Assembly: GCA_001692895.1 (NCBI GenBank) | Contig: KV748261.1 | Coordinates: forward strand, 434,001 to 498,000 | Direction: 5' to 3' | Source: Cenococcum geophilum 1.58 | Taxonomy: Eukaryota; Ascomycota; Dothideomycetes; Gloniales; Gloniaceae | Length of the DNA stretch: 64,000 bases | Part shown: in pieces, positions 1-64,000 of the stretch | How the letters are laid out: every line of letters begins with the position of its first letter | How positions within the stretch are numbered: position 1 is the first letter of the stretch | The notes under the pieces: generated by a model | What the model was told of the DNA's origin: nothing | Database searches by the model: none | What the model saw: the letters and a program-made list of their open reading frames with translations, nothing else | Translations under genes and position numbers: made by a program

Positions 1-3000
1 CAGCTTAGAATGCGTCTTAGCAATATCAGGTCTTCTAAATATGGCTAGGTGTATAAGAGAACCAACCCGTTGCTAATAGGCTAGTGTTCTTTAAGGGTTC
101 GTCTACTAGTTAGACGGAATTAGTTTAGCAGGTAGTGGAGATTTAGGAAATCTTCCTGGTTAAATATTGAATCGATTGGCTATCCTTTCGATGTAGGAAT
201 CTTGGCAGAGCCAGAGCTTTTGATTTAGTCAATCTTGTTCGATTCAAATTCCTAGGAATTACTGTAGGTCTCCTAATACACGGATCTCGTATCGGTGCAG
301 CAATTTTGCTTTAAATTCTTTAAGTCTTAAAAGGTCCTTCTTGGCAAATAGGACGGCTATATCGTCTATATAGAAGAAGATAATAAGTCGTCTATCGGTA
401 AATAGGTAGTTAGTGCCTAGTACTGGTTCTAATCCGAATTTAGCTAGTATATTAGTAAGCTCTTTATACTAAAGTAGTGGTGAGATTTTTAATCTATATA
501 GCGCTATAAGTAGCTTTAGGACATATCCGTTTTAATTAAAACCTTCTAGGTAGTAGCAGTAGATTGGTTTACTAAGCTTAGCATTTGTAAATGCGTTTAC
601 AGCGTTATACTGTCGAATTTCCAGGTCGAATGCGGCTGCTATAGCTATAAGAGCACGGAATATTCGAGCAGCTAGGGTTGCTGCATAGGTCTCTTCCTCT
701 ATAATCTGCAGGTCTCCGCGGACGTATAGTTTAGCTTTAAGCTTCTATAGGTAGCCGTCACTATCGAGCTTATATTTAAAGACCTATTTTAGTGGAAGGA
801 TCTGCTTATTGCCTGCTTCTGCTTTCGGTACAGTCTTAAATGTCCCTTAGCGTTTTAGGTCGTTGTATTCTTTTTCTATAGCCTTTTAAAAGCCAGTAGT
901 CAAAGGATGCTTTTTTAGATTTTTGAGATTCTTTGGTTTAGGAGGAAGGTTGTCCCGATGTAGAGATAAGGATCTAGTTCGGTTAATGTCCTTTACTAGT
1001 CCTATGGCAAATCTAGCGTAGTAACCAAATAGGGTAGATAGATTGGTTAGTGCTGCTGCATACGCTTAACGTTGAATTCGTTTTAATCCTTCTGGTAGAA
1101 TAAGGTTGGCAGAAGGTTTAGCTAAGACTTTATTAGCTTATAGAGCTGTATTAATTGCTTTATTAGATGGTTCTAGAGAGCTTAGCTAAGTTGAAATTGT
1201 TTTAATTATATCTAGGATGTCGTCTTAAAGTCCTTATAGTAAGGTGTTTAATTCTAGTAAATCTAAAGATACCGTTCTGCTAGGTGTCGGTAACTGCTTA
1301 GTATCCTTTATACGAAGCTTTGCTAAATTATTCAATTTAAATGTAGTCGTTTGATCTACACCTAAGGTAGATCTTTAAGGGTCCAGATTAACTATATATA
1401 GGATTAATTCGTCCTTAGATTCGTCCTTATATAGAGGTTCTGGTAGACTAATCGTCTAAAGGGTGTCTTCTAATACTTCCCTTAGTAGGTAGTCGATGTT
1501 TTAACCCTTGGGGTTATAGAATGAGGTCTTGTTAAATATAACGTCTTTGGTTTAAATGACCTTGTAGAGACTTAGAATCCAGATTTAATAGATATTAGTT
1601 AAATCGTAGCCGACTAGGTGTCTAATTAATGCACGAGGAGCTAGTTTATCTCCCTTTTTAATTTATTTGTCCAGTATATAGGTTTTGCAGCCGTATATAT
1701 ATATATGGGTAAGTAATAGCGGCTTGCCGTAGGCGATCTCGTATGGAGTTTTCTATCCTAGTTGCTTATTTGGGGTTTAATTAAGTGCGTATCCTGCGGT
1801 AAGGAACGCCTCTAGTTCTAAAAACGGGGGTAAGGATGCTTCTAGCTGTATAGCCCTTAATTGATCTATAAGGGTTTATCCAGATCGTTCAGCTTCGCCA
1901 TTTTGTTCTTCTGTATATGGGGCTTAGCATTTAAAAGTAATGCCTTCGTCTGCGCACTATATATGTAAGGTGTCTCCTATTTATCTAAAAGCTCGTTTAT
2001 TATCGCTCTAGAAGAAGATTACGTCTTAGTGGAATTGTATTTTAATTAAACGGTGGGTTTTACAGATAGTAGGTAGGACGGTAGCTTTGTCCTTATTCTT
2101 GGCGGTAAATATAAAATTGAATTTAGAATACGTGTAATAGAAGTGTATTATATATCTATCGCCGTTGTACCCTGGTTCTCTAAGGGTAATGATATTGAAT
2201 GCTACCCGCTCAAATGGTTAAGTGGCTGGAAATTCGTGTTCTTGTCTTCGAGAGATCTGCTGTGTGTGCTTTGATATTAAGCAGACTTCGCATTTAATTT
2301 TGAGCGGTGCTCGTTTATTGATTAGCTTTTTAAGCTCTGCGCTATTGATGTGCTTAGGAAGCTATTTAATAGCGTTAGGTCCTGCATGGCCAAGTATTTT
2401 GTGCTATTTTATAGCTATGGCTCCGACTAATTTGTGGGCCATTCTGCTTAGTTAATGTCTTTTTATTAAGAAGGTTAATTGAGTTATTAAATCTAGGGTA
2501 GGCTCTTTATATATTAGTACCCAGTGGCCCCCTAGTTGTTTTATATAGCATACTATTTCGCTAGTTGCTAGATGGTATAGTAAGTTTCGTCCTAAGTTAA
2601 AATAGATATTGTTATCTATAGCCCTTAATAGTGCTACGATATTTGTAAATATGGTAGGTACCAATACTATATAGAATAGCTTCATTTTTAAGCTCCTAGT
2701 AGGTGTATTGATAGTAATTATTACTGTTCTATAAGCCTATATCTTTTCACAATTTCCACCAGCAATTAGGTAGTCGTTTTCTATAGCTGGGTAGGAAAAG
2801 GTAAAGTCTTCTTGGTTATTGCAGACGTGGGTATCTGTACTAGGGTTAAGTATCTAGGTGTTCTAGAGTTTAAATGGAGTTTAACCAGTACTAAACATAG
2901 CAGTATAGCTAGTTGGGGTTTTAGAAGGTAGGGTTTTAGAATTAAAATTAATTATAGATTTTATGTTCTTCTTTGCTTCCTATTCTTTTTTTAAGATAAG

Positions 3001-4213
3001 GTTAATAATGCGTTTAATCCAAGGCGTAGATAAGATTGCTTTTTCTACTTTTTTTTGGATATCTGGGTTTAGTTTCTATCCTTAAGGGCGCTTCTGCTTA
3101 ACAATATAGTAGTAGCTGCTAAATTAATATTTAAAGCCGTATATACATTCCTTATTCCATTTTAAATCTAAATTAGAATTGTTATTGGAATCTAAATTGG
3201 AATTGCCTAGGGTTATAAAAGTAGAGTTATTGGTAGGGGTAGCCGAGGATGCTGCTTACTATATATAGTAGTGCTCCTTAAATTCCTTAATTAGATTAAT
3301 AATAGATAGGGCCTCTTTATCCTTCCGTTCTTTTTTAATGAGGTTTACTTTTAGTGCTCCTACAAAACTAGAAGAGATAGATTTAATAGCTTAAATAAAG
3401 TTATAGTATGGCCTAAATCCTTGTATATCTAGTAGCTTTAATTACTCTATAAGCTTGTAGATATTCCGCTAGTTATTTAACCATTTATTAATGCTCTGAT
3501 TTTTATTATAGACTTTTAAAGCCGTGTACTGATTTAGGACGTCTCGTTTTCAACCTAAGGTAGTAGGGGCTAGTGCAGTCTTAAGTGCTTAAAGCCATTT
3601 ATGTACCGTATTGAGGTCGTTAATAAGTGGAAGGTAGGCTACTAATATAGTGCGAACGATATAGTTACTAATATTATTTATAGCCCGTTTTTGCTTCTTA
3701 TATATACGAAGATCGTCTTTATATTTAGTATAGAGCTGGTTATAGGCGGTAAGCTAACTTAGGTCTAGCTTTACTATCAATATAGCCGTAGGTAGTATAT
3801 CCCTTGGTATAGGACGACTTAGTTATACTAGCTTTAGACGCTCGCCTTTTTTAGATAGGTTAATGTGCTCCTATACCTTGTTAGTTTTAGCAGTGTCTTA
3901 GATAATAAAGAACTACTATATCCAATTAGAAGGCTGGTTAAGGATTAGGTTGACTTTCGATTCGCTTATAGTCGTCATTTTTAGGATTTAATAGGTTAGG
4001 TAGGGTCCAATTGGCATCTTAGCAAAAACCTTATTTTAACATTTCAAACTTTTAATTTAATTCATTAGTTCGTTCGTCGGTTGGGTACGTACGTTAACTG
4101 GGGTTAATTATCCATTCGTTTAATAGGTAAAGAAGCTCAAAACACTGCAAAGGTAATAAAAGTAGTGACTTCTTAAATAAGGTAGTAGATTGATTGGTTA
4201 GCAGGTAGTGCGA

Positions 4214-4227
4214 TCCGGGCTTATAAC
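4214..4227 (-). promoter_or_regulatory. Primer-binding site of Copia-1, initiator tRNA-Met anticodon-arm type
   Basis: The plus strand reads TCCGGGCTTATAAC directly inside the LTR. It resembles the anticodon-arm segment of fungal initiator tRNA-Met (GGGCTCATAAC) with transitions, which suggests half-tRNA priming as known for Drosophila copia. Confidence 0.55.
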
Positions 4228-4375
4228 TATGAGCTTTACAGTGCGAAGAATTAAATAAACAACTTAATTGTGAATGTAGCTCTAGAGGCTCTATATATAC
4301 ACGAAGAAGGTAGAAGTAATAGGGTAATAGATAGCTAAAATAGGAACGGTAATCTGCCACCAATATTGATCTACA
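4228..4375 (-). repeat. 5' LTR of Copia-1
   Basis: The inner boundary is set by the primer-binding segment ending at 4227, which aligns with the boundaries of the other two copia elements. The outer boundary is inferred from a terminal ACA at 4375 and from where Copia-3 similarity resumes. The partner LTR is outside the window, so the 148-bp length is not confirmed. Confidence 0.55.
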
Positions 4376-4996
4376 ACCACTATATTGGGTGGCGTTAACG
4401 CCATCTCGGAGCCTTCCAAGCGGTGATCTTGTGTCTCAACGCAGTGTTGGTAGTTAGTTATAAACTATATTATATTGCCAAGTTTCTAAATTGCATGTAG
4501 CAACAATTGCTATTATAGCCCTAAATATTTTTGCTGTAAGGGTTGCTATATATATATCCTTTTCGCTAGGTTATTATAAGTCACCTTATATATAAAGACG
4601 GGTTTTAAATTTAATTAGATATCTATTAGTGTTAAACTTATAAGTAAACACCTAGGTAATAGGTAAGATGTTAAGCGACACTATCCGTATAACGGTCTTA
4701 AATGTCCCTTACTACTTAAGATTACTGAATTCCTTATTGGCGGCTTCCGCAAAGCCATCTTTATATAGGTAAGCTTAAAGCTCCTTTTAGCTGTAAGGTG
4801 GTAATAGAAGCTTATTATAGTGTAATCGCTTTTAGTAATATTTAATTCTGGTAGCAAAAGCTCTATAGAAGGCAGGAAGGGTATCTAATTACTTAATATC
4901 TATAAGGTAAGCTTCTTAACGCGTTAAGGGCTTCTTAGTTCTTCTACTTATTATAATATTAATATCACCTATATTACCGCAGATCTCCTATTTTAG
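4376..4996 (-). mobile_element. Copia-3, left segment (reverse transcriptase part)
   Basis: The minus-strand sequence from about 4440 to 4990 aligns with the RT region of Copia-1 (about 560-900). The stretch 4376-4440 aligns more weakly and is unusually GC-rich for this block. The segment stops exactly where Gypsy-1 begins, and Copia-3 resumes at 11342. It is a broken fossil whose 3' part must lie beyond Copia-1, outside the window. Confidence 0.7.
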
Positions 4997-5188
4997 TGTC
5001 ACGGAACCCTACCGCAGGGGCCTCCATAGGAGAGCCCCGTGCTCTCGCGTATACCTCGCATACAGCTTATGTCAGCTACGCGTAGGTATATCACCTCCTT
5101 ACGCCCTCGACCCTTACGATCGATCGCGCAACGTCTTATAGACTCCTCGAATACATACGTCTTGTAGCCACTACCCTGTTCCGTAACA
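4997..5188 (+). repeat. 5' LTR of Gypsy-1
   Basis: 192 bp, paired with 11150-11341. The ends form a short inverted repeat (TGTCACGG and its complement), and the preceding 5 bp TTTAG are duplicated after the 3' LTR. Confidence 0.92.
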
Positions 5189-8100
5189 TTACGTTATGCC
5201 TTTTTACCACTAATACCTAGCCTATAACCAATTCTACGTCTTTGCAATACTATAGGCGCTGCCAGAAGTAGCATGCCTACGAGTTACCTTACTTTATACT
5301 TCTAAGGAACCTATAATAGTAAGACGATATTTCTTACTAGCTACTATATTAAACCTAAAGAACAATCTAATACCTACACTTAACCTACGACGCCAATTAA
5401 TCCCAGGAGAATTCGATTTATTAGCCCTAGCCTTAACCCCTAAGGAAATGGACACTAATAATATCTTATCTTTTATTAACTATATAACTACGGATAAGCA
5501 AGCAGAAGGGCTACTACCTATTAAAATTAAAATATAAGACGCCGAGACGTTTATAAAAATAATAGCACGAGAACCCAATAAATACTACCGCCTTCTATAA
5601 AACTACTACCTAAAGCTTATACGAGCCGAGATGCGTACTGCCTAAGATCGCGATATTATCCAAGACCTATAAGCTCGCAAGGCGCTCGCCGACAACACGC
5701 GTTAAGAAACTAAAGATAACCTCCGCGTATCTAAACGCGACGTCTAACAGTTAAAGAAGGCTAAGATTACACTTATTGCTACAGTTACTAAAAGAGAAGG
5801 CATAATTAAATACCTATAATCTTAGCTTAATAAGCACATTCGTAACAACGCTAGACACCTCTTTACTGCATATAACACCACTTAAGTCTCTACGCCCCTA
5901 GCAACTTTACCTACTTAACGCTTAACGGAGAGTTAGCGCTAAGCAGCCTTACCTAACGGGAACCCCTACTAAAGCGATAATAAAAGCTATAATAACCAAA
6001 CCTAAGCTGCTACTATAGGGTCTAATGCACGTTACCCTAATCCCCTAGTTTTTTAGGGAGACTATAAAGAATACAGCCACTAAAAGATATAAATCCGCAA
6101 GAAACTAACTTAGAGCGCCTATCTTTTTCCTATAGAAGATACTAAAATTGGCTATATTATCGGGCGAATAAAGGGTACATTATTTAACAGACTCTTCGCC
6201 TAATAGGAGACTAATAGCCCTTAGAAGTGGTAGTCCTACTAAAAAGTCCTTAATAATCTTAACCTAATATACCGCGACTATAACTTACTGGCCACCAACT
6301 AAGCTAAACTACGTGCCCTAAAGATAAGCCCTATTAAATTATTTAACAAGTTCTATGTTAAATTCCAGGAATATACCGGAGCCCTCGCCTAAGACAATAC
6401 TAAAGACTAAAAAGATTTCCTTAAAAAAGTCACTTATCGCCTTAGTTACGCAGCCGCCAGCCATAACTACAATAATATTTATAATATGGTAGCAGCCATA
6501 CAGAAGATTAAACGACGACTAAATTAAATTATTACTGTAAACCCCCACCTAAAGACCTCCCTATAGAAGCCCTCCGGACCTACTAAACCACCAACGCCTA
6601 CTACCCTAAGCAACACTACTGGTCCTAATATTAACCTTTCTATACTAACCTTCCCGTAGAAGCTACTAGATAGAGAATATAAGCTACTCTAAAAGCTAAA
6701 GCGTTGCTATAAATGTTGTTAAGAAGGCTGTTATAGCTATAGCCTAAACTACCTAATAGCTAGGTTTAGCAGCCGCCGCCTAATACCTAACCTAGTACCT
6801 CGAATACCAAATATATTGCTATATGCCACTACCGTATAAGACGAAGATATAGCAATAGCGGTAGAGTTAGATACGGAAACGGAAAACGCCAAGTCCTAGC
6901 CCTAAGTCGTAGGTTGGGACGCCCTAATAATAAGGGGATCTATATATTAGCCTGCTTAATAGATAACTTAGTAAAGATAAATAGACGGAAATAGATAGTT
7001 TTACCCGTAATAGGAACTACTACCAAAAAACAATATAAAAGCTATTCTATAATTAATTGCGGAGCTACTAATAAATTTATAGATACCTAATTTATATACA
7101 CTTATAACCTACCTACCTTACCCCTTACTAAAGCCCGCGCCCTATAACTCGCCAACGGTAGTTATACCGCATAGAAGATTACCTATATAGCATAACTCTA
7201 CCTAGACATAAATAGGCACTAAAAAGAACTCTAGGCCTATATTACACCACTTACTAACTACCCTATTATCCTCGGAATAAACTAGCTCAAACAATACAAC
7301 CCCGCCATTAATTAGAAAAAGAGAGAAGTAACCTTTAACTTTAAATACTATAGAAAGACCTGCCTAGGACATAGCCTAGCCACCTCTATCTACTCCCTAG
7401 GATACTAACCTAAGGAACCCCTTATTACCCTACCTATAACTAACTACTACTATATAAGTGCCACGGCCTTCTACCGTATAGCACGTAAAAAAGGCTAAAC
7501 CGTTACTATAGCCTCCTAATTATAACTATATAAGCTTAATAAAGAACAGGACTACGTCCTCTATAGTAACAGGATAGATATAGTTAACCTTTTAGAAAAC
7601 GATACCCCCGCAGAACTCTACAGACTTTCACCTTTAGACTTTAAGAAGTTTATAAAGCTTAAAAAAGGACTTACTAACGAGGAACTCCGCAAGCTCCTCC
7701 CCAAGAGGTACTATAACTTTATTGACGTGTGCTCACAAAAGAGCGTAGATATACTCCCCCTACATTAACCTAATAACTATACTATTAATATTAAATAAGG
7801 AAAAACGCCACCCTATAAGAGACCCTACCCAATATTAAAAGACGAACTTCTAGTTATTAAAAAGTATATTAACGAACACCTTAATAAAGGGTTTATTTGC
7901 CCTAGCATGTCCCTAGTAGCCGCCCCTATCCTCCTTACTAAAAAGCCAAAAGGAGGTATTTAATTCTACGTTAACTATAGAGGACTTAACACTATTACAA
8001 TTAAGAACCGATACCCTATACCGCTTATACGTAAGACTCTTAAGCGGCTTAGCTAAGCTAAAATCTATACCAAGCTTAATATTATTGCCGCCTTTAACTG

Positions 8101-9469
8101 CCTCCGAATATAAGAAGGTAATAAATAGAAAACCGTATTCGCATCGCGCTTTAGCCAATTCAAATATACTATTATGCCCTTTAGCGTATATAACGGCCCA
8201 GGCAGCTTCTAAAGCTATATTAATAACGCCTTACAGGACTACCTTAACGACTTCTGCTCTGCGTACCTGGACAATATACTTATTTACAGCAATAACCCTT
8301 CTAAGCATACTAAGCACGTTTAAAAGGTCCTACAGCGCCTTAGGGACGCAGGACTTTATATTAATTTAAAGAAGTGCGAATTCTTAGTTATAGAAGTAAA
8401 ATACCTTAAACTAATCATTACTACTAAGGGTGTCCATATGGACCCCAAGAAGGTACGCATAATTACCAAATAGCAAACCCTTAACTGTATTAAAGACGTA
8501 TAAGCTTTCCTCGGTTTCGCTAACTTCTATCAAAAATTTATATACAACTTCTTGGGTATTATAGCACCACTTATAGCAATAATACGAACAAAGGGCCTTT
8601 CCGTAAAAGGAAGAAAAATATATTTACGTTTTATCTAGACGCCTAAATATAAGAAGGCGTTCTAAGACCTTAAAGATACTTTTACCAAAGCACCTATCCT
8701 AGCTCACTTTATACTAGGACGACAACTCTATCTTAAGACTAACTCCTTAGACCACGTCAACGCAGGCGTCCTCTCCCAGATAGGCAATAACAGTCTCCTC
8801 CACCTAGTTACATTCTATTTATCTAAGTTTATACTATAAGAATATAACTACAAGATCTATAATAAGGAACTTCTCGCAATTATATAAGCGTTTAAGGAAT
8901 TCTAACTAGAACTCTCCTTAGCAGAACCTAACTAGCCAACTAAAGTCCTTACGGATCATCGCAACCTTAAGTACTTTATAACTATAAAATAGCTAAACTA
9001 ACGCCAAGCACGCTAGAACGAGTTCCTCTCTAGTTTTAACTTTAAAATTGCATACAGGCTAGGAGTATAAGGTACTAAGCCTAATAGCCTAACACGCCGC
9101 TTATAAGACCTTCCTTAGTCCAAAAATAACCCCTACAACTAGTTCCAATAATAGACGATCCTAAAAGCACGGAATTTAGCCCTAGGTATGCTACCTATAA
9201 TAGAGCCAACTATACCTTAGCTCCACACCATAGAACTAGAATTACCTCCTGAAATTAACAAGCTTATTACCACGGCATATAACACCTCTGTTAACCCATT
9301 ACTATATTAACTTATTACCGCAAAGACCGCTAGCGCCTATACGCTACCAACTAAACTCTAAAGCTTAGGCCAGATTAATATAGCAGCCTTAGAAGTAAAA
9401 GAGAATAGGCTCTATTATAGAGGCCGTCTATTTATCCCCAACTTAAAAAATCTATAACGGCAACTAATC

Positions 9470-9513
9470 NAAATNGCCTACNACCTCNNATTAAGCGGCN
9501 ACCTAGGCAAANN
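9470..9513. other. Cluster of isolated ambiguous bases
   Basis: Nine single or paired Ns are scattered over 44 bases in the integrase region of Gypsy-1. They look like unresolved consensus positions rather than a scaffold gap, as expected where repeat copies were merged during assembly. Confidence 0.9.
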
Positions 9514-10946
9514 AGGAACCTATAAGCTTCTTAGCCAATACTACTTCTAGCCTAAAATAATAGACTTAGTTAAACGCTTTATAGGCGCCTGCCACAGTTA
9601 TAAGCGCGCTAAGGCCTTTAATATAAAGTACCAAGGACTACTGCACCCTCTACCAGTACCCATACAACAATGGGCAGATATCGCTATAGATTTTATTATT
9701 AACCTACTACCCTATAAGCGACATGGCCGTACCTATAAGAACATTCTTATAATAATATACCGACTTACAAAAGAGCGCCACTACGTCCCAACTAAAGGTA
9801 TAGCTATTAGCAACGTTACTAACGCCTTTCTCCGCAAAATTTACCGATTATATGGGTTACCTAACTCGATTACGTCCGACTAAGGTATATAGTTCGGCTC
9901 TAATATATAGAGACGAATCTGCTAACGCCTTAGCATCTCTATTAAGATATCTATATCCTTCTACTACGAAACTGCTAGGTAACCGGAAAACGCTAATACT
10001 AGCATAAAAGCGTACCTACGACAGGTAGTCGCCTATAGTTAAGATAACTGGGTAGATTACCTCCTACTAGGTAAATTCGCAGCAAATAACTACGTCTTAA
10101 CTACTACAGGACTTACCCCGTTCTTCGCGAACAAGGGATATTACCCCTAATCCGGCATAGAACCACTAGAACCTATTAATAAGAAACTGCTATATAGAAA
10201 ACGCCTTAAGATGCTACTTACCAACTAGCATGCAAACTATATAAAAAATCTACTCAACTACTACAAGGGAGAAATGGCCTAGGCTTAAGCAAAGTAGGCC
10301 TACTTCGCCAACTATTATAGAACGCCACCACCGGAGATGCGTGTTGGCGACTAGGTATAGCTAGATACACGTAATATCTCTATATAGAGGCCTATAAAGT
10401 TACTTAATTATAAGAACCTTAGCCCCTACCTAATTAAATAAGTTATTAACAGGGGAGCCGCATATAAGCTAGAGCTCCCGCCTACCCTAGCCACCCATAG
10501 GATATAGCCTATATTTTACCTATAGCTACTATACCTTTACTAGCCTAACCCTTTACCGGGGCAGATATAGCCTAAACCCCTACTAGTACTAATCTAAGAT
10601 AAGAACAAAGATAAGAACTATAAGAAGTGGACCATTAAACGAATTATCAACTCTAAATACTTTAGCAAAGGCAGAGGACAACGGCTCTACTATAGAGCTA
10701 TATATATAGGATTCGACATAGACTAGCCAGAATGGCAACTATAGGAAGACTTCAAAAATGTAAAGGATCTAATCAGCGACTTTTACCACGCGAACCTATA
10801 GAAACTAGGCCTAAGCAGAGATTTTATACCTAATTCTCTATAGGAGCCCTTATAGAGTTAAACCGTTATACATTACTATATAGGGGCAAATTGCCGTTAG
10901 ATTGCCGTTAGATTACAGTAAAGTGCGATTACGTAACTGGAATATC

Positions 10947-11007
10947 ATTAAGATGTCCAGGAACTTTAACCGGCGGTCGAAGTTGTCTAATTAGTTAAAT
11001 TCTTAGA
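10947..11007 (+). repeat. Post-pol block shared by Gypsy-1 and Gypsy-C
   Basis: About 60 bp starting at TTAAGATGTC, containing GAACTTTAACC and GTTGTCTAATT, recur at 58011-58072 in Gypsy-C, in both cases just after the chromodomain-like end of pol. The LTR termini of the two elements are also alike while the rest of the LTRs differs. This suggests two families of one lineage with a conserved 3' untranslated block. Confidence 0.7.
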
Positions 11008-11149
11008 TGCCAAGCCTTATTACATGACGTTGTTTTAAGCCTTTAGCGATACCCCCCTTTTCTTCTTTTCTATACCCTAAGTGTCCCTTCTACATGTATA
11101 TAGTAACCACAGCGTCGCCGGAGCTCCGCCTCTATAGGAGGGGGGGTAG

Positions 11150-11341
11150 TATTACGGAACCCCACCGCAGGGGCCTCTATAGGAGAGCCCCGTGCTCTCG
11201 CGTACACCTCGCGTACAGCTTATGTCAGCTACGCGTAGGTATATTACCTCCTTACGCCCTCGACCCTTACGATCGATCGCGCAACGTCTTGTAGACTCCT
11301 CGAATACATACGTCTTGTAGCCACTGCCCCGTCCCGTGACA
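11150..11341 (+). repeat. 3' LTR of Gypsy-1
   Basis: 192 bp matching 4997-5188 apart from scattered transitions. A purine-rich run of G residues just before 11150 fits the polypurine tract that primes plus-strand synthesis. TTTAG follows at 11342-11346. Confidence 0.92.
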
Positions 11342-14309
11342 TTTAGGTAGGCTTATTCTCTAAAAACGAGTTTAAATTAGGGTTTTCGCTTAATTAAGGC
11401 ACTTAACAGCTCTATATTAATAGTATTTAATTAAGGTTCTAGCGTCTTAGCTAGGGTAAAGAGGCCTAGTATAGAGTCGTCCTTAGAGGCTTGTGAGCTG
11501 ATTATATTATCGTCCTAATCTATCGCTTAATTTTAATTTTTATTAGTATCCACCTATTAACTTCCACTAATATCTACCTCGTCCTCCTTATTTAATGTCT
11601 TATTTAACGTCTTATTAAGCTCTTCCTGAAGCGTCCTGTTAATATTTAACATATTAATTACCTCTAAAATTTAATCCGCGCGTTTCTGGAGCAGATTTGT
11701 AAAATCTGGCTAACTGTTATTATAGAGCAATTGCTTATTAAATATTACGTCTCTTGTTTAAATTACCTTTTTTTCACTAGGTATATAGACCCTAAAGATA
11801 TTTATTAACTAGTACCCCACTAAGTATCTAATATAAGCCCTTAGCTTAAGCTTTTATATATATAGGATTTTATATTTAAGCGGGTAAGCTCTACAGCCGT
11901 ATATTTATAGGTAAGCTATATTTAGCTTTAATAGCAAGAGCCCTAGTGCTAACTAAAGCTTCTTAAAAGGTGTTATTTAGCCGAGCTAGGCGCTTGGTGT
12001 CCGATTAATTAGATATATTATAGCCCTAGTAATTTCTAGCCAGAGCTCTTCTGGTAATCGAGCTTTAATCCACATACATTAAAACTTAATAATAATTACC
12101 CCCTTAGAACGTTCGGCAGAACCGTTCTAAGACTTTATATATAGGGCCGACTATTCTAGTAATATTTCTTTTTAGGTCCTCTAGGTGTTAAACTCGCCAC
12201 CTAAAGACGTTTTGCCATCAATTCAAATTATTACGATCTTTAGGTTATATTAACGTTCTACCCTATTTAAGTATTATATAATTGCTTGCGTCGTTAACGA
12301 CTTATAGGCGAAGGTCTCAACCTTATTTAAATGCAGAAATTCGTTATAGAAATATATTGTCTAAATATAACTGTTATACGCCACGATCTCTTAAAATAAG
12401 TTAATATACACTTAGTAGAAGTGTCTAGTTGCCTTACTGGTAGGTAGTCTTCTTAATATAATCTTGTAAGCCTTGCTAACAGCGTAGGTCTTATAGTTAA
12501 TCGTCACTGGTCCTTAAAGTTTTGCACTACCTACTTTTTAGGGTAAATGCTTAATCGCGTTGGGTCCTGCATGGCCTAGTCTCTTATACTAGAGTCTGCC
12601 ATCTACTTCCTAATTAGGAAGGGGGTTTTGCGATTAGATTGCGAATAAGGCCTTACTTAGGGTCCTTAATTATAGCTCGTTATACTCTAGGGTTAATTAA
12701 TTATAATGGCGCTCGCAATATACAAACGTCTTATAATCGTTTTTATACAGTAGGTTCTTTTTGTTGTCCCACTATATGTCCCTATTATTGAACTTTCTTA
12801 GGCAGGCTAAATTTGTATAAAAACCTAGTATATAAGCTGTATTAGCTAAGAAGATCTTTCTAGAACCTAATAGTGTCCGGATAGTAATTGCCGCCGTCCC
12901 TATACCCTTAACTAGATCTATACCCGTCCCGGTATATACGAAGTTATTACTTAGTTAGAGCTTATTAATAAACCTTAATTAATCGTTAATAACGTATATA
13001 GTGGTTCCGTTGTTAAGGATTACACTATCGCGTAGCTTATAGTTAGTGCCTGCTTTATAGGCGCCTATTTAATATATACAAAAGGTACTGTCGTCTTCCT
13101 TTTTATCTGGGCTCCGTAGAGCTTCCTTTTTTAAAGATTACTTCCTAACCTTCTCTAGTGTTCGCTTGTGCTATTTTAGGGCGTTAGCAATCTTTTTCTT
13201 AACCTTCTTAGCCGTTACTTTATCTAATTTCCAGTCCTTTAATTAAACCAACTCGTTAATATAAGGACAGTCCTGGAACTAGTAAACAGCTCCATAGTAG
13301 TATATCGGGGTATCTTTCTTCCGTGCCGTCCTGGAAGGGGTAGTAGTAGGAGCCTTGTCCTTAGGAGCCTCATCCTTAGAAGCCTTATCGATTGGCTTGC
13401 CCTAAAAGCTTACTGTATTGGCGCTAAGCTAAGCTCTATTCTTCTACTAGGCAGTCTCCAATTATTAATAGTTTTAATAGATATTAACCAGTCGATTTAT
13501 GGATATTACGTAGTCCTTAGCCTAGTCGTATTTATTGAATTTAATCCTCTACGTCAAGGCCTAATTTAGTAATACTGGCTTTACTACTAACAGAAAGTCT
13601 CTAATCGCTTGGTCGCCATCTACGTCTAGTAATTTAATCTTTTTATAATCGTTATACGTCTTCTCCTATTGCTATAACTAGGCCTCAAAGTTCTAATTCT
13701 TTGGGCCCTTTTTAACCTTAGCATATTAAGTGGATAGGTAGAGCTAACGTACAGTATCGGTAGGGGCAACCCTCTCCTTAAGAGTTACTAGTATATCGTA
13801 TACCGAGTCGATACCCAGTATATAGGTGTTTAGATGTCTAGCCACTATACTGGTAATATAGCTTTGTAGAGAAGTCGAAGCTGCCTTCTACTTCTTATAT
13901 TCCTTCTCTACTGTTTTATACCTCTTACGGAGAATTTAAAGCTCGTCCTTCTTGTCCTCAAAGAGAGCTGCATAGGAGGTCGTTCCTAACTTCACGTCTT
14001 AAGGCCTAGGAAAGACTGGTTCAACCAATAGAGGCAACTTATCCCGTTTGGTTAAGGGGTCAACGTATTCCTATACATCTCCTATTTAGGCTCAGAGCCT
14101 AATAAGGTTAATCCATTCGTCCCAATCAGCTTAGCTCAATAATATCACCGTCGTGGTAATAGCTTAGGTAGGTAGTTAAGAAGTTATTTTAAAAAGGTAC
14201 TTGCAAAAAGGTTAAAAGATTTAGTAATAAGTAGTAATTTAATAAGGGGTATATTAATTAAATAGATTAATTAAATTAAATAGTTAAATAGGGGCAATAC
14301 GGCAAGCAA

Positions 14310-14323
14310 CCCGGGCTCATAAC
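14310..14323 (-). promoter_or_regulatory. Primer-binding site of Copia-3, best-preserved initiator tRNA-Met match
   Basis: The plus strand reads CCCGGGCTCATAAC immediately next to the LTR. GGGCTCATAAC is the anticodon-arm sequence of initiator tRNA-Met (anticodon CAT). The element RNA, read from the minus strand, is its complement. This is the half-tRNA priming type of site. Confidence 0.65.
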
Positions 14324-14571
14324 TGTCAATCGGAAGTCCGTGCACCAATTGTAAGAAAAGAATAATAACTCTGTCTATTGAATGGTGGCTCTAGAGCCTC
14401 TATATATACATAGGAAAGGTATAGGAAATGAGAACGAGAAGGGGGTAGGGGGGTGGCAATGGAAATAAGGGGTAGGTGACTGAGTCAATGATCGAGTCAA
14501 TGATTGAGTCAATGACTGAGTCAATGGGAGGCAGCTGAGTCGGTGATAAGATAACCTGATTCAGGTCAACA
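14324..14571 (-). repeat. 5' LTR of Copia-3
   Basis: The inner end (TGTCAATC) follows directly after the primer-binding site. The outer end is placed at an ACA terminus at 14571, where the Hsp70-like coding sequence loses family resemblance. No partner LTR is in the window, so the outer boundary could be off by some tens of bases. The LTR holds a 12-bp tandem repeat at 14478-14525 that varies around GACTGAGTCAAT. Confidence 0.6.
14478..14525. repeat. Four-copy 12-bp tandem repeat
   Basis: Four tandem 12-bp units varying around GACTGAGTCAAT inside the Copia-3 LTR. Read on the minus strand they give the IDSVIDSIIDS tail that follows the Hsp70-like coding sequence, which shows that the tail is LTR-derived. 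Confidence 0.85.
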
Positions 14572-15865
14572 AGATCACCTAGTAGTCGGATGTCTCCTTG
14601 ACCCTCATCCAAATGTCCTTCGAAAGCCTTCTTCACGTACTCGAACTGCCTCATCACAGCTTTTAGATCTCTACCCACTGTGGTGTGCAATTCGACGTCA
14701 TGTCTGGGGAGGGTTTGTGACAGTTTTAGATAGTTCATGTCACCTAATTTCTGGTGTAACCATTTCATGAAGCCGAGGTCGACGAATATGGCTCCACATT
14801 TACCACCTGGAAGTGGGAGATTAGTTTTTGGTACAACGCCAGAAACCTTGACGATATACTTGTGGCGGGCCCTATCTGCCTGAGCTGTAGATCCGGCGCA
14901 GTTGCTTCGACGCAGTAGGATATGAGATCCTGGGTTCATGCTGTCAGCAATATCCAATACCCGAGAAGCATGACCTACCGCCGTACTACCTCCTAAATCT
15001 GCTTGAACAAAGCAATCGCCGGGCTATCGGTTAGCAATCGAAAATGCCATCTGAGAGAGGGAATATACCCCCAGAATCTCGCTCTCTTCCTCCTCCGCCA
15101 TAAAATACCTGATTGAATAAAGAGCCGCGGCCTCAGGCGCTGTCATGAACACGATATCTCTTAGACCCCTGAAGTATCGCTTCGTGAAACCAGCTTTGTT
15201 GACGGCTTGAAAGGTCAAATTTTTGGCTTCTTCTGACCACATCTTTCCCCTGTTAGCTGTCTTCACCCTGTCGTTTGTCCAATTTTACGCACCGCAGGTA
15301 CAGCCACGACAAGGTCGGTTATGATATCGGAAATCATGGCGGGTTGCAGACCAGGCTCCTTTAGTACGTGCTCTCTGACTTTGCTCAGGTAATCAGCAAC
15401 GATGTCGACAGGCTCCTTGGCCGGATATGATGGCAGCCCGTTTTCCTTTCTAATCTCACCAAGATCAAGGTTCTTCATGCCGACCAACGCGTCCAGAATC
15501 GACTTGAGCTCTTGCTTTCGCCCCTGTTGGTCTAGCTCCATCTTCGTCCATACCATCCTCTGGCTCCCACCGTGGATATCGAAGCCCCATTGGTGATTAT
15601 GTTCGGCCGCTGCGGAATATGATATCTCACTTGGGACTTTGTAATGCGCTTTTCCCGGCCAATTCGTTATGATCGTGCTCGCGTGAATATCTGCCCGTTC
15701 TTTCTCGTATGTCACAAATTGATAGGCGACACCTAAACCATTATTAGACCATTTCCGGGAAATTGGAGCCGCCCTGCGAAACCATGTTGCAGGTAACTCT
15801 CACATACTCGTAAATGTGGTTCCATAGTCCAGACCAATAATCAGTCGATTTGATGGAGCATTCAT
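14572..15865 (-). pseudogene. Hsp70/HSPA12-like ATPase-domain protein, truncated by Copia-3
   Basis: A member of the large fungal family of Hsp70-like actin-fold ATPases. Four exons on the minus strand join in frame: 15808-15865, 15293-15732, 15069-15242 and from 15023 down. The introns are 75, 50 and 45 nt; the first two have GTATGT and GTGCGT donors, the third a GTATAT donor, and the last two have clear GCTAAC branch sites. The start MNAPSNRLIIGLDYGTTFT gives the phosphate-1 loop (DYGTT). Next come WPG and KVPSEISY, VPAMWSEEAKNLT and EAAALYSIR. The phosphate-2 loop is degenerate (QADLGGST instead of the usual DAGGGT), so ATP hydrolysis may have been weak even before disruption. Family resemblance ends near residue 375, at the LTR. 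The open frame then runs through the LTR to a stop at 14400. The C-terminal third is missing from this window. Confidence 0.85.
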
Positions 15866-17162
15866 CTCGACTGTAGAAGACCGCTAATCCTCACTGCCTA
15901 GCTCCTTGACTAAAATGCTGGCGTTGCGAAGCTTTTAAACTCCGGCTTGTCCCGGTAATATCTCGTGTACGTGAGGTGCCTAGTTGGGCCGGCGAAGCTG
16001 CGCAGCAAGGGTATTTCGAACGCATGCTCGATGCTTGACAACACCTGCGCCCTTCAGCCTTCTCGCAATGGCAGCGTGAGCTGATGTGTGCAGGGGCCTC
16101 CGCCAATGGAAGCCGCAATATTTGGTGGCTCACCCGCAGAGGGTGCAATCACAGAGGCTTCTGTCTGGGCATTATTGGAGGCGCAAGGCTTTGTCCCTTC
16201 GTGTGGCAGGTTTTCTTGGACTTTTCGTATATGCACGCCTCATAAGCCAATCTAGGGTTCTGTGCAGGAAAGGGCTTGGTGTTGAAGCCTCTGGTCAGTG
16301 CGGTTGCTCTCGGCAGTAAGGCTGGCGCCTCATTGACCTTTTGATTCTTAAATATTGCGGTAAATAGCAGCGACATGCCTAGGAAGCGTATAATATTTAG
16401 TATAGTTTAATAAAAAGCTTTGGCTGATATTATCGCTATCTATTTAATTATTAATAAAAATATTGTCCTTATGCCGCCTAAATCTTATTAACGTTAAGAA
16501 CGCATAATCCCTTAACCCGCTAAAATTGATCACTCTCTTATCGATAAGAATTAGGCCAATCGGAGAGGTTGGGTAAATACAAAATACGATAATAGATGGA
16601 CGCTAACCGGTTAAGGGATAAAGCGGATAGGTGTGACGGTTTGGAACATCAAAACCACGCACAGACGAAATTTGTTAGGAATCGTCATAACCCTATCGCT
16701 CACGTTAGGTGATTTAGTGGTGGTCTTCTGTAGTATTTCATTGGCATCGCAATATTGACGCGTTTGGTGAGGCTTGCTAATAAAATCACGCTAGCTACTG
16801 CAATATGCTAAACCAGACAGGAGCGATTTGTTTTCCCGTCGGTACCACTACCCCGATTCGGTCACTTCTCGCTCCAATTTAGTGTGAATCCCTCCCACAT
16901 CTCCAGTCTATGAGCCTCAGCGTTAAATTTTTCCTTACCGAACCCCGTCCCGAGGACAGTCTGAGCTCCCCAGACCTACCCAACCCCACCTCGAAGCCCT
17001 TGCTGCTGGCCTTGATTACCTGTGCTTGGCCCTCAGTACCAGAACCACCTTGGAAGACCCCGAGCCCCCGACTGTAGCACTTCATCCAGTCTGATCAAAG
17101 GTCAGACGAGAATTCTTCCGCCTTCATTCGGATGTTAGGACGGCGGGCTTTGAGAGTTTCAG
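15866..17162. other. Intergenic region with one MITE; otherwise nothing recognised
   Basis: About 1.3 kb between the divergent Hsp70-like and coiled-coil genes, so it should hold both promoters. Short open frames around 15890-16380 and 16880-17085 have no recognisable domain or shared frame. 16380-16500 is AT-rich. The MITE copy at 16507-16619 is listed separately. Confidence 0.6.
16507..16619. repeat. MITE copy 1 (ATCCCTTAACCCG ends)
   Basis: 113 bp bounded by inverted ends ATCCCTTAACCCG and CCGGTTAAGGGAT with TA next to each end. It shares ends and an internal TTATCGATAAG core with the copy at 40810-40935. TA targets and the lack of coding capacity fit a non-autonomous Tc1/mariner-type element. 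Confidence 0.8.
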
Positions 17163-19565
17163 ATGTCAAGCTTCATCAAGGATAAGATAAAATGGGGTAC
17201 TTCAGGATTCATCGGAGGGTAAGTTTTTCTCGGTTCCAGTGAGAGATCCAATCCACATGTTGATTGGTTATGCTCTAGACGCAGCGGCGATGGCGGAAAG
17301 CGGCCGCAAGGCCACGAAATAGCATCACAGAGCACAACTCGTTATAGTCCCGCTCAAATTCAGGCTCCTCGATCTCCATCAGGTGCTCCGCAAATTCCAG
17401 AAAATTATGTCCGCGATATGCGAGCACCGAACAGACGGTCCAGTAGCCGTTTCGAAGAGTTAAACAGCTCTTTAACGGGGAGCCACAGCCATTCAACACA
17501 CCGGACGCAGCAAATTTCGGACCAACGAGAACAAACTCATGACCCAGAGCGTCCTTATATAGTGAATCACTCGCCACGATCCAAGCCCCAGAAGGTTAGC
17601 AAAGCACAACCACACGTATACGGTGATCATTCCATTCCATCAGGCCGTGATCCAAGAAAGCCAGGAGAAACAGTAGCATACGGGCAAATGATTCGGGCAG
17701 AGCGTCAAGAGCCTAGACGAGGATCTGAGTCTTCACCAGTCAGGGGATCGCGTCCACCTCACAAGTTTCCGCGGGAGAGCCTCGGACCTAGGGCACTGAA
17801 TTCAGACGGCGCCACAGCATTAGCCTTAGGATCGCAGAACGAATCAGAATTTGACGGGCGGACACTGCGCGGTCTATTCGACGGGCTAAAACAGACCGAG
17901 GAATTCCAGTTGCGTTACCCGTATTACCCGTACGTGGTACTACATGTGGACGCTCTTGACCGAGGATGCGAAAGGGCCCTCGAGTCGGAGGCCTATCTTA
18001 GAAGAGAGATTGGGTCGATGCAACGAAATATGATCGCTTTGATAGAAAGAAACCATCCCCATGAAAATATCGACGAACCGGACGCTCTCAAATTTATCCT
18101 CGAGCAATATCAGACCCGACTCGATTACTGTCTCAAGCTTGAACGAGAAGGTAAAGAGCAGTTTGAGGCATATGCCGAGTCGATTCGAAGGAGAGATGAG
18201 ATCATTAGTGATCGAGACCAGGAGATCACAAAACTGCGCAATCAGCTTTCCCAGGAAAAACTCAAGTGCGACTTAGATCTGAATTCATGCGAAAGTTACT
18301 ACAAGCAAAAAATTAAACACCAGGAAACTGCACATCAGCAAAAACTCAAGGATCAGAAGACTGCGCATCAGCAACAACTCGAGGACCAGGAGTATGCATA
18401 TCAGCATCGACTCGAGGGCCTGAAGTATGCATATCAGCAACAACTCGAGGAACAGAAGACTGCACATCAGCAACAACTCGAGGACCAGAAGGCTGCACAT
18501 CAGCAACAACTCGAGGACCAGAAGGCTGCACATCAGCAACAACTCGAGGGCCAGAAGACTGTACATCAGCAACAATTCAAGGACCAGAAGGCTGCACATG
18601 AGAAGGAGATATCGACGAAAGAGAAGAATATGGAGGATCAGAGAGTCGAGGCCCACATGAAAATCCAGGAATTGAACAGACTTCTCATCACTGATGCTGA
18701 CAACTTCCAACCAGAACCGGACGACCGTTTTCGGGCAACTTTCGATAAACTTCAAAAGAACGTGTATCTTCTCGCAAAGAAGGCGAAGTGCGAACTTCAT
18801 GTCGACAGGGAAAAACTGGGAGCGGATTTTGACCAGATCTCATTCGCTCGAGCGGTCAAGGAGAGGCATTTGAAACTTATTTTGGAAACCTCATTTTGGA
18901 GGATTCTCCGCGAAAAGATCTTCCTTAACCCATTCCACGTTTTCGGTGAGCTCGGAGAATCGTTGTTCATTACTTGGTGCAAGTTCTTCTCGAACAGTTC
19001 GTATCCTTGCTCTTAATCAATTTGGCCCTGCTAATGATCAATAGGTCAAACCAGGTTGACTTCAGCATTAGCATGGCCTCCGCCGGACACACGCTGTGAA
19101 CGGTGGAGATCGTCTGTCTTTGAGGTTTTGCGGGCTGCAGTTACCGCGCAAGAAAGATGTTCTTCGGTCAATGATCGTATTATTAGTAGTTACATGGCCA
19201 CTCGAAAAGATGTGTCCGAGGCATTTAAGGTAGAGTTCTCACGGATATCTCCTGAGGATATGGGGACAACTCCGGGAGACATCGCAGAAATTGCCTGTTC
19301 ACTGGCTTTGGATTGCGGGAGAGAACGCTGCAGAGTGCAATTATTTGCTCCTCGGAAAGGTGAGCTAGTTCAGAGAACTCAACGAAAATCCATCCAGGAC
19401 CGCAACGAAGGATTCAATGCAGAAACTGAGGAAGGCATGGTGGAGCTTATCATTTCTCCTGGCTTAATGAAGCTTGGTGATGGTCATGGCCGGTCGTTTG
19501 ACGCGAACATTGTGCACTTGGGTCCATCGGACGTATATTGTTCTGTTGGTGGTGAAATGAGATAA
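17163..19565 (+). CDS. Large coiled-coil protein with 11-residue repeats, 764 residues, function unknown
   Basis: Three exons (17163-17218, 17279-18996, 19045-19565) join in frame to 764 residues. Intron 1 (60 nt) has a GTAAGT donor and a CTCTAG acceptor. Intron 2 (48 nt) has a GTTCGT donor, a GCTAAT branch-like site and an AATAG acceptor. The protein starts MSSFIKDKIKWGTSGFIGG. It then has a long, polar, probably disordered N-terminal part (to about residue 200), a coiled coil (about 235-500) with tandem repeats, and a conserved-looking C-terminal domain from about residue 500 (DDRFRATFDKLQ, FWRILREKIF). This layout is common in uncharacterised filamentous-fungal proteins with a coiled coil and a helical C-terminal domain. 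No catalytic motif, signal peptide or membrane segment is seen. The intron 2 donor is the weakest part of the model. Confidence 0.8.
18317..18606 (+). repeat. In-frame 33-bp tandem repeats coding 11-residue units
   Basis: About eight to nine tandem units varying around HQQQLEDQKAA, each 33 bp, within the coiled coil. Eleven residues is a hendecad period, which a coiled coil can accommodate without breaking its stripe. The central units are nearly identical at the DNA level, so copy number may vary between strains. Confidence 0.9.
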
Positions 19566-19651
19566 GGAGAATCTAGTTGATAAGCTGCAACTGTATCCGG
19601 AAAGTATGTGCTAATATAGGTGGATAGACATTTGGGGAGGGATCTCCTCTA

Positions 19652-19698
19652 ACGTGTTCGGCAAGCAAGTGGCCACTGCAAGCATGTGGCCACCCCAC
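19652..19698. repeat. Left terminal inverted repeat of the Fot1 element
   Basis: 47 bp beginning ACGTGTTCGGCAAGC, matching the complement of 38330-38376 at 46 positions. It contains an internal direct duplication of a GCAAGC-GTGGCCA unit, a possible paired transposase binding site. Confidence 0.95.
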
Positions 19699-19929
19699 CA
19701 AGCCACCAACGCCAAATATTGCAAATTACTCAACCACGAACAGTTGTATTTGGTGTAGCTATCTACTAGCTACTTATTTGACGTCTAGGGCACGTACGTG
19801 CATTATGTTCTGTTGATGCGCACATGCTGCACTTGGGTAATGCTCGTTGCGGTCGCTCGGCCGCTGCCTCTACCGTAGCCTCCTCATGCCTAGTTTGAGC
19901 AGCTTGTGTATGAGAGGCCCCTTCTGCTC

Positions 19930-20115
19930 CTAATAGAATACCCCCCCTAGCTATATACGTGCGCCGCTGCGCCTTCTTCTTTTTCTAGCGCTGGTTTTTT
20001 ATGCGTAGCTTCTTATTTTTGCTTGCAAGCAGCACAGCGCTTAATATTGCTATTTCGCAACCCTTAATAAGCTAGCTAAGGGCTTGTTTTGTTGGACTTG
20101 GTGGGCTATACGTAC
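19930..20115 (-). pseudogene. Fot1 transposase, basic C-terminal end
   Basis: The minus strand gives a lysine/arginine-rich run (RKRRRRS) typical of the C-terminus of Fot1/pogo transposases. It lies between Copia-2 and the left inverted repeat. The reading frame is interrupted by stops. Confidence 0.6.
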
Positions 20116-20335
20116 TGTAAGCTTTTGCAGTGTGTGGGAAATGAATAAGCGACTTAATTGTAAATCTATGGAAATCAAGTGATATAAATACATGAGGAAG
20201 GTGTTGGTAATAAGACAAAAGGGGAGACTACTACGTAACTAAAACAGCGTGATACGTATGTAATACGCAGGCGATACGTAGTCAATACGCAGGTAATACG
20301 CAGGTGTTTTGGCATAGTACCGGTAGTCAGTTATA
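20116..20335 (-). repeat. 3' LTR of Copia-2
   Basis: 220 bp, about 98 percent identical to 28015-28234. It is preceded by the duplicated target CGTAC at 20111-20115. Confidence 0.94.
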
Positions 20336-21456
20336 CACCCCCTCAGATTTAACGGTGTAGTCAAAGCTATAAAAAAATAAAGGTTAAAACTATACCAAAA
20401 TAGAAAATTTAGATATAATTTAGGAGTAGTAAAAGAATGGGGTAACCGTGATGGATATTGCGAATATCGCGGATATTACGGATATTGCGAATTAATTAAT
20501 CTAATATCAAATATCCACTAAATTTAACTGCTTTATCTATGCTTCATGCTTTTAACGAGGTAAGATTTTAATAAGACCGTTAGTAGGCATTTTGGCCGTA
20601 GGAACCCATTAAACGTTAATCTTTTTGTCTTAGACTTCCTGTTTTAGCTAGTGCTAATAGACGTTAATATATCGAAGCTTGGTATCAAGTTTTGGTATAT
20701 CCTATTTTAGGAGTTATATAGTCTGCATATTATCGCAGAGTACGGTAAATTCGCGTTCTAAGTTAAAGCTAATTGCCTTAAAGAACCGTTGCCACTAGAT
20801 AATTTTAACTGCGGTAGTAGATAGGGAGAGAAGCTTTACTTTAGTAGTTAAGTGAGTAACAGATCGCTATAGGGTCGCTTTCCAATTAATTAGACCTCTA
20901 AATAGTATAAAAAGATATCCTTAAGAGCTCTATCTAGTCTCCTTATGGTCCATAAATACTGCGTCAGATGCTCTATAAAAGGTAACGTCTTCTCCTTTAG
21001 GGTTTCTAAAGTATATATATACTCCAAATACTTCGCTAGAGTATTTAATAGCTGTAGATTTTATTTTAAGGTAGTAGGTAATTGCTTAGTTTACTATATT
21101 AAGGTACTTTTAATTTAGATTAGTAAGGAATTCGGCTAGCTTAGAATATATCTTAGTAATATTAGGTCTTCTAAATACGGCAAGGTGTATAAGAAAACCA
21201 ACCCGTTACTAATAGGCTAGTGTTTTTTAAGGGTTCGTCTACTGGTTAGACGGAATTAGTTCTTTAGCAGGAAGTAGTAACTTAGGAAATCTTCCTAGTA
21301 GTTAAATATTAAATTAATTAGCTATCCTTTTAATATAGAAATCTTGGCAGAGCTAGGCATCAGGAAATTTTTTTTTGGGCACGTTGTTGCAAGCGAAAAT
21401 CGGGGTCTGCAAAACCTGCGTAAGTCGCAATTTGCGGCGATTCGCAGCAATTTGCT

Positions 21457-21580
21457 ACAAACACGCAGCTACATATAAGTAGCCTATGCAAATTGCTACA
21501 AATACGCAGCTACTTATAAGTAGCCTGTGCAAATTGCTACAAATACGCAGCTACTTATAAGTAGCCTGTGCGAATTGCTG
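21457..21580. repeat. Three tandem copies of a 41-bp unit
   Basis: Each unit contains AATTGCTACAAATACGCAG followed by the short palindrome CTACTTATAAGTAG. This makes three regularly spaced hairpins near the left end of the element at 21358-22681. Confidence 0.9.
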
Positions 21581-21604
21581 TAAATTACCGCAAATTGCTA
21601 TAAA

Positions 21605-21775
21605 TACGCAGAAGCTCCGCACGAAGCTCTGCACGAAGCTCTGCACGAAGCTCTACACGAAGCTCTACACGAAACTCTGCGCAAAGCTCTACGTACAGAG
21701 GCTCTGCACGAGGCTCTACGCGAAGCTCTGCGTACGGAGGCTCTACACGAAGCTCCGCATGACACATTACTATCG
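21605..21775. repeat. About thirteen imperfect 12-bp repeats
   Basis: Tandem units varying around GAAGCTCTGCAC. Because 12 is divisible by three, they leave a long but meaningless open frame on the minus strand. Confidence 0.9.
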
Positions 21776-22064
21776 GGTCCCCGCTATATTCCCGATAGCC
21801 TCTACACGTGCCTCTGCCAAGTGTACCCCTTATCTATATACCTAGGTAGCCACCTTATTTTTTACCCTTCCTTCCTTACATCCTCCCTACCTAGGGAGGC
21901 ACCAGAACGGCAGCCAGCTGAGGACCGTCGCCAGAACCAGACGACCACCGTTCGAATATACAGCCAGCGAACGGCCGTAGAGAACGATTCAAATTAATAC
22001 GATTAATCGATCAATCGAATCAGGCGGAGCCTTCGATCAGGCCGACCTTTCCCCCAAATTACAG

Positions 22065-22240
22065 ACAGGTAGGCACAGACAGGTAGGCACAGACAGTAGG
22101 CACAGACAGTAGGCACAGACAGGTAGGCACAGACAGTAGGCATAGACAGTAGGCATAGGCAGGTATAGACAGACAGATAGACAGATAGACAGACAGATAG
22201 GTAAGCAGGCAGACAGATAGGCAGGCAGGCAGGCAGGCAG
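22065..22240. repeat. Minisatellite of AGGCACAGACAG units grading into GACA and GCAG microsatellites
   Basis: Seven or so 13-14-bp units of the type ACAGACAGGTAGGC are followed by tetranucleotide runs of AGAC/AGAT and GCAG. The cysteine- and proline-rich frames on the minus strand here are products of the repeat. Confidence 0.92.
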
Positions 22241-23833
22241 GCACTAGGCCTAGTTAGGAAATCAGTACACGGCTGGCGGATTATCGGGAACACCGCCAAT
22301 TGACGATTTGGAGCTTTTGCGAAAGGCTTCCCCCTCCTAAGTAGATAGCTCTGTATTTTATATAGTTATAATATAAATATATTTAAAAGTATATTATAGC
22401 AACCTGTGGGGATATAGTTACGATTTATACAGTTGTTATAATTTATACAGTTCGTACAGTTTATATAGTTTACGCGCTATTTATTTATAAGGTAGCAAAA
22501 TGCTAGCATTTGTTTAGTAGTTAAGCGTTTTACCGCAATTTGCTATCGGATGCTGCAATTTTGTTGCAAAACGTACGGTTTACGCGAATCGCTATGGACC
22601 ATATACGACCACCGCGATCGTACAGTTTGCGGCGATTTGCCGCAAACCGCAACAACCAGCCACAAAAAAAATTTCCTGATGAGAGCTTTTAACTTAGTTA
22701 ATCTTGTTTAATTTAAGTTCCTAAGAACCACTATAAGTCTCCTAGTGCACGGATCTTGTATTATTATAGAAGCTTAGCTTCAAATTCTTTAAGTCTTAAA
22801 AGGTCCTTTTTGGCAAATAGAGCGGCAATATTATCTATGTAGAAGAAGATAATAAGTCGTCTATTAGTGTATAGGCAGTTAGTACCTAGAATAGGCTTTA
22901 ATCCAAATTCGGCCAGTATACTAGTAAGCTCTTTATACTATAGTAGCGGTGATATTTTTAATCCGTATAGCGCCATAAGTAGCTCTAGGATATATCTATC
23001 TTAACCAAATCCTTCTAGGTAGTAGCAGTAGACTGGTTTATTAAGCTTGGCGCTTATAAATACGTTTATAGCGTTATACTATTAAATTTCCAAATTAAAT
23101 ACGGCTGCTATAGCTATAAGGGCACGGAATATTTAAGCAGCTAGGGTTACTGCATAGGTCTCCGCGGACACATAGTTAAGCTTTTAGCTTTTAAAATTAA
23201 CCGTTACTATTAAGCTTATATTTAAAGACCTATTTTAGTAAAAGAATCTGCTTATTACTTACTTCTTCTTTTAGTACAATTTTAAATATCCCTTGGCGTT
23301 TTAGGTCATTATATTCTTTTTCTATAGCCTTTTAAAAGCTAGTAGTTAATAGATGTTTTTTTAGCTCCTTAAGGTTTTTTAGTTTAGGAGGAAGGTTATC
23401 CTAATATAGAGATAAGGATAAGGATCTAGTTCGGCTAATGTCCTTTACTAGTCCTATAGCAAATCCAGCGTAGTAACCAAATAAGGTAGATAAATTGGCT
23501 AGTGATACTATATACGCTTAACGTCAAATTCTTTTTAATCCTTTTAGTAGGATAAGGTCGGCAGAAGGTTTAGCTAAGACTTTATTAGCTCGTAGAGCTA
23601 TATTTAACAGTTCTATTAAACTGCTTAGCTAAGTAGGACCTATTTCAATTATATCTAAGATATCGTCTTAAAGTCCTCCCGGTATAGTATTTATTTCTAG
23701 TAGATCTAGAGATACTATTCTACTAGGAGTTGGTAACTGCTTAGTATCCTTTATAGGAGGCTCTACTAAATCATTTGATTTTAGTATAGTCGTTTAATCT
23801 ATATTTAAGGTAGATCTTTAATTAAACTGTATA

Positions 23834-24846
23834 GGCCGTCGAAATCGGACTCTGTACCTGTACGCGGTGATGGCTACGAACCTAGTCTTCGAAGTTCAGA
23901 TCCAGAGCCAACGCAGAGATATCGTATAGCGTGTGGACAGGACCTGGTGGTGGTTGTGGGCGTTAAGGGCGGTGGTAAAAAATTTTCGGATGGTAAGATC
24001 TTGAAAACCACTACTGTTGGCCCTCTATAATACGACGACTACTATATTATTCTTCTATCTAAGGCACCTATATAATCCAACATGGATGTATAGCATTTAA
24101 TAGTATCCCCTAACCCCTAATAGAAAGCATTAACGACCTTTTATATTAATGAATAAGCGAACGCGGAGCGAACGAATAAATGAGTAAATATACGGCCCCT
24201 CCTAACCCCTAGGGCAATCGCCCGTGGAGTATGCGGTCACTCGCCGTTTTTAACTACTAAATACTACCTAGCAGCCTGGATTGCGACCTACGGTTTTCTC
24301 TGTCTCCTTTTAACGGAGTAGTGCCTTTAGAAAGGGCCTAGCTAGGGCCTAGGCATAAAAGATACCTAAATACACAATATATCCCGCTCGCTTATTAGTA
24401 TTACGGTGGTTAGAACGGATAAATCCCCCTTACGCCTTTAATGGCTCTAGGGGGGGGGGGAGGTAAGGCGTATATGGCAATAGTCTATAAGAGATAGCAT
24501 ATAGGGGATGGGTAAGATACGGAATAAGATAATAAGACACAGCAATCGATCAGCAGGGCCTAGCTGGGACGTAGTAAACCCCAGCTTTAATAAGCTAGAG
24601 AAGGAAGTAGTGGTTCCTAAGGAGTTTAAAACATCTAAGGAGGAGGACGTGCTGTAGGCCTATAGGGCCGCTGCTACGTGCAAACATGGCAATTTGGGGT
24701 TTTTCATCCTACTAAGGTGGCTCATAGGGTTTTTCCTTCCCCCAACTGCAGGGTTTTTCTTCATGTAAATTATAAGTTTTCCCCCTGTGACGGAGTAGTC
24801 TGCGTGGGCCAGTAGGATCCGTATCAGACGTTAATTAAAGAATTAC
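23834..24846. mobile_element. Unclassified 1.0-kb insertion in Copia-2 with a 15-bp target duplication
   Basis: Copia-2 sequence stops at 23833 and resumes at 24847 with the same 15 bp, TAATTAAACTGTATA, on both sides (23819-23833 and 24847-24861). Comparison with Copia-1 near 1370-1400 confirms the target. A duplication of this length suits target-primed (LINE-type) integration, but no poly-A tail and no coding region are seen. Base composition is mixed: the ends are GC-normal, a run of ten G lies at about 24450, and the last 200 bp have repeated GGGTTTTTC motifs. It may be a 5'-truncated retroposon or a composite. Family unknown. Confidence 0.6.
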
Positions 24847-25935
24847 TAATTAAACTGTATATAGGGTAGATTCGTCCTCAGATTTGTTATTAAGAGGCTT
24901 TAGTAGACTAATTGTCTAAAGGATATCTTCTAATACTTCCCTTAGTAGGTAGTTAATATCTTAACCCTTAGGGTTATAGAATAAGGTCTTATTAAATATA
25001 ACATCTCTAGTTTAAATAACTTTGCAAAGGCTTAGAATTTAGATACAGTAAATATTAGTTAAATTATAACTAACTAGATGTCTAATCACTACACAAGGAG
25101 CTAGTTTATCTCCCCTTTTAATTCGTTTGTTAAGTATATAGGTTTTGCAGCCATATATATATATATAGGTAAGTAATCGCAGCTTTCCGTAGGCTATCTC
25201 GTACGGAGTTTTCCATCCTAGTTGCTTATTTGGTATTCAATTAAGTGTATATTTAGTAGTAAGGAAAGCTTCTAGTCCTAGAGATAGTAGTAAGGAAGCT
25301 TCTAGCTATATAGCCCTTAATCGTTCTATAAGGGTTCGTCTAGATTATTTAGCTCTACTATTTTGTTCTTTAGTATACAGGGCTCAGCATTTAAAAGTAA
25401 TGCCTTCGTCTACGCACCATATTTATAGGGTGTCTCCTATCTATCTAAAAGCTCGTTTATTATCGCTCTAGAAGAAGACAACGTCTTAGTAGAATTGTAT
25501 TTTAATTAGCCGGTAAGTCTTACGAATAGTAGGTAGGACAGTAGCTTTATCCTTATTCCTTAAGGTAAACACAAAATTTAATTTGGAATACGTGTAATAG
25601 AAGTACATTACGTATTTATTGCTATTGTACCCTAGTTCTCTAAGGGTAATAATATTAAATGCTAGCCGTTTAAATGGTTAAGTAGCTAGAAATTCATGTT
25701 CTTATCTTTAAGAGATCTGCTATATATGCTTTGCTAATAAGCAAACTTTACATTTAACTTTAAGCGGCGCTCGTTCGTTAATTAGCTCTTTAAGCTCTAC
25801 GCTATTAACGTGCTTAGGAAGCTGCTTAATAGCGTTAGGTCCTGTATGACCAAGTATTTTATGCTATTTTATAGCTATAGCTCTAACTAGTTTACGGGCC
25901 ATTCTGCTTGGTTAATATCTTCTTATTAAGAAGGT

Positions 25936-26207
25936 TGTATAATTATAGCACCTGTTGTACCAACCGCGTGCTTACGCGGTTGGTACACTAACTACGCGTT
26001 TACGCGTTCGGTGCACTAACCACCCGCTTACGCGTCTGGTGCACTCCTAAAGCACTAACTAATTAGGGGGAGGTCGCATTAGTATATAGACTACGTAGTC
26101 TGCTTCAATACAATCGACAGTCACTACCATCCCAAAGAGCATACGATACTATACGTATTTCGTGCCCCGGGATATGACTTAATTGTATTATTAAGTTGAT
26201 ACAAATA
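25936..26207. repeat. Probable solo LTR in Copia-2
   Basis: 272 bp starting TGTATAATTA and ending ACAAATA, flanked by AAGGT at 25931-25935 and 26208-26212. The Copia-1 sequence near 2465-2480 gives the empty site. It holds three tandem units of about 28 bp that can fold (core GCTTACGCG with pairing arms), then a TATA-like GTATATAGAC. A lone LTR left after recombination between two LTRs is the simplest reading; the parent family is not present here. Confidence 0.65.
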
Positions 26208-28000
26208 AAGGTTAATTGAGTTATTAAATCTAGGGTATCTATGGGCGTAGGATCTCTATATATCAGCGCCTAGTGGCCCCCTAGTCGTTTTACATAGTAT
26301 ACTGTTTCGCCAGTTGCTAGACGGTATAGCAAGTTTCGTCCTAAGTCGAAATAAATATCGTTATTAGTAGCTCTTAAGAGTGCTATAATATTTGTAAATA
26401 TAGTAGGTACCAATGCTATATAGGATAGCTTTATCTTTAAGCTCCTAGTATGTGTATTAACAGTAATGGTTACTGTTCCGTAAGCTTAAATCTTTTTAAA
26501 ATTTCCGCTAGTAATTAGGTAGTCGTCTTCTGCTACTAGGTACGAGAAGGTGAAGTCTTTTTTGTTATTATAGACGTGTATATCTGCGCTAGGGTTAAGT
26601 ATCTAGGTGTTCTAGAGTTTAAATGGAATTCAACCAGTACTGAATATAGCAGTATATCTAGTCGGTGTCTTAGAAGGTGGGGTTTTAGAATTAAAATCAA
26701 TTATAGATTCTATATTTTTTTAATTATCCTTCTTTACCCTTTATTTTTTAATCTATTTGACAATACGTTTAATCCAAGATATAGATAAAATCTTTTTATC
26801 TACTTCCTTCTAAATATCTAGGTTTAGTTTCCATCCTTAAGGGCGCCTATACTTAGCGATATAGTAGCAGTCGCTAAATTAATATATAAAGCCGCATACA
26901 CATATCTTATTCCACTTAGAATTAGAATTAGAATTGCCGTTGGAATCTAAATTAGAATTCGAATTGCCTTATAGGGTTATAAATGCAGAGCTATTAGCAG
27001 TGGTAGCAGAGGATGCCACTTACTGCATACGGTAGTGCTCCTTAAATTCCTCAATCAGTTCGATAATAGATGGTGCATCTTCGCCCTTCCGTTCCTTATA
27101 AATAAGGTCTACTTCTAGGGCTCCTACAAAGCTAGAAGAGATAGGCTTAATAGCTTAAACAAAATCGTAGTGTGGCCTAAATCCCTATACGTCTGGTAGC
27201 TCCAATTGTTCCGTAAGTTTATAGACGTTCCGCCAACTATTTAACCATTTATTAATACTCTGCTTTTTATTATAGGCTTTTAAAGCCGTGTATTAATTAA
27301 GGATGTTATACTTTTAACCTAAGGTAGTAGGGGTAAGAGCAGTCTTTAGTGCCTGTAGCCGTTTATATACCGTATCTAGGCCGTTAATAAGGGGGAGGTA
27401 GGCTACTAATATTAAGCGAATGATATAGTTGCTGATATCGTATATAGCCTGTTTTCGCCTTTAATGTACGCGTAGGTCGTTTTTATATTTGGCGTAGAGC
27501 TAATTGTAGGCTGTAAGCTTAATTTGGTCTAGCTAAGCTATCGATGTAGCATTAAGAAGTACGTCCGCAGGTATAGGTCGATGCGGTGGTTCTAGCTTTG
27601 GGAGCTTATCTTTCTTCTTAGATGGGTCGATATACTTCTATACCTTGTTAGTTTTGGCTGTATCTTGGATAATGAAGAACCATTAAATCCAGTTAGATGG
27701 CTGGTTGAGGATGAGGTTAACTTTTGATTCGTTTATGGTCGTTATTTTTAGAATTTGTGGGGTCAGGTAGGGTCTAATTGGTGGCTTGGCGAAAACCTTA
27801 TTTTGACGTTTCAAACTTTTGATTTGATTGGTCGGTCGTCATTTGAGGTTGATCGTCCGTTCGTTTAGTAGATGAAGAAGCTTAAGACACTTGTAAAGGT
27901 AGTAGAAGTAGTGACTTCTTGAATAAGGTAGCAAATTGACTGCTTGACAGATGGTGCAACAGGTAGATTAATCCAATTAATTGGTTAGCAGGTAGTGTAA

Positions 28001-28014
28001 TCTAGGCTTATAAC
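28001..28014 (-). promoter_or_regulatory. Primer-binding site of Copia-2
   Basis: The plus strand reads TCTAGGCTTATAAC immediately inside the 5' LTR. It aligns with the Copia-1 and Copia-3 sites and with the anticodon arm of initiator tRNA-Met after a few C-to-T changes. Confidence 0.55.
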
Positions 28015-28234
28015 TGTAAGCTTTTGCAGTGTGTGGGAAATAAATAAGCGACTTAATTGTAAATCTATGGAAATCAAGTGATATAAATACATGAGGAAGG
28101 TGTTGGTAATAAGACAAAAGGGGAGACTACTACGTAACTAAAACAGCGTGATACGTATGTAATACGCAGGCGATACGCAGTCAATACGCAGGTAATACGC
28201 AGGTGTTTTGGCATAGTACCGGTAGTCGGTTACA
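28015..28234 (-). repeat. 5' LTR of Copia-2
   Basis: 220 bp partner of 20116-20335, followed by CGTAC at 28235-28239. It contains several direct repeats around AATACGCAGG. Confidence 0.94.
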
Positions 28235-28239
28235 CGTAC

Positions 28240-29201
28240 GCTATTTAAGATAGCGTTGTAGTGAGGCCGTTTGCTATTATAGTTTAGTGATATTATGGGG
28301 CGTTTTAGCTGTCTAAGATGTATTTAGTTGCGGATAACGTTAGGGTAATAGCATCTAATATTTAATATGCAGCTGTTCTAGTACGCGATTAGGGCTATAT
28401 GGGACTAGGCCAGTAGTAGCGAATCCTGCCTATATATTATTCTGATATAGTACTGCCTACCTAGCCTACCTATATAGTAGCAGAAATTTGTGCTTATTAA
28501 TATGGTTAACACCCTAGGCTATAATCTGCCCAACGAGCCCTCTGTATAATTACTTAAGGGCTAAAAAATAGCCTATATCTAGGGGCTGCATTAGATATAA
28601 TAAATGCGCTAGTATATAGAGGATGACGATTTAGTAATCTAGGCAGAACTAATTAAATTCTGGCGATATATGGCTGTTATAGCCATCTAGCACTAGTAGC
28701 CGATGCGTACTAACTATATAATTATTTATATGCTTATAAAATAAAGATAGCTAGGTTAGGCTAATCTTATTTATTATCTAGCTATTCTTACTAATATTAA
28801 TTAACCAGTTGTGTAGAATAAGGTTATATTAGGCAGCCTAGTATATTACTGCCTTAAAGATAACTAGTAGTGGAATTATACCCCCTAACGCGTTAATGCA
28901 CTTAATAATTATAACCCATTCTTAATTACCTAGCTGTACTATTCTAGGCCGGCTAGTACGGTTAGTCTTAGTAACTTTTATAGTTCCAATAACACCTATC
29001 TAAAAGCCGGTTTTGTTAAAATTCCAGATATTATTATTAAAAATTCTATACTATATAACGGTGTCTTAAACGCGTTTAAACCAGGCTTAAATAAGTATAG
29101 GATCTTTATATTTAGCACGCTAATAGTTATACTTATAATTTTATTTTAATTATAAGTCCTTATAGCGTTTAATAAAGTTATATACCTATTACTTACTAAT
29201 A
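28240..29201 (-). pseudogene. Fot1 transposase, DDE catalytic part
   Basis: The minus strand near 28655-28703 reads LLVLDGYNSHISPEF, the second-Asp block of DDE_1 (pogo) transposases. It is followed by MQPLDIGYF and by AGFATTGLVPYSPNRVLEQL further on. Many stop codons occur, mostly at Gln/Trp positions. The segment is bounded by the LINE target duplicate on one side and by Copia-2 on the other (target duplicate CGTAC at 28235-28239). Confidence 0.9.
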
Positions 29202-29891
29202 GGTTGTAATCTAGAAACCTTTACCGCACATGCAACCTTACCAAAAGGTGGCGCCGCACTTCCAAACTTACGCATACCCATCTTACCATCAAAAACTATC
29301 ATTTTCCTAACTCCTAAGACCTAATTCCGCCTACTTAGCGAGCTAGAGGTAGATTCATTCTCCTTGTTACCCCCTTTGTTCTACGGTAGAGGCCTTGGCA
29401 AAAGGGGTCCTAGCTTATAAGCGAAGCACGAATAGGAATACCAAAACTACTACTACTACTACTACCACCACCAAAACTACAAAACATAGACTTTTCTTAG
29501 GTTTTTCTTCTATAGAAAGTAAAAGCCTAATAAAATAGGGGGTGTAGGTACTTTTCTATATCTCCTTTAGTCAGATTTTCCTTAGTAAGAGGAGGATTGC
29601 CTTTAGGGCTTTTCTGCTAGTAAAAGCCTAACAAGTCCTTTTTTTAGTAGTTTTTTCTACTTCTAATAGAAAAAGAAAATAACTACACTAGTCTTTTTTA
29701 GCTAGTTTTTTTACTACCTTCTAGCCTAATCCCCCCAGAAATCCTCTAGTAGGATTAGTAAGGAGAAAAGGTGGAAAAGGATAGTAAAAACTAGTAAGGC
29801 TTTTTGCCTAGTTTTTTACCTCTGGGACTAGGAGATAAGAGACCCAAGGGGGTTATTATCTACTGTAAAAACTAGGAAACCCCCCTATAAA

Positions 29892-31347
29892 ATGGCAGAG
29901 CCTATTAAGCCCGGAAGAAGAAAAAAGCCCCCTAGAGGTAACGAACCTATAGAGACAAGTAATGAGGAGCTTTAGTCTACCCCTTCTCCTCCCTCTCCTA
30001 CTCCTTGCCCATCTGGAAAAGACAAAGACGTAGAAATGGGAGAAATCGTTGAACTATTTCTAAAGAAGGGGAGGAAGAGACAATATTCACCTCAATCTTC
30101 TCCTAAAAAAGAAAAAGAACCTGCAATAAGGGTAATAAAACCAATGCCTAAGCCTAAGCCTACCAAGGCTAGTAAGGCTAGTATGCCTCCCTCCTCTCTT
30201 TCTCCAAAAGAACATCTATAAAAGGCCTTAGAAAGCCTAAACCAGGTATATATAGGGCTAGAAGAAAGAGAAAGTAAAGAAGCAGTTAAAGAACTGGAGA
30301 ACTACGTACAACATATTCTTTTAGGAGAAAATCCCTTTATAAAAGAGAAACAAAATAAGGAAGAAGATGTCCTAAAAGGACTAGTAGAAGAAGTAAGAAC
30401 TCTCTACAAGAAGATAGCTCCTATTCAGGAAACCTATGCAGAAAAACTAAAGAAGAACCCCCCTTCTTCTTCTTCTCCTCCTTCTTCTACTTCCTTCTCC
30501 TCCTCCTTACCTTCTACCTCTATACCCTCTTCCTCCTCTACTTCTACTAGAAGTAAAAAAAAAACAGCTACAAGATAGAAGGCTAGTCCTAGTTACAGAC
30601 CAAAAGGATCAACCTTTAGATACCTTCTCTATACAAAACAAAGTCAATTAACTATTTGTATTAAAATTGTAAGTAAAGAAGCCAGTAATAGCTACTATAG
30701 CTAGAGCTAGAGAAAAGCAGAACATTCTCCTTATAACTACGGAAGAATTTAATGCGGAGTTTCTAGTTAAATATAAGGAAATCTGGTCTAACTGCTTCTC
30801 TTTTAGAAGGGAACGAAAACTAGAGCCCTAGGCTCAGGTAATAGCTCACGGCGTCCCTATCTCCCCTTTTCTAGGAGAAGGAGGCTCTAAGCTTCTAAAG
30901 GAAGAAATAGAGACCTTTAATCCTATTAGAATACAGGGACTACCTAGATGGATCTTATCTAGAGAAAAGAGATACGATCCACAAACTAGGTTCGGCTCTA
31001 TAGTTTTTGCTATAGAAAACGAGGAGAAAAGACAGGAAATCCTTAAGCAAAAGGAAATCTTAATTGCAGGGGTAGCTGCTAAGGTAGTTAAATACCTAAA
31101 AGTCTCTCCTACTATACAGTGTACAAGTTGCCAAAAATTTGGCCATATAGGAGATAGATGCTCTACTAGGGCCTATCAATTCTATGCAGCAGCACATCTG
31201 TCTAAAGACCACTCCTGTCCTACTTATAATATAATAGGTAGACCTTGCGAGCATACTACCCCTCTTTGCAGTAATTGTAAAGAAAAACACTTTACTAATA
31301 GTAAAGACTGCGAGTCTCTTAAAGCAGCTAAACTAGTACACCAATGA
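29892..31347 (+). pseudogene. LINE ORF1 (gag-like, zinc-knuckle protein), damaged
   Basis: Starts MAEPIKPGRRKKPPRG. It has a basic, proline- and serine-rich N-terminal part and a helical middle part with a Ser-rich linker (about 30460-30560). A frame change follows, then a nucleic-acid-binding C-terminal part ending in Cys/His knuckles at about 31119-31320 (CTSCQKFGHIGDRC and CSNCKEKHFTNSKDC). Some TAA/TAG codons interrupt it. ORF1 proteins of this clade bind element RNA. Its stop codon overlaps the start of ORF2. Confidence 0.8.
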
Positions 31348-33085
31348 GTATAAGCTTAGAAGGTTCTATACAAGAAGAAGAAGAGATCTCTCTAGTTTCT
31401 AAAGCTAGAGGAGAAATCTCCTTTATATAACACAATGTAGGAAAAAGACAAAAAGTATAACAAACCCTACTAGAAATAGGATTTAGGAGAAAAATAGATA
31501 TTATCCTAGTACAAGAACCTAGTACCTGGAAAGACAGACAAAAAGGATCATACTTCTCTATTCTATATCCTATATTTAACCTTCTCCTCCCTAGTAACCT
31601 AGCTATTCGCCCTAGAGTAGCTATCTATATAAGGAAAACTAGTTCTAGTGTCCTATAATATAGAACTAGGGAGAACATCTATAAAGATACAGACATTATA
31701 GCATTAGAAATCTATGGCCAATTTAAAAGATTTTTATTATTTAATATCTATAACGAGAGACAACTAGACAAGAACTCTAGAACCCAGAGAAGTAGTACGA
31801 CTACTATCTCTAGGACCATTCTAGAACTAGAAATAGACCTCCCTTTTATACTAATAGGAGACTATAACCTACACTATACACGGTGGAACGCGCTAGCTAG
31901 GAATCCTTCTAGAGAGGCTAAAGAACTAGTAAACTGGCTGGACAAATACAACTGCCAACTACTAAATTTAGACGAATAGAAAGGGACCTTTTATAGATCT
32001 AATATAAGGGGAAAGTCTATTATAGACCTAGCCTTCTACTTAGGAAACTTTCAAGAAAATACCTAGGATAATTGGACTATAATAGAGGAAATAGGATCTG
32101 ATTATAAGACTATAGCATTTTCTCTATTTACTAGAGAGACGCAAAGATACCTAAACCCCCTTTAAGAAACTCCTTTCTCTATAAAAAAGGCAAACTGGGA
32201 ACTTTTCTCTACTTCTTTAAAAGAGCAAGTTCTAGAACTGGAACTAGAAGCGAAACTTTTAGTACTAGAAGAACTAGTAGGAGAAAACCCCTATATAAAG
32301 ATAGGAGAAAAAGGCCCCCTAGCCTCTTTAGAAGATTCCTATAGATCTAGGGATAAAAGCTTAAGCACACTAGTAGATAATCTAGTAATAGATCTTACTA
32401 GCTGTATAAAGCTAGCGGCAGAGAAAGCTATCCCTAGGTCTAGAACCTGTGAATTCTTTAAACCTTGGTGGAATAAAGAGCTTCTAAAGAAAAGACAAAA
32501 AATGGCAAAACTAGGAAGACTTTAAGAGGAACAACCTACTAGAAGCTCTAGACTAGAAGCATATAAAGAAGCTAAAAATCAATACTTCCACGCAATAAGA
32601 GAAGCTAAGACTAGCTGCTAGAATAGCTTTCTAGAAAAAGCATAAGGAAAGGAGGTCTTTACTGCCCTAAAATACACAAAGGAAAGAACATTACGAATAA
32701 TCCCTAGTCTATAGTATAGCAAAGATAGGAATACTAGACTAGTAGAAAGCTTTAAGGACCAATATAAAGCTTTTATAACTACTCTATTCCCTAAACCCCC
32801 CTTTACTAGCCCTATAGAGTGGAAGGACTATATAATAGATAGTAAATGGGAATAGCTAGAACTAAAGAAAGTAGAAGTTAAATAAGCAATTTTCTCTAGC
32901 TTAAATAAAAAGGCTCTAGGACCAGATGGGATATCTTTTACAATTTTATAAAAGGCCTATCCTATTATAGAAGATCTTCTATATAAAATCTATAGGATTT
33001 TGTTTATCTTAGGCTATTAGCTAAAGGTCTAGAGAGAAGCCCAAGGAGTTATTCCCTAAAGTAAATAAGGAGGACTATTCCCTAC

Positions 33086-33261
33086 TGTCGGGAATGAGGC
33101 AAGCGGTCGTCACGTGTCATCACGTGTCGCCGCGGCACTAGCGTGGCGAGGAGCCTTAAGCTCTTCGCCCTCCCTTATTTTAATAACAAGCTTTATTAAC
33201 CAACATCACTATAACCCTACTCGAGTAGTCGTTATTGGTAAGTCACCCTATATGACCAACA
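33086..33261 (+). repeat. Left LTR of the non-autonomous element
   Basis: 176 bp, starts TGTCGGGAATG, contains paired CACGTGTC motifs. CCTAC precedes it. Confidence 0.93.
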
Positions 33262-34149
33262 CTGATTAGTGGTTAAATACACAGTTAACTATAGAGCAGC
33301 TAGGTTATTAACAGAAGAGACAGTCTTATATAGGGGTGCTATATACGCTTATATGGAATGGATCCCGGCGATACTGTGCTACCTTAAACTTACGGAAAAC
33401 TAGTAACAGAAGTGTTACTAAGTACTAGGAGATACTAAGTTGCGTCTATTACGCGAAACAACTACGTTTACAAAAATTTAGTTAAGTACTTTAGGTCAGA
33501 AGTGTTACTAAACCTAAGGTCCTAAGTTAACGTCCAAAACGCGTCAAACAACATCTTAAATTGCCTACCTTTTAATAGCAAACCTACGAAATCCTATAAA
33601 ACCGAAAACCCTACCTACCTTCGACGTACGATACCTCGTCGATTCTACCTACTATAGCGTTAACCTATCCAAAGAAGTACGAGAAAGATATTAACCCAGA
33701 GATATAGGACAGAGCCATAACCAACTTTGTAACCGCCAAACAATAGGACCTAAATGGATTTTTAGTACACCGCATAGAACACTATAAAGACAGCAAATAT
33801 AATAATACTGTGCTATAGTATTGTATAAAGGAGGACTTTATAGGATAGATAAAGGAAACATAGGCTCTTGCGAAGAAGACTATCGTATAAGACTTTTATA
33901 ACTTCCTTCGGGAGAACGGAGTCTTTGTCCCTATGGATGGAGGCATTATTAGAGATAATATTCAGGAACATGTTATTAACGCAAAAGAAGAACACGAATG
34001 GACTCCATAAGAGATTAAGCACTAAAAGAAGCTTAGCTTACGATAGAATCTACAAGAAATTAAGCACCAAAAGAAGCTCAACTTATAAGGGAATCTAAGC
34101 AATACACCACTAGAGACACTTCCGCCTCTATCTTCAGCTCCACATCCAT

Positions 34150-34245
34150 CGCTTTTACCTCCGTCTTTAGTTCCGTACCCATCGCTTCTACCTCCGTCTT
34201 TAGTTCCGTATCCATCACTTCTACCTCCGTCTTTAGTTTCCCAGT
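34150..34245. repeat. Three 33-bp tandem repeats
   Basis: Units built around CTACCTCCGTCTTTAGTTCC inside the non-autonomous LTR element. The period is a multiple of three. Confidence 0.85.
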
Positions 34246-34501
34246 ATCTGCTAATTTAACTCGCAACTTTAACTACTGCCCCTTAAGAGCAAGCGCAAGA
34301 TCCCCTTGCTTCGCGATCCAATAACCTCTAAACTCCGCTATAGCAAGATCAGGTACCATGCCCTATTCTATTAAGCTCTACGTTCCTACCACAGCCCTTG
34401 CTTGTAGAGCTTACGAAGCTCTATTCGGACCAGGAGAAGAAGTTTTACAAGGAATTAGAATACGGCAGAGGGTACGATCAATGTCGGCCACGAAGCACTT
34501 G

Positions 34502-34676
34502 TGGAGGTTCTCGTGGAGATCCTCATAGAGGTCCTCGTGGAGGTCCTCGTGGGGATCCTCGTGGAGGTCCTCGTGGAGGTCCTCGCGGAGGTCCTCGCGG
34601 AGGTCCTCGTGGAGGTCCTTATAGAGGTCCTCGTGGATGTTCTTGTGGAGGTCCTCATAGAGGTCCTCGTGGAGCA
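34502..34676. repeat. About fifteen 12-bp repeats (GGAGGTCCTCGT)
   Basis: A minisatellite just before the RNase H remnant. It is open in several frames on both strands, giving GGPRGGPR-, EVLVEVLV- and HEDLHEDL-type peptides. Two neighbouring units usually differ by one or two bases. Confidence 0.95.
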
Positions 34677-34902
34677 TCAAGAACTGTTTGGGATTCGATG
34701 GATTAATGGCCAAGACAACCCGGCAGATGCGATAACAAAGGCAATTTAAGAGTATTCCTATTGGTCAACTATCGTTCCCATTTACTCGAGCTAGCCGTAT
34801 CCAGTTACACTCCGCTAGCTCCGCAACCCTATTTCAACGACGCAGTTTCCTAGGGCGTGCTACCTACCAAATTCTGCCATATTCTGCCGACCCCGACGTC
34901 CG

Positions 34903-34952
34903 CTAACCAATTAGGATTTTCCATCCCCGGGATGGAAAATCGCTATTGGCTT
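34903..34952. repeat. 50-nt hairpin module, copy 1
   Basis: A 27-nt perfect palindrome with one central base (34915-34941, arm GATTTTCCATCCC) is extended outward by imperfectly pairing CCAAT/ATTGG arms. It lies about 150 bp before the right LTR. A second copy with a compensated stem is at 58135-58184. Confidence 0.9.
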
Positions 34953-35104
34953 ACTTACTACTAGCGCCTTGGCGGCAACCTTATCTTCGCGTTAAACCCT
35001 AACGTCCTTCCTTTTCTTCTTCTTCTTTTCCTTAGCTTTATATCTTTATATAGTAGCAATCTGTAAGTGTATATAGATAGCAACCATAAAAGAAGAGTTG
35101 CCAG

Positions 35105-35280
35105 TGTCGGGAATGAGGCAAGCGGTCGTCACGTGTCGTCACGTGTCGCCGCGGCACTAGCGTGGCGAGGAGCCTTAAGCTCTTCGCCCTCCCTCATTCT
35201 AACAACAAGCTTTATTAACCAACATCACTGTAACCCTACTTGAGTAGTCGTTATTGGTGAGTTACCCTATGTGACCAACA
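35105..35280 (+). repeat. Right LTR of the non-autonomous element
   Basis: 176 bp partner of 33086-33261, followed by CCTAC. Confidence 0.93.
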
Positions 35281-37625
35281 CCTACTAAAGTCCTACAGAC
35301 CTATCTCCTTATTAAACTGCCTAGGAAAGACTCTAGAAAAGATCTTTGCTACTAGATTAGGATATCTAGCTAGTACTACTAGCTTACTCCAAGATTCTTA
35401 ACTAGGAGGAAGAAGACAGCGGTCCGTAATAGACGCAGTCTTACTACTTCTAAATAATATCCAATTTAAAAATAGTAGGAAGAAAGCTAGATAAAGAATA
35501 GCTACTACGTTATTCCTAGACGTAAAAGGGGCTTTTAACTATGTCTCCGCAAACTAGCTTTTATCTATCTATAAGGAACTAGGACTACCTATAGCGTTTA
35601 CACAATAGGTAGCTACTTTTCTTAGCAATAGAAATCTACAGCTTTCCTTTAATAGGCAAATATAACAAAAAGTAGAACTAGAAATAGGGATACCATAGGG
35701 TTCGCCTATATCCCCTATTTTATTTCTACTATATCTACGTAATATCTATAGGCTATAGATAGAAGGAGCCTATTCCCTCAGCTATATGGACGATTTTGCA
35801 ATTACAATTACTTTAAACTTAGCTAAATCTAATTGCAAAAAGCTAGAGAGAATTGCACTAGAGCTAATGTCTAGAGCTAAGGAAGCTACTATTAGCTTTA
35901 ATATTGGCAAAACAGAGCTTATATACTTCTATAATAAGCGTACTACTATAGAAGAAGAGCTAAAGCTAGGAGATATAGAAATATCCCCTAAACCCCTAGT
36001 TAGGTGGTTAGGAGTATTCCTAGACTCTAAGCTTACTTTTAAACAATATGTAGAAATAAAAACCTCTAAAGCAAAAGCAGCCTTCTATTTAATTAGAAGA
36101 CTAGGAAATATATAAAGAGGTCTATCTCTATAAGCCCTACGGCAGCTTTATATAGCCTATATTACTACTATAGCAGACTATAGAATACAATACTAGTGGA
36201 AAAGCAAATCTAGAGACTATCTACTAGCTAGGTACCAGTCTCTACAAAATGAGGCCCTAAAACTAGTTTTAGGAGCGTTTAGAGGATCTCCTAGCTAAGC
36301 TATAGAGATTGAAGCCTCTATCCCTCCTCCTAAAATTAGATTTAAAAAGCTTTGCAATAGCTACGCATTAAAAATCCTAAAATTTAAGGAAAACTATGCA
36401 ATTAAAAAGGCCTATATAGAAGAGAATAATAAAGATAAAGACGAACTAGCAACTAGCTCTGATTCTAGTTTTAAAAACTCTACTATAAGGCACTTACTAC
36501 AGCCAAAAACATAGCTACTATCCCTAGTATCTAGGGTTCAGCAGCTAGTTCAGAACTGGAAAATAGAGAAAATCTCTCTAGAATGGCAAAAACCATGGTC
36601 TCCTCCTATATCTACATCTTTCTCTATCTTGAAGAATAGTAAAGTAAAAGCTGTACAAGAATATTTAAGACTAGTAGAAAATTTACAAGAATCCCTAGAG
36701 TGGGGCCTAGTAGATATATACTATACAGATGGCTCTAAAGACAGTAAATTAAATATAGCTGCCGTATGTAAAATAGGGGAGAGAAATAGGATTAAATATG
36801 CAACAAACTGGAATCTAGGACCCTATATGGAAATTATAGACATAAAGCTTTATACAGTCTATAGGGCCCTAGAACACCTAAAATAATAAAGACTAAAAGA
36901 GAAACAAGTCTATATCTTTATAGATAGCCAAGCGGCTATTAAAAGATTGTAGCTTAATTCTCTTACAGGGGGATAAGAGCTAGTCTTTAAAATTACGTAA
37001 AGCTGTTCCTACTTAGCTAGTAAGGGTATCTCTATTAACTTTTATTGGGTTCCTAGCCATCTAGGAATCTATAGAAACGAAATAGTAAATAAGCTAGCTA
37101 AAAAGGGCCTCTTTAAAAAAAAACTATAATTTTTTTTATACATCTCTAGCCTACCTAGGAAGACAAGTAAGAGAAAAGATACTAGAATAGTGGAAAGATA
37201 ATTGGCAATAGAATAAAAGCAAAGGAAAACACTATACTAGAATCTGTAAAGGAAACTACCCCTTTTCTTTTAAAGCCCCTAAGGATAAATATCCTAAAAG
37301 GCTATAATCAGCTCTCTTTTAACTAAAAGTAGGAAAAGGCTTCTTTAAATCCTTTTCTAAAACAATAGGGAAGGATAAAGAAGGTAGATGCTTTAGGGAC
37401 TGTACTACAGTACAAACCCCTACGCATCTATTACTAGAATGCAGACTATATTGGGAAGATAGAAAGGAAATACAAAGACAAATAGGCTCTTCTCTCTCCC
37501 TAGAGAAGCTTTTTTGTATAAAAAAAGGAAGAGGGGCGCTTTTTCTATTTCTAAGCAGGACAAAAATAGCTACTAGAAAGTGGCTAAGAGCAGCAGGATC
37601 TCTAGAAGGAGGTAACTCCTACTAA

Positions 37626-37960
37626 AGTCCTAGTAGATAGACTATAGAAAGCAAAAGGACAGAAATAAACTATAAATAGGACAGGGACAGGCGTTAGGAT
37701 CACTTTTATTTCAATTTTTTCTACTATTTTCCTACCGTTTTCTTACTACCTAATAGTTGCTAGCAACCTAGTATTTACTAGGAAGCTGTAAATCCCTAAT
37801 TTAGGGATTTATAAACTACTAGGACATAGCCACTAGTACATATTAAGCTGCCTAAAAAGGATTCATGTATATAGAACTATAGCGCCATAGCCTAGAGGCT
37901 GCATGCGCAGTATTGTACGTAGTATAATACAATGGATATTAAAAAAAAAAGAAAAAAAAA
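37626..37960 (+). other. LINE 3' untranslated region and A-rich tail
   Basis: Non-coding 3' end of the LINE, ending in ten A, one G and nine A just before the target duplicate. It includes a short palindrome-like pair, AATCCCTAATTTAGGGATTT, at about 37790. Confidence 0.8.
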
Positions 37961-37973
37961 GGTTGTAATCTAG

Positions 37974-38283
37974 GGTGCTAGGTAGCTAGGAGGCTAGCCA
38001 TCTACTGTATAGTCGCGATTCTTGGTATTATACCGCGTTAACTTATTAATAAGATCCACTGCTTGAGACTCTCTTCTTATATAGGTGTTAGGCGGCAATT
38101 TGGCGCAGTAGAACCGCGTTTTAATGCAATGCTAGTAATATAGCGCCTAGCAGTCGTTTAGGGCACATTATACGTTATTATAGTAGGTTAAAGGGCTTAA
38201 AACTGGCCTTTCTTATAGGCATTAATAGCTAGATTAAGTCTGCCCTCTCGAAAAAGGGCTTCTTGCTGTTGTGGGGTGGTCAT
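37974..38283 (-). pseudogene. Fot1 transposase, N-terminal part (HTH domain)
   Basis: The minus strand from 38283 reads MTTPQQQEALFREGRLNLAI, typical of Fot1/pogo transposases. A Tc5/CENP-B-type DNA-binding region follows, including a recognisable EESLKQWIL stretch. Several in-frame stop codons stand where Gln or Trp is expected. The segment is cut at 37974 by the LINE, whose target duplicate occupies 37961-37973. Confidence 0.88.
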
Positions 38284-38329
38284 TGAGGTTGTAGTTGTAT
38301 AACGCGTCGCGTGTCTTTTCGCGATTTTA

Positions 38330-38376
38330 GTGGGGTGGCCACATGCTTGCAGTGGCCACATGCTTGCCGAACACGT
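38330..38376. repeat. Right terminal inverted repeat of the Fot1 element
   Basis: Mirror of 19652-19698 and followed by the TA target duplicate. The transposase start codon lies 47 bp inside it, at 38283. Confidence 0.95.
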
Positions 38377-39320
38377 TATTAAGAAGTAGCTTACCCAACC
38401 CCAGAGAAAAATAAGTTATGGTGGGGAAGTTCTATCTTAAAAGCATAAGAAAACTGTAAAGTGTAAGGGTGCAAAACGCGCCTATTTTCTCTCAGACCCT
38501 CGGAGAGGAATTCGCCTCGCGCATGCCCTAGATTACGTTACCTACCCCTTAGTGCTATCTAATTGGCTATATTGGTCGCGCACGGTGCCTTCCTTGGCAG
38601 AATTTTACAACATGATTGCATAAAATGCATATCAAGGTGCAGAGGTCGATTCCTCAACGAGGGTCTAGGGCACCTGAGATAATACGGGCGCTGGTAGTGA
38701 ATATTATAGTGGCTGGGACTACATACATACAGCCCATTCCGCCCTGTCCGTAGCTCAATAATACAACAACATCACTTATCTTAACATTATCAGCTATAAA
38801 TGGCAGCTTCCTCAACGAATGCTGGCCCGTACGGGCCTGCTAGACGACCAATCACGAACTAGTTCCGTCCCGCATGAGCTTGGCGCCCGAGCGTGTCGCC
38901 TATGCAGCCCACATGCTACCCGTTTCGCTATATGCACGTTTTACTATGTGCTTGTTTTGCTATGTGCTTGTTTCGCTATATATCCGTTTGGTTATGTGTC
39001 ACGGCTCCAAGAGCTCGACGGCTAACATGAAGGAGCGCTTCCATCCGTTAAGGCTTCGCTGCGGACGCCGAGCCACTCTCCATCCAAGAGCACGTGCGGC
39101 CTAGCTTCGTCGACATTTGAGGGATATTTGCCTTCAGCTCGAAAAATCCATCCACATGGAATGTCACGGAGTTATCTATGAAATCCATAGGAGGCATTTT
39201 AATGAATGAGTTTGGTGAGAACTGCTCGATTCAATGCTATATGAGACAAGAAACCCTTATTCGGTTCCTGAGAAGGCGTGGAATGAGGCGGAGGAGGACA
39301 TACACCGGTCCTTTTTGAGC
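38377..39320. other. Host intergenic region, nothing recognised
   Basis: About 0.9 kb between the Fot1 right end and the RNase H gene. Base composition is host-like. A short imperfect repeat (CTATGTGCTTGTTT) occurs near 38943-38970. The open frames here have no recognisable domain. Confidence 0.55.
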
Positions 39321-40143
39321 CTATATGCTAGCCACATCACCGTGGACGGCAGCCGCTTTCGCAAGACGGTCGGCGAGTTCATTATGCTCCCTGGGAATAC
39401 GCCAGAACCCAATCTAGACGTTCTTAGTCTCGTATCCAGTCAACATACTGTTGGGTGTGACAACCTACCTTCACATTCTTAGCCTCGTGTTTTGTTACTA
39501 CGCCATCGAGAGCGAGAAACAGATCCAGATTTGCCGGTTTGGTACCTTTAGACGTGCGCCAGTTGTTCCTCTACAAGCTCAGTCAGAAGAGTCTCTAAAA
39601 GCCCTTGTCAGGATAGTTGGAATATACCCTCCATGTTGGCAGCCATTCGGTCATCCCCTTAACAACATACTCGGAATCGGTCGCGATGATCCAAGCTTTA
39701 GACTCGCCCTTGGACTTGCCCGTTGGCTCCTTGGTATTGACCCCGTCGGCCTCAGCGAGGAATTCCAGACCTAACTTTGCCGCATAGAGTTCCGCTCGCT
39801 GATTTGACCGCAGTGGGAAGTTGTCCGCCGAGTCCGCGATAGGCATGGACAATTGGCTGCCATCATTATTGCCGTATGCTACACCAACTCCTGCTTTTGC
39901 TTCAGGTCGTCCGTTGTTCATACACGCACCATCAGTGAAGATGATGCGAAAGTGGTGGCAGGGATTAGCCGGTCGACGGCTTCGAGGAAGATCAAGGAGT
40001 TGATGGCTACATGCGCAGCAATATAACAGAAATTCATTGCAATGAGGACATTCTTGAAGGAGTTCTGGTACAGACCAATCTGTGGTTGTAGGACAGAGGA
40101 TAAGCTTTCTATTGTGGATGTTCCCTTCTCCGTCATCCATCAT
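39321..40143 (-). CDS. RNase H type-1 domain protein, 236 residues, three exons
   Basis: Exons 39628-40143, 39469-39570 and 39321-39413 join in frame. The introns are 57 nt (GTATAT donor, TTGTAG acceptor) and 55 nt (GTAGGT donor, GTCTAG acceptor). The N-terminal part has paired cysteines (CPHC at 32-35, CCAC at 42-45), which suggests a small zinc-binding segment. The RNase H fold follows from residue 66. The catalytic acids are all visible: Asp71 (FTDGAC), Glu118 (QRAELYAA), Asp156 (ATDSEYV) and Asp221 (NELADRLAK), with His216 upstream of the last. It would cut RNA in RNA-DNA hybrids. Independent fungal genes of this layout are common. It is not part of a retroelement here, its frame is clean, and no targeting signal is seen. 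MM at the start leaves the first codon ambiguous by one. Confidence 0.88.
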
Positions 40144-40994
40144 GGTGAGGATATTCAGAACGAATTAAAACTATGCTCCAGATCATGAGTTGAGTTGTAG
40201 GATCGAGCTATCGCCGTTACTAGCGCACGGACCAAGGTATCAGGCAACCAGACCCCTTCAAGGCGGGGCACGTGGGGCTCCGCCGGGGATAGCACGTGCA
40301 ACCTTGGCGTTAGGCGCCGGCGTTCGGCAGATCTCTCGAGGTCTGAGTTAACTGAGATAACCGTAACAGTAAGTTGATTTTAGTGTGAGAGAGTTCCGGG
40401 GCCCGAGCTTACCACTAAAGTTAGGACCATAAGCTCTTAGACTCTTGGTGGAGAATTCGTTGGTGATAAGGAGAAGTATGCCGCACGTGCGCCACCGGGG
40501 TCTGATTTATGAGATAAGTGGGATTATTGTGGTTGGCACAGCGCGTAATTCTAGGCAGCCACTTAAACATAGCCTTATTTGCACCGCCACAATTTCTCCG
40601 ACTCATCTTTAGTTTGTTCTGTCACTTTATAGTCGATGGACCTTTAGTCGACGGATCTTAGGTCAACAGACTACTTTGCACAGCCCAAACCACTTTCTAT
40701 TGAATTACATCCTCTTGTTCTTCTCTCCTTGGCCTGACCCGCTTTAGGGTCCTATACGAGCTCCTTGTACGAGCCTACACTTAGTCCTCTTTATTGAGCG
40801 CAATGAGATATCCCTTAACCCGTTGATATGGGTCCTACGGTTATCGATAAGGGACCAGCCAATCTGAGAACCTGGTTCAATCCAAGTGCCCAATCAAATC
40901 CGGTAGCGAATTCTCTAAGGAACGGGTTAAGGGATAATTACTGTTGTCTTTCCGACTATTTTGGACAATAACATTTTCAATTTTGGTTTTCGAA
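40144..40994. other. Intergenic region with one MITE; otherwise nothing recognised
   Basis: About 0.85 kb between divergently transcribed genes, so it contains both promoters. A GC-rich stretch lies at 40250-40340 and short direct repeats of GTCGA occur near 40630-40670. The MITE at 40810-40935 ends about 60 bp before the next start codon. Confidence 0.6.
40810..40935. repeat. MITE copy 2 (TCCCTTAACCCG ends)
   Basis: 126 bp with perfect 12-bp inverted ends TCCCTTAACCCG and CGGGTTAAGGGA inside flanking TA dinucleotides. It shares the core TTATCGATAAG with copy 1 at 16507-16619. It sits in the immediate upstream region of the gene at 40995. Confidence 0.85.
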
Positions 40995-41708
40995 ATGTGT
41001 AATCAGGATGAAATCGCCATGAATGCCGCTGGCCGCACCTCCTCCCACAGGTTCCGGGACCTTCGATCTGCCTCTCTCGCCCGGAAACGGGAAATTGCAA
41101 AGCAGAAGAAATACTACCATTTTCGTGGCCTCTCACCGTCCGACCTGCACACCCCGCATTACCTCCCTGTCTGTGCTTCTCCATCATGCCCTACCCAGGG
41201 CACTCCTGATGACTGCTGGCTATCAGTCTTCCCGGCAAATCTCTCCACTGCTCCACTCCGGGCCTTCACGAAGCGGGAGTTCTACGAGGAAGCGCAGCGC
41301 TGGCCTCGGCCACCCACGTACCATCATACGTACCAGAAAGACAAAGGCAAGGATCCGAAGCGCGGGGAAACCTGCAAGTGGGATAAGATGCAGTATGAGA
41401 AGAAGCAGTTACGGCGGGAGATGCGGTCGAAAGGCTGGCGAAATGAGGTTGACAGTTTTGAGGAGAGGCCTTGTGACTGTGGGTGTGACTTCTGGCATTG
41501 GTTTTACTTGGAGATTCTCCGGGAGGAACTGAAGTTTGAAGATCACGATACAGAGCCTGAAGGATTGGAAGTGGGTTTATCTGGTGAAAATATGGCGGGC
41601 AGATCAACCGAGGTTGTTGCAACCCCACAAGTGGAAGAGGATAAGGACTGGGATATTGTTTCGTGTGCTTCGTCTATATCCTGGATAGAATCAGTAGTCA
41701 CAAGGTAG
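40995..41708 (+). CDS. Hypothetical protein, 237 residues
   Basis: Single open frame from ATG at 40995 (MCNQDEIAMNAAG); an in-frame ATG eight codons later (41019) is an alternative start. The product is hydrophilic, with basic N-terminal and central parts (RKREIAKQKK, KKQLRREMRSKGW). A cluster of Cys and aromatic residues (RPCDCGCDFWHWFYLEILREEL, residues about 174-195) is the most distinctive part. The C-terminal tail is acidic and ends EEDKDWDIVSCASSISWI; a WD-motif tail with a nearby Ser cluster is seen in other fungal proteins. No known domain is recognised. The start lies about 60 bp after MITE copy 2. Codon use and clean frame support a real gene. Confidence 0.65.
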   Translation: MCNQDEIAMNAAGRTSSHRFRDLRSASLARKREIAKQKKYYHFRGLSPSDLHTPHYLPVCASPSCPTQGTPDDCWLSVFPANLSTAPLRAFTKREFYEEAQRWPRPPTYHHTYQKDKGKDPKRGETCKWDKMQYEKKQLRREMRSKGWRNEVDSFEERPCDCGCDFWHWFYLEILREELKFEDHDTEPEGLEVGLSGENMAGRSTEVVATPQVEEDKDWDIVSCASSISWIESVVTR

Positions 41709-42849
41709 AGGTTGTTGCAAGGGAAGAAACTTTATCTGCCAGAAACAGGATTCCAAGAGCAACATGCGGTCGTTGCCCACGTGAGTTTCATTTAGCAGAG
41801 GCCCTATCGACTCGAGCTAGTCTCGCCATCCGCTCCACTCAGATCCAAGAAAAAACTCATTCAGCGTCTATGAAATCAATCTCCGGCCACTCATCACTAC
41901 AGTAACTCCTCCCTACTCTCGCTCACTGTTCTCACTATATACCTCCAGCCAAAACGAATATTAGCATGGTCTACCCAGATTATTTATAACCGTATTTTTC
42001 TCCAGCCAACTTTTTTCCTTAGTGTACCAAGGATTTAAGAAACTAGACGCGCAGCGAGGTTGCTTAACATGACGTTTCTAACACTGCCGTAGACGCCTGC
42101 GTTAATAGCCATGCTTCATTGCAAACAGCATTACTAGATATCACAAAGCTCTAATGCCTAGTTCGACTGCTTGCCTATATATACATAACACCTGTATATT
42201 TTTTGGGGAAGCTTTATAGAGACCTAGTTAGCCTCACAAGGGGTGGTCCAAAGGGTCAAATGAATAAAATGTTTTTTTCGTTATTCCAATGCCACAGTGA
42301 TATACCCGGCGCTTCAGCAGGCCATGCACAGGTTGAACGGAGCACACGACCCGACATTCAAGCCTATTTCTGATAGGTCATCGGTGATTATGGGTATTTT
42401 TCGTATGCATTAGGACGGTGATATCGGCATTGGTCATTTTTTAGCTTCTCTTGGATGTTCTAGGGAATTTCTCGAATATTTCAATTCGAATGAAATTCTA
42501 CCTACAGCGAGCTGCACAATTAGAGACGTGGTTTCCACGGTTTTATTGCTAACTAACGGCATTACAAAAAAAAAAAAACCTGGGAAACCAATCTTACTAC
42601 CAACCCTTTAGCCCTTTAGCATAACTTCTCATAAGGATTTAAAAAAAGAAGCCTCATGTTGAATGAGCAAGCACGGATAAGATATTGAATAAATTAATCC
42701 ATGAACCCGCATGATCGATGCCCAGTATACCATCCTTAAAGAGAGGAGAGTAGAAATAATAGAAAGGAACGACAGGAAAGCCATGCGATTTAGACAAAGT
42801 CAAACAGCAGAATTGCAAACCTCATTTACAATGCCTCAACTACTATGCT
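41709..42849. other. Intergenic region, nothing recognised
   Basis: About 1.1 kb between convergent genes. It includes a run of 13 A at 42566-42578. No coding region, repeat family or RNA gene is recognised. Confidence 0.55.
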
Positions 42850-43954
42850 TTAGCTCTTTGGTGCGTCACTCAGGGAACAAGTAGCACAGTTGAGCCACTT
42901 TTTGCACATATATGAGGTATGAGGGTTGGCTGTCTTTTCAACTGATCTCTCCAGACAATACTCTAACTGCCAGACAGGGTCATAAGCCATACCGTGGTCC
43001 CTCCGCAGATGCCGCCCAAGGTCGACCAGCATGAATCGTGATACCCTACCATTTTCGCACCCTCCGATCCCACATTCATATTCCCCATGGGATTGCTGAA
43101 CGTGCGTTTCTTCCTGAAACTTTGGAACTGCTGCGAAGCAGTGGTTATAAGGACATCTAACGTTCTCGTGTTCCTCTTTTAGATGCTTCACAAGCTTGTC
43201 CTTTCTAGCGAACCCAGTAACGCTTGATGGGCAGGACTCAATAGGACACTTGTGATCGCGTGCATCTCCATGGGCAGTCAAGATATGACGATCAAGGTCG
43301 AATTGTCTACCGAAAGGTTTCGTATAGGTGCATAGTGGATATTTGCAGACAAGAGGAGTGACGTGAATGTTGAAGAGGTGAATCCTTAGAGAGCCGGGTG
43401 ACTTGAAGGTGGCTCTTGAGGAGCATTTGGGCCAGGGGCACTTGCTAGCACCAATCCACTGGGCTTCAGTCTCACTCCAGTGGTTGTTTAGATGTTGTTT
43501 CACCTCATTTGCGATACTTGGGAGGCCTGTCGAGCAAGTGGGCCAGGGGCAACGCCATAAGTTGAGGCTTGGCGGAGGGGCTCTGTGAAGGGAAGAATGT
43601 CCACTGAACGCCTCGTTAGCGTTCATTAAAAAAAAAAGCCTACCCGGATTCGCCGGGTTCGATTGGTGCGTCGAGGTCGAAGCCTGACGCGTCAGCGATC
43701 GGTGGCTGATTTGGTGCTGCGTCAGAGTCTAAACGCCCCAGCTGGGAAGGGCGCAGGGCGTTCGCAGTGTCGGACGGCAGAATCGTCTGATCAAGAGCCT
43801 CGCAGTCGATAGGATCGAAGTCGCCAGTAGCCGTGTCCAGCATATGGAAATCACTGAAGTGTATATTGAATGAATTTGAATCGTTGCCGCCGAGCCGGGT
43901 GTCGACGTCCTCGCGCAAGAAGTTCTCGAAAGAAAAGTCGAATTTTGATGACAT
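42850..43954 (-). CDS. C2H2 zinc-finger protein with six fingers, 354 residues
   Basis: Two exons (43644-43954 and 42850-43603) are joined across a 40-nt intron with GTAGGC donor, GCTAAC branch site and TTCAG acceptor. Without the intron the first frame stops and the second starts at a false ATG inside the intron. The first 104 residues are acidic and probably disordered (MSSKFDFSFENFLREDVDTR), like an activation domain. About residues 120-330 hold six C2H2 fingers, including CPWPKC...HLFNIH, CKYPLC...HILTAH, CPIESC...HLKEEH, CPYNHC...HVQQSH and CGIGGC...HLRRDH. A nuclear DNA-binding regulator is likely, target unknown. It shares a 439-bp divergent promoter with the GH16 gene. Confidence 0.85.
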
Positions 43955-44393
43955 TCTGTATTGTGTGGGGTTGGTGCTGGACTGGAGCAATGAGTGAGAC
44001 GTGAGAGTTATGTGAATGAAAAAGTAGGTGCCCTTCGGAGAAGGGGATGCTGGAGCTCATATGCTTTTCTCTGCAAAATGCAATAGCCTGGGCCCTAAGA
44101 GGGCGATAAGTCGAGGAGGCTTTGCAGACCGACCTATGGTATGTGAGTGCAACCATACCCTTGTCTCAGCCTGGCGCTTTTTTGCATTTCATTAATGAGC
44201 CACGTGAAGATGATTGGGTGTGCTCAAGTGCTGATTGTGTCTCCAGGTAAAACGGGGCAACAATCCTAGAGCAGATCGCATCCCATCCTCGTTATCGATA
44301 CTACCCTTTTCGAAAGTATTGCGAAAATTCAAGCTACTGTACCCGCTACATCATCCCAGCATCCTCTTCAACAAAGTATCAGTAGTATCCTTA
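43955..44393. promoter_or_regulatory. Shared divergent promoter of the C2H2 and GH16 genes
   Basis: The 439 bp separate the two start codons. A CACGTG palindrome at 44201-44206 and a reverse CCAAT box at 44212-44216 lie close together. Both are common fungal promoter motifs. The zinc-finger protein could regulate the neighbouring hydrolase, but this is inference from position only. Confidence 0.5.
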
Positions 44394-45335
44394 ATGTCAT
44401 TTAAACACTCCTTAGACCGATTTATAGAGCGTGGAAAAGCAGAATTGAAAGACTTCACCGGCAGCGCGTCTCCATCTCCGCCTATTCCAGCCTCGACCAA
44501 ACCCCCACCAATCCCGCAATCTAGTAAACCTCCGCTCCCCACCTCCACAACGTCCCCAGCAGTCTCTTTATACTGGCGGCCCGTCTTCAATCCCTCAGTT
44601 CCGGTGACAGAACATTTCAAGCAGGAACTTGGCGCTCACGGCTGGGGCAACAATGAATCCCAAAACTACACCTCCGATTCGCGCAACTGCTTTCACACAG
44701 CAGACGGCAAACTCGTAATCCGTGCTATCGCGGACTCTTCCTCGCCCCAGGATAAATATACTAGTGCGCGGCTTGTGAGCCATCAGAAACTCTCCCGACA
44801 GCGTGGCTGCCTCACCGCTGTCTTACAGCCACCGTGCGCATCGGGCATCTGGCCTGCCTTCTGGCTGCTCCCTGCAGAGCCATTCTCTTGGCCGACGGAT
44901 GGTGAAGTGGATATATTCGAGAGCTGGAATGGCGATTGTATAAACAGAAGCTGTTTGCATTGGGGTCATTATAATGGAGAGGACTGGAACAAGCACCGCA
45001 CCCGAGAGACTTCCCTGCCAAATATGCCGCACCAGCCACACGTCTATGCTTTTGCTTGGAATCAACCCGAGAATGGGATCGGTGGTAGAATGATGTGGTA
45101 TATTGATGGCGCTCCAGTAATGAGGGCGGAAATCCCGCCTGGTACGCGGAGAATGGAAGATTGGCGAATCATCATGAATGTTGCAATGGGGGGAAATGTT
45201 TGTGGGGGTTCCCTACCAAGAGATGGTTGTTATGATCTAGTTGTGAGCGAAATTAGGATGTGTGGGGAGCCTATGGGTGGATGGGATGGATTTGATAGGG
45301 ATTGGCCAAGAACTCAAGAGGGTAAACCCATGTAA
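44394..45335 (+). CDS. Glycoside hydrolase family 16 protein, 313 residues, no signal peptide
   Basis: A single frame from ATG at 44394 (MSFKHSLDRFIERG). Residues 25-52 form a Pro/Ser/Thr-rich linker. The GH16 beta-sandwich follows, with the catalytic signature GEVDIFESW at 170-178: Glu171 is the nucleophile, Asp173 the assistant and Glu176 the acid/base. Other family landmarks are GIWPAFWLLP, HWGHYN, YAFAWN, WYIDG and IIMNVAMGG. Family members cleave beta-1,3- or beta-1,3/1,4-glucans or related chains. There is no hydrophobic N-terminal signal, which is unusual for a wall- or polymer-degrading enzyme and points to an intracellular role, unconventional export or an unseen upstream exon; the last is less likely because the N-terminus is already linker-like. 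Confidence 0.88.
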   Translation: MSFKHSLDRFIERGKAELKDFTGSASPSPPIPASTKPPPIPQSSKPPLPTSTTSPAVSLYWRPVFNPSVPVTEHFKQELGAHGWGNNESQNYTSDSRNCFHTADGKLVIRAIADSSSPQDKYTSARLVSHQKLSRQRGCLTAVLQPPCASGIWPAFWLLPAEPFSWPTDGEVDIFESWNGDCINRSCLHWGHYNGEDWNKHRTRETSLPNMPHQPHVYAFAWNQPENGIGGRMMWYIDGAPVMRAEIPPGTRRMEDWRIIMNVAMGGNVCGGSLPRDGCYDLVVSEIRMCGEPMGGWDGFDRDWPRTQEGKPM

Positions 45336-46315
45336 CGGTTACTCTGATGCATCTTTAATGCTGGGCTGTTTTGGCGACCGAAATTAGAGGTATTGGCTAC
45401 TATGTCTTGTGTCTGAATCGCCTGTTCCTTTAACTGGTCTTTATCCTCACTTTTCATTTGACAGTGCTGTTTCTGATCCATTCTCATTAAATTCACTACA
45501 ATTGGTTCTCGATTAATGCTCTGCTTTTTTGTCACGATAACTTTCCGTTGCTTCCAGTTCATAAATCACTCTATGGATAAAAGGCTGAACTACAAGGACC
45601 ACATCGTAGCTGCTAAGAATTACGAATGCTTGGTTGAGGAATCTCCACTTGATGTCTTAAACCAAAGCTGATATGCAGACAAATGCAATTTTCCTTTTTT
45701 AGCTCCAGACCTAATTATTGTTAGCCAGATTCCCTACCCTCTCTAGGCACGCCCTAGTGAGGGGCTTCACACCGATCAGCAAAGGCTAGAATATTCAGTG
45801 AGTAAGGACTATATATACCTGATAGCAAAAGCTACTCCGCATATTTGGTTTTGCATCTTCCTTCGCGTGCTTCTGTTTGCTGATGACTTATTTATTTGGG
45901 GGCATCCTTCCCATACAACGCTTTGTTGCATTGTTAACATATTTTTCGGGAATAAATCTTACTTGTTTTACAGAAGAATATCTCTATACAATTTTTAAAC
46001 CGATTTCTTTATTCAAATACGTTGTATATGTATAATGCCTTTTTCTAAAAAGCCAGGTTTTTTTCAAATGTATTGTAAGCATTGATGTCGAGGGTTCGTT
46101 GCTAGCATATTTTCTATACAAGGGGGGGTAATATAAATGGATTAGACGCCCCCCTGCTACAGTCCCTCGTCAAAAGTCTCCGTGCGAGCGTATTTTTTAG
46201 ATAACCCACCTTGCTAAATTACTATATAATAACCACATAATTAATTCTAAAGCTATAAAAAATATTTTAAGTTTATATTGTATATAAAATCTATAACTCC
46301 TTTAGAAATCCTATT
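45336..46315. other. Intergenic region, nothing recognised
   Basis: About 1 kb between the GH16 gene and the AT-rich fold-back element. GC content falls steadily rightward. A run of seven G at about 46125 faces a run of C at 46150. The short frame at 45798-45998 is not supported as a gene. Confidence 0.55.
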
Positions 46316-46694
46316 AATTCTTTACTAAAATCTAAAATCTATAATATATATTTTCTACTACTAAATATTAAATTTATTTTTTAAAAATTTAATATCTTAT
46401 AGATATTTACTTTTACTATAACTTTTTTTATTTAAATTTTTATTTTAAAAGTGTGAAGGTTTATTATAACCCTTTAAAAACTTATTTTTTTTAACTTTAT
46501 ATAGGAAATTGCATTTTTTGACTCTTTTTTAAGTTTATAACCTTACAACAAAATTTTATACTTTTTAAATAAAAATTTAAGTAGAGAGAGTCCCAATAAA
46601 AGCGAATCCCTATAAGATATTAGATTTTTAAGAAATATTTTTAATATCTAGTAATAGAAAATATATACTAAATATAGTAAGTTTTAGTAGGAAG
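46316..46694. repeat. AT-rich fold-back (long inverted repeat) element
   Basis: The left half (about 46316-46490) and the complement of the right half (about 46520-46694) align over most of their length. For example, AATATCTTATAG near 46400 faces CTATAAGATATT near 46612, and TATATATTTTCTACTACT faces a near-complement at 46643-46675. The sequence is extremely AT-rich, as expected after RIP. It ends directly at the LTR of Gypsy-D. It may be a fold-back or MITE-like element; the family is unknown. Confidence 0.65.
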
Positions 46695-46931
46695 TGTTAG
46701 CGACTCAGTCAATCAAGGCATAAGCACGGTAAGAGGGACGCGCAAGCCTGTACAATTGGATTGTCTATAAACGAGAATCTAAAGCTAAAGAAAAGGAAAG
46801 GAAAGGATAAGCAGCAACGCGAGGAGTTATATACGATCCCTAGTTACGTAAGAGTCACGTAAGCCCTGCGTCTACTATAATGTCTACTATAACGTCTACT
46901 ATAGCTGCCGCTTTCTGCCAGTGCCGTAACA
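46695..46931 (-). repeat. 3' LTR of Gypsy-D
   Basis: 237 bp, TGTTAGCG at the left and GTAACA at the right. It includes three short tandem units around GTCTACTATA. No partner is in the window; the boundaries rest on the TG/CA ends and the adjacent polypurine tract. Confidence 0.75.
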
Positions 46932-49007
46932 TTACCCCCCCCCTCCGCAAAAGCCTGCCCTCAGGCTTTGTATGTCCGTATTATACCCATGGGGCGTTCT
47001 TCTTCTGGTAGCTTATTATCTTTATTATGCTAGCATTCCATCCATTTGTCTAGGTACTTTGGCGGTCCCGGTTTATTAGGGTAACGGCTATAGAATTCTT
47101 AAAGCTTATAGGGACTGCCGATAAAGTTCCATATAGGGTACTAGGTAGGATCTGGGTTATAGCCTTTCTAACTAACGCGGTACTTTAGCGTTTTCCTTAC
47201 TAGCTTACAGGCCAGTATCTCTTTAATTTCCCATTTGTTATCGCCACTGACTTAAATTAGCAGGGGGGGTTTGTTCTTTTGTCTAGGTAATAGGTTATTT
47301 ATAGCCTTCCGTAGCTTATCCGGCGAGAAGATAGGGTGAACTTTAATTAAGTCTAGGAGCTTAACCTTATACAAGTTGCCTACTTTATTAAGAATCTTAT
47401 ATAGTCCTGCCATCTTATAGTCTAGCTTACGGCTAGGCCGTTCCGTCTTCTAGTTCTTTATTATAACCCAGACTATATCGCCTACCGTAAAGTTAGGCTC
47501 GCGCCTATGCTTATTCGCCTACTGTTCTATTAATTTTTAGGCCTTTTTTAGGTTCGTACAGGCTACTTTCCAGGCTTCTTTTAAGCGCTTAGCGTACTGC
47601 CGGGCTTCCTTATAAGATAGTTTTTCGCGTATAGTCTGGGGCCCTTTTAGTCTTTCCCAGTTAAAGCTTATACGGGGTAGGTAACCCATTTCTAGTTAAA
47701 TAGGGGCAAATCCGGTAGAGTTATAGGGTAGGGTCGCTTAGGCGTAGTCCATTAAGGGCAATAGTTTAGCCCAGTTATTCTAGAAGTAGTTAATAAAAGG
47801 CCGGAGTCTCTAGTCCAAGTATTAATTTACAATCTCCGTTTAACCGTCTGTCTGGGGGTAATATACCGTAAAAAGCTTTAGCTTAATACCTAGGATCTAG
47901 GTAAACTTATTCTAAAAGGCTAATATAAACTGCAGCCCGTAATTAGATATAATAGTGTTTAGTAGTCTATAAATTTAGTAGACGTAGTAGATATATAGTT
48001 AGGCCGCCTCTTTAGTATTAATATTCTTATAATAGGGAATTAAGAATAGGCGCTTACTAAAGCGGTTAACTAGGATTATAACCATATCATATCTATTACG
48101 GTCTAGAGGTAGCTTATAAAAGTCTATAGAGATATATTACTAGGGGCGGTCGGGTATTAGGAGGGGTTTTAATAGTCCTGGGGTTTTATCTTGTGGAATT
48201 ATGGACCTACGGCAGTTATTGCAGTTCCGTATATAGCGGTTAATATCTATAATTATTCCGGGCCAGTAGTAGCGGTCGCTAATAATCTTACGGGTTTTAT
48301 TTTTTCTAGAATAGGCCGTAGAGACCTAGGCATATGCTTTGGCAATAAGCCGAGTCCGTAAGTTCTGTTTCTCTGCTACCACTAGCTATTCGCAGTGCTT
48401 AAGCAGTCCACTTTTAAGGGACTATAGGCTAGAAACGTTCTTTGCCTTTTTACGGTACTCCTATAGAGAAGGGGCCGTACGGTTTATCTACAGCAATTTA
48501 TTAATTAAGTTAAGTTCTAAAGGGTTAATAGAATACATCTCGGCGCCTAAGGAGTCTATACTTAGTTCTGCCTGTATCTAGGGGTTAAGGTACTCTAGTC
48601 GTAGTAGCGTCTGGGTCTATAATAAGATCTTCACAGCCGTATAGTTACCTAGGTTTTATTCGCGCCTAGTAAAAGCATCCGCACGGTTTGTAGCGCCTAG
48701 TCTGTATATAATTAAGAAGTTAAACTAAGATAGGATATCCGCCTAGCGTGCCTGCCGGGCCGTAAGGGCCTTAGTTGTTATAAAGTATTCTAGGGCCTTA
48801 TAATCTAATACTACCTTAATAGGTTTAGGGGTCCCCTCTAGCTGTATACGCCAGTGCTAAAAGCTAGAGATAATAGCTAGTATTTCTTTATTATAGATGT
48901 GGTAGTTTAGTTTAGCATCTATTATAGTCTTTAAATAGTATATAATAGGGTGCTATTCTCCATCTAGTTGCTTCTGGGAAAAAATACCGGCTATTGCGCC
49001 GTTTAAG
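46695..49007 (-). mobile_element. Gypsy-D: Ty3/gypsy chromovirus-type element, visible 3' part, broken
   Basis: The left end is a 237-bp LTR (46695-46931, TGTTAGCG to GTAACA). Next to it is a polypurine tract on the minus strand (a run of nine C on the plus strand at about 46935), so this is the 3' LTR of a minus-strand element. Rightward the minus strand reads in reverse order a chromodomain-like end (about 47040-47250), integrase (about 47400-48350) and RNase H (about 48640-49007). Gypsy-A is inserted at 49008, and the rest of Gypsy-D must lie beyond the window. It is a fossil with dozens of RIP-like breaks. It is the oldest member of the right-hand nest. Confidence 0.85.
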
Positions 49008-49430
49008 TGTTACGGACGCTTTAAGTACAATGTTATAACTACTTAGAGAAGAGACGGAAGAAGCTAGTTAGTTAATTTAGGTACGGTCTAGGATAGAACC
49101 AATAGAGCTATATAACGAGGAATAGTAACTAAGGTTATATAATGTAATCTATATAATCTATATAATCTATATAATCTATAATAGAGTAGATAGAGTATAC
49201 GTACCTTATATATAAAGGGGATTTCTTAGGAGTATAGTTGTGTATTTAAAGGACCACAGTCCCTACTTAGATAGTTCTCTTCTTTGTAGTAAATCTCAGA
49301 ATACAATTAGAGTTAATTTATTAGGTAACTACTCCACTAGTTATTATTATATTGTTAACTTCTTATTTACCTATATACCCAGCCTATTAATAAGTTTACC
49401 GTAGTTCCTACTATAAGGCTTTGTTATACA
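49008..49430 (+). repeat. 5' LTR of Gypsy-A
   Basis: 423 bp, TGTTACGG to GTTATACA. It is inverted relative to 49644-50064 and 63148-63570, which share its sequence. TTAAG at 49003-49007 would be the target duplicate. Confidence 0.88.
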
Positions 49431-49643
49431 TTTACTACTAAGGTTACGGTATTAATAAAGTCAAATAATATGCCACTAAAAGCAGCTACCATAACGCCAT
49501 TAACGGTGGCAACTACTTTAAGGTTAGGTAACGACACTAGTATAGCAGATACTAACTTATAGCAACCTATAACAGTTAGATAACTATAAGAGATAGTTAA
49601 CTAGTTAATAGAAAATAATATAACGTTAAAGAATAGGATTAAT
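49008..49643 (+). mobile_element. Gypsy-A, 5' part (5' LTR and start of gag), broken
   Basis: A plus-strand element inserted in Gypsy-D. Its 5' LTR (49008-49430, 423 bp) is the reverse complement of the LTRs of Gypsy-B, so the two elements are of one family in opposite orientation. The start of gag follows (about 49480, MPLKAATITPLTV) and is cut at 49643 by Gypsy-B. Gypsy-A resumes at 63571 and runs off the right edge. It is a fossil; the interior has several breaks. Confidence 0.85.
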
Positions 49644-50064
49644 TGTAACGGAGCCTTGTAGCAGGAACTACGGTGGACTCGTTAATGGGCTAGGTATATA
49701 GGTATTGCAAGTAAGTTAACAACGTAATAATAACTGGTGGAGTAGTTGCCCAATAGATTAACTCTAATTGTATTCTGAGAATTACTATAAGGAAGGAACT
49801 ATCTAGGTAGGGACTAAGGGTCCTTAAATACACAACCGTACTCCTAAGAAAGTCGTTACTCTGTCTGCTCTATCTACTCTATTTACTTTATTATAGATCT
49901 CGCAGATCACACAGATTATATAGATCATATTATATGACTCTGCTTACCATTCCTTGTTATATAGTTCTATGGGTTCTATCCTAGACCGTACTTATATTAA
50001 CTAACTAGCTTCCTCTAACTCTTCTTTAAGTAGTTGTAATATTGTACTTAAAGTATTTATAACA
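49644..50064 (-). repeat. 3' LTR of Gypsy-B
   Basis: 421 bp matching 63148-63570 apart from scattered transitions and a 2-bp difference near the left end. Confidence 0.9.
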
Positions 50065-52599
50065 CTATCTCCCTTCTTTTTATCTTCGTCCTTAAAGATA
50101 CCTAGCATCTCTAAGTTGTTTACTAGAGGTGTGATATCCGTTTAATTAATTTGGTTAATATTGTTACTTATAATACCTAAAGCACCTTCTTCTTCTTTAA
50201 CCCTTTGTTGTACGCGTACAGTCTCTTCTATACTATCGCTTAGTGAAGTAATGCTATCTCCGTATTCTTATTACGTGAAAGAGGGGTTAGTCTATATTAC
50301 GTTAGTAAGTCCTTTATCTTAATAGCCCTCTTTTTATACGGAGTGCACTAAAGCAAACGTTTAATCGTCCTGTGATATTCGCTTAATTTCTAACGCTAAG
50401 TGTGCGCGTTTTATAACTCTTAATAGTCTCTAAGTTCCCTAAGTAATTTGTTATAGGGTCTTATATTTAATCTGCCGCTGCGAGGCTTAATAATAAACTA
50501 TTTATTACCTTAGCGGAACTTTATTATTCGCGTAATACTAAGAAGAAGGCTGCTAATACTTAATAACGGGCTCTTAATTCTCGTCTTGCTGTGTCTACTT
50601 AGTTAATCCGTCTTAAGAAAATTCGCGAGAAGGTTTATTTTAAGGAGTGGAAACTTATAGAATAAGGTTTATAGAAACTTGGTAATAAAAGAACGGATTC
50701 TCTTCTAATAGAGAAGGAAATAACTCTAAGTAGTTTGGCAGTCGCTCTTCCTAGGTCCCCTTTAGGTAACTCATTTTTTGGCGATTCCTCTTTATTAATA
50801 TTGCCTGACCTTTTCTCTTTTAATACTCCTATACCTTTTCTATAGCGTTTTTTAGGTTCTCTAGTGGTTCCTAGGTAGTCTTATCGTAGCCTATCCACTT
50901 TACTTTATACTATATTTTATTGTCTATGTCCTTATAACTAACGATCTTTAAAACTTACTATTTGTCTTCCTCCTATCCTCTATACGTGTCTACTTTATAA
51001 ACCGGTGGCTTAATATTCCTATATGCTGGCTCTAGTATTGCGATATATTATATAAGGTAGATCTTTATCCTAGCTGGTAGGTTTAACTTAAATATAACCA
51101 GTAAAATTTTCTATATAATTTTAAAAGGTCCTAGTCTAACATAGTCCAACTTCTTGCTTAGTCGTTAACTTTTAAAATTTTTGTATAGTAGCTATACTTT
51201 ATCTCCCTCCTTAAGATCTGGTCCCTTAGATCTCTTAGTATTATAGTACCTTTTTATTCTTTGCTGTACCACCTTAGCTATTTCTGTAAGGTCTACATAA
51301 AGATTTATTAAACTCTTTATTCTTTATTTAGCTGTGCTACTTATCTTCTTTGCTTAACGTGGCGATAATAAGGTCCTTAGCTTATATCCGTAATTCGCCT
51401 TAAATAGTAATATACCCATTCCTTCTTATAGTGTTGCATTATATATAAACTATATAATTGGTAATAGCAATACCCAATTGTTCTGTGTATAATTAATATA
51501 ATACCTTAGATACTCTTCTAGTGTCTAATTTAATCTTTCCATTTAACCGTCTATTTGTAGATAATATACGGTAAAAGTTACTGCTTAAACTCCTTACTCT
51601 ACTAAGAATACTTCCTAAAATACTGCTATAAATCTTAGATCTCTATCCAATATAATCTTACTTAGTACTCCATGTCTTATAAACACTTCTTTAATATAAA
51701 TTCTAGTAATATCTTCCGCTGATATTTCTTCTATGTATGCTATAAAGTATCCCCACTTTATAAGCTTGTCTACTATTATTAAGATTACGTTATAATCTTA
51801 TCCGGTAATAGGATCTCTTAACCTTAGTAACTTAATAATAAAGTCCTATAATATAACCTCCTATGGTTTCTCTAGTATTTTAACTAGTTGTAGTCCTCTA
51901 TATGGCTTATACCTCGTTAGTTTATTCCTTTAGCAATCTAGATATTCTTTTATAACTTGCCTAGCTAGTCCCTAGATTCTATTAATAATATACTTCTCTT
52001 AAAGTCTTAATACTAAGCCTATAGCTCCGTTATGTCCTTAAGTTAGTCCTTTATAAAATGTCTTAATAAACTCCTTTATAATAGATCTTGGTACGTATAT
52101 CACTTTTTAATTTTCGTACTACTCTAAGTCTGGATCCTCCGTTTATGTATCTAGGATCTTTTATATCTAATTACTCTCTAGTAATTTATAGATCTTCTCT
52201 TCTTATATTACTGTAATCTTTAGATAATTATACCTAATTAATCTATCTATATCCCTTTGCAGTAAAGCCCCTAATGGCTTTTTATTATTTTATAGTTTAG
52301 CCTTTCTACTTAGAGCATCTGCTCGTGCATTTTCTGTACCCTTAGTATACTAAATCTCGAAATGGTATTCCGTAAGCATCTCTACCCATTTAACCTATTT
52401 GTAATTAAGTTCTTTTATTATTAGGAACCCTATTAGGTTCTTATAATTCATCCTAACTATAAATAGTTTTTCTATACCTTATAAGAATAATCTCTATTCC
52501 CTTAGTACTATAACTATACCTAATAACTCCTTATTATAGATATTATAGTTTAGTTCTAGTAGTGTTATTTTCTAACTATAGTATACCACTAGGTGCTAT

Positions 52600-52787
52600 C
52601 TGTCACGGCACTGACCTGACGCATACTGTTTCATACTATCTCGTACTATTCCCTACTGTTGGCTAGCCCACCACTAGCGACTTGGCGGCCGGCCCTACTA
52701 TTTATATACAATACCCCCTTTCCACCTTCTTCCCCTCTTTATACCATAACATAGTTATTTAGTCTACTTTATTGCAGCACTGTAACA
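52600..52787 (+). repeat. 5' LTR of Gypsy-C
   Basis: 188 bp, nearly identical to 58305-58491. It includes GGCGGCCGGCC, conserved in both copies. Confidence 0.93.
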
Positions 52788-54523
52788 GTTTGTGGTATCT
52801 TTAATTTGCGCCCCATCGCGATCACTGATTCCCCATACCCTAGCCAATTAACCTCCGCCCCAGAGCAATCGCGACCTATACGCGCCTCTGCTAAAACCGA
52901 CACGTCCCCAGTACAGTCCTAGAACAATCCTTAGTTTTTACCTAGCGCCTAGATGGGCGATACTAACGACGCCAAAATGGCCGAAACTTAGAACCCCCGC
53001 GACGTTTTTGTAGACCTATTTATAGAGATATACCCCAATATTGCGTGGACAATCTACTGCTCCCCACTGTACCCTAAGACCTTTAAGCCTAGTAAAGCTT
53101 ACCTTACCCTTATTAACTATACCAATAAGTTCCTTAACAACATTAAAGTAGGACTATAGTGTATATATAACACAAACACCACCAACAAGAAAGCTAACAA
53201 AAACCTTAGTGCCCTTATCGCTTCCTAGATAGGAACTATTAACTCCTAGGCAAAGACTATTACCGTTCTAAAATAATTAACCCCTATAACAACGGTAGTA
53301 ACCTAGTAGAAAAAACGGAGATCTAAAGACCCGCTAATATTCAGCGGAAAAGGCACCCCGCTAGAATAATAAGCTAATTTTAAGACCTGGCATATTAAGA
53401 TTAAGGGAGTCTTTAACCAGGACTGGGACTACTTTAACACAGTTTAGTCCCAGATCCTTTACATCTTAGACATACTAGAGGATAAGGCCTATAAGTTTAT
53501 TAAGTAGGGCCTAGAGCTTATATATAAGAACCTAAATAACACATCTATGTAGAAATGGCCTACTAAGGAAGATATGCTTAAAGACCTTACTGCCTACTAT
53601 GAGGTCCTTAATATAACCTAGGTCGCAAAGAATAAGCTTAACCATTTCCCCTAAGGCGAGCGTAATTACTGGTTCTGGAAGGGAGAGCTTAATAAGCTAA
53701 TAGTCCGCGCTAAGAAAACAAATAAATAGAAGGTGGACCTACTCTAAAAGTTTATCTCTCCAAAAATGGAAGAGCTAGTACTTAGACTGGCCTATAAAAT
53801 TAACGATAGTAACTATATAGGTTAGAGTAAGCAGATGGATGTATTTGCTAAGAACCTCGCGAACTATATACACCAAGCCAACCTTAAGAAAAACGCTAAC
53901 TACTGCCTACCTGCCCAAGCCCCTGCCCCTATGTTAACCCTAACCCTAATAGTAACTAGAGAACCTATAGACCTTAATAGAATCTTAGATATAGAGCGCA
54001 AGCGCCGCGTTAATAATAGACTGTGCCTTGCCTATGGCCTACCCGGCCACTGGAAGGATGCCTATAACCCCACTAAGATAGTAAACCTAGTCCTAATACC
54101 ACCCCGTTAAATAACGCGAATAAATAACCGCGGACGCGGCGACTGTGGAGTCTATTATAGACGCGGTAACCGCGGAGCCTATTATGGCCGCGGCGGACAA
54201 CCCCCCCCCTTTAACCCTACGGCTTAGTTACTCCAAACCATGCCCTATATAGGAGCCCAACCCGTTAACAATGCCTAGTATTAGTAACTTCGCGCTAGCA
54301 AATACGAATACGGCTATGTTGTCGGCGAGGTATTATCTTCCTATACCCCAACTAAAATAGAGACAGACACTACCAGCTAGACGGACACTAGACCGCCCCG
54401 CTAAGACAGCCCCGTACCCTAGTTGTTAAAAGGTAAACCCTTAGACTAAGTTGCGCCTAAGGGTTTAAACCATATAAGGAGGAAGATAAGAAGATTAGGT
54501 CCCTATTACTAGATTAATTAGTC

Positions 54524-55023
54524 NTTTNTATTANTAAACTNCNACTTAATCTTANATNANNAAANANTAANAAGAAATTAATCCTTATTTAAACCTAACT
54601 CTCCTTATTACGTAACCTATACCCCTAAGTTTATATTAATACAGTAAGCCTAGTAAACTCCGGTAGTACTGCAATAGCATTTACTAACGCAGAGTCTATT
54701 GTAAGAAAGTATAACGTTATAACTAAGAAGCTGCTAGCACCTAGGCCACTACGCCTTATAGATAGCATCCTAACTTCGCTTATTACGGACTACTTTACTA
54801 CCCAAATGTTAATCGGCCTCTATACTAAAGCCATACTCTTTTTTATTACCAAACTCTCGCCTACTACCCTAATTATTCTAGGTATGCCCTGGCTTTAGAA
54901 GCACGAGCCCCGTCCTAGCTTTAGGAAACTTAAGATCCGCTTTAACTTAGACTACTNCTNTAGGCACTACCTNCNGTAGGGGATAGCNGACGTTANTAGG
55001 GACGCCCTATNTNGANACTTAGN
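54524..55023. other. Two clusters of isolated ambiguous bases in Gypsy-C
   Basis: Single Ns are scattered at 54524-54571 and 54957-55023, both inside Gypsy-C. The pattern is the same as at 9470-9513 in Gypsy-1 and points to unresolved differences between merged repeat copies. Confidence 0.9.
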
Positions 55024-58010
55024 ACTACTAAGCCTAGTGCCTAGGACTATATATAAAGCCCTAATAATAGAAGACGTTCCTAATAAAGGGGAGCCTATAT
55101 AGCTGCAAAGAAATAAGATAATAAAAGACTAAACTAACCTAGCACTTAAGACCAAAATGATAGGCTAGCTAGCCCTGCCGAGACTAAGGAAGAAGGTCCG
55201 CTTCGCGCCGCTACTATTAAGAAACCAACCCTAACCCAGGCACTATTTAAACCCCGGCCGCCTAGCCTGACACCCAGAACTAAGCCATATGCCATATACG
55301 CACACTATAGCTCGCGTTATAGTAAGGACTGGCTATAGAACTACCGAGACCTAGATAATAGAAACCGCGCCACCGCAACGCCTAACCTTACACCTGTCTC
55401 CCGCGCGTACCGTATAGGGCCGCCGCCTCATTTCCGCCCCCCCGGGCTGACCAAGCCGTGCCAGCCCAGCTATAGCACCAGAGAGCCAGATACGCCCTAA
55501 CCTAGACGATATTAAATGCACCTATACTATTAATTTTACCCAGTTCTATAAACAAAATACCTTGGCTTAATTATCTTAACTAATAGTATAACTATGGACC
55601 CTAAGAAAATACAGGCCTTATAGGAATAGAAGGACCCAACATTAATTAAAGAACTACAACAATTTCTCAGCTTCGCGAACTTCTACCGACGATTTATCTA
55701 AGGCTACTCTGCCATTACTATACCTATAACAAAACTTCTAAAGAAGGATATTAGATAGCTATAGGGACTAGAATAAGCCAAATCATTTAAAGCCCTTAAG
55801 GGAGCCTTTACTTCAGCACCAGTACTAGCATACTATAACTATATAAAGAAAACAGTAGTAGAGACAGACGCATTAAATTAGGCTTCCGGCGGAGTCCTTT
55901 CCTAGTATAATAATAACGGAAAATTAAAACCGGTCGCATTCTTCTCCGTAAAGCACTCCGCGCCAAAATATAACTACAAGATCTACAATAAAGAACTCCT
56001 AGCTATTGTTAAGGCTTTAAAGGAATAGCGTCCTAAGCTATAAGGAACTAAGGAGCCGTTTAAAATTATTACCGATTATAAGAACCTATAAATGTTTATA
56101 ACTACTAAGCAGCTAAACTAGCGCTAAGTCTAGTAGGCAAAGTTCCTTTTACAGTTTAACTTTATAATTATATACAGACCCAGTAACAAAGCCACGCTCC
56201 CTAACGCCCTAAGCCGGCTACTAGGAATAAGGCCCAAGGACGCTAATAATAAACGCCTCCGCCACCGAGCCCAAGTCATTATACCGCCCTAGAAAGTTAA
56301 CCCTATAATCTTAGAAGAATTACTATATAAGTCCCGTAACTCTAACAACGTAAAGTTTATAGCCGCTCTAGACCCTAAAATAGCCGAAAAGTCACTAGAC
56401 GAGTTAATCTGGCTAAAATACCAGAAGAACGAACTCGCAAGAGATATAGTAGCAGCCCTACGTAATTAGAAAGCTCGCCATTAGCTAAAGAAAATTAGGA
56501 AATTACTCTATTATAATAAGTTAGAATATAGTATTATTAACGGATAGATCTACTTCCGCCAACGTCTCTTTATCCCTAACGCCCTAGACCTCCGCCTAGA
56601 AGTTACCCATTACTCTTATAGCAGCGGCCCCGCTAGTTACCCTAGCCGGGTTAAGACTTTTAACCTCTTAAACCAAACATACTAGTAGCTAGGAATCTCC
56701 TAGTTTATAGCTACCTTCGTTAAAGACTATACCCTATACTTTTGCACTAAAACCCCCTATTTTGCCCCGCCCGGTTTCCTAAAGCCATTAAAATTACCCA
56801 CCCACCCATAGACCGATATCTTAATTAACTATATTACAACGCTGCTAGTATACTAACGCTACGGTAAAGTATACGAATATATCCTTGTTATTATGGACCG
56901 CCTAACTAAAATGTAATACCTTATTCTAGTAACAGGACTCTTAATAAAGGAGTTAGTTAATGGCTTTATTAACAACGTATATAAGCTCCATAGTGCACCA
57001 AGTATAATTATCTCTAATTACGGCACACAATTTGTTAGCAACTTCTAGCGATAACTAAGTAAACGCCTTAAGACAACCTTGCGACTAAGCTCAGCCTAGC
57101 ACCCAGAAACGGACGGCTAAACTAAAATTATTAACGCCGCCGTAAATAAATACCTTTGTGCTTTTATTAGCTTTATATAGGACAACTAGGTTAACTACCT
57201 ACCGCTTACTAAGTTTACTACAAATAACTAAGTTAACGAGAGTATAGGCATCTCCCTATTTTTTACAAACTATGGCTTTAACCCTCGCCTTAGAATTAAG
57301 CCTGCTGGCCCCCACCTACTAACACTATTAGCATAAGCAAAGAAGGAGTTCTTCCGCGCAAACTCTATAGCCAACCGCTTTAAGCGGATATTAACACAGC
57401 TTAAGGCCCTAGCCTGGATTTTACAGCAACGCTATAAAGATAATGCTAATACCCGTAGGGATAAGAGCGCGTTATTCTACGAAGGTAATATGGTTATAGT
57501 TAGCTTAGAAAATATAAAGATAAATAGACCTAAGAAGAAATAGGACGACAAATGGGACGGCCCGTACCCTATACTCGCAGTATACTAAAGGGCAGTCGTA
57601 GTAGACCTCCTAGACCACATCTAAGTAAATAAATCCTTTTATATATCTAAGGTCCGCCTCTAGGCTGCTAAAGAGATCTCTAGCTAAGTAAATATTAATA
57701 CTATAGAGCGCCGTAATGTATAAGGACGAGTAGCAGAGAGAGATAATAACGGCAACATAAAAGACAAATAGGAGTTTAAGAAAATCCTTAATATACACAA
57801 CGAAGACCCCCAGGGCCTAACTTATAAGATTAAATAGAAATATTATAAGGATATAACCTAGTAGCTAGAGGAAGACCTAAAGGGTTGCGAATAAGCTATA
57901 TAGCGCTTTTATAAGCAACACCCTAAAAAGCTAGGACCCCTAAACTAGGTATAAGATAAGGAAAAGTTACGCCAAGGTCGCGGCCGACTACCGCATTAAA
58001 ATTTGTGGTG

Positions 58011-58072
58011 GTTAAGATGTCATAGAACTTTAACCAGCGGTTAAAGTTGTCTAATTGGCCAAATTCTCACTA
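58011..58072 (+). repeat. Post-pol block shared by Gypsy-C and Gypsy-1
   Basis: Second copy of the block at 10947-11007, here just after the chromodomain-like end of Gypsy-C and about 60 bp before the hairpin module. Confidence 0.7.
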
Positions 58073-58134
58073 AGAAACGCCACACGGACCGATTTAGGTA
58101 GTGGTATAGAGTTCTACTAACCTTACTTACTAAA

Positions 58135-58184
58135 CTAACCAATTAGGATTTTCTATGCCCGGCATAGAAAATCGCCATTAGCTT
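58135..58184. repeat. 50-nt hairpin module, copy 2
   Basis: A perfect 27-nt palindrome (58147-58173, arm GATTTTCTATGCC) has the same outer arms as copy 1 at 34903-34952. The stem differs from copy 1 at two positions on each arm, and pairing is kept on both. It lies about 120 bp before the 3' LTR of Gypsy-C. Confidence 0.9.
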
Positions 58185-58304
58185 GGTTAAGGGCGGTAAG
58201 CGGAACTAACATCTTTACAGTAGAAAATAGGCAACCCCGTATACTGCCTATTTTTAAGTTATCTATTTAGTTTGGGGACCAAACCGTCTAGGGGAGAGGA
58301 GTAC

Positions 58305-58491
58305 TGTTACGGCACTAACCTGACGCATACTGTTTCATACTATCTTATACTATTCCCTACTATTGGCTGGCCCACTACTAGCGACTTGGCGGCCGGCCCT
58401 ACTATTTATATACAATACCCCCTTTCCACCTTCTTCCCCTCTTTATACCACAACGTAGTTATTTAGTCTACTTTATTGCAGCACTGTAACA
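58305..58491 (+). repeat. 3' LTR of Gypsy-C
   Basis: 187 bp partner of 52600-52787, followed by CTATC. Confidence 0.93.
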
Positions 58492-61400
58492 CTATCTATC
58501 CTTATATTTCTATAGAAAGTACGCTCCTAATGCATAGTTTAATATATCTGTCTTAACTACTGTCTCCAACTATAGTTAATAGATTTTAAGAACTAGCTCC
58601 TAGGTAAACAACTGCTTAATCCTTTTAAATAGTTCCTTTTATTCCTCTCCCTATGCCTATAGTTCTTCTTTCTTTATTAGTCTTATAAGTAGCTTAATAT
58701 CCTTTAACTATTAAGCTATAAACCTTCTATAGTAATTACAGAACCCTAGAAATAACCTTAACTGCGTTACGTTTTCCGGTTCTTACCAATTCACTATAGC
58801 CTCAATCTTCTTTAGATCTATACTAAGTTAGCCTAGTTTAATAATAAATTTAATAAAATTGGTCTTCTTAGTAAAGAACTCGCATTTCTTAATTACTACT
58901 AATATTTATTCTTCTTATAGTCTCTTTAAGACCTATTTAATATATTCTCTATATTCTTCCTTACTTATTAAGTAGATAATAATATTATTAAGGTATACTA
59001 TAATAAATTTATCTAAGTGTTCCCTTAATATATTATTAATACGCTTCTAGAATGTTACTAGTACGTTTATAAGCCTAAATTGTATAACTAGTAGTTTATA
59101 TAGTCCTTCCTTTAACCTAAAGGCTGCCTTTTATTTATTGCCTTCCTTAATTCTAATTTAATGGTATGCCCATCTTAGATCTATTTTTATAAAGATTTAT
59201 ACGTTACTAATCCTGTCTTAGATTTTGCTAATTAAGGGTAAAGAATACCTATCCTTTCTAGTGATGCTATTTAACTGTCTATAGTTAATATATAGCCTAA
59301 GTTTTCTATTCTTCTTTGGTATAAACAGTACTAAATATCCTGCTAATAACTATAATAGTCTAATATATCCCTTTTAAAGATTTTCCTAAATAAACTCCTT
59401 AAGTGCCTATAACTCTTTTTCTGTTAACTTATAAGTTGGGTAGAACCTTAAACTTATTCCTAGTTCTAACTCTATCTTATAGTCCTATACTATATAATCT
59501 AATAGCTTTTTACTTTCTAGTAACTATAGCTTTTTGCTATACTTATAGTATTTCTTTAGTACGTAACTTAATCCTTAATTAGTCTCCTTATATATTGCTC
59601 TAATTTGGTACTATACTAACTTGGTTTATTATTATATCTTATATTATTATATATCTCTAATATTAACCTAACCTATAACCTAATTAATCTTTAGATTATA
59701 TTCCTATAACTAAGGCATTCCTAATACTGCCTTATTATTCCCTAATGGTAATATATTAAAAGATATCTTAACTTATCTACCTTTAATGGTTATCTAACTT
59801 AGTCCTATTTTAAGATTAATAATACCTCCTTTATAGGCTATCGGATCTCCTAAAATTGTTACTAGTAGATAAGGGTGCTCTTTTTGCCTATATAGTAGCC
59901 CTATTCTTTTAACTACTGCTAGTAAAATATAGTTTCGTATCGCTCTATTATCTACTAACGCTTTAAACTGTTAATCTTGCTAATTAATTCTTAGGTTTAG
60001 GTGTTATCCTTAAATTCCTTTAAGGGTCTAAGGCTCTACTATTAGCTCCCTCTAGTCCTATAGGCCTCTACTTTTCCTAACTATTGGCTACTTAATTCTA
60101 TTATACTTAGCTTACTCTTTTGCTAATGCCTAGTTCGCTTTTTATCTTTAATATACTATAAATAGGTATTCTCTAAACATTCCCACTATTGTCGTCTATC
60201 TAAGCATTCTTCCGTAAGAAATCTTCCTGGTTAAAGTATTAAACTTCCTTCCTCTTAGACTTCTGCTAGATGCCAGCTATGTATATACTTAGCATTTCTA
60301 TACTATTATTTATCTATTATCTAGTATATCCTTATAGGGTATTTCCGGTTCTTTTTTTTTTTAGATTTTTAGATATCTTGTATATATTATCTATATATGC
60401 AATCTATAATAGCGTATAGTATACTATATGCTTTAGGTTAACTTTTAACTTATCTTTATCTTTAAGTTTAAACCTCTATTGCGCTAATCTAAACATTATA
60501 ACTTTATTTATAGGTACTAAGACGCGTCTCTTACTTCTTTAGTCCTCTAATTGTTTCTCTAGATCCTTTAATATTATAATTAAGGCTCCCTTAATATGAC
60601 TCATCGCTTTTTCCGTAATTAGGTGGTCTTAGATAACTTTTTCGTCTAACTATATATAGAAATCTTCCTACTTATTATTATATCGTTGTTTATACCACTT
60701 TTAGTATAGCTGCTAGAGTATATACGGCTTATTCGTAAAGAAGTATCTTCTTATTACTATATTATAATAGCCTTTTATATATTATTCTTTAAACCTAGTA
60801 GGAATCCCTAAATCCTCTTTATTTTCTAGTTTAGTAAGCTACTTAGCTCTTAGTGTGCCCGTTCTTAGCCTATTAGTAATTCTTTATACGGGTGCTCTGT
60901 CCCTTATACAACCTAGTATACTAAATCTTACGTTTAGTTTCTTTTCTTACTATACGATAATTCTTGCTCTGAACTCGTTTATGGTTTTTTATAGTTTGCG
61001 TCTTATAACCAGATCCTTAAAGTTCTCTTACTTCTTAATTACTGTATTAACTTCTCGATCTTTAGTCTAAATATTATGTTCTACTAATAAGTCTTCTAGG
61101 TCTATATATCTGTCTCCTAATCTAACTACTGTTTATACTATAGATTCTCTAATCTATAAAGAAGCTCCTTGCCTCTTACTTATAGGTGTCCTAATTTATA
61201 CCCCAAATTCTTAACCCCTTAGATTCTTTAATCCTAAGCTTACTTCTTTCTTAAGCTGCGCTCTAGCCTTAGTCTAACTAGGCTTTATTAGTGTCCTTAT
61301 CTCGTCTTAAGAGTCCTAGATCTTACTTATCTCGTCTTAAGAGTCTTATGCCTTTAGGAAACTTCGTCCTAAGCTTATTCGTATATTACTAAACTAAGCT

Positions 61401-63147
61401 ATTACTCTATCCTATCGGTTTTTGTCTGTTATAGGTCCTTAAGCATACCTTATCTTATTTTAAGAATCTTAGTTATCTTTTATCTTGTCTTAAAAATCTT
61501 AAGCCTTTAGCCTTTTACCTTTATTAAGTGGTAAGCTAGCACTAGCAGTTATCTGCTTGCTTAATTATCTCTAGATATTACTCTTTTTGTCTTATAAAGC
61601 GATGGATACTATATCTAACGGTGTTATAATACCCGTCACTAAACCTTACTCTATAGCGGTCTTAGTCTCTACTTTTATTACGTTATTAAGGTTTAGATAC
61701 CCCTAGTTAGTTCCTTTACTATCCTTATCGCTGTTAATTAATAAGTACTCCGACTCTATTATTATTATTACTAATTATTATCTATATATTGCTGTAATAT
61801 CTTAATCTAGCTTATAGAGTTAATCTTATTCTTTATCTAACTCTTTAGTTCCTTTAAGTCCTCTTAACTCTAGCTCTTATAGCTAATAGCTTGCACCATA
61901 CTTAGCGTCTTTATAAATTTGGCATGCATTATTGTAATAAAACGTAAAACTTTTAATTAAACATTCTTTTATTCCTTGCAGTATACTATTATTCCTCTAT
62001 ATGTATATATTATATACTACTAGTCTAGTTCCCTTTACTGCGTAATAACTCTAACTACTTCTATAGTCTTTAGCGAAATAACTTTATTTTCTATAATTTA
62101 TATAAGCTCCATTTTTAAACTATTGCTTTTATTATAGAGTCCGCTTAAATGTCTTCTGCTACTAAAATCTTTAGTTTAGCCTATACTCCTTAGTCCTATA
62201 ATTACTTAATCCTTAACCTCTAGGTTTCTATAGTTTCTTACTCTATCTCTTATAGGTTTCTTTAGTACTACTTAGGTCCATTAGCTCTGCGCTATACTAT
62301 ATTTTTTAATTTAGCTTAGGTTATTACATACTCTGCGTTTTATATAACTATAAAACTCTATCCTAGCCCTTCTTAGCCTGTTCCCTTTAGTAGATCCTAT
62401 TATTAATCTTTATTACTTAATCTATTAGTTCCCTTAGGGTATCCGCATCTTCCATTAGGATAATCACGTCCTAGACTTTAGCCTTAAGTCCCTATTTATA
62501 CTGTGCTATAAGCGCCTTATTATTCCACTTAACTTATATTACTAGCGTTTAGAACTACGTTATATACTTAATTGCTAAAGTTCGTTATATAATATCTTAA
62601 AGTTTTCTTTCTGCTATGGTCGTTACCTCTAGGTCTTTAAATATTTATATAAGTCGCTCCGCGAACTCTCCCTAACTTAAGAACATAAACCGTACCTCTT
62701 GGTTCGTTATTATTATTCTATTTACTTATATCTCTATAAGGTAAGGCTTAAACTATTTAAGTGCTCTTCCTAATAAGAACAATCCTGTATACGCTACTTA
62801 ATCTATAAGTGTTAGTAGCTTAGCTCCTTCTTATAAAACCTTAAAGTGTATTTACATAAGGAATCCTTTAAACTTTAATCTTTCTTCTAAAAACCTTTTA
62901 ATCGATAGTAGCTTAATCTTTACTACTCCTATCCTATTAATCCTATTTTTAAGTATCGTATTATTTTCCGTTAGTTAGTTAACTATTTCTTATAACTGTC
63001 CTACTGTTATAGGTTGTTGTAAGTTAGTGTCTGCCATACTAGTATCGTTACCTAATCTTAAAGTAGTTGCCGCCGTTAATGGCGTTGTGGTGGCTGCTTT
63101 TAGTGGTATATTATTTAACTTATTAAAACCGTAACTATGGTAGTAAT

Positions 63148-63570
63148 TGTATAATGGAGCCTTATAGCAGGAACTACGGTAGACTCGTTAATAAGCTAGG
63201 TATATAGGTATTGCAAGTAAGTTAATAACGTAATAATAACTAGTAGAGTGGTTGCCTAACAGATTAACTCTAATTATATTTTAAGAATTACTATAAGGAA
63301 GGAACTATCTAGGTAGGGACTAAGGGTCCTTAAATATACAACTATACTCCTAAGAAAGTCGTTGCTCTATCTGCTCTGTCTGCTCTATTCGCTCTATTAT
63401 AGATCTCGCAGATTACATAGATTACATAGATCACATCACGTGACTCTGCTTACCATTCCTCGTCATATGGTTCCATGGGTTCCATCCTGGACCGTGCTTA
63501 TATTAACCAACTAGCTTCCTCCAACTCTTCTCCAAGTAGTCATAATATCGTACTTAAAGCGTTCGTAACA
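63148..63570 (-). repeat. 5' LTR of Gypsy-B
   Basis: 423 bp partner of 49644-50064. It is followed by TTAAT at 63571-63575, matching 49639-49643. Confidence 0.9.
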
Positions 63571-64000
63571 TTAATAGGATAGAAGCGGTAAAAATTAAGT
63601 TACTATTAATTGAGAGATACTTAGGAGAAAGATTAAAACTTAAAGGATTCCTTATATAAATGCACTTTAAGGTTATGCAAGAAGAAGTAAAGCTACTAAC
63701 ACTTATAGATCAAATAGCGTATACGGGATTATTCCTATTAAGAAGGGCACTTATATAGTTTAAGCCTTACCTTATAGAGATATAAGTGAATAGAATAACA
63801 ACTACTAATCTAGAAGTATGGTTTATATTTATAAGCTAAAAAGGGTTTAAGGAGCGACTTATATAAATATTTGGAGACCTAGAGGCAGTAACTACGGCAG
63901 AAAGAAAACTCTAAGACATTATATAACGAACCTTAGCAATTAAATATACAATGTAGTTCTAAACGTTAGTAATATAAGTTAAGTAGAATAATAAGGCGCT
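63571..64000 (+). mobile_element. Gypsy-A, continuation of gag, runs off the window
   Basis: After the TTAAT duplicate the plus strand continues with gag-like sequence (for example RYLGERLKLKGF, EEVKLLTLIDQIAYTG). This matches gag of the same family on the minus strand of Gypsy-B near 62600-62950. It is broken. The remainder lies beyond the right edge. Confidence 0.8.

Follow-up and report, generated by a model that had tools for sequence, protein, structure and literature searches.

A hairpin module common to the 3' ends of two LTR elements, one Copia and one Gypsy, in the fungus Cenococcum geophilum

The stretch of DNA analysed here (64 kb, referred to below as the window) contains two LTR elements of different superfamilies that have a short palindromic module in common (Table 1). 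The first is a Copia element of 2195 bp with 176-bp LTRs, intact ends, and a perfect 5-bp TSD (CCTAC) on both sides. Several of its attributes, the 5-bp TSD among them, are those given for fungal GalEa elements, a group of Copia elements whose described features include an RNase H ending in ADxxTK and the sequence CHSeq1 (PMC5445492). The LTRs of that group are described as bounded by TGT and CA and as 138–311 bp long, one outlier apart (PMC5445492), and the LTRs of the present element, which begin with TGTCGG and end with CCAACA, agree with this in both respects. CHSeq1 follows the 5' LTR and is reported as CTGATCAGT, CTAATTAGT, or a derivative that differs mainly at base 3 or 6 (PMC5445492); here, the corresponding sequence is CTGATTAGT, i.e. 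CTGATCAGT with a single substitution at the sixth base. The motif ADAITK, recognized by eye, stands shortly ahead of the stop at position 34749, past which the 3' UTR begins, and the open frame that contains it had no match in Pfam. For CHSeq2, expected 12–41 bp further on, the hairpin predicted after the 5' LTR was no better than those of shuffled sequences (z −0.76). The internal part measures only 1.8 kb; a single large ORF spanning the protease, the integrase, and the reverse transcriptase is absent, the longest frame being 120 aa. Lacking most of pol, the element is therefore at most a defective GalEa derivative. An earlier description, made from the sequence alone, calls it copia-like and non-autonomous. 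It also contains 12-base tandem repeats (34498–34674), one frame of which reads Gly-Gly-Pro-Arg.

The second element, Gypsy-C, has 187-bp LTRs, intact ends, and a perfect 5-bp TSD (CTATC). Its assignment to Ty3/Gypsy is based on an RT_RNaseH_2 match on a broken piece (Pfam, E 1.2e-25), the only match of any kind among six pieces submitted, four of which came from this element. Downstream of the RNase H, integrase-like letters can be made out by eye, and a 77-aa piece from there had no Pfam match. Separately, a 56-nt island with 84% identity is common to Gypsy-C (58012–58067) and another element, Gypsy-A (10948–11003); it holds a 10-bp hairpin in Gypsy-C, and in Gypsy-A it continues in an apparent pol frame and may be coding.

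Table 1. Positions, within the window, of the two elements and of the sequences that they share
Feature	Position	Strand	Remarks
Defective Copia (GalEa-like) element	33086..35280	+	LTRs 33086-33261, 35105-35280; TSD CCTAC
CHSeq1-like CTGATTAGT	33262..33270	+	adjoins 5' LTR of Copia element
Open frame ending NPADAITKAI-stop	34459..34749	+	read by eye as Copia RNase H tail (ADxxTK)
Module copy 1	34903..34952	+	3' UTR of defective Copia element
Perfect 27-nt palindrome, copy 1	34915..34941	+	
Copia stretch overlapping right arm of module	34943..34976	+	matches Gypsy-C U3, 29/34
Gypsy-C (Ty3/Gypsy)	52601..58491	+	LTRs 52601-52787, 58305-58491; TSD CTATC; pol full of stops
Same U3 stretch, Gypsy-C 5' LTR	52656..52689	+	27/34 to 34943-34976
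Module copy 2	58135..58184	+	3' UTR of Gypsy-C
Perfect 27-nt palindrome, copy 2	58147..58173	+	
U3 stretch, Gypsy-C 3' LTR	58360..58393	+	matches 34943-34976, 29/34

The module is present twice in the window, both times on the + strand, and its copies are identical at 44 of 50 positions, including the first 19; the coordinates, the letters, and the 19 identical left bases reported by the sequence-only reading are correct. Each copy has at its core a perfect palindrome of 27 nt, composed of 13-bp arms and one centre base. When up to three mismatches were allowed, the 19-mer occurred at these two places only, against 0.03 expected per shuffled window. Among the exact hairpins of the window with arms of at least 9 and loops of at most 8, the two palindromes rank second and third, and the longest exact arms in 10 simulated first-order sequences were 9–11. 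With loops of at most 20, the window has 3 hairpins with arms of at least 12 (mean 0.15, maximum 2 in 20 simulated sequences) and 11 with arms of at least 10 (mean 2.35, maximum 4). As + strand RNA, the two copies fold with z −4.15 and −4.29. The distance from the module to the 3' LTR is 152 nt in the Copia element and 120 nt in Gypsy-C, within the 120–160 bp given before. It is thus confirmed that LTR elements from two superfamilies have a hairpin in common, similarly placed near their 3' ends. The top-ranked exact hairpin of the window is another one, with 14-bp arms (25956–25987), followed up to 26055 by what appear by eye to be two further repeats of its type in degenerate form (ACGCG...GGTGCACT), all inside an element delimited by repeats at 20114–20336 and 28013–28235.

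Searches for further copies covered several collections. An Rfam scan of the window at the gathering score yielded no matches. In IMG/VR, which is viral, two module patterns and the island common to Gypsy-A and Gypsy-C gave none, a 68-aa integrase-like piece of Gypsy-A had no relative, and the U3 motif described below gave 8 matches. A looser pattern for the left half of the module was found in at least 120 stretches there, which we attribute to chance, as we do the one match to the exact 19-mer: the right arm is absent, and the match lies in an open frame whose repeats, judged by eye, are collagen-like and resemble those of phage tail fibres. Among the GTDB genomes, which are prokaryotic, the strict module pattern was not found, and the loose one occurred at 33 loci, none of which has a fully symmetric gap. 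A phage collection contained no match to the module, and plasmids contained four weak ones at E 3. No match in these scans could be supported as another copy of the module. The viral, prokaryote, phage, and plasmid collections contain no fungi, and their silence says little about the spread of the module among fungi. Among the literature matches listed, none reports the module, and those to its letters are, by their titles, unrelated to fungal repeats.

The surroundings of the module had been described as unrelated in the two elements. This holds for the flanks at corresponding places, for which shuffled sequences aligned as well in 79 of 500 trials upstream and 211 of 500 downstream, and the breakpoints of the shared sequence are sharp because of it. 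It does not hold for the 34 nt at 34943–34976, which begin in the right arm of the module and whose counterpart is found in the LTR of Gypsy-C, not in its 3' UTR. The match to the 3' LTR has a BLAST E value of 6e-5 when the Copia 3' UTR is compared with the window and of 1.8e-5 with the LTR as query. Of the other + strand 34-mers compared, none reached 29 identities to the Gypsy-C LTR (0 of 21114, best 23; every third start in the window, places near either side excluded). The matching part of U3 opens with what we take, by eye, to be an inverted CCAAT box, followed by a presumed TATA-like stretch. Hence, the Copia 3' UTR contains 74 nt (34903–34976) made up of two stretches resembling the 3' end of Gypsy-C, in the same order and on the same strand; the two pieces overlap by nine bases, the equivalents of which start 185 nt apart in Gypsy-C. 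Descent of the whole 3' region from a common source, which the sequence-only reading had set against its own explanations, receives some backing from the adjoining U3-like match. Two further candidates were rejected. A solo-LTR reading of the Copia 3' UTR is unsupported, the Gypsy-C LTR match outside the 34 nt being insignificant (shuffles did equally well in 130 and 401 of 500 trials). A match of the same UTR to positions 27785–27810, in an element termed Gypsy-B, was equalled in 2 of 500 shuffles, but its E values are 0.29 and 0.68, it was one among about ten comparisons, and it was not used.

The six differences between the module copies fall into two kinds. Four (columns 20, 32, 42, and 46) are C/T or G/A transitions in CpA/TpG context, and two (columns 23 and 29) are C/G transversions. 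Columns 20 and 32 pair with each other in the inner stem, as do 23 and 29, and both pairs are kept in both copies, as had been noted from the sequence. The earlier claim of compensated stem changes is correct for these two pairs and incomplete for the outer stem, in which the changes at columns 42 and 46, then unnoticed, each disrupt a pair in copy 2. Altogether, 15 of the 19 stem pairs are invariant, two are altered on both sides, and two are broken in one copy. The further claim that pairing rather than sequence is conserved finds no support in the module itself: sequence is kept throughout, with all 12 unpaired columns identical, and four of the six changes are of the type produced by repeat-induced point mutation (RIP). 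That RIP has acted on these elements is indicated by dinucleotide indices: TA/AT is 1.49–1.92 in four elements versus 0.51–0.63 in two open-frame regions, and (CA+TG)/(AC+GT) is 0.48–0.71 versus 1.29–1.45. RIP would in turn point to a filamentous ascomycete as the host. Between its two LTRs, each element has nine differences; all 18 are transitions, 6 of 9 in each element (12 in total) in CpA/TpG context and the others at CpG or CpT. In the nine-base overlap, the Copia sequence CTATTGGCT agrees with the U3 form at 9/9 bases and with the form in module copy 2 at 7/9; this alone does not decide the origin of the overlap, as both deviations are also of the RIP type and could have arisen in that way.

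Four random changes without RIP spared all pairs in only 187 of 400000 trials, which is why the pattern appeared striking from the sequence. Two random changes spared all 13 pairs in 2698 of 200000 trials. RIP alone would have struck both arms of pair 20/32 with a chance of 3 in 10, a figure that presumes a pre-RIP module with five intact CpA/TpG sites and three hits in copy 2. Because RIP on both arms can explain this pair, it says little for a fold. The evidence is better for pair 23/29, a truly compensated transversion pair that RIP does not account for; selection may lie behind it, or repair of the stem by template switching. A covariation test, which has no power with two sequences only, gave a value attained by 127 of 500 shuffles. 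The apparently matched mutations do not prove selection on the fold. If this reading is right, they also suggest caution in covariation analysis more generally: since both arms of a palindrome carry the same CpA site, palindromes in RIP-active fungi can gain matched arm changes without selection for a fold.

We propose, with moderate confidence, that a GalEa-type Copia element received, in its 3' UTR, copies of a hairpin from a Gypsy-C-like 3' UTR and of a piece of that donor's U3, likely by template switching, and that RIP subsequently altered the sequences. A reverse transcriptase would have switched template at the repeated C(T/C)ATT(G/A)GCT, linking the U3 piece to the module, and a junction at this nine-base repeat would drop the approximately 185 nt in between. 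A second switch would have occurred at the left breakpoint, which is the base of a strong hairpin, a kind of site at which reverse transcriptase is known to pause in retroviral systems. Strand-invasion sites in such systems are described as normally coinciding with pause sites or with the base of strong hairpins (PMC3187697). RIP would then have introduced most of the present differences into both copies, one pair symmetrically. The identity of 44/50, the U3 match, the sharp breakpoints, and the lack of a TSD of at least 4 bases at the module argue for this course of events. The direction of transfer was presumably from Gypsy to Copia by way of RNA, and the module probably has no present function. 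We infer template switching in preference to DNA recombination, whose marks would be the same. Fused LTR retrotransposons, in which sequence of one element is likewise joined to that of another, have been attributed to reverse transcription, with template switching as the proposed mechanism; those are large fusions in Triticeae, whereas the present case comprises 74 nt across superfamilies in a fungus (PMC1950507). Against capture stands that the joint of both pieces was not found as one donor piece, and the complete 74 nt could belong to a third family not seen here. Co-packaging of Copia with Gypsy RNAs is expected to be infrequent. The compensated pair 23/29 is outside the RIP explanation, and the comparable spacing between module and 3' LTR in the two elements fits selection as well. 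If the proposal is right, a Copia element and a Gypsy element have exchanged sequence at a hairpin within one fungal genome.

The module might instead function as an RNA hairpin in the 3' UTRs of LTR elements, serving stability, export, or reverse transcription, and have been selected and passed between families. This we consider unlikely, even though the inner stem is perfectly paired in each copy, one transversion pair being compensated, and the module occupies the same region of both elements. Gypsy-C also has further exact hairpins nearby, at 58026–58048 and 58224–58254, such that 3 of the 11 window hairpins with arms of at least 10 and loops of at most 20 fall within 230 nt at its 3' end; the hairpin at 58224–58254 has 10-bp arms and an 11-nt loop. 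The 3' ends of the Copia element and of Gypsy-C fold better than shuffled sequences (z −2.47 and −4.18, the contribution of the module included), but that of Gypsy-A, examined as a control, has no excess folding (z +1.15), the outer-stem changes are uncompensated, and sequence is kept as much as pairing in what are only two copies. Moreover, a mutational path to compensated pairs exists: template-switch mutations are described as yielding compensated stem changes without stepwise selection, with stems being created or repaired (PMC8794818). That work concerns RNA genes and ancestral reconstruction, whereas a single transversion pair in two sequences is at issue here.

A comparable case at the 5' end is the Conserved Hairpin Site (CHS) of GalEa elements, a short hairpin-bearing non-coding stretch that is, to the surprise of its authors, conserved between distant families, as the module is; in its extended form (33–62 bp), it is shared by distant families in one fungal species, for which its authors infer selection (PMC5445492). 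The present Copia element itself bears a CHSeq1-like sequence, as GalEa elements do. The CHS, however, adjoins the 5' LTR and occurs in different GalEa families (PMC5445492), whereas the module precedes the 3' LTR and is found in one Copia and one Gypsy element. If the module were an exchangeable RNA element of 3' ends, acquired and kept across superfamilies because it serves reverse transcription or the fate of the RNA, it would be the 3'-end counterpart of the CHS; we regard this as decidedly unlikely, and two copies cannot separate selection from recent capture.

The symmetry of the module continues as far as the central base, leaving less room than an RNA loop needs, and would suit a function of the DNA, such as a promoter or putative protein-binding palindrome with facing CCAAT boxes related to the U3 block of Gypsy-C. 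In copy 1, CCAAT stands on the left side and its inverted form on the right (seen by eye; that these motifs are CCAAT boxes is our assumption), the 34-nt U3 match preserves the CTATTGGCT-ACTAGCG spacing exactly, and the U3 block lies directly ahead of the presumed TATA-like stretch in Gypsy-C. Both copies, however, are located upstream of the 3' LTR, distant from the promoter in the 5' LTR, and the right CCAAT has been lost in copy 2, which leaves this function quite improbable.

A tiny mobile palindrome inserting itself at the 3' ends of LTR elements, one of the explanations offered by the sequence-only reading, would account for the sharp edges, the near-perfect palindrome, and the unrelated flanks. 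It is very improbable: no TSD of at least 4 bases was found at the module with edges shifted by up to 6 bases (the best repeat has 3), unlike what is expected of a MITE, there are two copies only in 64 kb, and, given the adjoining U3-like match, what the two elements share extends beyond the palindrome. Separate acquisition by both elements from a third repeat or host sequence outside the window would agree with the absence of a direct donor within the 64 kb examined but would also have to supply both pieces of the Copia 3' UTR that match Gypsy-C, and is the most improbable of all.

The window also includes an inverted pair of 52-nt sequences (19650–19701 and 38327–38378) that are 96% complementary, have a GTGGCCAC-bearing unit twice per arm, and resemble a small dispersed repeat.
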